A stretch of 35,555 bases of DNA, taken from contig NYTN01000053.1 of NCBI GenBank assembly GCA_002683515.1, positions 1-35,555 on the forward strand, read 5' to 3'. The notes beneath the pieces were generated by a model. The model saw nothing but the letters and a program-made list of their open reading frames with translations. It ran no database searches and had not been told where the DNA came from. Each line of letters starts with the position of its first letter. Position 1 is the stretch's first letter. The position numbers and the translations under genes are program-made. Shown one piece after another: positions 1-35,555 of the stretch. Source of the stretch: Rhodobiaceae bacterium. Lineage in GTDB: Bacteria > Pseudomonadota > Alphaproteobacteria > RS24.

Positions 1-962
1 CCCCAATGCATGGGTACAAGTTTTTGACAACCAAGCTCGCGGCCCACCTGCACACCTCCTTCGGGGGTCATGTGTGAGCCCTTCATCATTTTGCGGGGTG
101 CGTACGCACCAATACTCATAAGCCCTATACTACAACCACCATGCCGCTTTGCCATGTGCTTGCCAATTTCTTTGAAGACATATGGGTGGGTCTCAGTGTC
201 ACCGCTGTGAAAAACAGAATGGCCACCTGCGCTAAAGCCAAAGGACATCCATAATGTTTCATTCATGTCAAAAAGTGATCTGCTTGACCAGTGAACAGCA
301 GGGTAAGCAGTCAGGCGAAAATTTCCGGTATTTGAAGGAAGCCCAAATTCATCATACCAGTCCATTTCAATAACTCTACCAAAATTTCTTTCAACAAAAT
401 ACTTCCCTAACCCAAGTGGCACTACCGCAGTAATAGTCTCACGATTTGGCAAGCGATCTAATGTTTGCGTATCCAAATGGTCGTAATGAGCATGGCTTAT
501 GACCAAAACATCAATATTCTTAAGATCTTCAATCTGAAGACCCGGCGGAAATAGCCGCTCCGGCCCAGCCCAATTAACAGGTGAAGCACGTTTAGAAAAA
601 ATTGGATCAGTTAACACGACTACGCCGTCTAACCGAACAAGAAAACTAGCATGACCAATCCATGTAATGGCGTCTGCCTCACCATAAGCAATAAAATCTT
701 TCAAAGCTTTACTCGGATCTTGAACATGCTCTTGCGGGATAATCGCACCAACGCCATCGGTCAGATCCAAGACCATGCGGGAAAAAAATGAAAGCCGTGT
801 AAAAATACTGCTTTCTCTTTCGGGACTATCAGGCGGGTTTCTAAACCCACCTTCTATATGGTGGTACGGAACTCCTATTATGGCATTTTTTTCGAAGCTA
901 CAGCCTGCTAATACCAGATGAACCCCCGACAGTAGTAAGATTATGAGGGATATATTTTTCAA
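1..962 (-). CDS. MBL-fold (NAPE-PLD/UlaG-like) hydrolase, lipoprotein, 3' end outside window
   Basis: This is a metallo-beta-lactamase-fold hydrolase cut off by the window edge, so the ORF track misses it. Read on the minus strand, it has a metal-binding HAHYDHLD motif near residue 152, an earlier WIGHASFLVRLDG strand, a later HSGDTETH, and MHWG near the window edge. That pattern fits the NAPE-PLD-like/UlaG-like MBL families. The N-terminus is a short hydrophobic segment ending in the lipobox LVLAGC, so I infer a lipoprotein anchored on the periplasmic side. The only usable start after the in-frame upstream stop is TTG at 962; the Shine-Dalgarno sequence is weak. The substrate cannot be told from sequence. 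NAPE-PLD homologues act on N-acyl phosphatidylethanolamines, but many bacterial members are uncharacterised. Confidence 0.8.
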   Translation of the reverse strand, partial: MKNISLIILLLSGVHLVLAGCSFEKNAIIGVPYHHIEGGFRNPPDSPERESSIFTRLSFFSRMVLDLTDGVGAIIPQEHVQDPSKALKDFIAYGEADAITWIGHASFLVRLDGVVVLTDPIFSKRASPVNWAGPERLFPPGLQIEDLKNIDVLVISHAHYDHLDTQTLDRLPNRETITAVVPLGLGKYFVERNFGRVIEMDWYDEFGLPSNTGNFRLTAYPAVHWSSRSLFDMNETLWMSFGFSAGGHSVFHSGDTETHPYVFKEIGKHMAKRHGGCSIGLMSIGAYAPRKMMKGSHMTPEGGVQVGRELGCQKLVPMHW

Positions 963-1213
963 CTGAAATCCAGCGACATGCTTTTCTCCGCCAAAACATG
1001 AGGAGAGATTAACAATATAAGAGCGAGATAAAGGTATTTCATTTAACTACTCAATCGGAAAAAAGCACCATTACTTTCAGCACTTTATACATGTGAAACA
1101 ACACTGTATTTGTTCAAGACTAGTTTCCTCTGGATGATTATGCAACCGGCGGTGTTAATGAGGAAAGTTCAAGCATTAAAAGCATTATATGTGTTTTTTG
1201 TGCTGAAAGCTCG

Positions 1214-1288
1214 TGGTGGGCGATACTGGGATTGAACCAGTGACCCCTACAATGTCAATGTAGTGCTCTCCCGCTGAGCTAATCGCCC
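1214..1288 (-). tRNA. tRNA-Val (GAC anticodon)
   Basis: Read on the minus strand, this 75-nt segment folds as a complete tRNA. The acceptor arms GGGCGAT and ATCGCCC pair, the D-arm has AGCTCAGCGGGAGAGC, the anticodon stem-loop is CTACATTGACATTGTAG with anticodon GAC, and the T-arm contains GGTTCAATCCC. The discriminator base is A and the 3' CCA is encoded. The GAC anticodon reads valine codons. The ORF reported at 1185-1403 is a shadow of this gene. Confidence 0.95.
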
Positions 1289-1305
1289 CACTAATCAGAA
1301 GCATG

Positions 1306-1334
1306 GTTATGACAAGAAAAAAAAATAAAATCAA
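1306..1334 (-). promoter_or_regulatory. Putative sigma70-type promoter of tRNA-Val
   Basis: On the minus strand TTGATT and CATAAC are separated by 17 bases and end 17 bases before the tRNA 5' end. The -35 and -10 boxes each match four of six consensus positions. The position is what one expects for a tRNA promoter; it rests on inspection only. Confidence 0.4.
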
Positions 1335-1401
1335 CTTGATTGATATCATCCAATACCATTGATAATAATTGATCAGATAACCATTTCGAAAGTTTTTGAC
1401 C

Positions 1402-1737
1402 ATGACAAGTTATTCGCCAGAAAGCACCATCATCAATGTGACAACCATGGATTTGATTTCAGAGGCTGAACTTCAATTCATGCTCTCAAAATTCAATCAA
1501 ATAAGTGAAGCAGACTTCAAAAAAAACTTAGCGTCCAAAGGATGCTTAAGGTATGCGATGACACGTGTCTGGAATAAAGAGGGCTCTTTTCGTCTAATGA
1601 TTATATTCGAATATAAGGACGAAAAATCCTTCCTTAAATGTCAGGAACATTTCAAGAAAGTTGAAGAAAAGTCTAATGAACAACCCCTCAAATTAATATC
1701 GAACAGGGCCGTCATAGTTAGTGAATTTAGAGCCTGA
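1402..1737 (+). CDS. Small protein of unknown function
   Basis: I do not recognise this roughly 111-residue soluble protein. It has no signal peptide or membrane segment. An alternating pattern of short strands and helices, including RVWNKEGSFRLMIIFEYKD, would suit a small alpha/beta fold such as a dimeric alpha-beta barrel, but that is a guess. The track uses a TTG at 1396; I prefer the ATG two codons later, although neither has a convincing Shine-Dalgarno sequence. It ends 25 bases before the SDR start and may be the first gene of the same transcript as the SDR and monooxygenase. Confidence 0.6.
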   Translation: MTSYSPESTIINVTTMDLISEAELQFMLSKFNQISEADFKKNLASKGCLRYAMTRVWNKEGSFRLMIIFEYKDEKSFLKCQEHFKKVEEKSNEQPLKLISNRAVIVSEFRA

Positions 1738-1762
1738 ACTTTATGCCGGCGAAGGAAGCCAT

Positions 1763-2587
1763 ATGTTAAAGAATTTTCAAAATAAATCTGTGCTAATTAC
1801 GGGTGCTGCCACCGGTATTGGTCGTGCATTGTCGCATGAAATTGCTAATCGAGGCGCGACTGTATATGTCACCGCCCTCACCAAAAAGGAAGCTCAGATT
1901 GTGGTCGATGAAATTACATCCTCAAATGGCAAAGCTATCCCAGCCAAACTTGATGTCGGCAAATTCAAAGATATTGAAAAGATGATTAACCTCGTTGTCA
2001 GGGAGCAAGGTCAGCTTGATCTCATGATTAACAATGCAGGGGTTGCTTACGTTGGCGAGAGCTTTGATATGCAAGTTGATACAATCGAGAAGTTGGCACA
2101 TATTAATTTTACAGCCGTGAATATGGGCGCTGTTTTGGCCTATACGCAAATGAAGAAGCAAGGTTTTGGTTATATTCTGAATACAGCATCAATGGGTGGG
2201 TTTTTGCCAACCCCCGGCATGGCTGTTTATGCCGCTACCAAGCATGGCGTGGTCGGGTTAACAACCTCGCTTGCTGCGGAAGGCAGGGATTTTAACATTT
2301 TTGTCAAAGCCTCCTGCCCCGGTTTTATCAAATCTGAACTGATGAACAAATCCGGTGATGTAAGCAATAACATGTCCGAATATCTTGACCTATTGCCAGA
2401 ACCGATAGACGCCAGCATTGCCGCTAAGACAATTATAAACGGCCTCGGCAAAAAACCTGTTCTGATTTTTACTCCTTACTACGCCAAGATTTCTTATTTC
2501 CTTAACCGATTTATTCCGGGTTTTCTGGCAAGAGGTGGAGATGATATTTTGAATAAATATCGAAAAGCTACAGGTGTCATAAAGTGA
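1763..2587 (+). CDS. Short-chain dehydrogenase/reductase (SDR), classical type
   Basis: A cytosolic NAD(P)-dependent oxidoreductase acting on an unknown alcohol or ketone. The cofactor motif TGAATGIG lies at residues 13-20, followed by NNAG near residue 93 and the catalytic YAATK about 160. A C-terminal extension after the core (FTPYYAKISYFLNRFIPGFLARGG) resembles the amphipathic tails of SDRs that work on lipophilic substrates; that reading is inference. The start is moved from the track GTG at 1721 to ATG 1763, which has GAAGGA six bases upstream. The stop overlaps the monooxygenase start in a GTGA quartet, so the two are translationally coupled. SDR plus Baeyer-Villiger enzyme suggests stepwise oxidation of a secondary alcohol to a ketone and then an ester or lactone. 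Confidence 0.88.
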   Translation: MLKNFQNKSVLITGAATGIGRALSHEIANRGATVYVTALTKKEAQIVVDEITSSNGKAIPAKLDVGKFKDIEKMINLVVREQGQLDLMINNAGVAYVGESFDMQVDTIEKLAHINFTAVNMGAVLAYTQMKKQGFGYILNTASMGGFLPTPGMAVYAATKHGVVGLTTSLAAEGRDFNIFVKASCPGFIKSELMNKSGDVSNNMSEYLDLLPEPIDASIAAKTIINGLGKKPVLIFTPYYAKISYFLNRFIPGFLARGGDDILNKYRKATGVIK

Positions 2588-4056
2588 GTGATAAACGCCA
2601 AAAACGCACAGCCATAATCGGCGCCGGCATGGCCGGTTTACTGGCGGCTGTTAATTTAAAAAAAGCAGGTCGGGATTTTACGGTTTTTGAAAAAGCCGAT
2701 AGCATCGGTGGGACTTGGCGTGACAATCGCTACCCCGGACTGACATGTGATGTGCCAGCACATGCTTATACATATAGTTTCGCACCCTATGCCGAATGGA
2801 GCGCCTATCACGCTACAGGACAGGAAATAAAACGCTACTTTGAGAAAGTCGCTGATGATTTTGGCATCACCCCAACCATTCATTTCAATTCAGAAATAAC
2901 AGCATGTCATTTCCATGAGGCATCCAATGACTGGCAACTGACAGACGCTCATGGCGAAAGCCATGTTTTTGATATTGTCATTGTGGCTTCAGGTGTTTTG
3001 CACCACCCGTCGACGCCAGAAATTCCAGGACTGAATGATTTTCAAGGATCATATTTTCACAGCGCGCAATGGGAAGACGGCCTCGCACTTGAAGACAAAA
3101 ACATCGGCATTATCGGTTGTGGTTCTTCCGGCATCCAAATCGCTACGGCCTTAACATCCGTCGCGAAGCAGCTAGTCCATTTTCAGCGCTCGCCGCAATG
3201 GATTATGCCTGTCCAACAATTCGATTATACGGAAGAGGAAAAACAAGCCTTCCGCGATAACCCGCAATTGATTGATGATATCCGCTATGACAAACAATAC
3301 TGGGATAATATCTACAGGTTTAACAAAGGTATTATTAATCCTGACAGCCCAGAAATGCAGATGATTGAAGATATTTGCCGCGACTATCTGGAAGCAAGCA
3401 TTCAAGATTCTGAATTAAGAGAGAAACTGCGCCCTGATTACCGTGCCGCTTGCAAAAGACTGGTATATAACTGGCACTATTACGAATGTGTTCAAAAACC
3501 AAATGTCTTTGTTGAAACCGGCTCAATTGACCGCGTCATGGGTTTAGGCATCCAAATGAAAGACGGGACGTTCCACAAGTTGGACATTTTGGTTCTGGCA
3601 ACCGGCTTCCATGCAGACAAATTTATTAAGCCAACATCTGTAATAGGACGCGATGGCCTATCACTTGATACATTCTGGACACCACGCCCCTCCGCACATT
3701 ACGCCATCACCCTCCCCGGCTTTCCTAATATGTTTATGCTGAACGGCCCAACTGGCCCTGTCGGTAATTTCTCCCTCATTGATATTGCTGAACGCCAATG
3801 GGGCTATATCGACCAGCTACTCGACCTCATTTATTCAGGAGAGGCAGATACTTTAGAACCAACAATCTCTGCGTTTGAAGATTATGAAAAAAGACGCATT
3901 GATGCTGCGCAAAAAACAATTTTTAGTTCAGGATGTACGAGCTGGTATCTAGATAAAACTGGCGTGCCAATGACATGGCCCTGGGGTTATCAAGATTTTG
4001 TGGATGCCATGCACCAACCGGTCATGTCTGAATATGATATTAAGGAGGCTTCATAA
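2584..4056 (+). CDS. Flavin-containing / Baeyer-Villiger-type monooxygenase
   Basis: A class B flavoprotein monooxygenase, predicted to use FAD, NADPH and O2. The FAD Rossmann motif GAGMAGL is at residues 13-19, the family-typical YPGLTCDVPAHAYTYSF follows near residue 49, and the second nucleotide-binding motif GCGSSG lies about 180. Between them FQGSYFHSAQW (near 153) fits the FxGxxxHxxxW fingerprint of Baeyer-Villiger monooxygenases, which convert ketones to esters or lactones. Length (490 aa) is normal. The start is GTG, overlapping the SDR stop by four bases, which supports joint synthesis. The substrate is unknown; cyclic ketones, terpenoids or steroids are all possible. Confidence 0.87.
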   Translation: MSDKRQKRTAIIGAGMAGLLAAVNLKKAGRDFTVFEKADSIGGTWRDNRYPGLTCDVPAHAYTYSFAPYAEWSAYHATGQEIKRYFEKVADDFGITPTIHFNSEITACHFHEASNDWQLTDAHGESHVFDIVIVASGVLHHPSTPEIPGLNDFQGSYFHSAQWEDGLALEDKNIGIIGCGSSGIQIATALTSVAKQLVHFQRSPQWIMPVQQFDYTEEEKQAFRDNPQLIDDIRYDKQYWDNIYRFNKGIINPDSPEMQMIEDICRDYLEASIQDSELREKLRPDYRAACKRLVYNWHYYECVQKPNVFVETGSIDRVMGLGIQMKDGTFHKLDILVLATGFHADKFIKPTSVIGRDGLSLDTFWTPRPSAHYAITLPGFPNMFMLNGPTGPVGNFSLIDIAERQWGYIDQLLDLIYSGEADTLEPTISAFEDYEKRRIDAAQKTIFSSGCTSWYLDKTGVPMTWPWGYQDFVDAMHQPVMSEYDIKEAS

Positions 4057-4128
4057 AATCATAATTTCAATTTGCTTACCTTTCATGTTGCCTCACCATG
4101 CAGTATAAAGGCCTTATAGGAATATGAG

Positions 4129-5070
4129 ATGACGACCATAGATATTACGGCTGAAGAGCCGGAAAAAAATTCAAAGCCTAATTCAGAGCTAAATTCAGAG
4201 CCAACACCCTTTACCTTTACCTCTTCACACGCGAATGGGTCACCTTCAAAATGGCTCATCACCTCCCCACATAGTGGGCATTATTACCCTCGCGATTTCA
4301 TCTTAAAATCTAAGCTGAATAGCCAACAACTTCGCTTATCTGAAGACATGCATATTGATGCATTACTCGCAGATGTCCCCCAAGCAGGGGCAAGCCTACT
4401 TTCGGCAACCTATCCCCGTGCTTATGTTGATTTGAATCGGGAACCTTATGAGTTGGACGCTTCAATGTTCAGTGACCCGCTCCCTGATTATGTAAACAAA
4501 GACTCAACACGCGTTTTAGCTGGCTTGGGAACCATCGCAAAAATCGTCACTGAGCGGCTTGAGATTTATGACCGCCCACTTGCCTTTTCAGAAGCAGAGC
4601 AACGTATCGAAAAAATTTACTTTCCATTCCATACATGCCTCAAACAGCAGATTGAAACAGCACGCGATTTTTGGGGGAAAGCCTATTTGCTTGATGTTCA
4701 CTCCATGCCATCGAATGCTGTCAGAAAATATAAGGGCGGAAAATCCGGTAGTGTTGACTTCGTCCTAGGAAACCGTCACGGCAGAAGCTGTGATGCCGAC
4801 ATTTATGATGTCGTTTACGATTTTCTGACAGACGCCGGATATTATGTCGAAAAAAATAAACCCTATGCAGGTGGTTATATTACCGAGCATTATGGAAATC
4901 CATCAGAGGGCTTTCATACTCTTCAACTTGAAGTAAATAGAAAGCTATATATGAACGAAACCAGCTATGACTTATTGGGCAATAATGACGAAATTAGAAA
5001 TCTGTTTTCCGATCTTGTTTCTACGCTGATAAACAAGACGCATAAAAAACGTCCCAAGGCGGCTGAATGA
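4129..5070 (+). CDS. N-formylglutamate amidohydrolase family protein
   Basis: Member of the N-formylglutamate amidohydrolase (HutG/FGase) family, whose known activity is hydrolysis of N-formyl-L-glutamate to formate and glutamate in histidine breakdown. The family signature is visible at WLITSPHSGHYYPRDF near residue 42, with LLDVHSMPS and a late LQLEVNR matching the metal-binding core. The first 40 residues are a low-complexity Ser/Glu/Pro-rich leader (KPNSELNSEPTP) not needed by the fold. AGGA lies eight bases before the ATG. No hut genes are nearby; instead it is coupled to a histidinol-phosphatase-like gene by an ATGA overlap, so the in vivo substrate could be another N-formyl or N-acyl amino acid. 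Confidence 0.82.
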   Translation: MTTIDITAEEPEKNSKPNSELNSEPTPFTFTSSHANGSPSKWLITSPHSGHYYPRDFILKSKLNSQQLRLSEDMHIDALLADVPQAGASLLSATYPRAYVDLNREPYELDASMFSDPLPDYVNKDSTRVLAGLGTIAKIVTERLEIYDRPLAFSEAEQRIEKIYFPFHTCLKQQIETARDFWGKAYLLDVHSMPSNAVRKYKGGKSGSVDFVLGNRHGRSCDADIYDVVYDFLTDAGYYVEKNKPYAGGYITEHYGNPSEGFHTLQLEVNRKLYMNETSYDLLGNNDEIRNLFSDLVSTLINKTHKKRPKAAE

Positions 5071-5909
5071 TGACACAGCTTAGCCCAGAAATTAACAAAG
5101 CCTCAGCATTCGTATTTGCTAATGAGCTTGCAGATGCCGCCGCCGAAATCACCATCCCATTGTTTCGTCAACCGCTAGATATATCCTCAAAATTGCAATC
5201 TGGCTTCGACCCGGTCACTAAGGCGGACAAAGATACTGAGCAAAAATTGAGAAGCATGATTGAAGCACGATATCCGGATCATGCGATTTTGGGGGAAGAA
5301 TTTGGCTTCAAAGTCGGCACTGGATATCAATGGACTATAGACCCCATCGATGGCACGCGAGCTTATATCTCTGGCATGCCAAGCTGGGGTACACTCATTG
5401 CGCTTTCAAAAATAGCCGAAGATGGTAGCCTGACCTCTTTGATGGGGCTCACTGATCAGCCCTATATCAAAGAACGTTATTTTGGCTGGATGTCTGATGA
5501 CACATCAGAAGCCAGCGAAGCCAGCCTGACCTTAGAAAGAAAAGACAAAAAAAACTTGGTGACACGATCGTGCCAAGCTCTTGAAGATGCCGTTTTGGCA
5601 ACAACAGACTCAGATCTTTTTATGAACACACCGGCAGAAAGCCTCTGGTTAAATATTAGTTCGCATACACGTCTGAATAGATATGGCGGCGACTGGTATA
5701 ATTATATGCTCCTTGCAGGCGGTCATTTAGATGTCGTCATCGAACAGGAGCTTCAGGCCTACGACATTCAAGCTCTCATTCCAATAATCTCAGCCGCCGG
5801 CGGACAAGTGAGTGACTGGCAAGGTAACAGCCCCATAGAGGGAGGCGAAGTTCTCGCCTGTGGCGACGCCAATCTTCACGCACAAATTATCGGGCTAATA
5901 AACGCTTGA
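5067..5909 (+). CDS. hisN: Histidinol-phosphatase (inositol-monophosphatase family)
   Basis: A Mg-dependent phosphatase of the inositol monophosphatase superfamily, closest by motif to HisN, which removes phosphate from histidinol-phosphate in histidine biosynthesis. Metal and substrate motifs are present in order: DPVTKADKDTE near residue 49, ILGEEFG, DPIDGTRAYISG near 91, and GGDWYNYMLLAGGHLDVVIE with YDIQAL near the end. The TRAYISG version of the DPIDGT motif is typical of HisN-like proteins rather than SuhB. The ATG overlaps the preceding stop (ATGA) with an AAGGCGG Shine-Dalgarno sequence; a second ATG follows immediately. The 3' end overlaps the convergent hydrolase gene by 15 bases. 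Other IMPase substrates cannot be excluded. Confidence 0.75.
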   Translation: MMTQLSPEINKASAFVFANELADAAAEITIPLFRQPLDISSKLQSGFDPVTKADKDTEQKLRSMIEARYPDHAILGEEFGFKVGTGYQWTIDPIDGTRAYISGMPSWGTLIALSKIAEDGSLTSLMGLTDQPYIKERYFGWMSDDTSEASEASLTLERKDKKNLVTRSCQALEDAVLATTDSDLFMNTPAESLWLNISSHTRLNRYGGDWYNYMLLAGGHLDVVIEQELQAYDIQALIPIISAAGGQVSDWQGNSPIEGGEVLACGDANLHAQIIGLINA

Positions 5910-6872
5910 AGCGTTCATAAAGTGATTGTCTATATCTTTTAGAAACGCCTGACGTGAGGCATCCGTTTCCATCAAAAGCTCGTGCCGAGTGTTGGGATAG
6001 AGTTTCCCTTCAATATAATCTGATAAGGCAATTGCTTTATATGTAGCTGTGTTAGAAACGAGCCTTTCATCTTCTGCAATACCAATAAATACAGGTATAT
6101 TTAGACGAGACAAGAAGTTCTTTTTAAGCGTTTTCTGCATCGCATTCACCGCTCCAACAGACCAGCTGTGACTTTTAAAAGCAATATTCACATGCGGATG
6201 GCGGTCAACAATTCTCTCATTTCTTTCAAAACGACCTTCATCCATCGTCACGCGGTTGCAACTCGATCTGCCCGTCGCGCGATCTGTGAAAGCAGACTCA
6301 AGCGGCCAATGCCCTAATCCAAATAACTCATTGATGCTGGTGACAACTTTAAGTAATGAAATTTGTAACGGGTGTTCTTGAACTCCAATCATTGGCGCGG
6401 AAAGCGCCAACGCGTCAAATAATCCCTTATGAAGCACAGTTGTTCTGAGACTAATCTGTCCGCCCATACTATGCGACACGCCAAAATACGGTGGTGGAAA
6501 ACGTTGCGTGATAAATCCGCGCATAACAACATTCAAGTCAGAAATGTTTTTATCAAAATCTTTAAAATGCAGAACTTCCCTGCGAATATCAGAACGGCCA
6601 CCGGAGCAGCCATGACTGCGCCATTCAACTATGGCAACTCTGTATCCCAAATTTAGAAAATCTGACACGGTCTCCGCATATTTTTCTATATACTCAGCAT
6701 AGCCGTGACCTAGAACAATCGTGCCTTTTGTTTGCTCTTCTGCCCGTAAACTTTCGAACAACCCGACGCGGATAGAAACGTCTTCCTCTACAGAAACCAT
6801 GAAGCATGCGCCCGCAGGCATCGGGGTATCTATACCCTCAAGAAACTGGCTGTCTGAAACTTTACTATACAT
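5895..6872 (-). CDS. Alpha/beta hydrolase, lysophospholipase (PldB)-like
   Basis: A serine hydrolase of the Hydrolase_4/lysophospholipase group. Visible elements are the oxyanion-side motif VLGHGYAEYIEKY, WRSHGCSGGR, the nucleophile elbow SHSMGG, a late acid IAEDERLV and a C-terminal NTRHELLME carrying the His. There is no signal peptide, so it is probably cytosolic or peripheral. The substrate could be monoacylglycerols or lysophospholipids. The track starts at GTG 6899; I prefer ATG 6872, though neither has a good Shine-Dalgarno sequence. The gene is convergent with hisN (15-base overlap) and divergent from the NSS transporter, leaving under 100 bases for both promoters. Confidence 0.82.
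   Translation of the reverse strand: MYSKVSDSQFLEGIDTPMPAGACFMVSVEEDVSIRVGLFESLRAEEQTKGTIVLGHGYAEYIEKYAETVSDFLNLGYRVAIVEWRSHGCSGGRSDIRREVLHFKDFDKNISDLNVVMRGFITQRFPPPYFGVSHSMGGQISLRTTVLHKGLFDALALSAPMIGVQEHPLQISLLKVVTSINELFGLGHWPLESAFTDRATGRSSCNRVTMDEGRFERNERIVDRHPHVNIAFKSHSWSVGAVNAMQKTLKKNFLSRLNIPVFIGIAEDERLVSNTATYKAIALSDYIEGKLYPNTRHELLMETDASRQAFLKDIDNHFMNASSVY
5901..5915. repeat. Perfect palindrome across convergent stop codons
   Basis: AACGCTT-G-AAGCGTT is a 7-bp inverted repeat with a single central base, placed over the hisN stop and the coding end of the opposing hydrolase. There is no T-tract on either side, so it is not a classical intrinsic terminator; it could stabilise both 3' ends. 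Confidence 0.4.
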
Positions 6873-6965
6873 GTACTTGCAATACCCAACACTAAACACT
6901 TGGATACAACTTTTAATTTAAACAAAACACTACTATTTATTAAATAAGTTTTGAAGGGGAAATCA

Positions 6966-8342
6966 ATGTCAGAAAACATACATGCAAACGGCACAGAAAA
7001 TATGTCCTGGTCATCACATATCGGATTTCTGCTAGCCTGTGTCGGGGCCGCCATCGGCCTCGGGAATATTTGGAAATTCCCCTATATGGCTGGCACACAA
7101 GGCGGTGGCGCATTTGTGCTGATATATCTGGTTACTATTTTCCTTATCGCAATTCCAGTTGCCGCTGCAGAACTCGTTACAGGCCGAATGGCGCGGCGAA
7201 ATGCAGTCGACTCCGTCATTTATCTTGCGCGCGATACTAAGAACCCGTCACTTTTTGGCATTGCCGGTCTGATAGCCGTTCTTGCAAGCTTTATGTTGCT
7301 CACTTTTTATCCAGTTATCTCTGGCTGGGTCTTGGCCTATCTCGGTAAGTCCCTCATGGGTGGGTTTTCTGGATTTAATGCTGACCAAGCCGCTGCTGAA
7401 TTTAACAACCTTCTCGCTAATCCAGCTAAAATGATTTTCTGGCAGGTTTCATTCTTAATGCTGACAGGCTTCGTAGTCGCACGCGATATTCGCTCTGGGC
7501 TTGAAAAAGCAAATCTCTTTTTAATGCCTGTTTTATTTCTAATGCTTGTGATGGTTGTTATTTATGGTGCAATAGAGGGAGATATTGTCGCTGCAATCAA
7601 CTTTTTGTTTACTCCTGATTTTTCAAGCATAACTCCTGACGTCATTCTCTCGGCTGTCGGGCACGGATTTTTCTCCGTGGGTGTTGGCGCTGCCATGCTG
7701 ATAACCTACGGGTCGTATCTGAGCCATAATATCAGCATTGGGAAAGCCGCTATTACCATAGGCATTGCCGATACAATTATTGCCTTACTTGCCGGCATCG
7801 GCATTTTCGCAATCGTATTCGGGCAAGCATTAGAACCTGCACAAGGCCCAGGACTTATATTTGTAACTCTGCCATTAGCATTTTCTGATATGGCAGGAGG
7901 CAGTTTCTTTGCCTCTTTGTTTTTCTTGCTCGTTGTGTTTGCTGCACTCACCTCAAATCTCGCCCTCACAGAAGTCATTGTTCGTTTTGTAAGTGACAAA
8001 CTGGGGACATCACGCGTCAAAACCACTTCCGGTGTCTTGCTGGTATCTTTTATTATTGGCCTAACAACCATATTTTCCTTCAATATTTTGAATGATTTCA
8101 GACTTTCCGACAATGGTGTCTTTGCTGACAAAACATTATTTGATGCTAAGGATTATGTGACATCCAATATTCTAATGCCACTGGGCGGCTTACTAATTGT
8201 AGCTTTTGCGGGGTGGATTGTACCTGCAAAAACCTCACGTGAACATTTTGGCGGAACTGCTTGGATGCACACGATTTGGCTGTGGCTGTCCCGCTTTATC
8301 GCACCATTAGGTGTTATTTGGGTCTTTATTAGCAATCTTTAA
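6966..8342 (+). CDS. Sodium-dependent transporter, NSS/SNF family
   Basis: A polytopic inner-membrane symporter of the neurotransmitter:sodium symporter family (LeuT fold), which takes up amino acids or related amines with Na+. The diagnostic first helix GFLLACVGAAIGLGNIWKFPYM is present at about residues 20-40 and contains the unwound Na+/substrate site; AAELVTGRMARR follows TM2. About 11 to 12 hydrophobic segments fill the 459 residues, the usual size for bacterial members. The start is ATG 6966, with GAAGGGGA five bases upstream, not the track TTG at 6951. The substrate cannot be inferred from neighbours. Confidence 0.92.
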   Translation: MSENIHANGTENMSWSSHIGFLLACVGAAIGLGNIWKFPYMAGTQGGGAFVLIYLVTIFLIAIPVAAAELVTGRMARRNAVDSVIYLARDTKNPSLFGIAGLIAVLASFMLLTFYPVISGWVLAYLGKSLMGGFSGFNADQAAAEFNNLLANPAKMIFWQVSFLMLTGFVVARDIRSGLEKANLFLMPVLFLMLVMVVIYGAIEGDIVAAINFLFTPDFSSITPDVILSAVGHGFFSVGVGAAMLITYGSYLSHNISIGKAAITIGIADTIIALLAGIGIFAIVFGQALEPAQGPGLIFVTLPLAFSDMAGGSFFASLFFLLVVFAALTSNLALTEVIVRFVSDKLGTSRVKTTSGVLLVSFIIGLTTIFSFNILNDFRLSDNGVFADKTLFDAKDYVTSNILMPLGGLLIVAFAGWIVPAKTSREHFGGTAWMHTIWLWLSRFIAPLGVIWVFISNL

Positions 8343-8462
8343 AACCTCATTTGCTGACAAAATAAAAAAAGGCATGACCGATGACTATGTATGAACCTAT
8401 ACCTTTATGTTATGACATCTGCGGTTGTAGGTTTGTAGAGCCTCAGGAGTTATGGTCATAAA

Positions 8463-9371
8463 ATGAAAAAAATAAGTATTCAGGCGCGAATATTGAAAAG
8501 GATTTTCAGGCATATTATCAAACCAATGCTCGTGAATGCCGGTGGCGTTGAGGGTCTTAAAATTGCTTCCCGTGGGGAGGGTCCAATAAGCCGCTTACTC
8601 TCGCGGATTATTCCAAAAGCCGACGAAAAAATCATGATTGACCATATTTACGCAGAATGGCTAGGTGACTCTGACGCCAAAGGTGCCCTGCTTTATTTGC
8701 ATGGCGGCGCATTTCTGTTAGGAAGTCCCAAATCTCATCGTGGTCTAGTTAAAAACATTACTAAATCCGGTTCATTTCGAGCGCTTTCAATTGATTACCG
8801 ACTGGCACCAAAACACAAATTTCCCGCCGCGCTTGAAGACGCGGAACAAGCCTATGACTGGCTTTTACAAAATGGCTATGCGCCAGAGAACATTGCAGTA
8901 GCTGGCGATAGTGCTGGTGGATGCCTGACCCTCACTTTATTATTGAAACTAAAAGAAGCCGGCAAACCCTTACCAGCCTGTGCTGTCACAATGTCACCAT
9001 GGACAGATTTAACTGGTAGCGGCGCATCTATTCGACTTCGTAATTATATTGACGATATGCTTGATGGTTCTAAACTAACTGAGACAGCAGCGTTATATCA
9101 TGGCGATACACCTGCAACTCACCCACTTGTTTCTCCGCTTTTTGGAGATTTGCAAAATTTACCGCCTTTACTTATTCAGGTTGGGACTGACGAAATCCTC
9201 TGGGATGATGCATGTTCATTTGCCGAGAAAGCTATCGAGGCTGGTAATGATTGCACATTGGAAATTTATGAAAATATGCCCCATGTTTTCCAGCTTGGAG
9301 GGGATTTTGTTCCAGAATCAAAGGAAGCTGTCAAAAAAATCACCTCTTTTATCAACGAGAATATAAGTTAG
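8463..9371 (+). CDS. Alpha/beta hydrolase, hormone-sensitive-lipase (HSL) family esterase
   Basis: A carboxylesterase of the HSL family (alpha/beta hydrolase fold 3). It shows the HGGAFLLGSP oxyanion-hole motif near residue 80, the GDSAGG nucleophile elbow about 150, the acid in VGTDEILWDD and the catalytic His in ENMPHVFQ. A basic N-terminal stretch (KKISIQARILKRIFRHI) may be an amphipathic cap helix. AGGAG lies 14 bases before the ATG, a rather long spacing; an intervening ATG at 8451 opens only a four-codon ORF. Substrates are probably short- to medium-chain esters. It could work on the ester product of the upstream Baeyer-Villiger enzyme, but that is speculative and the two are in separate transcription units. 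Confidence 0.86.
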   Translation: MKKISIQARILKRIFRHIIKPMLVNAGGVEGLKIASRGEGPISRLLSRIIPKADEKIMIDHIYAEWLGDSDAKGALLYLHGGAFLLGSPKSHRGLVKNITKSGSFRALSIDYRLAPKHKFPAALEDAEQAYDWLLQNGYAPENIAVAGDSAGGCLTLTLLLKLKEAGKPLPACAVTMSPWTDLTGSGASIRLRNYIDDMLDGSKLTETAALYHGDTPATHPLVSPLFGDLQNLPPLLIQVGTDEILWDDACSFAEKAIEAGNDCTLEIYENMPHVFQLGGDFVPESKEAVKKITSFINENIS

Positions 9372-9939
9372 AATTTTCCAAGTTGCGCTTTACCCAGTTC
9401 TGGTACAAGTGTCACAGCAGATCGGCCGGCTTGCTCCAGATGCGCGAATGGCTATTCACCTGTGCGCGGGCTTCAAGAAAGCCCTGAATATTGAAAGCAA
9501 GCAACATACCTCTGGACCTTTTTAGCTCAAAATCCTGTAAACATTGCTCAATGCTTTAAAAAGGAAGGCGAATTCCGATTTATGACAGAAATAAAGCCGG
9601 TTGCATCTGCATAATAATTTTAATCCTTCTAGGTTAATATAATCTTGTTACCGGTATCTTCACATGACGATTTCATGACTTGTTTTCACAAAAACGTTAT
9701 CTCGTGCGACCATTGAGCGCTACATAACCCAAAAATAAGAATAAAATTGTAATAGATTGAATTTATTAAGAATAATATAGGTCAATAAAGCTGACATATT
9801 TACTTGTCAGTTTTCCCCACAAGTGGCATATTTACATTATCAATAGTGAACCTATTTAAGTCTCATCTCGTAGAATTATGGTGTACGGGGTGTAGGCATA
9901 TTGGCAATTTCTGGACTGTATGTTTTAAGAACATGCTTT
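9372..9939. other. Long non-coding stretch with possible gene debris
   Basis: No intact gene is visible. The first 250 bases are less AT-rich than the rest and contain short coding-like stretches interrupted by stops: on the plus strand MAIHLCAGFKKALNIESK, and in another frame 9495-9614 an open 39-codon run ending CFKKEGEFRFMTEIKPV; on the minus strand AHLEQAGRSAVTLVPELGK before a stop. These may be relics of a decayed gene, but I cannot name a parent. From about 9615 onward the sequence is AT-rich and looks like upstream regulatory DNA of gltB. Confidence 0.45.
9791..9835. repeat. Inverted repeat and phased direct repeats upstream of gltB
   Basis: CTGACA-tatttact-TGTCAG is a perfect 6-bp inverted repeat at 9791-9810. 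The nonamer CATATTTAC occurs at 9795 and again at 9827, a 32-base period close to three helical turns. ACTTGT (9802) and ACAAGT (9819) form an alternative inverted pair. The set lies 105 to 149 bases upstream of the predicted gltB -35 box, where an activator or repressor could bind. No known operator consensus is recognised. Confidence 0.35.
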
Positions 9940-9967
9940 TTGAATACTTATCATTAAGCGGTATAAT
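9940..9967 (+). promoter_or_regulatory. Putative sigma70-type promoter of gltBD
   Basis: TTGAAT and a consensus TATAAT are 16 bases apart. Transcription would begin near 9974 and give an untranslated leader of about 80 bases before the gltB ATG. This is the best promoter match in the intergenic region. Confidence 0.55.
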
Positions 9968-9998
9968 TTAACTCCGCTCTGATGTCAGAAACCCAACC

Positions 9999-10025
9999 TG
10001 AGTATTTGATTCCTTTAAATACTCA
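9999..10025 (+). promoter_or_regulatory. Leader hairpin/operator between gltB promoter and start
   Basis: TGAGTATTT-gattccttt-AAATACTCA is a perfect 9-bp inverted repeat with a 9-base spacer, located 30 bases before the gltB ATG and downstream of the predicted transcription start. It could be an operator for a nitrogen or amino-acid regulator or an mRNA hairpin. There is no T-tract, so it is not an intrinsic terminator. Confidence 0.4.
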
Positions 10026-10055
10026 AAGCTAGAATGTGAAACGAGAGTTGAATTA

Positions 10056-13000
10056 ATGGATAGCAAAAAAAGCAGTTATCTTTCTGATAATAAGACAACG
10101 TTTAAAAATGAAAAGACCTCAGGCCTGCCTGAACCTCTCGGTCTATACAATCCTCGTTATGAACATGATGCATGTGGAATTGGCTTTGTAGCTGACATCA
10201 AGAACCGTAAGTCTCATGATATCATTGCTGATGGTTTAAAAATCCTTGATAATCTTGAACATAGGGGAGCTGTTGGCGCCGACCCAAAAGCTGGGGATGG
10301 CGTCGGTATTCTCATTCAAACACCCGATGCGTTTTTCCGCAAAAGATGTGATGAAGCAGGATTTAGTTTACCCGAAGAGGGTAGCTATGCCGTTGGATTC
10401 TTTTTTTTGCCACCAGAAACTGAGAACCGCATTCAAGTCCAAAAAATTGCTGAAAAGATTGTTGCTGAAGAAGGCCACACTGTTTTAGGCTGGCGCGATG
10501 TGCCTGTAGACAATAGCGATCTCGGAGAATCAATTTATCCATCAGAGCCTCACTCCCGTCAACTTTTGATTGGTAACGCTCAAGACACCGATAAAAGAGA
10601 CAAATTTGACCGTGATTTGTTCGTTATACGTCGCCGAGTCGAAATTGAAGTAAAAAAACTTGCTAACCCCGATATAGACGGATTTTTCTATATCCCGTCG
10701 ATGAACTCTCGGACTGTTCTTTACAAAGGCCTGCTGCTTTCAAGCCAGCTAGGGCCTTATTATCTTGACCTACAAGATAAAGATATGGTTTCCGCTATGG
10801 CGCTTGTTCACCAACGCTTTTCAACCAATACGTTTCCAACTTGGAGCCTAGCACAGCCTTTCAGAATGATTTGTCATAATGGTGAAATCAATACTGTACG
10901 CGGTAATGTCAATTGGATGGCAGCGCGCCACGAAGCTCTCAAATCTGAACTTTTTGGTGAGGATCTCAAAAAACTTTGGCCGCTAATAGAAGAAGGCCAA
11001 TCCGACTCTGCTTCTTTTGACAATGCTTTAGAACTGATGGTTCAAAGTGGTTATTCACTCCCACATGCTATGATGATGCTTATACCAGAGGCTTGGTCAG
11101 GTAACCCTCTCTTGGATGCCAAAAGACGCGCCTTTTACGAGTATAACGCCGCTTTAATGGAGCCATGGGATGGCCCTGCGGCGGTTGCCTTTACCAATGG
11201 TCGCCAGATTGGTGCGACGCTTGACCGTAACGGCCTGCGCCCTGCCAGATATTATGTGACTTCTGATGACCGCGTTATGATGGCATCTGAGATGGGTGTA
11301 CTTCCTGCACCGGAGGACAAAATCATCGAGAAATGGCGCCTCCAGCCTGGTAAAATGCTTCTTATTGACCTCGAACAAGGTCGTATCATCGAAGACGATG
11401 AAATTAAAGCAGACCTTGCCTCTGCTCAGCCCTATCAAGAATGGCTCAATCAGGCACAAATCAAATTGTCAGAATTGCCTGAAAGTTCAGCACCAACCCA
11501 TGTCAGCTTACATGCAACGGTTCTTGATTTACAACAAGCATTTGGCTACACGCAGGAAGATCTTAAATTCTTACTCTCGCCAATGGTCGAAAGAAGCGAA
11601 GAAGCGATTGGGTCAATGGGAACCGATACGCCCATTTCCGCTCTTTCTGATAAATCCAAGCTTCTTTTCACCTACTTTAAGCAGCTATTTGCTCAAGTAA
11701 CCAATCCACCGATTGATCCTATTCGTGAAGAATTGGTTATGTCATTGGTCTCCTTTATCGGCCCACGACCAAATTTGCTTGAACTGGAAGATACCGCCAA
11801 GCAAAAGCGGCTTGAGGTTGACCAGCCCGTTCTTACAAATGCAGATTTAGAGAAAATCAGAACCATCAGTGATATTGAAGATAATAACTTTCATGCAAAA
11901 ACACTTGATATCTGCTGGCCTGCCGACCAAGGCGCAGACGGCATGTCTCAAAGACTTGCCGCGCTTTGTGAAGAAGCTGAGATTGCTATTACTCAAAATC
12001 ACGAGAATATTATTATTCTTTCCGACCGGAATTTGTCCGCCGATAAAGTCGCTATCCCGGCATTGCTCGCAACCTCAGCCGTTCACCATCATCTAATCAG
12101 CAAAGGCCTTCGTACGTCGACTGGTCTGGTTGTTGAAACTGGTGAAGCCCGCGAAGTCCACCACATATGCTGTCTCGCAGGTTATGGTGCAGAAGCTGTT
12201 AATCCTTACCTAGCTTTTGAAACACTTGAGCAAATGTGCCTAGAGAATGAAGAGACGAGAGATTTAAAATCCGACGAAATTGCACAGCGCTATATAAAAG
12301 CCATGAGTAAAGGTATCCGCAAAGTGATGTCCAAAATGGGTATCTCAACCTACCAATCCTATTGCGGCGCACAGATATTTGATGCCATAGGACTTTCCGG
12401 CAAATTTGTGGACTCTTACTTCCGTGGCACAGCTACAACAATTGAAGGCATTGGCCTTGAAGAAGTTGCGCTCGAAACTGTGCAGCGTCATACCGACGCC
12501 TTTGGTGATAAAGCAATTCTGCGCAGTAGCCTAGAGGTTGGCGGTGAATATGCTGTTCGCACACGCGGCGAAGATCATATGTGGAATGCCGACACAGTCA
12601 GCACATTGCAACATGCTGTAAGGAGTGATGACCTCAAAACATATAAGGAATATGCCGATAAGGTAAACGTACAGAACGAGAAGTTGTTAACTTTGCGCGG
12701 CTTGTTCAAACTTAAAAAAGCTGCAGAAAATAGCCGTCAGGAAATTTCTATAGATGATGTTGAACCGGCCTCAGAAATCGTGAAGCGCTTTGCGACAGGT
12801 GCCATGTCTTTTGGTTCTATTAGCCCAGAAGCTCACCAAACTCTTGCCGTAGCGATGAACCGTATTGGCGGTAAATCCAATACTGGGGAAGGCGGCGAGG
12901 AGTCCCAACGATTTACACCTCTTGAAAATGGCGACAGTATGCGTTCAGCCATTAAACAGGTTGCCTCAGGGCGCTTCGGTGTGACAACCGAATATCTGGT

Positions 13001-14729
13001 GAATTCAGATATGATCCAAATCAAGATGGCACAGGGTGCAAAACCTGGTGAAGGCGGTCAGCTCCCCGGTCACAAAGTTGACCGTCGTATCGCTGCTGTT
13101 CGCCATTCAACTCCCGGTGTTGGCCTTATCTCCCCACCCCCACACCACGATATTTACTCTATCGAAGATCTTGCACAGCTTATCTTTGACCTTAAAAACG
13201 CCAATAGCGCTGCAGATATTTCAGTAAAGCTTGTCTCCGAGGTTGGGGTTGGAACCGTGGCAGCTGGGGTGTCGAAAGCCCGCGCAGACCATATCACCAT
13301 TTCAGGGTTTGAAGGCGGCACAGGTGCAAGCCCGCTGACCTCCATTAAGCATGCGGGTAGTCCTTGGGAAATCGGTCTTGCCGAAACACACCAGACACTT
13401 GTACTGAACCGATTAAGAACCAGAATTTCCGTTCAAGTTGACGGCGGTCTCCGCACAGGTCGTGATGTTGTAATTGGGGCTCTACTGGGTGCCGATGAAT
13501 TTGGCTTTGCAACGGCTCCGCTGATTGCATCTGGTTGTATCATGATGCGCAAGTGCCATCTTAATACCTGCCCTGTCGGCATTGCCACTCAAGATGAAAC
13601 CTTGAGGAAACGCTTCACTGGCACACCTGAGCATGTCATTAATTATTTCTTCTTCGTTGCCGAAGAAGTGCGTGAAATCATGGCTGAAATGGGTGTACGC
13701 TCTTTGAACGAACTTATCGGTCAGACCGACATGCTTGATACGGATGAAGCCATAGCTCACTGGAAAGCTAAAGGGCTTGATTTCAGCAAGCTGTTCGCAA
13801 AAATCGACAGTCGTGGTGAAGCCGTTTATCGCAGTCAAAAACAAGAACACCCAATCGTTGACATTCTTGACCGCAAGCTAATTTCTCAAGCGCAGGATGC
13901 TCTTGAAAATAAAAAACCGGTTACTATCGAAACACCGATTACGAATATTGATAGAACTGCTGGCGCCATGCTTTCAGGCGAAGTCGCAAAGAAATATGGC
14001 CATAAAGGTTTAGCAGAAGACTCTATCTCTGTGCGCCTCAGGGGGACTGCTGGACAAAGCTTCGGCGCATTTCTGGCTCGTGGCGTTTCTTTCGAACTGG
14101 TCGGCGAAGCTAATGACTATGTCGGCAAAGGCTTGTCGGGGGGCCGAATTGCGATTTACCCACCCGAAGAAAGCGGCATTACACCTGAAAAAAGTATCAT
14201 TGTCGGTAACACCGTACTTTACGGGGCGATTAGCGGTGAATGTTATTTTCGGGGGGTCGCTGGTGAACGCTTTGCGGTAAGAAATTCAGGTGCATTTGCC
14301 GTTGTTGAAGGTTCAGGCGATCATTGCTGCGAATATATGACAGGCGGATGTGTAGTTGTGCTTGGCGAGACAGGGCGTAACTTTGCAGCTGGTATGTCAG
14401 GCGGCATTGCTTATGTCTTAAACGAAAATGACGCGTTTGAAGCAAAATGTAATATGTCGATGGTTGAGCTTGAGAACATTGACTCAATCATGACAAATGA
14501 TCTGTCAGATTTAAGTGATAATATGTCAGGTAATGATGCTGAAAGGCTTTACAAGTTACTTGAAAACCATGCCCGTTATACCAATTCCGCAAAGGCAAAA
14601 ACCATTCTTGCGGATTGGGACAACTGGCTACCAAAATTTGTTAAAGTCATGCCGTCAGAATATCGTCGTGCCTTAAAAGAACTTGAAGTTGAATCAACGG
14701 ACAATGAGTCCACACTGCCGGGAGAGTAA
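10056..14729 (+). CDS. gltB: Glutamate synthase, large (alpha) subunit
   Basis: Catalytic subunit of NADPH-dependent glutamate synthase: glutamine plus 2-oxoglutarate gives two glutamates, the main ammonia-assimilation step with glutamine synthetase. The N-terminal class II amidotransferase domain is made as a proenzyme; the nucleophile is Cys40 in YEHDACGIGF, so a 39-residue propeptide should be removed. A central domain and the FMN-binding synthase domain follow (KPGEGGQLPGHKV, SGFEGGTGASP), then the 3Fe-4S cysteines CIMMRKCHLNTCPVG near residue 1160, and a C-terminal GXGXG beta-helix (RLRGTAGQSFGAFL). Its 1557 residues are slightly above the usual 1480-1550. It is followed after three bases by gltD and preceded by a clear promoter. 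Confidence 0.98.
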   Translation: MDSKKSSYLSDNKTTFKNEKTSGLPEPLGLYNPRYEHDACGIGFVADIKNRKSHDIIADGLKILDNLEHRGAVGADPKAGDGVGILIQTPDAFFRKRCDEAGFSLPEEGSYAVGFFFLPPETENRIQVQKIAEKIVAEEGHTVLGWRDVPVDNSDLGESIYPSEPHSRQLLIGNAQDTDKRDKFDRDLFVIRRRVEIEVKKLANPDIDGFFYIPSMNSRTVLYKGLLLSSQLGPYYLDLQDKDMVSAMALVHQRFSTNTFPTWSLAQPFRMICHNGEINTVRGNVNWMAARHEALKSELFGEDLKKLWPLIEEGQSDSASFDNALELMVQSGYSLPHAMMMLIPEAWSGNPLLDAKRRAFYEYNAALMEPWDGPAAVAFTNGRQIGATLDRNGLRPARYYVTSDDRVMMASEMGVLPAPEDKIIEKWRLQPGKMLLIDLEQGRIIEDDEIKADLASAQPYQEWLNQAQIKLSELPESSAPTHVSLHATVLDLQQAFGYTQEDLKFLLSPMVERSEEAIGSMGTDTPISALSDKSKLLFTYFKQLFAQVTNPPIDPIREELVMSLVSFIGPRPNLLELEDTAKQKRLEVDQPVLTNADLEKIRTISDIEDNNFHAKTLDICWPADQGADGMSQRLAALCEEAEIAITQNHENIIILSDRNLSADKVAIPALLATSAVHHHLISKGLRTSTGLVVETGEAREVHHICCLAGYGAEAVNPYLAFETLEQMCLENEETRDLKSDEIAQRYIKAMSKGIRKVMSKMGISTYQSYCGAQIFDAIGLSGKFVDSYFRGTATTIEGIGLEEVALETVQRHTDAFGDKAILRSSLEVGGEYAVRTRGEDHMWNADTVSTLQHAVRSDDLKTYKEYADKVNVQNEKLLTLRGLFKLKKAAENSRQEISIDDVEPASEIVKRFATGAMSFGSISPEAHQTLAVAMNRIGGKSNTGEGGEESQRFTPLENGDSMRSAIKQVASGRFGVTTEYLVNSDMIQIKMAQGAKPGEGGQLPGHKVDRRIAAVRHSTPGVGLISPPPHHDIYSIEDLAQLIFDLKNANSAADISVKLVSEVGVGTVAAGVSKARADHITISGFEGGTGASPLTSIKHAGSPWEIGLAETHQTLVLNRLRTRISVQVDGGLRTGRDVVIGALLGADEFGFATAPLIASGCIMMRKCHLNTCPVGIATQDETLRKRFTGTPEHVINYFFFVAEEVREIMAEMGVRSLNELIGQTDMLDTDEAIAHWKAKGLDFSKLFAKIDSRGEAVYRSQKQEHPIVDILDRKLISQAQDALENKKPVTIETPITNIDRTAGAMLSGEVAKKYGHKGLAEDSISVRLRGTAGQSFGAFLARGVSFELVGEANDYVGKGLSGGRIAIYPPEESGITPEKSIIVGNTVLYGAISGECYFRGVAGERFAVRNSGAFAVVEGSGDHCCEYMTGGCVVVLGETGRNFAAGMSGGIAYVLNENDAFEAKCNMSMVELENIDSIMTNDLSDLSDNMSGNDAERLYKLLENHARYTNSAKAKTILADWDNWLPKFVKVMPSEYRRALKELEVESTDNESTLPGE

Positions 14730-14732
14730 GAT

Positions 14733-16151
14733 ATGGGTAAGCCAACGGGTTTTCTCGAATATAATAGACATGACCGAAGCTATGTTGACCCTGAGGAACG
14801 GGTTCAGCATTTCCGTGAATTCGTTGTGCCATTGGAAGCTGATGAGCTGAAAAAGCAGGCTTCTCGCTGCATGGATTGCGGTGTTCCCTATTGTCATAAT
14901 GGCTGTCCGGTGAACAACCAAATTCCTGATTGGAATGATTTAACTTATAATGGAAAATGGCAGGAAGCACTTCAAAACCTGCACTCCACGAATAACTTCC
15001 CAGAATTTACGGGACGCATCTGCCCAGCACCATGCGAAGCAAGTTGTACGCTTAACCTTATTGATGAGCCAGTAACTATTAAATCCATTGAATGTGCCAT
15101 CATCGACAAGGGCTGGGAAGAAGACTGGATTAAACCATTTGTATCTGAAGCCAAGACAGGAAAGTCTGTTGCGGTTATTGGCTCAGGCCCTGCAGGACTT
15201 GCCGCATCCCAGCAGCTTGCCCGCGCCGGTCATGACGTTCATCTTTATGAAAAAAATGCTAAAGCTGGCGGTCTTCTTCGCTATGGCATTCCTGATTTTA
15301 AAATGGAAAAACATCTCATCGATCGCCGTGTCGAGCAATTGGAAGCTGAAGGTGTCACCTTCCATTTGAACACACATGTCGGTGTTGATATTACCGGCGA
15401 CGAACTTCATGCAAAACATGATGCTGTTGTACTTGCAGGTGGCTCAGAGTCGCCGCGTGACTTGCCTGTCCCGGGCCGTGAGCTTGATGGCGTTCACTAT
15501 GCGATGGACTTTTTACCCCAACAAAACCGCCGCGTTGGACAGGAGCCAATTGGTGATATTGAACCTATTATGGCAACTGACAAGCATGTTGTTGTAATTG
15601 GGGGTGGTGATACCGGTTCAGATTGTATCGGAACGAGTTTCCGACAGGGTGCGCTTTCAGTTACACAACTTGAAATTATGCCTATGCCTCCTGAAAAAGA
15701 AGACAAGGGTATGACTTGGCCAAACTGGCCACTCAAGCTTCGCACCTCCAGCTCTCAAGAAGAAGGCGCTTTGCGGGACTTCTCGGTTACAACAAATGAA
15801 CTGGTCGGGAGTGACGGCAAGGTTTCAGCTCTTAAATGTGCGCGTGTTGACACTAACTTCCAGCCAGAACCGGATAGCGAATTTGAAATCAAAGCCGATT
15901 TGGTTTTGCTTGCTATGGGTTTTGTCCACCCAATCCACTTGGGCTTATTGGAACAACTTGGCGTTGATCTCGATAAAAGGGGCAATGTCGCTGCAGATAC
16001 TGAAAGCTATACCAGCACCCAAAAGAAAGTGTTTGCTTGTGGTGATATGCGCCGAGGTCAGTCACTGGTGGTCTGGGCGATCCGAGAAGGCCGCCAATGC
16101 GCCAGAGAAGTTGATATGTTCCTGATGGGCGAGTCAGCACTCCCTAGGTAA
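14733..16151 (+). CDS. gltD: Glutamate synthase, small (beta) subunit
   Basis: The electron-input subunit of glutamate synthase, which passes electrons from NADPH through FAD and iron-sulfur clusters to GltB. The N-terminal cysteine motifs CMDCGVPYC and CPAPCEASC bind 4Fe-4S clusters. An FAD-binding [13 protein letters not shown] near residue 147 and an NADPH-binding [11 protein letters not shown] near 288 follow, with the C-terminal [16 protein letters not shown] flavin motif. The 472-residue length is standard. It starts three bases after gltB in the same operon and ends eight bases before the convergent lytic transglycosylase, with no obvious terminator between them. Confidence 0.98.
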
Positions 16152-16159
16152 CAGGCAGT

Positions 16160-17362
16160 CTATTTAAGTCTATTCAGCAATGCCGGGGTAGCATACCCGT
16201 CTGGTTGAAGCTCGCACTTTTTTTGATAAGCACGAATAGCGTCGCGTGTTTTCTGTCCCATCATACCGTCTGGCTTACCCGTTGGATATCCAGCAGTTGT
16301 CAGTAAAGATTGCAACTCACGCAATTCAGACGGATGTAAAGGGCGCTCGGATTTTGGCCAGGCTGTTCTAACCCCTTCTCCTTCACCCAGTTTGTCGGAT
16401 AGAATACCAATTGCCAGGGCATAAAATGGTGCGGTGTTGTAGCGTAAAATCGCACGGAAATTATCGGTCACCAGAAATGCTGGACCGGAATACCCAGCTG
16501 GCAAATAAAGTGCCGCTTTTTCATTATTTTTTGGCACCTGCTTTTTGACACCACGAACCCCGAGCCTCAGCCATTGCTTCAATGTCTTTTGATGAGCCAA
16601 ATCTGCCTGAGCAAAATCAAATCCCTCCGGCAGAGCGACCTCATATCCCCATCTAATTTCATCCCGCCATCCAGAGACTTTCAGATAGTTGGCGGCTGAA
16701 CCCAGCGCATCTTCTCGGCTGTTCCAGATGTCGCGTTTGCCGTCGCCTGTCGCATCAACTGCATAACCCAAATAAGTGGTTGGGATAAATTGTGTTTGCC
16801 CCATTGCTCCCGCCCATGAGCCATACATTTTATCTGCCGGAATATCACCGGCCTCTAAAATCTTCAGCGCAGCTATCAGTTGTTTTCGGCCAAATGCCTT
16901 ACGCCGCCCCCCATCATAGCCAAGGGTCGCTAAGGCTCTAAGAACATGCTTTTTACCTTGATACCCACCATAGTTGGTTTCCATGCCCCAGATAGCTGTC
17001 AGCAAAAATCTGTTAACACCATAGGTTTGTTCAAGCCGGTCAAAAATCGCTTGATTAGAGGCAAGCATAGATTTGCCCTTATTAAGACGCGTATCTGATA
17101 CCATTGTATCGAGATAATCCCATGCAGGTTTTACATATTCTGGTTGCCGCGCTGCAAGAGCGAGGATATCGTGATCCATAGTCAGCCCGACCAGATTATT
17201 AAGTGTCGCCTCGGACAGCCCTTCCGCTTGAGCTGAAACCTTCACATCTGACAACCATTTATCAAAGCCAGAAACAGGCGAGGCGATTGTCAGAGGTGAC
17301 ATATTGATTAAAATAAAACCAACTAAAAGGCTGAGTGTGAAATTGATATGGCGCATGGACAT
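16160..17362 (-). CDS. Lytic murein transglycosylase (MltB family) with peptidoglycan-binding domain
   Basis: A periplasmic enzyme that cleaves the MurNAc-GlcNAc glycan bond of peptidoglycan to give anhydro-muropeptides. An N-terminal signal sequence (HINFTLSLLVGFILINMSPLTIA) is followed by an SLT_2/MltB catalytic domain with the catalytic Glu in WGMETNYGGYQG, the conserved GSWAGAMGQTQFIPTTY, and DATGDGKRDIWNS. A C-terminal PG_binding_1 domain (LQSLLTTAGYPTGKPDGMMG to the end) anchors it to the wall. There is no lipobox, so it is probably soluble rather than lipid-anchored, unlike E. coli MltB. It is divergent from galU with 78 bases between starts. Confidence 0.93.
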   Translation of the reverse strand: MSMRHINFTLSLLVGFILINMSPLTIASPVSGFDKWLSDVKVSAQAEGLSEATLNNLVGLTMDHDILALAARQPEYVKPAWDYLDTMVSDTRLNKGKSMLASNQAIFDRLEQTYGVNRFLLTAIWGMETNYGGYQGKKHVLRALATLGYDGGRRKAFGRKQLIAALKILEAGDIPADKMYGSWAGAMGQTQFIPTTYLGYAVDATGDGKRDIWNSREDALGSAANYLKVSGWRDEIRWGYEVALPEGFDFAQADLAHQKTLKQWLRLGVRGVKKQVPKNNEKAALYLPAGYSGPAFLVTDNFRAILRYNTAPFYALAIGILSDKLGEGEGVRTAWPKSERPLHPSELRELQSLLTTAGYPTGKPDGMMGQKTRDAIRAYQKKCELQPDGYATPALLNRLK

Positions 17363-17440
17363 TTTTGTTAGAATCCCTTCTTTTAAGTTATGCTAAACGA
17401 GTTCTTTGGCAGTTAAAACTATTTATCGAGGTTTAAACTA

Positions 17441-18313
17441 ATGAGTCAGAAAATCAGGAAAGTTATTTTCCCAGTCGCTGGTATGGGTACGAGGTTTTTG
17501 CCAGCCACTAAAGCCGTCCCTAAAGAGATGCTCCCGGTTTTCAGCAAACCGCTCATTCAATGGAGTGTTGAGGAGGCAACTGAAGCAGGAATTACTGAAT
17601 TTATATTTGTGACCTCACCCGACAAACCTTCCATCATTAGCCATTTTCAGTCCTCACCTGCCTATGAGGCAATGCTCCAAGAGCGGAATAAGACTGAAGA
17701 GCTCGAATTATTAAAAGCTGGATTGCCGGATAATGCCAAAATTACTGAAGTTTCCCAAGACAAACCGCTCGGGCTTGGGCATGCCATATGGTGTGCAAAA
17801 GAAGCAGTCGGAAATGAACCCTTCGCCGTTATTTTACCCGATGACATGGTCCAACATACATCGGGCTGTTTAAAGCAAATGGTTGATGCTTATGAGAAGA
17901 CAGGTGGAAATCTTGTTGCTGTGGAAAACGTCCCAACAGACCAGACCTACCGCTATGGGATTTTAGATCCGGAAACAGATGACGGGCAGCTTGTAAAAAT
18001 CAGAGGAATGGTAGAAAAACCAGCTCCGGAGGACGCCCCATCCGATTTGGCCATAATTGGACGTTATATTCTTGACCCTATGATTATGGAAACACTGGAT
18101 AAAGGAAAAACAGGTGCAGGTGGTGAAATTCAAATCACTGACGCAATGGCTGACCTCATCGGCACATGCCCGTTACATGGGCTTAGATTTGAGGGTACAC
18201 GCTATGATTGTGGTAACAAGGTGGGCTTCCTTGCCGCCAATCTAGCTTATGCAGCACTTGACCCGGAACTTGTTGATGGCCTGCAAGAGCAAAACAGGAC
18301 AATATTTAAATGA
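17441..18313 (+). CDS. galU: UTP--glucose-1-phosphate uridylyltransferase
   Basis: A cytosolic enzyme that makes UDP-glucose from UTP and glucose-1-phosphate for LPS, capsule and glycolipids. The nucleotide-binding motif FPVAGMGTRFLPATKAVPKEMLPV stands at residues 10-33, with the family's LGHAIWCA, the metal-binding ILPDDM and GRYILDP further on. The 290-residue length is typical. GAGG lies ten bases before the ATG. The stop overlaps the kdsD start by four bases (ATGA), linking UDP-sugar and KDO precursor supply. Confidence 0.97.
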   Translation: MSQKIRKVIFPVAGMGTRFLPATKAVPKEMLPVFSKPLIQWSVEEATEAGITEFIFVTSPDKPSIISHFQSSPAYEAMLQERNKTEELELLKAGLPDNAKITEVSQDKPLGLGHAIWCAKEAVGNEPFAVILPDDMVQHTSGCLKQMVDAYEKTGGNLVAVENVPTDQTYRYGILDPETDDGQLVKIRGMVEKPAPEDAPSDLAIIGRYILDPMIMETLDKGKTGAGGEIQITDAMADLIGTCPLHGLRFEGTRYDCGNKVGFLAANLAYAALDPELVDGLQEQNRTIFK

Positions 18314-19293
18314 CACGTGAAGATAGTGCCAAGATAAAGCCAATCGACCCACTGGAGTCGGCATCACGCACACTCGATGCCGAGATTGCAGGTCTTGCAA
18401 AACTTAAATCCAGTCTTTCGAATGATTTTGTTACCTCTGTTGAAATGCTGGCGGGGGTGGACGGGCGAATTATCATATCCGGCATGGGCAAAAGTGGACA
18501 TATAGGTCGTAAAATTGCTGCAACCCTTGCCTCAACAGGTACTCCGGCACAATTTGTCCACCCCGGCGAAGCAAGTCATGGCGACTTAGGCATGATAACA
18601 GCTCAAGATATCGTGATAGGTCTCTCCTGGTCAGGGGAAACTCCTGAACTTGCAAATCTACTCGCTTATGTAAAACGCTTTAAAATTCCGCTGATTGGCA
18701 TTACGTCAAATACGGATAGTGCATTAGGCGTGGCGGCAAGTATCTGCCTTACATTACCTAAAGCTGAAGAAGCCTGCCCCTATGGACTTGCTCCCACCAC
18801 ATCCACAACAATGCAACTCGCTATGGGAGATGCATTGGCGGTAGCGTTGCTCCAACGTCGCGGCTTCACCAATATGGATTTCAAGAGTTTCCACCCAGGC
18901 GGCAAACTTGGCTCAGGACTGATGATTTTGAACGACATTATGCATAAGAATGATAAGCGGCCTCTTTGCGAAGGTTCTATTCTGATGTCTGAAGCATTAA
19001 TGATTATGACCGGCAAGGGCTTTGGGTGCTTGGGTGTTACTAACTCAAAAGGCGAGCTCACCGGCATTATTACAGATGGTGACTTGCGGCGTCACATGGG
19101 AACGCATTTACTGGACAAAACCGCAGCTAATATAATGACTGAAAACCCAAAAACAGTTTCAGATACTATGCTTGCTGCTGAAGCGCTCGCCGTGATGAAT
19201 GACAATAAAATTCAAAGTCTCTTCATTTGTGAAGCATCAAAACCGATTGGTTTTGTCCACTTGCATGATTTACTCCGTGCCGGGGTTGGTTAG
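18310..19293 (+). CDS. kdsD: D-arabinose-5-phosphate isomerase (KpsF/GutQ family)
   Basis: Interconverts ribulose-5-phosphate and arabinose-5-phosphate, the first step towards KDO for the LPS inner core. An N-terminal SIS domain (SGMGKSGHIGRKIAATLASTGTPAQFVHPGEASHGDLGM near residue 57, a GLSWSGETPEL sugar-phosphate loop, and the FHPGGKLG segment) is followed by two CBS domains ending at VHLHDLLRAGV. The 327-residue length fits the family. It is translationally coupled to galU. The gene ends ten bases before the convergent msrA, with a 14-base palindrome in the gap. Confidence 0.95.
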   Translation: MTREDSAKIKPIDPLESASRTLDAEIAGLAKLKSSLSNDFVTSVEMLAGVDGRIIISGMGKSGHIGRKIAATLASTGTPAQFVHPGEASHGDLGMITAQDIVIGLSWSGETPELANLLAYVKRFKIPLIGITSNTDSALGVAASICLTLPKAEEACPYGLAPTTSTTMQLAMGDALAVALLQRRGFTNMDFKSFHPGGKLGSGLMILNDIMHKNDKRPLCEGSILMSEALMIMTGKGFGCLGVTNSKGELTGIITDGDLRRHMGTHLLDKTAANIMTENPKTVSDTMLAAEALAVMNDNKIQSLFICEASKPIGFVHLHDLLRAGVG

Positions 19294-19298
19294 GGTTC

Positions 19299-19312
19299 TC
19301 AAGTTAACTTGA
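19299..19312. repeat. Perfect 14-base palindrome between convergent kdsD and msrA
   Basis: TCAAGTTAACTTGA is fully palindromic and covers the msrA stop codon a few bases after the kdsD stop. No T-tract follows on either strand. It is the second short palindrome sitting on a convergent junction in this window (compare 5901-5915). Confidence 0.35.
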
Positions 19313-19957
19313 TACTCCGATAGGACAAGCAACACCCGTACCGCCAAGCCCGCAATAACCGTTAGGGTTTTTACCTAAATATTGCTGGTGATAATCTTCA
19401 GCATAATAAAATTCGGGCGCATCAATAATTTCCGTTGTGATGGGTCCGTAACCAGCTTGTTGGAGTTTTTCTTCAAACTGAGATTTAGACTTCAGCGCCA
19501 CATTTTTTTGTGCCTCAGAGAATGTATAAATGCCTGAACGATATTGCGTTCCAAAATCATTACCTTGAGCCATACCCTGTGTCGGATCGTGATTTTCCCA
19601 GAAGATTTGTAACAACGTCTCAAAGTTGACCGCATCAGGGGTAAACACAACTCTGACCACCTCATTATGACCCGTCAAACCTGAGCAAACCTCTTCATAT
19701 GTAGGGTTAGGGGTTAGACCCGCCGCATAACCTACCTGTGTAGAGAATACATCTGCACCTTCCCAAAACTTTCGTTCTGCGCCCCAAAAACAGCCCATAC
19801 CGAACAGGGCAAATTCTACCCCATCCGGCCAAGGTGACATCAAGGGCGTATCGAAAATAAAATGCTTACCCGACACATTCAATGCCATATCACGACCGGG
19901 CAATGCCTCATCCGAGCTTGGTAATTCAGCTTTTTTTCTCATTAAATTAAACACCAT
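19304..19957 (-). CDS. msrA: Peptide-methionine (S)-S-oxide reductase
   Basis: Repairs oxidised methionine in proteins using thioredoxin-recycled cysteines. The catalytic motif [11 protein letters not shown], then [37 protein letters not shown] and the C-terminal [13 protein letters not shown] with resolving cysteines are all present. About 40 residues precede the catalytic Cys-containing strand, as in long MsrA forms such as E. coli. I start at ATG 19957, six bases after GAGG, rather than the track TTG 19969 that would overlap the upstream ORF; ATG 19960 is also possible. It is the last gene of the riboswitch-led operon. No signal peptide is seen. Confidence 0.93.
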
Positions 19958-19965
19958 CATACACC

Positions 19966-20739
19966 TCAAACTGCTTCCCGGATACGAATATCCGACTGGA
20001 TTGTTTCAATAGGGCCTTCTCTTCGCCCCTCAAGCAACTGTCTTAGCCACGGATTTTGATCTTTCCGCGCCGCTTCAGAATTACCATGCCAGCGCATACA
20101 TCCCTCATGCAAGACTGCAATCTCATCATACGCATCATGAATATTAACCATATTTCCGATAACGGAAATCACAGTCGCCCCTCTTTTATCAACAAGGCCT
20201 TTTATCATTCGATCAATTTTTGCTGCCAAAATCGGATCAAGTCCGGCGGTAGGATTGTCGAGTAATAAAATATCAGGGTCTGTCGCAATTGCCCGTGCAA
20301 GCCCTACTCTTTTTTGCATACCCCCAGATAAATCTGCAGGCGTCAAAATAGCGTTTTCTTGGGGAAGGCCTACTTTAGGCAATAAGTCTTCTGCCCGCGC
20401 CCGTGCCGCCCGGCGCCCCATACCATCTGCCATAAGTCTAAAGGCTATGTTTTCCCAAACGGATAAACTGTCAAAAAGAGCATTTTGCTGAAACAACATG
20501 CCAATACGATGGCTCAACTCTTTGGGTCTTTGTGCTGCTGGCCCAACCTCTTGACCGTCAATTTTAATGACACCTTCTGAAGGGGCATAAAGACCGACCA
20601 AACATTTTAAAAGCACAGACTTACCAGCGGCCGCCGGTCCGATAAGTGCAAGGGACCGCCCTTGCTTTAATGATAAATCAACCTTGTCCAATGCGACCAG
20701 ATTATCAAAAGTCTTAGTGACAGCCTCAACCTGCAACAT
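19966..20739 (-). CDS. Mla/Ttg2-type ABC ATPase with degenerate catalytic residues
   Basis: An ABC-transporter nucleotide-binding subunit whose sequence is closest to MlaF/Ttg2A, the ATPase of outer-membrane lipid-transport systems ([39 protein letters not shown]). Walker A is intact but unusual, GPAAAGKS. Two catalytic positions are altered: Walker B reads [14 protein letters not shown], with Asn where the catalytic Glu belongs, and the H-loop reads ISVIGNMV where SHD or THD is expected, so the switch His is Gly. I infer ATP binding with poor or no hydrolysis. No mlaE, mlaD or mlaC lies nearby. ATG 20739 has GGAG upstream and overlaps the btuD-like stop by 14 bases, so the two ATPases are probably co-translated. 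Confidence 0.85.
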
Positions 20740-21565
20740 TTTTTTCTTCTCCGGTGACTTTGTTTGAAGGGATAATATAAGGCCCTTTGTCTGTCCTGCC
20801 AAATTCTGCATCTACATTAAACACAGATGATAAGTTCTTCTGAGATAAAACCGCTTCCGGACTTCCCATAGCCACAACTTTACCTTCACTCATTAAGACG
20901 AGCCTGTCACTTAACCGTGCTGCAAGAGTAAGGTCATGAACAATGGTAACGACAAGCTTGCCTTTAAGCGCTTCTTCTTGCAGAAGCGCAGAAAGCTTCA
21001 ATTGGCGCTCAGGATCAAGCGATGTAAACGGCTCATCCACCAGCAAAATATCTGCATCAGTCGCAAGCAAACGCGCCATTAAAATCATAGCCTGCTCTCC
21101 ACCTGACAAAGATAAGACAGATTTCTCCGCATAGGCCTCTGCGCCGCAACGCTCCATCACCTCGTATATTTTTGCATCATCAATATGACGCGTATGGAAA
21201 CTCTCTCCATGCGGTAATCGTCCAAGCGCAACAATATCTCGCGCCAAAACCGGCCAATATACTGCTTGAAATTGAGGTAAATAGGCAATCATTCTGGCAC
21301 GCCTAATAGGGTCAGACAAAATATCCGCACACCCATCATATAAAATCTGCCCTGTTTTGGGGGTCAATAAGCCTGCAAGACATTTAAGCAATGTGGTTTT
21401 GCCTGCTCCATTCGGGCCAATGAGACTTACAATCTCTCCCGCCTCCAAGCTGAGGGAAACGTTACTGAGAGTTTTTTGCATTACATCGCCAATGCCTTCA
21501 TAGCGATGACATAAATCTAAAACATCGACAGTCTTGTTAGTCTTAACCGCTACCATTTCTGCCAT
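20726..21565 (-). CDS. btuD: Cobalamin/iron-siderophore-type ABC transporter ATPase (BtuD-like)
   Basis: The ATPase of a type II (FecCDE/BtuCD) importer, binding the cytoplasmic face of the permease. Walker A GPNGAGKT, signature LSGGEQAMILMARLLA, Walker B DILLVDEPFTSLDP and H-loop VTIVHDLTLAARLSDR are all intact, unlike the ATPase encoded next to it. Its assignment to cobalamin rests on context: it sits in the riboswitch-led operon after btuB and the btuF-like gene. The start overlaps the preceding stop by 16 bases if ATG 21565 is used; ATG 21556 is an alternative. Length is normal. Confidence 0.88.
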   Translation of the reverse strand: MAEMVAVKTNKTVDVLDLCHRYEGIGDVMQKTLSNVSLSLEAGEIVSLIGPNGAGKTTLLKCLAGLLTPKTGQILYDGCADILSDPIRRARMIAYLPQFQAVYWPVLARDIVALGRLPHGESFHTRHIDDAKIYEVMERCGAEAYAEKSVLSLSGGEQAMILMARLLATDADILLVDEPFTSLDPERQLKLSALLQEEALKGKLVVTIVHDLTLAARLSDRLVLMSEGKVVAMGSPEAVLSQKNLSSVFNVDAEFGRTDKGPYIIPSNKVTGEEKNVAG

Positions 21566-22467
21566 CTTTCAGGATTATCAATTTTAGGCACACAAGTAGG
21601 GTTTAAAATCTCACCAATAATCTGCGCCGATTCCAAAAGGCGCGGGCCTGGGCGGTTATAAAAGTGATTACCATTAACTATATAGACTTCGCCGTCCTGC
21701 ACCGCCCTTAAAGACTGCCACGAAGCGCCATGTGTTAAAGTGCTGAGTTCATCGCGTGCGCGCCCTATATCAAATCCACAAGGCCCCACAATAATCACAT
21801 CAGGATCAGCAGCATGAATATCTTCCCACATCACAGTTGGCGAATGAAGCCCACTTTCACCCAGCACAACATCACCGCCACCATAAGAAATAATTTCCGG
21901 CATCCAGTTACCGGCCCCCATAAGCGGAGCCGTCCATTCCATAAAGAATACAGATTTTCTTGCCTGACCTGAGACCGCTTCAGCAAGATTTGCAAACCCT
22001 GACCTCATCTCCCGGACAAGTGCCTCCCCTCGCGCTTCACTTGACAGAGCTTTTGACAAGTTATGTATATCCGTCATCACATCATCTAGGGTCATTGGCT
22101 CAAGCGATACTAGATTCGGTGGTGTATTATGTGACCCCATCCAGTCATGCAAAGCTGTTTCCACCTCATCAAGACTAACGGCACATAGCTCACATTGCGA
22201 CTGGGTAACAATCACATCAGGTGCTAACTCAGCAAGCTTATCAGCATCTAACCGATAAACAGATACACCCTGCTCGACAAGACGACGCACATCTGCATCA
22301 ATCTTAGCCGCTTGATCCATAGGATTCATTTTTGGCTGGGTCAAAATCGGAAGATCATTCAGACCAAGCGGCCAGTCACATTCATGAGACCGGCCCACAA
22401 GATTCTGCTGAAACCCCAAAGCACAAACCAATTCGGTTGCGCTCGGAAGTAGGGAAACAATTCTCAA
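21550..22467 (-). CDS. btuF: Cobalamin-binding protein (BtuF-like) without signal peptide
   Basis: A substrate-binding protein of the helical-backbone class (COG0614/BtuF). It begins directly with the mature-domain motif RIVSLLPSATELVCALG and contains GRSHECDWP, TQSQCELCAVS and a late IVGPCGFD. The TTG start is set by a strong AAGGAGG five bases upstream, so the lack of an export signal looks real and not a start-calling error. This suits the cytosolic-looking cobalamin-binding family found in many bacteria, and the true periplasmic protein may be the one encoded at 25794. It starts 23 bases after btuB. The role in uptake is inferred from operon context. Confidence 0.82.
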   Translation of the reverse strand: MRIVSLLPSATELVCALGFQQNLVGRSHECDWPLGLNDLPILTQPKMNPMDQAAKIDADVRRLVEQGVSVYRLDADKLAELAPDVIVTQSQCELCAVSLDEVETALHDWMGSHNTPPNLVSLEPMTLDDVMTDIHNLSKALSSEARGEALVREMRSGFANLAEAVSGQARKSVFFMEWTAPLMGAGNWMPEIISYGGGDVVLGESGLHSPTVMWEDIHAADPDVIIVGPCGFDIGRARDELSTLTHGASWQSLRAVQDGEVYIVNGNHFYNRPGPRLLESAQIIGEILNPTCVPKIDNPERWQKW

Positions 22468-22490
22468 AAACGCCTCCTTCCTGTTAGCAT

Positions 22491-24335
22491 CTAAAAGTCA
22501 AAACGCAAGCCAACATTAAATGACCTGTCTGATGAACCAAAGCCATAAGCCGTCTGATAATCCTCATCGAGCAAGTTAGAAACCTTACCCTGAATTTTTG
22601 AATAGGCGTTGATTTGATAATGTGCGCCAAAATCAACGAGATTGTAATCTTCTAGGTCCACCTGCGTAGACGGAAAAGCATTAAAATTAGTATCAATGAC
22701 ATCACGCACTGATAATACCGACAGATTAGTAGTGAGTTTCTCACTCAAGCTAGCTGTAATGGTCATATTGAGTGTGTGCCGAGGGCGTCTAATCTCACGA
22801 CTACCATTTGAAAGTTTAGGGTCCTGATAGGTGTAATTTGCGGCAACAATAACACGATCACCCAGAGCCAAGTCAGCAGTCATCTCCACTCCCTCATAAG
22901 TACTTTTTCCAGGTTGTTGGAGATATTTACCATTCGAATAGCCAATAAGGTTATCAAGCGTGATTTTAAAAACACTCGCCGACAAAAACATGCCATCTCC
23001 ATTATCATAGATAATGCCGATATCTTCACTAACGCTTTCTTCGGGTTCAAGATTAACATTTCCACAAAGACCGTCCTGACAGAAAATACTTTTCCCAAAC
23101 TGCTCATATAGGCTAGGCGAACGGAAGCCTGTTCCGTAAGTTGCCCGCAACTTCAGTGCCGGGGTTAGTTCTTTCATTATAGTCGCGCGCCCCGTTTCAT
23201 GTTTGCCAAATTCTTCCTGATCATCAATACGAGCGGCAAAAGTCAGAAATAAATCCGACATTGGCATCGTCTGCCACAAAATATGAGCAGATTGGTTTTT
23301 AGCTTCATATGTCTCTGTTCCGTCATCATATTCCTCAGTTTCCATTTCTAAACCGAATAAAAACTGGTTCATTTCATTCACCGCATAATGCCCCTGATAG
23401 ACAAACATTTCGCGTATGCCCTCAGTCGAAAGTGTCGAAAAGGCCGAAACGGAAATATTTTCATCCTTGGAGGTCACCAAGCTTACTTCGTGACGAATAT
23501 TATCGCCCTGATAGGCAATACCAAGTTTTGCATTAACGCTTTCAAAGGCAGTCGTGTCATTAGAATCGACTGGCACATAATCATCATGGTTCACATCACT
23601 ATCGACATAGCGGACAGATAAATTAAGTTCCACATTGTCAGAGAGCGCCAGCCCAAACCGCCCGACAGCCGACATATATTCATAGCCGTCATCTTCTGTA
23701 TTACCGTCATCTTCATCAGCCGAAGAAAACCCGTCGCTTTCTGAAAAATTAAGAGCAACGCCATAATCCAAATTGGAAAGGCTTCCTGCCGCAAAACCTG
23801 AAGCACTATAACTGTCATAACTCCCAGCCTCTAAAGACAGGCTCTGCCGCGTTGGGCCACCATAAGCTGAAAACATGCTAACAACACCGCCAACAGCTTC
23901 ACTGCCGTAAAGCACACCATGCGATCCGCGCAATACTTCGATACGCTCGATTCCCAATGTCGTAATATGTGCCCATTCAGCTTGCTGGCTGACGGGGCTG
24001 TTTAATTGAATACCATCAAGTTGTACCACCGAATATTTTCCGGTTAACCCGCGTAAAAAGACATTCGAACTTGTACCTGGACCACCAGATGAATAACTGC
24101 TCACACCGCTGACTCGTTGCAAGACATTTTGCAAATGACGTTCCTGATAATTCAGAAAGTCTTCCTCATCCAGCACTGAAATAGATGCCCCGATTTGATC
24201 CACATTGGTTGGTATACCGGTTGCAGAAACTACAATTTCGTCAACCGCATCAGCATGGGCTACGCGAGATAAAACTAAAACAAAAAAGCAGGGTAACAAA
24301 CAAATTAAAAACAGGTAACTACGTAAAGGTAGCAT
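22491..24335 (-). CDS. btuB: TonB-dependent outer-membrane receptor, BtuB-like
   Basis: A 614-residue outer-membrane active transporter, assigned to vitamin B12 because a cobalamin riboswitch precedes it and Btu-type genes follow. An N-terminal signal sequence (LRSYLFLICLLPCFFVLVLSRVAHA) precedes a TonB-box-like DEIVVSATG, a plug domain (LQNVLQRVSGVSSYSSGG, VFLRGL, IERIEVLRGSHGVLYGSEAVGGVV) and a 22-strand-type barrel ending in SFNVGLRFDF with the terminal Phe used for barrel insertion. The start is ATG 24335 with GGAG six bases upstream; the track start 28 codons earlier lies in the leader. The compact size (BtuB is about 590-610 mature residues) agrees. Confidence 0.93.
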   Translation of the reverse strand: MLPLRSYLFLICLLPCFFVLVLSRVAHADAVDEIVVSATGIPTNVDQIGASISVLDEEDFLNYQERHLQNVLQRVSGVSSYSSGGPGTSSNVFLRGLTGKYSVVQLDGIQLNSPVSQQAEWAHITTLGIERIEVLRGSHGVLYGSEAVGGVVSMFSAYGGPTRQSLSLEAGSYDSYSASGFAAGSLSNLDYGVALNFSESDGFSSADEDDGNTEDDGYEYMSAVGRFGLALSDNVELNLSVRYVDSDVNHDDYVPVDSNDTTAFESVNAKLGIAYQGDNIRHEVSLVTSKDENISVSAFSTLSTEGIREMFVYQGHYAVNEMNQFLFGLEMETEEYDDGTETYEAKNQSAHILWQTMPMSDLFLTFAARIDDQEEFGKHETGRATIMKELTPALKLRATYGTGFRSPSLYEQFGKSIFCQDGLCGNVNLEPEESVSEDIGIIYDNGDGMFLSASVFKITLDNLIGYSNGKYLQQPGKSTYEGVEMTADLALGDRVIVAANYTYQDPKLSNGSREIRRPRHTLNMTITASLSEKLTTNLSVLSVRDVIDTNFNAFPSTQVDLEDYNLVDFGAHYQINAYSKIQGKVSNLLDEDYQTAYGFGSSDRSFNVGLRFDF

Positions 24336-24356
24336 AATAATCTCCATACAGAATTT

Positions 24357-24372
24357 GCCGGATAATTCCGGC
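24357..24372 (-). promoter_or_regulatory. Hairpin between riboswitch and btuB ribosome-binding site
   Basis: GCCGGA-taat-TCCGGC is a perfect 6-bp stem with a four-base loop that ends 11 bases before the GGAG of btuB. No T-tract follows on the minus strand, so it may belong to a translational expression platform and not a terminator. Confidence 0.45.
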
Positions 24373-24440
24373 GCTATTATTCGTCGTCTGTAACGGAAAT
24401 ACCGTCCTCCACAGTGCATCCCGCCTGTAGAAAGTAACGA

Positions 24441-24609
24441 CCATATATGGCAGGTTTCCTGGCTTGCGTATCAGCATGTTTTGTCGCCTTCCCCTTCCGG
24501 GTGGCATATGACAAACACTTCTCGCCTACAGTTGCGGGAGCAGCTACAGAGTTGGTAATAACAACCTTACTGTATTCCCTTTTACCCCCTTCACGGGGCA
24601 CCAAATATG
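24441..24609 (-). promoter_or_regulatory. Cobalamin riboswitch (adenosylcobalamin-type aptamer)
   Basis: Read on the minus strand, the conserved elements of the cobalamin aptamer occur in order: GGTGCCCC, AAGGGAATACAG, CTGTAGCTGCTCCCGCAACTG, ATGCCACCCGGAAGG, GATACGCAAGCC, and the B12 box AGCCAGGAAACCTGCC at 24449-24464. The ends CATATTTGG and CCATATATGG can form the closing P1 helix. It lies in the 5' leader of btuB and should lower expression of the whole operon when adenosylcobalamin is plentiful. Confidence 0.95.
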
Positions 24610-24616
24610 CCTAATC

Positions 24617-24645
24617 GTCATACCCTGATTGAAAAAATCGGTCAA
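24617..24645 (-). promoter_or_regulatory. Sigma70-type promoter of the btuB operon
   Basis: On the minus strand TTGACC and TATGAC are separated by exactly 17 bases (five and four of six consensus positions). Transcription would begin at about 24610, the first base of the riboswitch aptamer, which makes the assignment convincing. Confidence 0.65.
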
Positions 24646-24655
24646 GTTTTGAGAA

Positions 24656-24690
24656 ATTAGCTAAGGAATATAGGCCTTAGTTAAGCTAAT
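24656..24690 (-). terminator. Possible terminator hairpin at the end of btuC
   Basis: On the minus strand ATTAG-(CTTAA)-CTAAGG, loop CCTATATT, then CCTTAG-CTAAT forms an 11-bp stem with a five-base bulge, followed by TTTCTC. The btuC stop codon lies in the bulge. The short pyrimidine tail makes it a weak terminator; it would separate btuC from the riboswitch transcript. Confidence 0.4.
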
Positions 24691-25694
24691 CTGGCGAGGC
24701 CGCGCCCTCTCAAAAGCAAATAGATGAAAAACGGCACACCCAATAATGCCGTCACCACGCCAAGTTTTAATTCTGTCATTGTCGGTAAAAGTCGTATCAG
24801 CAAATCGGCAGCAACGAGCAGGATTGATCCAAAAATCGCAGATGGCAGAAGCGCACGGGACGGCATATACCCAAAAAACGGGCGCATAATATGCGGCGCA
24901 ACCAGCCCAACAAATCCTATGACACCGGCAACAGCCACGGCCCCTCCAATTGCCAACGCCATACCAACAGCAAGTTGACCCCTAATCTTAAAAATATTCG
25001 CGCCAAGGCTAAAGGCTGTATCTTCACCTAAAATTAGTGCATCAAGTTTTTTCCCGCCTAAAAGCATCAGACCACACCCGACAAAAATTAAGGGTAGAGC
25101 TAGCCCAACATGACTCCATGACCGGTTTTCCAGTGACCCAAGAAGCCAATAAGTGATTTCAAGCGCAGCAAAATAATTATCTGATAGATTAAGAGTAAGA
25201 GAAATACCTGACCCTGCAAAAGCACTAATCGCAAATCCGGCTAATATTAGGCGCAATGTATCACCGCGCTGTCCCGCGAGAGTAAATAGCAAAATAACAG
25301 ACACTAATGCGCCGGCACTCGCCATTAATGGCACAGCAAATGAGAGAGTTCCCGTCAAACCTATGTAAATCGCTAGCACCGCGCCTAATGCTGCGCTATT
25401 CGCGGCACCTAATATAGACGGCTCCGCGAGACCATTTTGCAAAAGCCCCTGTACGGCTGCACCGCTTAACCCCAAAGCAAAACCTATGAGCACAGCCAGC
25501 ACAAGTCGTGGCGCACGTATCTCCGATAATATCAAAGCGTTTAGATATTCTTCATTGCCACCATCTCGATAGAAAAGCCACCGCACCATATCCATTGGGG
25601 AAATAAACCCACTCCCAACCATTAAGGACGCAAATCCAACCAGCAATAATATGCCGATAAGAATAATCATGTTTCTGGAATCTTTGCGCTGCAT
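24681..25694 (-). CDS. btuC: ABC transporter permease, FecCD/BtuC family
   Basis: An inner-membrane permease of the BtuC/FecCD type that would work as a homodimer with the BtuD-like ATPase. The 337 residues contain about ten hydrophobic helices, with family motifs IRAPRLVLAVLIGFALGLSGAAVQGLLQNGLAEPSILG near residue 50 and VAVAGVIGFVGLVAPHIMRPFFG near 250. AGGG lies seven to eight bases before the ATG. It is separated from btuB, btuF and btuD by the riboswitch and is transcribed separately, divergent from the second binding protein at 25794. The substrate is inferred as cobalamin; iron-siderophore or heme cannot be excluded from sequence alone. Confidence 0.9.
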   Translation of the reverse strand: MQRKDSRNMIILIGILLLVGFASLMVGSGFISPMDMVRWLFYRDGGNEEYLNALILSEIRAPRLVLAVLIGFALGLSGAAVQGLLQNGLAEPSILGAANSAALGAVLAIYIGLTGTLSFAVPLMASAGALVSVILLFTLAGQRGDTLRLILAGFAISAFAGSGISLTLNLSDNYFAALEITYWLLGSLENRSWSHVGLALPLIFVGCGLMLLGGKKLDALILGEDTAFSLGANIFKIRGQLAVGMALAIGGAVAVAGVIGFVGLVAPHIMRPFFGYMPSRALLPSAIFGSILLVAADLLIRLLPTMTELKLGVVTALLGVPFFIYLLLRGRGLARLA

Positions 25695-25793
25695 GTTGTG
25701 ACCCTAATCGTCTCTAATTTTCTCTTCAAGTTTAAAAGCACTTATGTGACTTCATGCTGGACTTTCGATTATGGAAATGCCAACAAAAAACAC

Positions 25794-26699
25794 ATGGCAA
25801 AACTAAAACGCAAAATTCTAATTGGCTTATTGGCTGTGATGATTGTTTTTTCCAGCAACACCGGCATAACAGAAGAATTGAAAAACAATGAAACCTACAT
25901 GCCCCGTGTTGCCAGTCTGAATCTTTGCGCGGATGCTTATCTGATAGCCTTTGCAAAGTCCGAGCAGATTTTAAGTCTTACACAGCAATCCTCGGACCCT
26001 ACACTCTCAGCTTTTGTTGAAGAAGCTTCAAATTTTCCAATTTCATCTGGTCGCCTGTCAGACATCCTGCAACAACATCCGGACATTATTATCATTAACA
26101 ATTATTCACCGCCGCCAAACGACGCATTAATGTATAAGCTCGGCATTAAAATTGTGAAACTTGAGGCCTCCAATAGCTATCAATCCGCGCGTAATGAAAT
26201 TCTTGTGCTTGGGAAAGCACTGAACCGACTTGAAGCAGCAAAAGCCTATCTGGCAAAACTTGATAAGGAACTAAGAGAGGCCCAACCCTCAGAGATGACG
26301 AACAGACCAAGTATTATTAACTATCAAAGGCGTGGCATTGTCGTCGGCGAAAATCATATTCTGGATGATATAATCCAGCTTGCTGGGGCAAGGAATCTCG
26401 GACGCGATACCGAAAGAACCATCGGTCCAATGTCTCTGGAAAATCTAATCCGCCTTCAGCCGGATTATGTATTGAGCATATCTGAAAAAGATGAACGAAT
26501 TTACAACTCTGAGGATCGCGGCTCAGAGATACTAAGTCATCCTGCCCTAGAAAAGATGTTCGGCGCTGAACAACATATTTATATTCCCCAAAATTTGACG
26601 GTTTGTGCAGGTGCAACAACTCCAAAAGCTGTAGCTCATCTTGTTAATTCTTTGAGATCCTCAAGGCTAAATGCCGAGACCCGTCAAATCCTTGAGTAA
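25794..26699 (+). CDS. Periplasmic substrate-binding protein of a BtuCD/FecCD-type importer
   Basis: A COG0614-type binding protein with a clear export signal. After ATG 25794 comes KLKRKILIGLLAVMIVFSSNTGI, a basic n-region and hydrophobic core, then the mature domain RVASLNLCADAYLIAFAKSEQILSLTQQSSDP and ILQQHPDIIIINNYSP. These resemble the iron/cobalamin helical-backbone family. The track GTG at 25698 would hide the signal behind a 32-residue leader, so I prefer 25794 despite a weak ribosome-binding site. It is divergent from btuC and is the best candidate for the true periplasmic partner. Its 3' end overlaps the convergent gene by 33 bases. Confidence 0.82.
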   Translation: MAKLKRKILIGLLAVMIVFSSNTGITEELKNNETYMPRVASLNLCADAYLIAFAKSEQILSLTQQSSDPTLSAFVEEASNFPISSGRLSDILQQHPDIIIINNYSPPPNDALMYKLGIKIVKLEASNSYQSARNEILVLGKALNRLEAAKAYLAKLDKELREAQPSEMTNRPSIINYQRRGIVVGENHILDDIIQLAGARNLGRDTERTIGPMSLENLIRLQPDYVLSISEKDERIYNSEDRGSEILSHPALEKMFGAEQHIYIPQNLTVCAGATTPKAVAHLVNSLRSSRLNAETRQILE

Positions 26700-27452
26700 A
26701 TGGATTGCCGGCTGAAGGTAATCCGGTGTTGGAATAATATCCATAACTGTCAACGCTGTGACTGACAAAAGAGAAGCAACTCCCAGCAACCCAAGTAACA
26801 AGGGTAAATTTGAAGTAGTTTTATTATAAATCCCTAGTTCAAGAGCTTTCAGGCTATAACCCGCAGCTTCACCCAATTGTTGAAGCATAATTTTTATAGC
26901 CTCGCCCCAAGGTTGGCTGCGCATTAAGAGCACCCCCCCTGCGCGACCATTGCCAGGACAATTGAGGGGGACATGAAATCCCTCCATTGGGAATATATCC
27001 GGCCAAAGGTCAAAAATCTTTGCGGGAATTGTCTCTGTATACAATTCGCCGGCTGGTGTATTTGTTTTATCCATCCACAAGGACAGCTTTTTAGCCCATT
27101 TTTCCAGATTCTTATCTTTTATCGTTTTGAGCTGACTTCCCTCAAGCCGCGACATAATAACATCGCTACCTTTGTTTTTTTTGACCCAAACAATTACGCC
27201 GTCACAATGGGTGAACCCATCCAGTCTGGTGGCTAATATATTCGCAATTTCTCTCGTATATCGCGCACGCCGGAAATCATGCTCCATCAATAAAAGATTC
27301 GCCAAAGCGCGCCCGCCCGTGGGAAAAGTGGCTTGACCCGATTGAGGCGTCATTGAACTGTCTAAATTAGTGTCCAGATCACCATCCGGTTGAGATGCAA
27401 GCTGGTTTTGTAAAACTGTATCGGCCATATCTTTAGCTTCAGTCCCAGACAT
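26667..27452 (-). CDS. Unrecognised protein, GAF-like region plus C-terminal membrane segment
   Basis: I cannot assign this 261-residue protein. The first 45 residues are polar and low-complexity. The middle (ANLLLMEHDFRRARYTREIANILATRLDGFTHCDGVIVWVKKN to about 190) resembles a GAF-type sensory fold. Near residue 215 a hydrophobic helix (LPLLLGLLGVASLLSVTALTVM) begins, then IIPTPDYLQPAIH and an abrupt stop. In some secretion or efflux adaptor proteins a GAF region is followed by one TM helix and an HlyD-like barrel; this gene ends just where the barrel would begin, which suggests a truncated or specialised relative. AGGAAAG lies nine bases before the ATG. The 3' end overlaps the opposing binding-protein gene. 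Confidence 0.55.
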   Translation of the reverse strand: MSGTEAKDMADTVLQNQLASQPDGDLDTNLDSSMTPQSGQATFPTGGRALANLLLMEHDFRRARYTREIANILATRLDGFTHCDGVIVWVKKNKGSDVIMSRLEGSQLKTIKDKNLEKWAKKLSLWMDKTNTPAGELYTETIPAKIFDLWPDIFPMEGFHVPLNCPGNGRAGGVLLMRSQPWGEAIKIMLQQLGEAAGYSLKALELGIYNKTTSNLPLLLGLLGVASLLSVTALTVMDIIPTPDYLQPAIHLLKDLTGLGI

Positions 27453-27634
27453 TCGAGTGTCTTTCCTAGGGTTTGTGTTCCGGCTTTTTTATTATTTCAT
27501 AAATTGCCACACTGAAAATAAATAACTCTTTAAGCATAATTTTGACGAATCTTATCTATTGTATAGTGTTATTATAGTTTTATTATCGATTCATCAGATA
27601 TTTTGTTGAATTTGATGTCAGTAACGGTTTTTAA

Positions 27635-28495
27635 ATGAGTCAATCAGAAGAAGAAGAGTTCCGGAAGATGGCAGAAATCGCTGATGCCATTAACGATATT
27701 CTCGAAAATAACAAACTTGATGATGAACGTAACATCCCGCCAGAGGTAACTCCGGCTAATGTTGATGCGAATGAAAATGACGCGGATACGCAAGTTCATT
27801 CAGAAGAAACACCGCCCGATAGTCTTGATGAAAGTCTTGAAGCTGCCCTTGCTGCTGAAATTGCTGCAGATTTAGCAGGCGATATGCCTGGTGGTAGTCA
27901 AAGTGATACGCCTCTGACTGAGACTGAAATTCCATTTATATCTGGCGCGGCATTTGATGCACCACCTAATCTAGATAATATGGCAGCATTGGATGATCAA
28001 AACGCTGATAATCTGAGTGATGCTGAGATTATGACAGACCCTCTTTCAGTAGCAGATAACCCTGATTTATCCTCTGAAATGACAGAAAATGAACCTTTTG
28101 ACAAATTTCTGGACAATGATATGGCGTTTTTATCCTTACGGATGCGCGATACACTGGCAGAATTGAAGTCTGAACATGGGGATACACTGGAAGCCACAGA
28201 AAATCTTATTGGTAAAATGGCGCTATCCGTAGACGGACTTGTTGAGGAAATGCATTCTTCCTTAGGTGCTTTAGAGAAAAAAATTACCTCTCGAAAAGCC
28301 AGTATTAATCAAGAAATTGACCGTATTTATCAAGAAATTGCCACAACAAGAAGCGAATTGGAGCTTTTGGTTTCAAAATTCCAAAATGACACGGCAGAAA
28401 ACCATAAAACTTATAATGATATCTTTTCTGAAGAGCGCAGTCGGGTTGAAAGGTACAGAGAATTCCTTTCATTTATGATTCGCGATAAAAATTAG
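27635..28495 (+). CDS. Acidic protein with disordered N-terminal half and C-terminal coiled coil
   Basis: A 286-residue protein I do not recognise. Residues 1-150 are very rich in Asp, Glu, Asn, Pro and Ala (for example SLDESLEAALAAEIAADLAG) and should be disordered. From about 165 the composition changes to a regular helical, coiled-coil-like region (LRMRDTLAELKSEHGDTLEATENLIGKM, then IDRIYQEIATTRSELELLVSKFQND) to the end. No signal peptide or membrane segment. Such architecture occurs in scaffold or polar-localisation proteins of alphaproteobacteria, but this is only an analogy. It stands alone after a 182-base AT-rich gap and 47 bases before the gntR start; no obvious Shine-Dalgarno sequence precedes the ATG. 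Confidence 0.6.
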   Translation: MSQSEEEEFRKMAEIADAINDILENNKLDDERNIPPEVTPANVDANENDADTQVHSEETPPDSLDESLEAALAAEIAADLAGDMPGGSQSDTPLTETEIPFISGAAFDAPPNLDNMAALDDQNADNLSDAEIMTDPLSVADNPDLSSEMTENEPFDKFLDNDMAFLSLRMRDTLAELKSEHGDTLEATENLIGKMALSVDGLVEEMHSSLGALEKKITSRKASINQEIDRIYQEIATTRSELELLVSKFQNDTAENHKTYNDIFSEERSRVERYREFLSFMIRDKN

Positions 28496-28521
28496 ACCAA
28501 ACAATCTTGCATAAAATTAAA

Positions 28522-28542
28522 AAGTAATATTTATTATTACTT
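28522..28542. promoter_or_regulatory. Perfect palindrome abutting the gntR start, candidate autoregulatory operator
   Basis: AAGTAATA-tttat-TATTACTT is an 8-bp perfect inverted repeat ending at the base before the ATG of the GntR-type regulator. It replaces the normal Shine-Dalgarno region. GntR-family proteins bind such dyads as dimers, so self-regulation is a reasonable inference. It does not match the FadR consensus. Confidence 0.5.
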
Positions 28543-29262
28543 ATGGAAAAAAATACCTCTAAAAGGCGCACTGATATTGCTGCCGAGACCATTGGCAGGC
28601 AAATTGTAAGAGGAAAACTGTCTATCGGGCAGGTTTTGCCTAATGATCAGGTCATGTGCGAGTCACTCGACATTTCCAGAACTATTTTACGAGAAGCATT
28701 ACGCATATTGGGAGCTAAAGGGCTTGTAAAAGCTGTTCCAAAAGCCGGAACATTCGTAAATGATACAGATAAATGGGCCATGTTAGACTCAGATATCCTA
28801 AATTGGCTCACCGATACCACTACGAGCAGTCGTCTTGAACCTCTTTTGGTGGAAATGATTGATATCCGTCTTGCTATTGAACCTGGCGCTGCCGCACTTA
28901 CCGCTTCTCGCGCACAAGCCACCGAACGACAAAGAGTATCTGAATTATTTCAATCACTTAAACTCGCCACCACGCCAGCATCAAGCCATGAGGCGGAAGC
29001 CGCTTTTATTGACTGCATTTTAGCGAATTGCCACAATCGTTTCTTCAATAGCCATCGTATGTTAGCAAAAACCTGTCTTAAATTGCTCTTTGAGCATACG
29101 GAAAGATATAATTACTTATCTCTTACCGCCCATGAAGCCGCCGTTCGCGCCATCATAAATTATGAACCACAAAATGCGCGGCGCAGCATGCAAGCTATAT
29201 TACTGCAAGCATCTCCTATTATCCGAAACAAAAAAAACCCTGCTGACGAATCAGCAGGGTAG
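28543..29262 (+). CDS. GntR-family transcriptional regulator (FadR/FCD subfamily)
   Basis: A DNA-binding repressor or activator with an N-terminal winged helix (AAETIGRQIVRGKLSIGQVLPNDQVMCESLDISRTILREALRIL, residues 13-58, then AKGLVKAVPKAGTFV) and an all-helical FCD effector domain from about residue 100. FCD domains usually carry a metal site from a D..FH motif and two more His. Here the equivalent segment reads EAAFIDCIL, without the Asp or His, and the final His is replaced (AILLQAS), with only TAHEAAV kept. Metal binding is therefore doubtful. No regulated pathway is adjacent. The last codons coincide with a hairpin at 29238-29259. Confidence 0.88.
   Translation: MEKNTSKRRTDIAAETIGRQIVRGKLSIGQVLPNDQVMCESLDISRTILREALRILGAKGLVKAVPKAGTFVNDTDKWAMLDSDILNWLTDTTTSSRLEPLLVEMIDIRLAIEPGAAALTASRAQATERQRVSELFQSLKLATTPASSHEAEAAFIDCILANCHNRFFNSHRMLAKTCLKLLFEHTERYNYLSLTAHEAAVRAIINYEPQNARRSMQAILLQASPIIRNKKNPADESAG
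29230..29259 (-). terminator. Strong intrinsic terminator on the minus strand, inside the gntR 3' end
   Basis: On the minus strand CCCTGCTGA-TTCG-TCAGCAGGG is a perfect 9-bp stem with a four-base loop, followed directly by eight T residues. On the plus strand no T-tract follows the hairpin. It is therefore oriented against gntR and implies a minus-strand transcript, for which no protein gene is present. Confidence 0.7.
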
Positions 29263-29325
29263 AGTTCAGGGATATGTGTGTGAGGGTTTAACACACAGTC
29301 CGTCTTGGGAGACGGATATTTAATT
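29230..29325 (-). ncRNA. Candidate small RNA antisense-oriented between gntR and the EF-hand gene
   Basis: On the minus strand three hairpins follow each other: TCCGTCT-CCCA-AGACGGA (29299-29316), TGTGTGT-loop-ACACACA (29275-29297), and the intrinsic terminator at 29238-29259 with T8 tail. Two loops carry pyrimidine-rich strings, TCTCCCA and AAACCCTC, of the kind that can pair with ribosome-binding sites. No protein-coding gene lies on this strand here. The 5' end is not defined; I see no convincing promoter. Confidence 0.45.
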
Positions 29326-29367
29326 TACGTTGCGTTTAATAAATTGGATTAACTAATGGAGAAAAAA

Positions 29368-29706
29368 ATGCCTTTTAAGTTCGAAATTTTTACAAAGCGT
29401 TTGATTACCCTGGTTGTTTTGGTGGTAATGATAATAAGCTTTAGTAATTCAGCCTACGCAGCGCCAATCCGTTTTAAAGCTATGGATGCGAATAAAGACG
29501 GCAAAGTCACGCAACAGGAATTTACTGCCAAAATCGACCAGCAATTTGCTAAGATGGATAAAAATAATGACGGCTTGATCCAGCACAATGAGCTGAAAAC
29601 TTTCCATGCCGCAAAATTTGAAAAAATGGACCGCGACAATAATGGATATCTGGATAAAAAAGATAGACGCGTCAAAAAAATGGATGAGAAGGAAGGTCGC
29701 CACTAG
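29368..29706 (+). CDS. Exported EF-hand protein
   Basis: A small secreted or periplasmic calcium-binding protein. The signal sequence (FTKRLITLVVLVVMIISFSNSAYA) is followed by three EF-hand loops: DANKDGKVTQQE, DKNNDGLIQHNE and DRDNNGYLDKKD; the tail is highly charged (RRVKKMDEKEGRH). ATG 29368 is preferred because GGAG lies seven bases upstream; the track ATG at 29356 overlaps that site. It is the first gene of the sigma-factor operon, ending 17 bases before the sigma gene, so its product may be part of the envelope signal it reports. Similar EF-hand genes beside ECF sigma factors are common in alphaproteobacteria. Confidence 0.88.
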   Translation: MPFKFEIFTKRLITLVVLVVMIISFSNSAYAAPIRFKAMDANKDGKVTQQEFTAKIDQQFAKMDKNNDGLIQHNELKTFHAAKFEKMDRDNNGYLDKKDRRVKKMDEKEGRH

Positions 29707-29723
29707 CACTAAGGAGGCCGCTC

Positions 29724-30275
29724 TTGTCTGAACCCAGCGACGAAGACTTAATGTCTGCAATTGCTGAAGGCGACCAGATGGCCTTCAATCTGCTGACCTC
29801 AAGGCATTTGAAGATGGTTTATGCGATAGCATTGCAGAGATTAAAGCACCCAAGTGACGCTGAAGAAGTGGCACAGGATGTTTTTACCCGTCTCTGGCAA
29901 AATGCACCTAAATGGGAAGCCGAAGCCAAAATCAGCACATGGCTTTATCGTGTTTGCGTTAACCGCTCGATTGATATGCTAAGGCGGCGCAAACCCATGA
30001 CCGATATAGACGATGTTCCAGAAATTCCAGATGGTGCCGATAACGCTCTTCAAACTTTGGAAACCAAAGACAGAAAAAAACAAATAGAAGAAGCATTAGG
30101 CAATTTAACGAGCGAACAGCGTGACGCTATCCAGCTTGTCTACTTTTCTGAGATGAAGCAACAAGAGGCTGCTGACTCGCTTGGGTTGAGTTTAGCAGCA
30201 TTGGAGTCACTTTTACGCCGCGCCAGAAAAAAACTGCATACTGTATTAAATGAAAATTATGAAGAATTATACTGA
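29724..30275 (+). CDS. RNA polymerase sigma factor, ECF type
   Basis: A group IV (extracytoplasmic function) sigma factor. Region 2 (FNLLTSRHLKMVYAIALQRL, DAEEVAQDVFTRLWQNAPKW, STWLYRVCVNRSIDMLRRRK) and region 4 (LTSEQRDAIQLVYFSEMKQQEAADSLGLSLAALESLLRRARKKL) are complete in 183 residues. The start is TTG, fixed by a full AAGGAGG six bases upstream. It is followed after 38 bases by a single-TM protein that is probably its anti-sigma factor. ECF factors usually activate their own operon; no clear GGAAC-type promoter was found upstream. Confidence 0.93.
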   Translation: MSEPSDEDLMSAIAEGDQMAFNLLTSRHLKMVYAIALQRLKHPSDAEEVAQDVFTRLWQNAPKWEAEAKISTWLYRVCVNRSIDMLRRRKPMTDIDDVPEIPDGADNALQTLETKDRKKQIEEALGNLTSEQRDAIQLVYFSEMKQQEAADSLGLSLAALESLLRRARKKLHTVLNENYEELY

Positions 30276-30313
30276 GAGGACACCTATCGGTAATTGGGGA
30301 GACATGACGAGAA

Positions 30314-30781
30314 ATGACTGACGAAAAGAAAAACGCCGTATCTTTCGATATGCATAAATTCAAAACGCTTATCTCTGCCCATGGTAGTGATATTGCAAAA
30401 TGGCCCGATGATAGCCGCAATTGGGGGCTGGCCTATAGCAGCGATAATAACGAAGCTCAAAAATTCATCTCTTATGAAAAAGAGCTGGATGATGTATTGG
30501 TGGATATTCACAACACTGCTCTTAACTCTGAAGATTTCTCGAGCCTTCAATATAAAATCGTTTCCGAGGCCACGCGCCTACCTCAACAAATGCACTCGAG
30601 CAATCAAAATCCTTTTATGGGTTCATCCATTCAATCCGTAGCCGCCTGCTTAATGATGTTTGTCTGTTTGGCAGCGGGCATGTTCAGCCTCCCCTATCTG
30701 CCTTTGGACACGATTACCTCCACTTACAGCGAACAAAACTTCGCTTTTCTTGAAATCAATCCTTTAAGTTCATGGGATTAA
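30314..30781 (+). CDS. Putative anti-sigma factor, single transmembrane segment
   Basis: A 155-residue protein with a cytoplasmic N-terminal half that contains HGSDIAKWPDDSR, a motif recurrent in alphaproteobacterial membrane proteins encoded next to ECF sigma factors. A single hydrophobic helix (SVAACLMMFVCLAAGMFSLPYL, about residues 108-130) precedes a short periplasmic tail. There is no zinc-binding HxxxCxxC motif, so it is not a ZAS-type anti-sigma. Gene order and topology support an anti-sigma role, but I see no direct sequence proof. Confidence 0.68.
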   Translation: MTDEKKNAVSFDMHKFKTLISAHGSDIAKWPDDSRNWGLAYSSDNNEAQKFISYEKELDDVLVDIHNTALNSEDFSSLQYKIVSEATRLPQQMHSSNQNPFMGSSIQSVAACLMMFVCLAAGMFSLPYLPLDTITSTYSEQNFAFLEINPLSSWD

Positions 30782-30794
30782 ACTGGAGTTGATC

Positions 30795-31334
30795 ATGAAC
30801 CCCACGCTTATCCAAATCAGCAAACGAAAACGTATTATTTTCATCATTGTGCTCCTGTTTTCTCTTGCCGCAAATTTCTTTGTACTTGGCGCAGGAATTA
30901 GTTTCTTTATGCAGAGTCAACCAACCGGTGATGCTGAAAAAATAAAAACTGTGGAAAGGCTAGAAAAAAGATTTCTAAAACGCATCAATGCAGATGATCG
31001 ACTGGCTGTCCGCGAGGTTTTTAAACAAAACAGGAAACAAAGCGCAGTGCTGTTCAAAACCTATTTCAAAGAAAGAGAAGAAGTCATCGCCTACATTCAA
31101 GGTGATGAGATAGACAAAACTGAACTGCAAATAATGTCAGATAATTTGTTACGCCAAGAACGCGCATTGAGTATTCATCTCAATGCTGTTTTACAACAAC
31201 TTATCCAAGTGTCAGGACAAGAGACCAGAGTGCGTATTGCAGATATGCTTCGCCTAAGAGATGGCCGCCACCGTGGTGGGCGCAGTTGGCTAGCACCTAA
31301 AGAAAGACTTCGTAAGCACCAGGATAAAAAATAA
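30795..31334 (+). CDS. Periplasmic Metal_resist/CnrX-like protein, membrane anchored
   Basis: One N-terminal TM helix (IIFIIVLLFSLAANFFVLGAGISFFM, about residues 12-38) is followed by a helical periplasmic domain (LEKRFLKRINADDRLAVREVFKQN through RQERALSIHLNAVLQQL) and a basic Arg/Gly/His tail (LRDGRHRGGRSW). This layout fits the Metal_resist (PF13801) group related to CnrX and CpxP. The HxxxH metal ligands known from CnrX are not visible, so nickel/cobalt sensing should not be assumed. ATG 30795 has TGGAG six bases upstream. Sigma, anti-sigma and periplasmic protein together recall CnrH/CnrY/CnrX. Confidence 0.75.
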   Translation: MNPTLIQISKRKRIIFIIVLLFSLAANFFVLGAGISFFMQSQPTGDAEKIKTVERLEKRFLKRINADDRLAVREVFKQNRKQSAVLFKTYFKEREEVIAYIQGDEIDKTELQIMSDNLLRQERALSIHLNAVLQQLIQVSGQETRVRIADMLRLRDGRHRGGRSWLAPKERLRKHQDKK

Positions 31335-31374
31335 GAATAAAATCTTTAAAATATAAAACTAATATTCAAAAAGC

Positions 31375-32148
31375 CTATCGCGGTGTCATTCTAATACCGC
31401 CATCCATGCGGATGCATTCGCCATTAACGTAATCATTTTCAACGAGATACTGCGCCGTTTTAGCAATCTCATCAGGTTTACCAAGGCGTTTTGGATTTAG
31501 CACTGAGTTTTCCAAAGCTTGGAAAATATTTTCCGGCAGAGTATCAAACATAGGCGTATGAATAAGGCCGGGTACAATTGTGTTGCAGCGAATGCCAAGT
31601 TCAGCCAAATCGCGCGCAATGACGATTGTCATACCTATAACCCCGCCCTTTGTCGCACTATATGCGACCTGACCGATTTGACCCTCATAACCCGCTACTG
31701 ACGCGGTGTTGATAATCACCCCTCGCTGACCATCATCAGTAATTGGATCATTTTTCATCATCGACTCAGCGGCAAGACGCGCCACATTAAACGTACCGAT
31801 GAGGTTTACATCTATAACACGCTTAAAATCTTCAAGTGGATGCGGCCCGTTTTTGGGATGATATGTCTTAGCAGCCCAGGCAATACCAGCATAATTACAA
31901 CAAATGTGAGCTGGGCCAAAAGCAGTTTCAACTTCTTGTATCGCCGCGCTTACAGAAGCCTCATCCGTGACATTTACCTGCTGGTAAATCACATTATCGC
32001 CCAACTCTTCTACAAGGGCTGCGCCACGCTCCTCATTCATATCAAATATCGCGCATTTCGCACCATGCGCAACAAACCTTCTAAGTGTCGCCTCGCCAAG
32101 GCCAGATGCCCCGCCTGTAATGATTGCAACCTTATCTTTTAAGTCCAT
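31375..32148 (-). CDS. SDR, 3-hydroxyacyl-CoA dehydrogenase type II (HSD10-like)
   Basis: An NAD-dependent SDR resembling HSD17B10, which oxidises 3-hydroxy-2-methylbutyryl-CoA and other 3-hydroxyacyl-CoAs. TGGASGLG lies at residues 12-19, NYAG (a variant of NNAG) near 88 and the catalytic YSATK near 163; the C-terminal LNPKRLGKPDEIAKTAQYLVENDYVNGECIRMDGG is typical of the HSD10 group. The ATG at 32148 has AGGAG six bases upstream, better than the track TTG at 32154. It is the last gene of the carboxylase operon and is convergent with the sigma-factor operon. Confidence 0.88.
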   Translation of the reverse strand: MDLKDKVAIITGGASGLGEATLRRFVAHGAKCAIFDMNEERGAALVEELGDNVIYQQVNVTDEASVSAAIQEVETAFGPAHICCNYAGIAWAAKTYHPKNGPHPLEDFKRVIDVNLIGTFNVARLAAESMMKNDPITDDGQRGVIINTASVAGYEGQIGQVAYSATKGGVIGMTIVIARDLAELGIRCNTIVPGLIHTPMFDTLPENIFQALENSVLNPKRLGKPDEIAKTAQYLVENDYVNGECIRMDGGIRMTPR

Positions 32149-32180
32149 TTTCAACTCCTATTAAGCAACCGTCTAATTGA

Positions 32181-32984
32181 TTAAGCCGACGATTTCATAA
32201 AACGTGTATTTTCCAACGGTGGTGTTTCAGGTGGCCCGGCAAAGCATTGTGCATGGCTCATCCAAGCCTCTGAGACAGGACCGATAAGCTTTAAATTTGT
32301 GTCTGATATATTGCGGGTTTGCGTTACGACCTGACAAAATTCGCTAGCAGTTCCTGTCACTGCAGAAACATCGCTTAATTCGCCAAATTGCCAGACCTCC
32401 CCTGATGGGGCTATTAATTCAATATAAGGTATTGGCCCCGGAGGAGTTTGCCCCTTAACCTGGAAACTCCAATTAAATGTGTTGATACCAAGAACCACTA
32501 TATTTTTTATCCGGTCAGCATCCTGACGCACAACGCCTAGCGCATCATAAATAGCGAGACCATGCGCCCATGTTTCCATTAATCGAGCGGTAATACTTGA
32601 ACGCACACTCATATCCGGACCAATCCATTTAACACGATGTTTTGGATCAAGTTCAGCAAATGCATCAGTCATTTTGATATAATATTCACTCCATGTATTC
32701 AAAAGCGCCTGTCCCGCAAGTCCGTTAATATATGACCTTTCAAATTTCTTGAGATTACCCGCCATGACATCAGCCTTAACTTTATCAACATAGGTATCAA
32801 AGGCTGCCTCGTCAGCATAGCTCTCATAGGCCGCTACATTCCAGATATGCAAATGTTCAAGAATATCGTTAAAAGTCCAATTCTTAAAACCTGTTGGGGT
32901 GGTGAAATCATCATCTGATAAATCAGCCATGATCCGATAAAGCGCCTCAGACTCATCAAGCAAGTCATTAGATAATTGCTGCAT
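32181..32984 (-). CDS. TIGR03084-like protein (DinB/maleylpyruvate isomerase-type fold)
   Basis: A 267-residue soluble protein of unknown activity. The N-terminal four-helix-bundle part with WTFNDILEHLHIWN near residue 35 and METWAHGLAIYDAL near 136 supplies His residues of the DinB/MDMPI-type metal site, and the C-terminal half carries a small beta domain (GEVWQFGELSD). This matches the TIGR03084 family as I remember it. The ATG overlaps the carboxylase stop in TGATG. Its place between a carboxylase subunit and an acyl-CoA dehydrogenase-like SDR suggests a CoA- or thiol-linked step in the same pathway. Confidence 0.72.
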   Translation of the reverse strand: MQQLSNDLLDESEALYRIMADLSDDDFTTPTGFKNWTFNDILEHLHIWNVAAYESYADEAAFDTYVDKVKADVMAGNLKKFERSYINGLAGQALLNTWSEYYIKMTDAFAELDPKHRVKWIGPDMSVRSSITARLMETWAHGLAIYDALGVVRQDADRIKNIVVLGINTFNWSFQVKGQTPPGPIPYIELIAPSGEVWQFGELSDVSAVTGTASEFCQVVTQTRNISDTNLKLIGPVSEAWMSHAQCFAGPPETPPLENTRFMKSSA

Positions 32985-35029
32985 CAGGCGTTTTCCTCAT
33001 TACCGGCATCTTCTTCGGCAATCTCAATCATTAGATCATTCACGCTAACTTGTTGGTCAGAAACAATTCTAACATCAATGACATCGCCTTCTACTTCAGA
33101 AAATATTTCATGCTGCATTTTCATAGCTTCAACAACTGCAAGCTTTTGACCCTCTTCAACCTTGTCACCGACCTTAACAAATACTTCAATGACACGACCA
33201 TGCAGTGGTGCCGTAACCAAGCCACCTGCAGAACCCTCAGCCCCATCATCAGTCACATGCAATTGATTGATGCTCGATAAAAATATTGCTGTATCCGCAG
33301 ATTGTATCGCATGAAACAGCACATTCGCGTCAAAAACGGCTCGACTCTTAAAGATTTTGTTATTTACGTTGAAAGAAAGCGATACATCCGGTGTCACCTG
33401 CTCATCATCATGTGTTTCAACAAGAACCGCTTCCGACCCCTCCTCAAAGGTAATATCAACTTGATAGGACCCAGCTTGAGTGCTTGAAACAGTGAGGTCA
33501 AAAACCTCCTCCCCAATAAGCAAGCTATAAGGTGTTTGCAAAGCACCTGTGGTTGAAAAATTTTTCAGCGCATCCGGGACAGATATGGCGCGGCCTAAAG
33601 CCTGCTCTCTATCATGTATAAAATGAAGCACTGCCTGTAAGGCTACCATCTCATTACTGACAGGCTCAGCCGTATAACCGGTTTCGCCAAAAGTCTCACC
33701 AATGAATGCAGTCGTCGCCTCACCTTTAATAAAGGTTTCTTTTTCAAGACAGGTAACAAGAAAATCTCTGTTCGTTGCCGGTCCGAGAAGTGCTGTTTGG
33801 CGCAAAGCTTCAACAAGTCTTTTGCGAGCAGTCTCCCGGTCATCTCCATAAGCAATAACTTTAGCAACCATAGGATCATAAAAAGGCGAAATATCCTGCC
33901 CCTCTACAACACCGCCGTCAAAACGCACATTATCTATAGTGGCCGGACGCCATGCCACTATTTTACCAGTCGCTGGCATAAAATCATTATTCGGGTCTTC
34001 AGCGTAAAGCCGCACCTCAATAGCATGACCATCCAAAGAAACATCTTCTTGCTTGAGGTCTAACATTTCACCTTGCGCAACCTTGATTTGCAATTCGACC
34101 AAATCCAAACCAGTGACCATTTCAGTCACCGGATGCTCGACTTGCAAACGCGTATTCATCTCCAAAAAGTAATACGCCTCACTCTGGTCAAGAAGAAATT
34201 CAACTGTTCCCGCCCCTACATAATTTATATTCCGTGCCGCTTCGACAGCCGCTGCGCCCATATCTGCACGCAATTCAGCGGTCATAACGGGACAAGGAGA
34301 CTCTTCAATCACTTTTTGATGACGGCGTTGAACTGAACAGTCACGCTCACCCAAATGAACTACCTGACCATGCCGATCTGCAAAAACCTGTATTTCCACA
34401 TGGCGGGGATAGATAATCGCCTTTTCCAAAATAAGCTCATCTGAACCAAAAGCATTTGCAGCCTCAGATCGCGCCGTGACAAGAGCATTTTTCAGTTCAT
34501 CCATATCTTGAACAAGACGCATACCACGACCACCACCCCCAGCAGCGGCCTTAACCATAATGGGAAACTTAATCTCATTTGCCGCTTCTATAAGACGTTC
34601 ATCAGATTGATCGGCATCTTCATAACCCGGTACACATGGGACACCAGCTTCAATCATTCTGCGCTTTGCAGCAGCTTTATTCCCCATTAATGAAATCGCT
34701 TCAGCATCTGGGCCAATAAAAATCAAACCCGCCTTTTGCACTGCTTCGGCAAAATCAGCATTTTCAGATAAAAATCCATATCCGGGGTGAATGGCATCAG
34801 CATTAGTCTGGCGCGCAGCGTCAAGAATATTGTCGATGACAAGATAACTCTCACCCACTGGCCCAGCCCCAATACGAATAGCCTCGTCAGCAAGCGTAAC
34901 ATGGGGCGCTTGAACATCAGCGTCCGAATAAACAGCAACTGTTGAAATACCAAGACGCCGAGCAGTCTGCATGATTCTGACAGCAATTTCACCACGATTA
35001 GCAATAAGGATTTTTCTAATAGACGACAT
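32984..35029 (-). CDS. Biotin-dependent acyl-CoA carboxylase, alpha subunit (MCC/GCC/PCC type)
   Basis: A 681-residue subunit that carries biotin carboxylase and biotin carrier functions. Order: biotin carboxylase N-domain (KILIANRGEIAVRIMQTARRLG), ATP-grasp (KAAAGGGGRGMRL, ERDCSVQRRHQKVIEESP, FLEMNTRLQVEHPVTE), C-domain (AEDPNNDFMPATGKI), a variable linker, and a C-terminal BCCP with biotinyl Lys about 637 in EAMKM. ATG 35029 is preferred to the track start 35053, which overlaps the hydratase. The architecture suits 3-methylcrotonyl-CoA, geranyl-CoA or propionyl-CoA carboxylases; the neighbouring hydratase favours the first two. The beta subunit is presumably encoded outside the window. Confidence 0.93.
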   Translation of the reverse strand: MSSIRKILIANRGEIAVRIMQTARRLGISTVAVYSDADVQAPHVTLADEAIRIGAGPVGESYLVIDNILDAARQTNADAIHPGYGFLSENADFAEAVQKAGLIFIGPDAEAISLMGNKAAAKRRMIEAGVPCVPGYEDADQSDERLIEAANEIKFPIMVKAAAGGGGRGMRLVQDMDELKNALVTARSEAANAFGSDELILEKAIIYPRHVEIQVFADRHGQVVHLGERDCSVQRRHQKVIEESPCPVMTAELRADMGAAAVEAARNINYVGAGTVEFLLDQSEAYYFLEMNTRLQVEHPVTEMVTGLDLVELQIKVAQGEMLDLKQEDVSLDGHAIEVRLYAEDPNNDFMPATGKIVAWRPATIDNVRFDGGVVEGQDISPFYDPMVAKVIAYGDDRETARKRLVEALRQTALLGPATNRDFLVTCLEKETFIKGEATTAFIGETFGETGYTAEPVSNEMVALQAVLHFIHDREQALGRAISVPDALKNFSTTGALQTPYSLLIGEEVFDLTVSSTQAGSYQVDITFEEGSEAVLVETHDDEQVTPDVSLSFNVNNKIFKSRAVFDANVLFHAIQSADTAIFLSSINQLHVTDDGAEGSAGGLVTAPLHGRVIEVFVKVGDKVEEGQKLAVVEAMKMQHEIFSEVEGDVIDVRIVSDQQVSVNDLMIEIAEEDAGNEENA

Positions 35030-35034
35030 AATTT

Positions 35035-35555
35035 TTAATTCTCTTCTGCCCAACGAGGTTTTCTCTTCTCTAGGAAGGAAGCAATACCCTCTCGCCCCTC
35101 TTCACCAACAATAGCCTCGGCAAATCCTTTAGCTGCAAATTCGATTATCTCTTTGCCTTGAAGTGTTCGGCTGGCAAAAATAATCTCCTTACTCACTGCA
35201 TTTGCATTTGGCGCGCAACGCATGACAGCTTTTTTAATTTCAGCTTCTTTAGCTTCCGCTTCCACACAATCTTTTACAACAAAATCAGCAAGACCGATTG
35301 TTAAGGCTTCTTCAGATCCAATACGCGCTGCAGTCATCACCATGCGACGCGCTACGGGTAAACCTAAACGGCTTGCTACATGTGGAATAATCTGAGCCGG
35401 AGGTATGCCAATAGCTGCCTCAGTCATCGCAAATTTTGCATCTTCTGTCACAATGACCACATCACATGCGCAAACAAGACCGAACCCTCCAGCCATTGCG
35501 GGGCCTTCTACCAGCGCAATCACTGGCATAGGAAGGGTGGACAATGCCTCAAACA
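35035..35555 (-). CDS. Enoyl-CoA hydratase family protein, 5' end outside window
   Basis: The C-terminal 170 or so residues of a crotonase-fold enzyme. LPMPVIALVEGPAMAGGFGLVCACD carries the oxyanion-hole loop; FAMTEAAIGIPPAQIIPHVASRLG has the catalytic Glu region, and its PAQIIPHV resembles methylglutaconyl-CoA hydratases (AUH/LiuC), which act right after 3-methylcrotonyl-CoA carboxylase in leucine breakdown. The reading frame is open to the window edge, so the track TTG at 35544 is not the start. The stop lies five bases before the carboxylase ATG, so they are co-transcribed. Confidence 0.9.
   Translation of the reverse strand, partial: FEALSTLPMPVIALVEGPAMAGGFGLVCACDVVIVTEDAKFAMTEAAIGIPPAQIIPHVASRLGLPVARRMVMTAARIGSEEALTIGLADFVVKDCVEAEAKEAEIKKAVMRCAPNANAVSKEIIFASRTLQGKEIIEFAAKGFAEAIVGEEGREGIASFLEKRKPRWAEEN

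Follow-up and report, generated by a model that had tools for sequence, protein, structure and literature searches.

Organization of the Locus

The window, that is, the whole 35,555-nucleotide stretch of DNA analyzed here, belongs to a genus of the marine PS1 clade that includes the isolate IMCC14465 (assigned to the PS1 clade by NCBI). On its plus strand, a gntR regulator gene is followed by genes for an EF-hand protein, an ECF sigma factor, a probable anti-sigma factor and a Metal_resist-like protein (Table 1). The order gntR, ECF sigma gene, probable anti-sigma gene and Metal_resist-like gene is common to much of the family. Only the window's genus has the EF-hand gene in the interval from gntR to the ECF sigma gene, and the start of this gene is probably the one given in Table 1, since only two of the six genomes of the genus have the upstream ATG at 29356. 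Opposite the end of gntR lies an element predicted to encode a small RNA of ~87 nt, with three successive hairpins, the last of which is an intrinsic terminator.

Table 1. Coordinates of the annotated and predicted features of the locus
Feature	Position	Strand	Remarks
gntR regulator (GntR and FCD domains)	28543..29262	+	last 11 codons, including the stop, overlap the terminator
Intrinsic terminator, 10-bp stem and T8	29230..29260	-	third hairpin, 29260-29237; T8, 29237-29230
Putative small RNA gene	29230..29316	-	fold z -6.28; single copy in 6/6 genus genomes; 5' end uncertain, 29315-29322
Linker AUAUCCCUGAACU, single-stranded	29261..29274	-	29263-29274 invariant; candidate second seed
Hairpin 2 (UGUGUGU-UAAACCCUC-ACACACA)	29275..29297	-	identical in 6/6 genomes; candidate seed loop
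Hairpin 1 (CCGUCU-CCCA-AGACGG)	29299..29316	-	loop letters vary, stem preserved
Candidate ECF-sigma promoter of the EF-hand/ECF operon, AGACGG-N17-CGTT	29310..29336	+	overlaps hairpin 1 and the putative small RNA promoter
Candidate small RNA -10, TAAATT	29322..29327	-	TATATT/TATAGT in several RNA-bearing relatives
EF-hand protein gene	29368..29706	+	start probably 29368
ECF sigma factor	29724..30275	+	
Probable anti-sigma gene	30314..30781	+	inferred from position, no Pfam hit
Metal_resist-like gene	30789..31334	+	weak, below the Pfam cut-off

The minus strand folds with a minimum free energy of -33.9 kcal/mol, compared with a mean of -15.8 (SD 2.88) for shuffled sequences. A first-pass annotation of this DNA had reported three minus-strand hairpins that end in a 9-bp stem and T8, with no minus-strand protein gene for 2 kb upstream, and both observations hold. 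With the closing A-U pair counted, the stem even extends to 10 bp, and it has 9 bp otherwise; the nearest minus-strand protein gene upstream encodes an SDR dehydrogenase (31375-32154), ~2.05 kb away, with all intervening genes on the plus strand. Given this distance, the terminator is not part of a minus-strand protein gene; it is also the top terminator-like site within the 27- to 33-kb portion of the window. The plus strand folds equally well, but its strong stem has no T-tract behind it. The span originally proposed for the RNA, 29230-29325, is kept at its T8 end, whereas the 5' limit is better placed at ~29316.

The terminator indeed sits in the last codons of gntR, as initially described, and the gntR stop codon (29260-29262) falls within the terminator region. 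Across the genus genomes, this stop is TAG, TAA or TGA, always at the same place. The stop thus persists in different spellings, which means that reading frame and RNA alike are constrained there. The proposal that the gntR C terminus has been shaped by the terminator, or the reverse, is therefore borne out only in part, the end of the protein being retained while the letters drift.

Conservation within the Genus

A DNA search covering 61 genomes recovered the full element in each of the six genomes from the window's genus, always at one and the same site, and in none of the others. The first-pass annotation had named nonconservation of the stems and T-tract in relatives as the finding that would count against a small RNA; in the six genomes, the three hairpins and T8 are all intact. 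A covariance model, as had been suggested, detects one full-length copy in each of these genomes. Base-pair changes across the RNA are too sparse for significant covariation or statistical proof of structure. The 35-nt run 29263-29297, comprising linker and hairpin 2, is unchanged in all six, and no parts of the predicted RNA are more exposed or better conserved than the loop UAAACCCUC and the linker AUAUCCCUGAACU. By comparison, gntR and the EF-hand gene vary at 66% and 57%, respectively, of their third codon positions in the same genomes. Between genomes G000 and G002, only 1 of 89 RNA positions differs, yet 43% of the gntR third positions do. Hairpin 1 is more variable than the invariant run, but its stem is preserved, and in genome G001 one pair shows a compensated change (UA to CG). 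A peptide encoded within the element was considered and is not favored, because the strand lacks an ATG and the invariant run has no codon-position pattern.

Conserved, structured and noncoding, with an intrinsic terminator of its own, the element has the general hallmarks of a trans-acting small RNA. Comparison among relatives thus lends good support to the small RNA originally proposed: this is likely a real, previously unlisted gene, one that is overlooked by protein-gene finding, and we consider it very probable that a functional RNA is made from the minus-strand element. A strong one-sided terminator without an upstream gene could, in principle, merely end minus-strand read-through or antisense transcription, with the RNA itself functionless; such an explanation does not account for why hairpin 2 and the linker are invariant, and we regard it as extremely improbable.

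The Same Site in Other Genera

The genera denoted g4 (G012, G018, G020, G022, G024 and, twice, G027) and g3 (G011 and G017) also carry an RNA element opposite the gntR end, as in the window. Its first hairpin, clear in g4, is small; the loop of the second, CUCUCCUCCCCCCUCAUU, exposes the anti-Shine-Dalgarno (anti-SD) string CUCCUCCCCCC, and a GC-rich terminator completes the layout. In common with the element in the window, these elements have the position, the strand, the layout and, in the second loop, a CCCUCA stretch. No alignable sequence was found between the RNAs of the window's genus and those of g4 and g3, so that the case for a common origin rests on synteny. Cross-searches reached ~20 bits either way, model R2 being weak against the window's genus and model R1 likewise against the other genera, and an R1 search outside the window's genus yielded no match above chance. 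Matches of model R2 elsewhere, at 15-26 bits, were dropped; those inspected resembled ordinary gene-end terminators.

These relatives bear on the earlier suggestion that the C-rich strings TCTCCC and ACCCTC could pair with ribosome-binding sites in the manner of anti-SD small RNAs. ACCCTC is invariant in the six genomes, whereas TCTCCC, located in hairpin 1, is changed in two of them (TCTCTC and CCCTCT). The resemblance to anti-SD RNAs gains indirect support from the exposed CUCCUCCCCCC of the syntenic RNAs, although the motif is absent in the window's genus.

The association with the ECF operon is not constant. No such RNA was seen at eight additional loci sharing the ECF promoter. Conversely, at loci L075 (G020) and L078 (G017), the ECF operon is missing between gntR and the downstream gene, and the small RNA remains; in L075, the ECF -35 is degraded from TGACAG to TGATAA, whereas the RNA, its paired hairpin 1 and TATATT are intact. 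The persistence of the RNA at these two loci marks it as a unit of its own.

The constant position relative to gntR could point instead to a cis-antisense RNA acting mainly on the 3' end of gntR, to which it is perfectly complementary, and on transcription that reads through from gntR into the ECF operon. The RNA overlaps the last 11 gntR codons and the 3' untranslated region, and this position is preserved at every locus bearing it. Perfect complementarity, however, requires no invariance of the loop and linker, the most invariant part, which lies outside the gntR frame, and the anti-SD loop of the relatives is typical of action in trans; we consider a primarily cis-acting RNA unlikely.

Relationship to Known Small RNA Families

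At the gathering threshold, Rfam contains no family matching the window element or its counterparts in six syntenic loci, and a permissive search of the window and its relatives returned only generic small RNA models below threshold. Most of the nearest known parallels are alphaproteobacterial RNAs. Similar to alpha-r14 (NfeR1 of Sinorhizobium meliloti; RF02344) and the cuckoo RNAs, the predicted RNA has three hairpins, its own terminator and C-rich unpaired segments, and its syntenic relatives carry CUCCUCCC. The hairpins of alpha-r14 carry CCUCCUCCC (PMC10746234); unpaired CCUCCUCCC in all three hairpins, which characterizes that family, is absent in the window's genus and is confined to one hairpin in the relatives, so there is at most one anti-SD loop here rather than three, and none in the window's genus. 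RF02344 gave no match in the window at E values up to 10, and the relatives reached 25.7 bits against a threshold of 58.8. The alpha-r8/MmgR/SisA-D group (RF00519, suhB) likewise consists of small alphaproteobacterial RNAs with an unpaired UUUCCUCCCU core and a terminator, but there the anti-SD string lies downstream of a weak hairpin, whereas in the g4 and g3 relatives it lies within a hairpin loop; against the threshold of 41, the window scored 17.7 bits and the relatives 32.8 at best.

CcsR1-4 of Rhodobacter sphaeroides, stress small RNAs of the CcsR-like/cuckoo group (PMC10253847), are also alphaproteobacterial small RNAs. They differ in forming a cotranscribed cluster behind a DUF1127 gene, under an RpoHI/RpoHII promoter, whereas the window element is a single copy antisense to gntR with no DUF1127 gene beside it. 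When 271 nt were searched, the window element had its best Rfam E value, 0.00045, with anti-hemB of Burkholderia (RF02837), which also combines a C-rich loop hairpin with a terminator; the match, at 25.3 bits against a threshold of 49.5, comes chiefly from the terminator and leaves the middle hairpin unpaired. Judged by these resemblances, the small RNA may work like alpha-r14, suhB/alpha-r8 and anti-hemB, although it fails the score tests for membership, and it is probably an undescribed representative of the general kind of alphaproteobacterial trans-acting small RNA.

Predicted Interleaved Promoters

Upstream of the ECF operon, the motif NGAC(A/G)G-N16/17-CGTT is present in all four loci scanned from the window's genus. 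Among the other loci in which the ECF gene, or at least its start, is visible, 14 of 15 have the motif, the sole exception, L045, carrying the near variant TGACTG. This candidate ECF-type promoter is probably autoregulatory. The -10-like hexamer of the small RNA falls, on the opposite strand, in the spacer of the ECF promoter. It matches TATAAT at four to six of six positions in all RNA loci of the window's genus and of g4, and is weaker or missing in the two g3 loci. The eight loci without the RNA have no such element, the best match there being three of six. No recognizable -35 of the small RNA was found.

With the ECF promoter at 29310-29336 in the window, the 5' hairpin of the RNA overlies the -35 box, and because the 5' end of the small RNA does so, the two promoters should, from their geometry, compete. 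The same overlap raises the possibility of a DNA element rather than an RNA, consisting of inverted repeats bound by a protein, such as the GntR regulator, upstream of the plus-strand ECF promoter. Hairpin 2 corresponds to a 7-bp inverted repeat ~12 bp upstream of the ECF -35, and the overlap with the conserved promoter is clear. This explanation nevertheless appears decidedly unlikely: the repeat sequence is entirely different in other genera, where the layout of hairpin, terminator and T-tract stays, the element is missing from the eight relatives with the same ECF promoter, it is retained where the ECF operon has been lost, and T8 occurs on one strand only.

Proposed Action and Candidate Targets

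We favor, as the probable explanation, a free-standing RNA of ~87 nt with its own promoter, which would pair in trans with mRNA start regions and whose expression would be exclusive with use of the ECF promoter. Structure, conservation, synteny and motif overlap argue for this account, from which we infer transcription, trans pairing and promoter competition. The RNA would be transcribed from its own minus-strand promoter, at about 29322-29330, as far as the intrinsic terminator that lies within the end of gntR, and the exposed invariant loop and linker would then pair with translation-initiation regions of mRNAs, as modeled on the anti-SD small RNAs of Alphaproteobacteria. In NfeR1 (PMC10746234) and SisA (PMC12559287), C-rich unpaired stretches pair with mRNA start regions, and SisA pairing leads to repression of its targets (PMC12559287). 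By analogy with these two RNAs, trans pairing is the likeliest mode, and the RNA probably acts in this way. Since the RNA promoter and 5' hairpin overlie the ECF-sigma promoter, use of either promoter should exclude the other, so that an active ECF factor would lower the level of the small RNA.

Tried against 143 start regions, the loop paired no better than the control did, and no target stood out among them. Two sites recurring in several genomes in a seed search were rejected as antisense to coding sequence. The icd start region (UGAGGGUUAACUAUG; L227-L232, UGAGGGUU(A/U)ACUAUG) shows complementarity to the loop of hairpin 2 in five of the six genomes, at predicted energies of -14.2 to -14.8 kcal/mol; for the genome of the window itself, the value is only -9.7. 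Found after looking, icd is a weak lead as a target.

A further complementarity lies within the locus itself. Positions 30766-30778 of the plus strand (AAGUUCAUGGGAU), which belong to the final codons of the probable anti-sigma gene and lie immediately 5' of the Metal_resist-like gene, match the RNA linker with 11-12 pairs and one bulge in all six genomes. The RNA might thus regulate the neighboring ECF operon by local feedback at the Metal_resist-like start region; the predicted duplex has an energy of -14.2 to -14.9 kcal/mol in the six genomes, and 0.4% of 40-nt windows reach -14.2. As the site falls within the final codons of the upstream gene, however, its conservation may stem from coding, the RNA is also present where the operon is missing, and the pairing test was made after the data had been seen, all of which leaves such feedback improbable.

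An extension of the trans-acting explanation, which we put forward tentatively as possible rather than probable, is that the small RNA and the ECF operon share one interleaved divergent promoter and are made in turn, and that the RNA moved, at an unchanged site, from a canonical anti-SD seed to a genus-specific one. If so, the shared promoter would give the ECF factor a built-in off-switch for a translational repressor. The loci form a natural series, with the RNA and the ECF operon, the RNA alone or the ECF operon alone, that suits testing the joint evolution of a small RNA and a sigma-factor promoter on the same bases. PS1-clade bacteria are marine Alphaproteobacteria with small genomes, for which a strongly constrained single-copy RNA offers an entry to posttranscriptional control; literature searches by motif and by PS1 clade found no paper on this locus and no small RNA work on the clade.

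Other RNA Features

In the window's genome, locus L082 (G000:C36:12771-12889) contains another folded, terminator-ended element, 3' of a gene for a 240-amino-acid protein and conserved in genome G005. Within the window, Rfam identifies a cobalamin riboswitch on the minus strand at 24432-24620, with a score of 99.1 bits.

Follow-up and report, generated by a model that had tools for sequence, protein, structure and literature searches.

Introduction

According to a study published in 2026, a calcium protein of the Caulobacter periplasm forms a loop with an ECF sigma factor, the membrane link being left as a question mark (PMC13171946). In Caulobacter vibrioides, these two components are encoded by cabp (CCNA_02838) and sigV (CCNA_02837), and a response of the CaBP-SigV system to calcium limitation and to acid has been reported (PMC13171946). 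SigV drives cabp from a mapped promoter that reads GGAAA, 13 bases, CGTTCA; the two genes are transcribed separately, the sigV promoter being located inside cabp (PMC13171946). The loss of CaBP has a weak effect on the cabp promoter, with little effect under acid or EGTA, which in our reading suits an output better than a sensor, and CaBP overexpression raised sigV expression (PMC13171946). The literature that we searched makes no mention of CCNA_02836 and CCNA_02835. In Azospirillum brasilense, activation of the RpoE8 operon has been studied only within the RpoE6 regulon (PMC12826043). Regarding the CnrYXH system of Cupriavidus metallidurans, a role has been described for Met123 of CnrX (PMC7689651). 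Here, we analyze an alphaproteobacterial four-gene module that is likely an autoregulated ECF operon of the SigV type, of the same kind as Caulobacter cabp-sigV.

Genomic organization of the locus

The window, i.e., the whole stretch of DNA that was analyzed (35,555 nucleotides), comes from a PS1-clade alphaproteobacterium whose nearest named loci are those of MED-G50, UBA6963, and IMCC14465 (sigma identity 87-98%). ORF and domain searches bear out the claim of a first-pass annotation that four genes follow each other on one strand, encoding an EF-hand protein, an ECF sigma factor, a protein with a single transmembrane (TM) helix, and a Metal_resist-like protein (plus strand, 29368-31334; Table 1). 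The gaps between them amount to 17, 38, and 13 bases. Since the four genes recur in every genome of the window genus examined and the arrangement recurs across the class, it is not a matter of chance. The start of the EF-hand gene is supported by a GGAG ribosome site 7 bases before the ATG at 29368, an in-frame ATG at 29356 being a less likely start.

Table 1. Features of the four-gene module and of its upstream region, in window coordinates
Feature	Position	Strand	Remarks
GntR/FCD regulator	28543..29262	+	Pfam GntR 9e-13, FCD 2e-11; conserved in the family as the gene upstream of the module
Inverted repeat CCGTCT-TGGG-AGACGG	29300..29315		Contains the -35 element; read from the sequence
Predicted ECF-type promoter GACGG-ATATTTAATTTACGTTG-CGTTTA	29311..29338	+	Precedes the EF-hand gene; reads GACGG-N17-CGTTTA, or GACGGA-N15-CGTTT in the wider form
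Exported EF-hand protein, CaBP-like, 112 aa	29368..29706	+	Pfam EF-hand_5 E=1e-15
ECF sigma factor, 183 aa	29724..30275	+	TTG start, AAGGAGG ribosome site
Putative anti-sigma factor, 155 aa	30314..30781	+	Cytoplasmic helical N-domain, one TM helix, short periplasmic tail
Membrane-anchored periplasmic Metal_resist (CnrX/ZraP/Spy-like) protein, 179 aa	30795..31334	+	CnrX ligands absent

The GntR/FCD regulator is also found upstream of the sigma gene in the family loci laid out. A hairpin (CCCTGCTGA-CGAA-TCAGCAGGG, window 29230-29259) lies behind an A-run and spans the end of its gene; on the minus strand it has the form of an intrinsic terminator, although the end of the next minus-strand gene is 2 kb distant. 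On the downstream side (L092, L094, L095, L097), some genera of the family possess an RND/MMPL-type membrane protein gene directly after the Metal_resist gene, on the same strand, and in other family genera a TetR regulator faces the Metal_resist gene.

Conservation in the family and in the class

Outside the genus, the sigma, single-TM, and Metal_resist genes are kept in this order in 13 out of 13 loci of the same family, all devoid of the EF-hand gene. At the class level, a census was taken of one Metal_resist locus per genome in 100 sampled Alphaproteobacteria genomes, the loci being annotated by means of profiles built on the four window proteins. Because strong PF13801 scorers are over-represented in the sample, the resulting fractions are indicative. 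The sigma gene adjoins the Metal_resist gene in 94 of these 100 loci, and the exact order EF-hand, sigma, single-TM, Metal_resist is found in 29, while the inspected loci among those missed by the single-TM profile mostly contain a TM-bearing ORF between sigma and Metal_resist. The four-gene module is common in Alphaproteobacteria. The EF-hand gene, initially viewed as an unusual addition, occupies the same place directly upstream of the sigma gene in 41 of the 100 sampled loci and is not unusual there. Along the sigma tree, the state of this gene changes 13 times as compared with ~40 times with shuffled labels, suggesting that it is inherited over long stretches, yet often gained or lost. Roughly half of the modules, and the family of the window outside its genus, have no EF-hand gene, so that the EF-hand protein cannot be essential to the switch.

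The predicted promoter and regulon

In genera of the family other than that of the window, the motif TGAC(A/G/T)G-N16/17-CGTT(A/T) is located upstream of the sigma gene in 13/13 loci (0.02 expected), and the same element, as GACGG-N17-CGTTTA, precedes the EF-hand gene in 7/7 loci of the window genus. Once its leading T is dropped, the motif also occurs ahead of the EF-hand gene in 14 of 41 distant EF-first loci, with 0.22 expected and a count of two or fewer in any of 60 shuffles. The wider promoter consensus is GACGGA...CGTTT. Generic GGAAC-type ECF promoters are not enriched, and no conserved ECF-type promoter resides in the 17-base gap between the EF-hand and sigma genes. The first-pass annotation had raised the question of independent promoters for each gene; at the sequence level, the only conserved ECF-type promoter precedes the EF-hand gene and would serve the whole operon, but a separate sigV promoter inside cabp is reported for Caulobacter (PMC13171946).

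Among six genomes of the genus, the only site of the strict motif common to all is the module's own, which points to a small predicted regulon centered on the operon itself; a looser motif returns sites in chance numbers. In two related genomes (G010 and G013), a module-type promoter (position 1501 of L337 and L363) precedes by ~50 bases an ABC transporter ATPase-permease pair that is divergent from an esterase-like gene. This pair is a possible second target of the sigma factor.

The arms of the inverted repeat that overlaps the promoter co-vary in genome G001 (CCGTCC/GGACGG). A second inverted repeat, TGTGTGT...ACACACA, is located before the promoter within 29275-29315, and some family members exhibit a different palindrome (CACATTTAATGTG) overlapping the inverted-repeat site. 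The inverted repeats of the promoter region might serve the neighbouring GntR/FCD regulator as an operator.

The sigma factor and its putative inhibitor

Pfam analysis of the sigma factor reports Sigma70_r2 (E=8.5e-18) and r4_2 (E=4.6e-13) domains, and NCBIfam reports PRK05602 (2e-54, under the cut-off). In the PDB, CnrH is the top hit (2.7e-15), equalled by SigE of Rhodobacter (2.9e-15). The sigma factor evolves slowly, the EF-hand protein at an intermediate rate, and both membrane proteins fast, the sigma factor being far better conserved than these two partners.

The ensuing 155-residue protein comprises a single hydrophobic segment near residues 101-119. Its N-terminal domain bears a conserved motif, F..L...(Y/H)G.....WP, with conserved residues G24, W30, D59, and L62, and iterated HMM searches gathered a family of 146 ORFs. 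The structure predicted from a 13-row alignment exhibits four N-terminal helices followed by a TM helix (residues 106-124), with confidence only at residues 11-60 and low confidence beyond residue 60. Searches with this protein against Pfam, PDB sequences, and PDB folds do not return any hit, and no Pfam model is shared by any of 20 relatives; the putative anti-sigma family has no counterpart in Pfam or among the known anti-sigma families. The HxxxCxxC motif of the zinc-binding class I anti-sigma domain is missing, the N-terminal domain being devoid of cysteines. The single-TM protein probably restrains the sigma factor, which it would contact through its cytoplasmic side.

The Metal_resist protein

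The last protein of the module scores 21.9 bits with PF13801 Metal_resist, below the cut-off of 29.2. Nevertheless, 17 of its 18 aligned relatives match this family (best 8e-24), so that homology to Metal_resist, judged by sequence, is sound; its family orthologues in other genera exceed the cut-off. It begins with an SLA.NFF-type membrane anchor and continues in helices, and the structural model comprises a TM helix (residues 10-38) and a helical bundle. The first-pass annotation of a periplasmic Metal_resist-like protein therefore stands as to homology, but the protein is membrane-anchored and not free in the periplasm. With an orthologue profile, the leading PDB matches include Spy, CnrX, and ZraP, with weak E-values (0.04-0.15). 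The fold search with the model reports partial matches with ZraP (TMt 0.85) and CnrX (TMt 0.68) at poor E-values; no match is found at E<0.001, the top ranks being unrelated helical bundles, with ZraP, CnrX, and NccX lower.

The metal ligands of CnrX, which we take to be H42, H46, E63, H119, and M123, were compared by profile alignment. In the window genus, the positions of E63, H119, and M123 are occupied by Arg, Val, and Leu, and the stretch preceding the E63-aligned position is devoid of His, in agreement with the earlier observation that the CnrX ligands are missing. Their loss is not particular to this locus, most Metal_resist proteins of the sampled alphaproteobacterial modules being likewise devoid of them. 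As many such proteins lack the CnrX metal ligands, the "heavy-metal resistance" label that they bear is probably misleading. These replacements bear on whether the module is a true transition-metal sensor of the CnrYXH type (Ni, Co, Zn, or Cu), with its ligands relocated. The parts are of the same kinds as in CnrYXH, CnrH ranks first among the solved relatives of the sigma factor, with SigE of Rhodobacter equal to it, and some His residues are present in the C-terminal tail of the last protein; with the ligand positions substituted and neither an efflux pump nor a metal gene adjoining the module in the window, such a sensor is very unlikely.

Residues able to act as ligands at the CnrX positions are rarer in loci with an EF-hand gene (4/61) than in loci without (14/58; loci L163-L262 and L302-L321). 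An exchange of the metal site for an EF-hand partner was considered and rejected: the link between ligands and EF-hand vanishes on independent tree pairs.

The EF-hand protein

The first protein of the module possesses a predicted N-terminal export signal and three EF loops (DANKDGKVTQQE, DKNNDGLIQHNE, and DRDNNGYLDKKD) that start exactly 24 residues apart. Positions 1, 3, 5, and 6 are intact in all three loops, the last residue of the third being Asp instead of Glu, and the protein may be expected to bind Ca2+. Its closest solved relatives are lanmodulins (6MI5, 8FNS; best PDB sequence match 1e-9), which are likewise exported alphaproteobacterial EF-hand proteins; their loop period is close to 24 residues, and their EF loops typically carry a Pro at position 2. 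NCBIfam lanmodulin also matches the window protein (1.8e-12), and these three likenesses would speak for a lanthanide-responsive switch. However, the score of 47.5 bits is far under the equivalog cut-off of 135 bits, the protein has three loops and not four, and none of the three carries the Pro at position 2, which makes such a switch extremely improbable.

The same module in Caulobacter

Caulobacter genomes were recognised by a CtrA 97-100% identical to what we take to be the Caulobacter CtrA sequence. In 15 of 20 loci of this genus (L302-L305, L307-L313, L315-L317, and L320), the genes for the EF-hand protein, the sigma factor, the WP-motif single-TM protein, and the Metal_resist protein lie in a row. 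The distance between the EF-hand and sigma genes, ~29 bases, agrees with the published map (PMC13171946). Upstream of the EF-hand gene, GACGGA...CGTT is found in both the window and the Caulobacter loci; the latter read GACGGAAACGCCGGGGTCTGACGTTCA and similar, thereby containing the published cabp promoter (PMC13171946), and the promoter of L305 is GGAAA-N13-CGTTCA, as mapped for cabp. The published sigV promoter of C. vibrioides, used as a search pattern, returned scattered sites that were taken as chance. Judging from these sequence features, the window operon corresponds to the Caulobacter cabp-sigV locus. Since Caulobacter carries the same module, with the published EF-sigma spacing and the cabp promoter pattern, the open membrane link of CaBP-SigV is probably made up of the single-TM and Metal_resist proteins.

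Proposed mechanism

In the resting cell, the single-TM protein would hold the sigma factor at the inner membrane. The anchored Metal_resist protein, sitting on the periplasmic side of the single-TM protein and presumably in contact with it, would sense or relay a change of the envelope; the signal might be Ca2+, pH, or envelope damage. Upon the signal, it would adjust the hold and the sigma factor would be freed to transcribe, from the GACGGA...CGTTT promoter, chiefly the operon that encodes it. The periplasmic EF-hand protein would then rise, bind Ca2+, and either feed back on the sensor or buffer Ca2+. An accessory or output role is favoured by the patchy distribution of the EF-hand gene and by its position behind the promoter that the sigma factor itself would use, and feedback by the rise in sigV expression reported upon CaBP overexpression (PMC13171946).

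The main alternative is that of an envelope-damage sensor with calcium at the output only. The Metal_resist protein would act as CpxP, Spy, or ZraP, being titrated by damaged periplasmic proteins and thereby releasing the anti-sigma factor, and the EF-hand protein would be a sigma-dependent Ca2+ buffer or envelope stabiliser without a part in sensing. By profile and fold searches, Spy and ZraP are as close to the Metal_resist protein as CnrX is, albeit with poor E-values for the fold matches, and this protein is devoid of metal ligands; the EF-hand gene follows a sigma-type promoter and can be dispensed with across the family. In Caulobacter, the cabp promoter is little affected by CaBP under acid or EGTA, but sigV expression rose when CaBP was overexpressed (PMC13171946). 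On balance, this alternative is a serious possibility that falls somewhat short of being probable.

The calcium link proposed by the first-pass annotation is made plausible by the matching CaBP-SigV pair, for which the Caulobacter study reports a response both to acid and to limiting calcium (PMC13171946). An extension to a class-wide calcium- and pH-sensing envelope switch, in which the EF-hand protein would bind the ligand within a periplasmic complex that also comprises the CnrX-like protein and the WP-motif anti-sigma factor, is tentative and rather unlikely; if true, an ECF sigma factor would here be governed by a calcium sensor of three parts, which would also supply the membrane component of the Caulobacter CaBP-SigV model. 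With two candidate genes, a promoter element, and class-wide relatives, the CaBP-SigV membrane link becomes directly testable. In the literature searched, of incomplete coverage, no description was found of the full four-part arrangement, the promoter, or the WP-motif family.

Comparison with known systems

The logic of the module resembles that of CnrYXH from Cupriavidus metallidurans (CnrH 4CXF; CnrX 2Y39), as proposed by the first-pass annotation and consistent with CnrH being, on a par with SigE of Rhodobacter, the top PDB match of the sigma factor and with CnrX, ZraP, and Spy ranking high, if weakly, for the last protein. Both systems combine an ECF sigma factor, a single-TM inhibitor or inhibitor candidate, and a membrane-anchored helical periplasmic protein. 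In contrast with CnrYXH, the CnrX-like protein of the window is devoid of metal ligands; the inhibitor candidate is longer, with four predicted cytoplasmic helices instead of two (residues 11-60 being confident); an EF-hand protein is present, and no cnrCBA pump lies alongside. The gene order differs as well, that of CnrYXH being cnrY-X-H. The best reading is that the window operon works like CnrYXH but, the metal ligands having been looked for and found missing, is not a member of it.

The Azospirillum brasilense RpoE8 operon similarly comprises a sigma factor, a hypothetical protein, and a periplasmic heavy metal sensor (PMC12826043), and the sampled Azospirillum loci match this layout, but they have no adjoining EF-hand gene.

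The preferred counterpart remains cabp-sigV. As in Caulobacter, an exported three-EF-hand gene is located directly upstream of an ECF sigma gene on the same strand, with a gap of 17 bases in the window; the promoter pattern is shared, and the same two genes follow downstream in the sampled Caulobacter genomes. The differences are that the window EF-hand protein is shorter, with the Gly intact in all three loops, and that the Caulobacter study names neither an anti-sigma factor nor a Metal_resist protein and reports separate transcription of cabp and sigV (PMC13171946).
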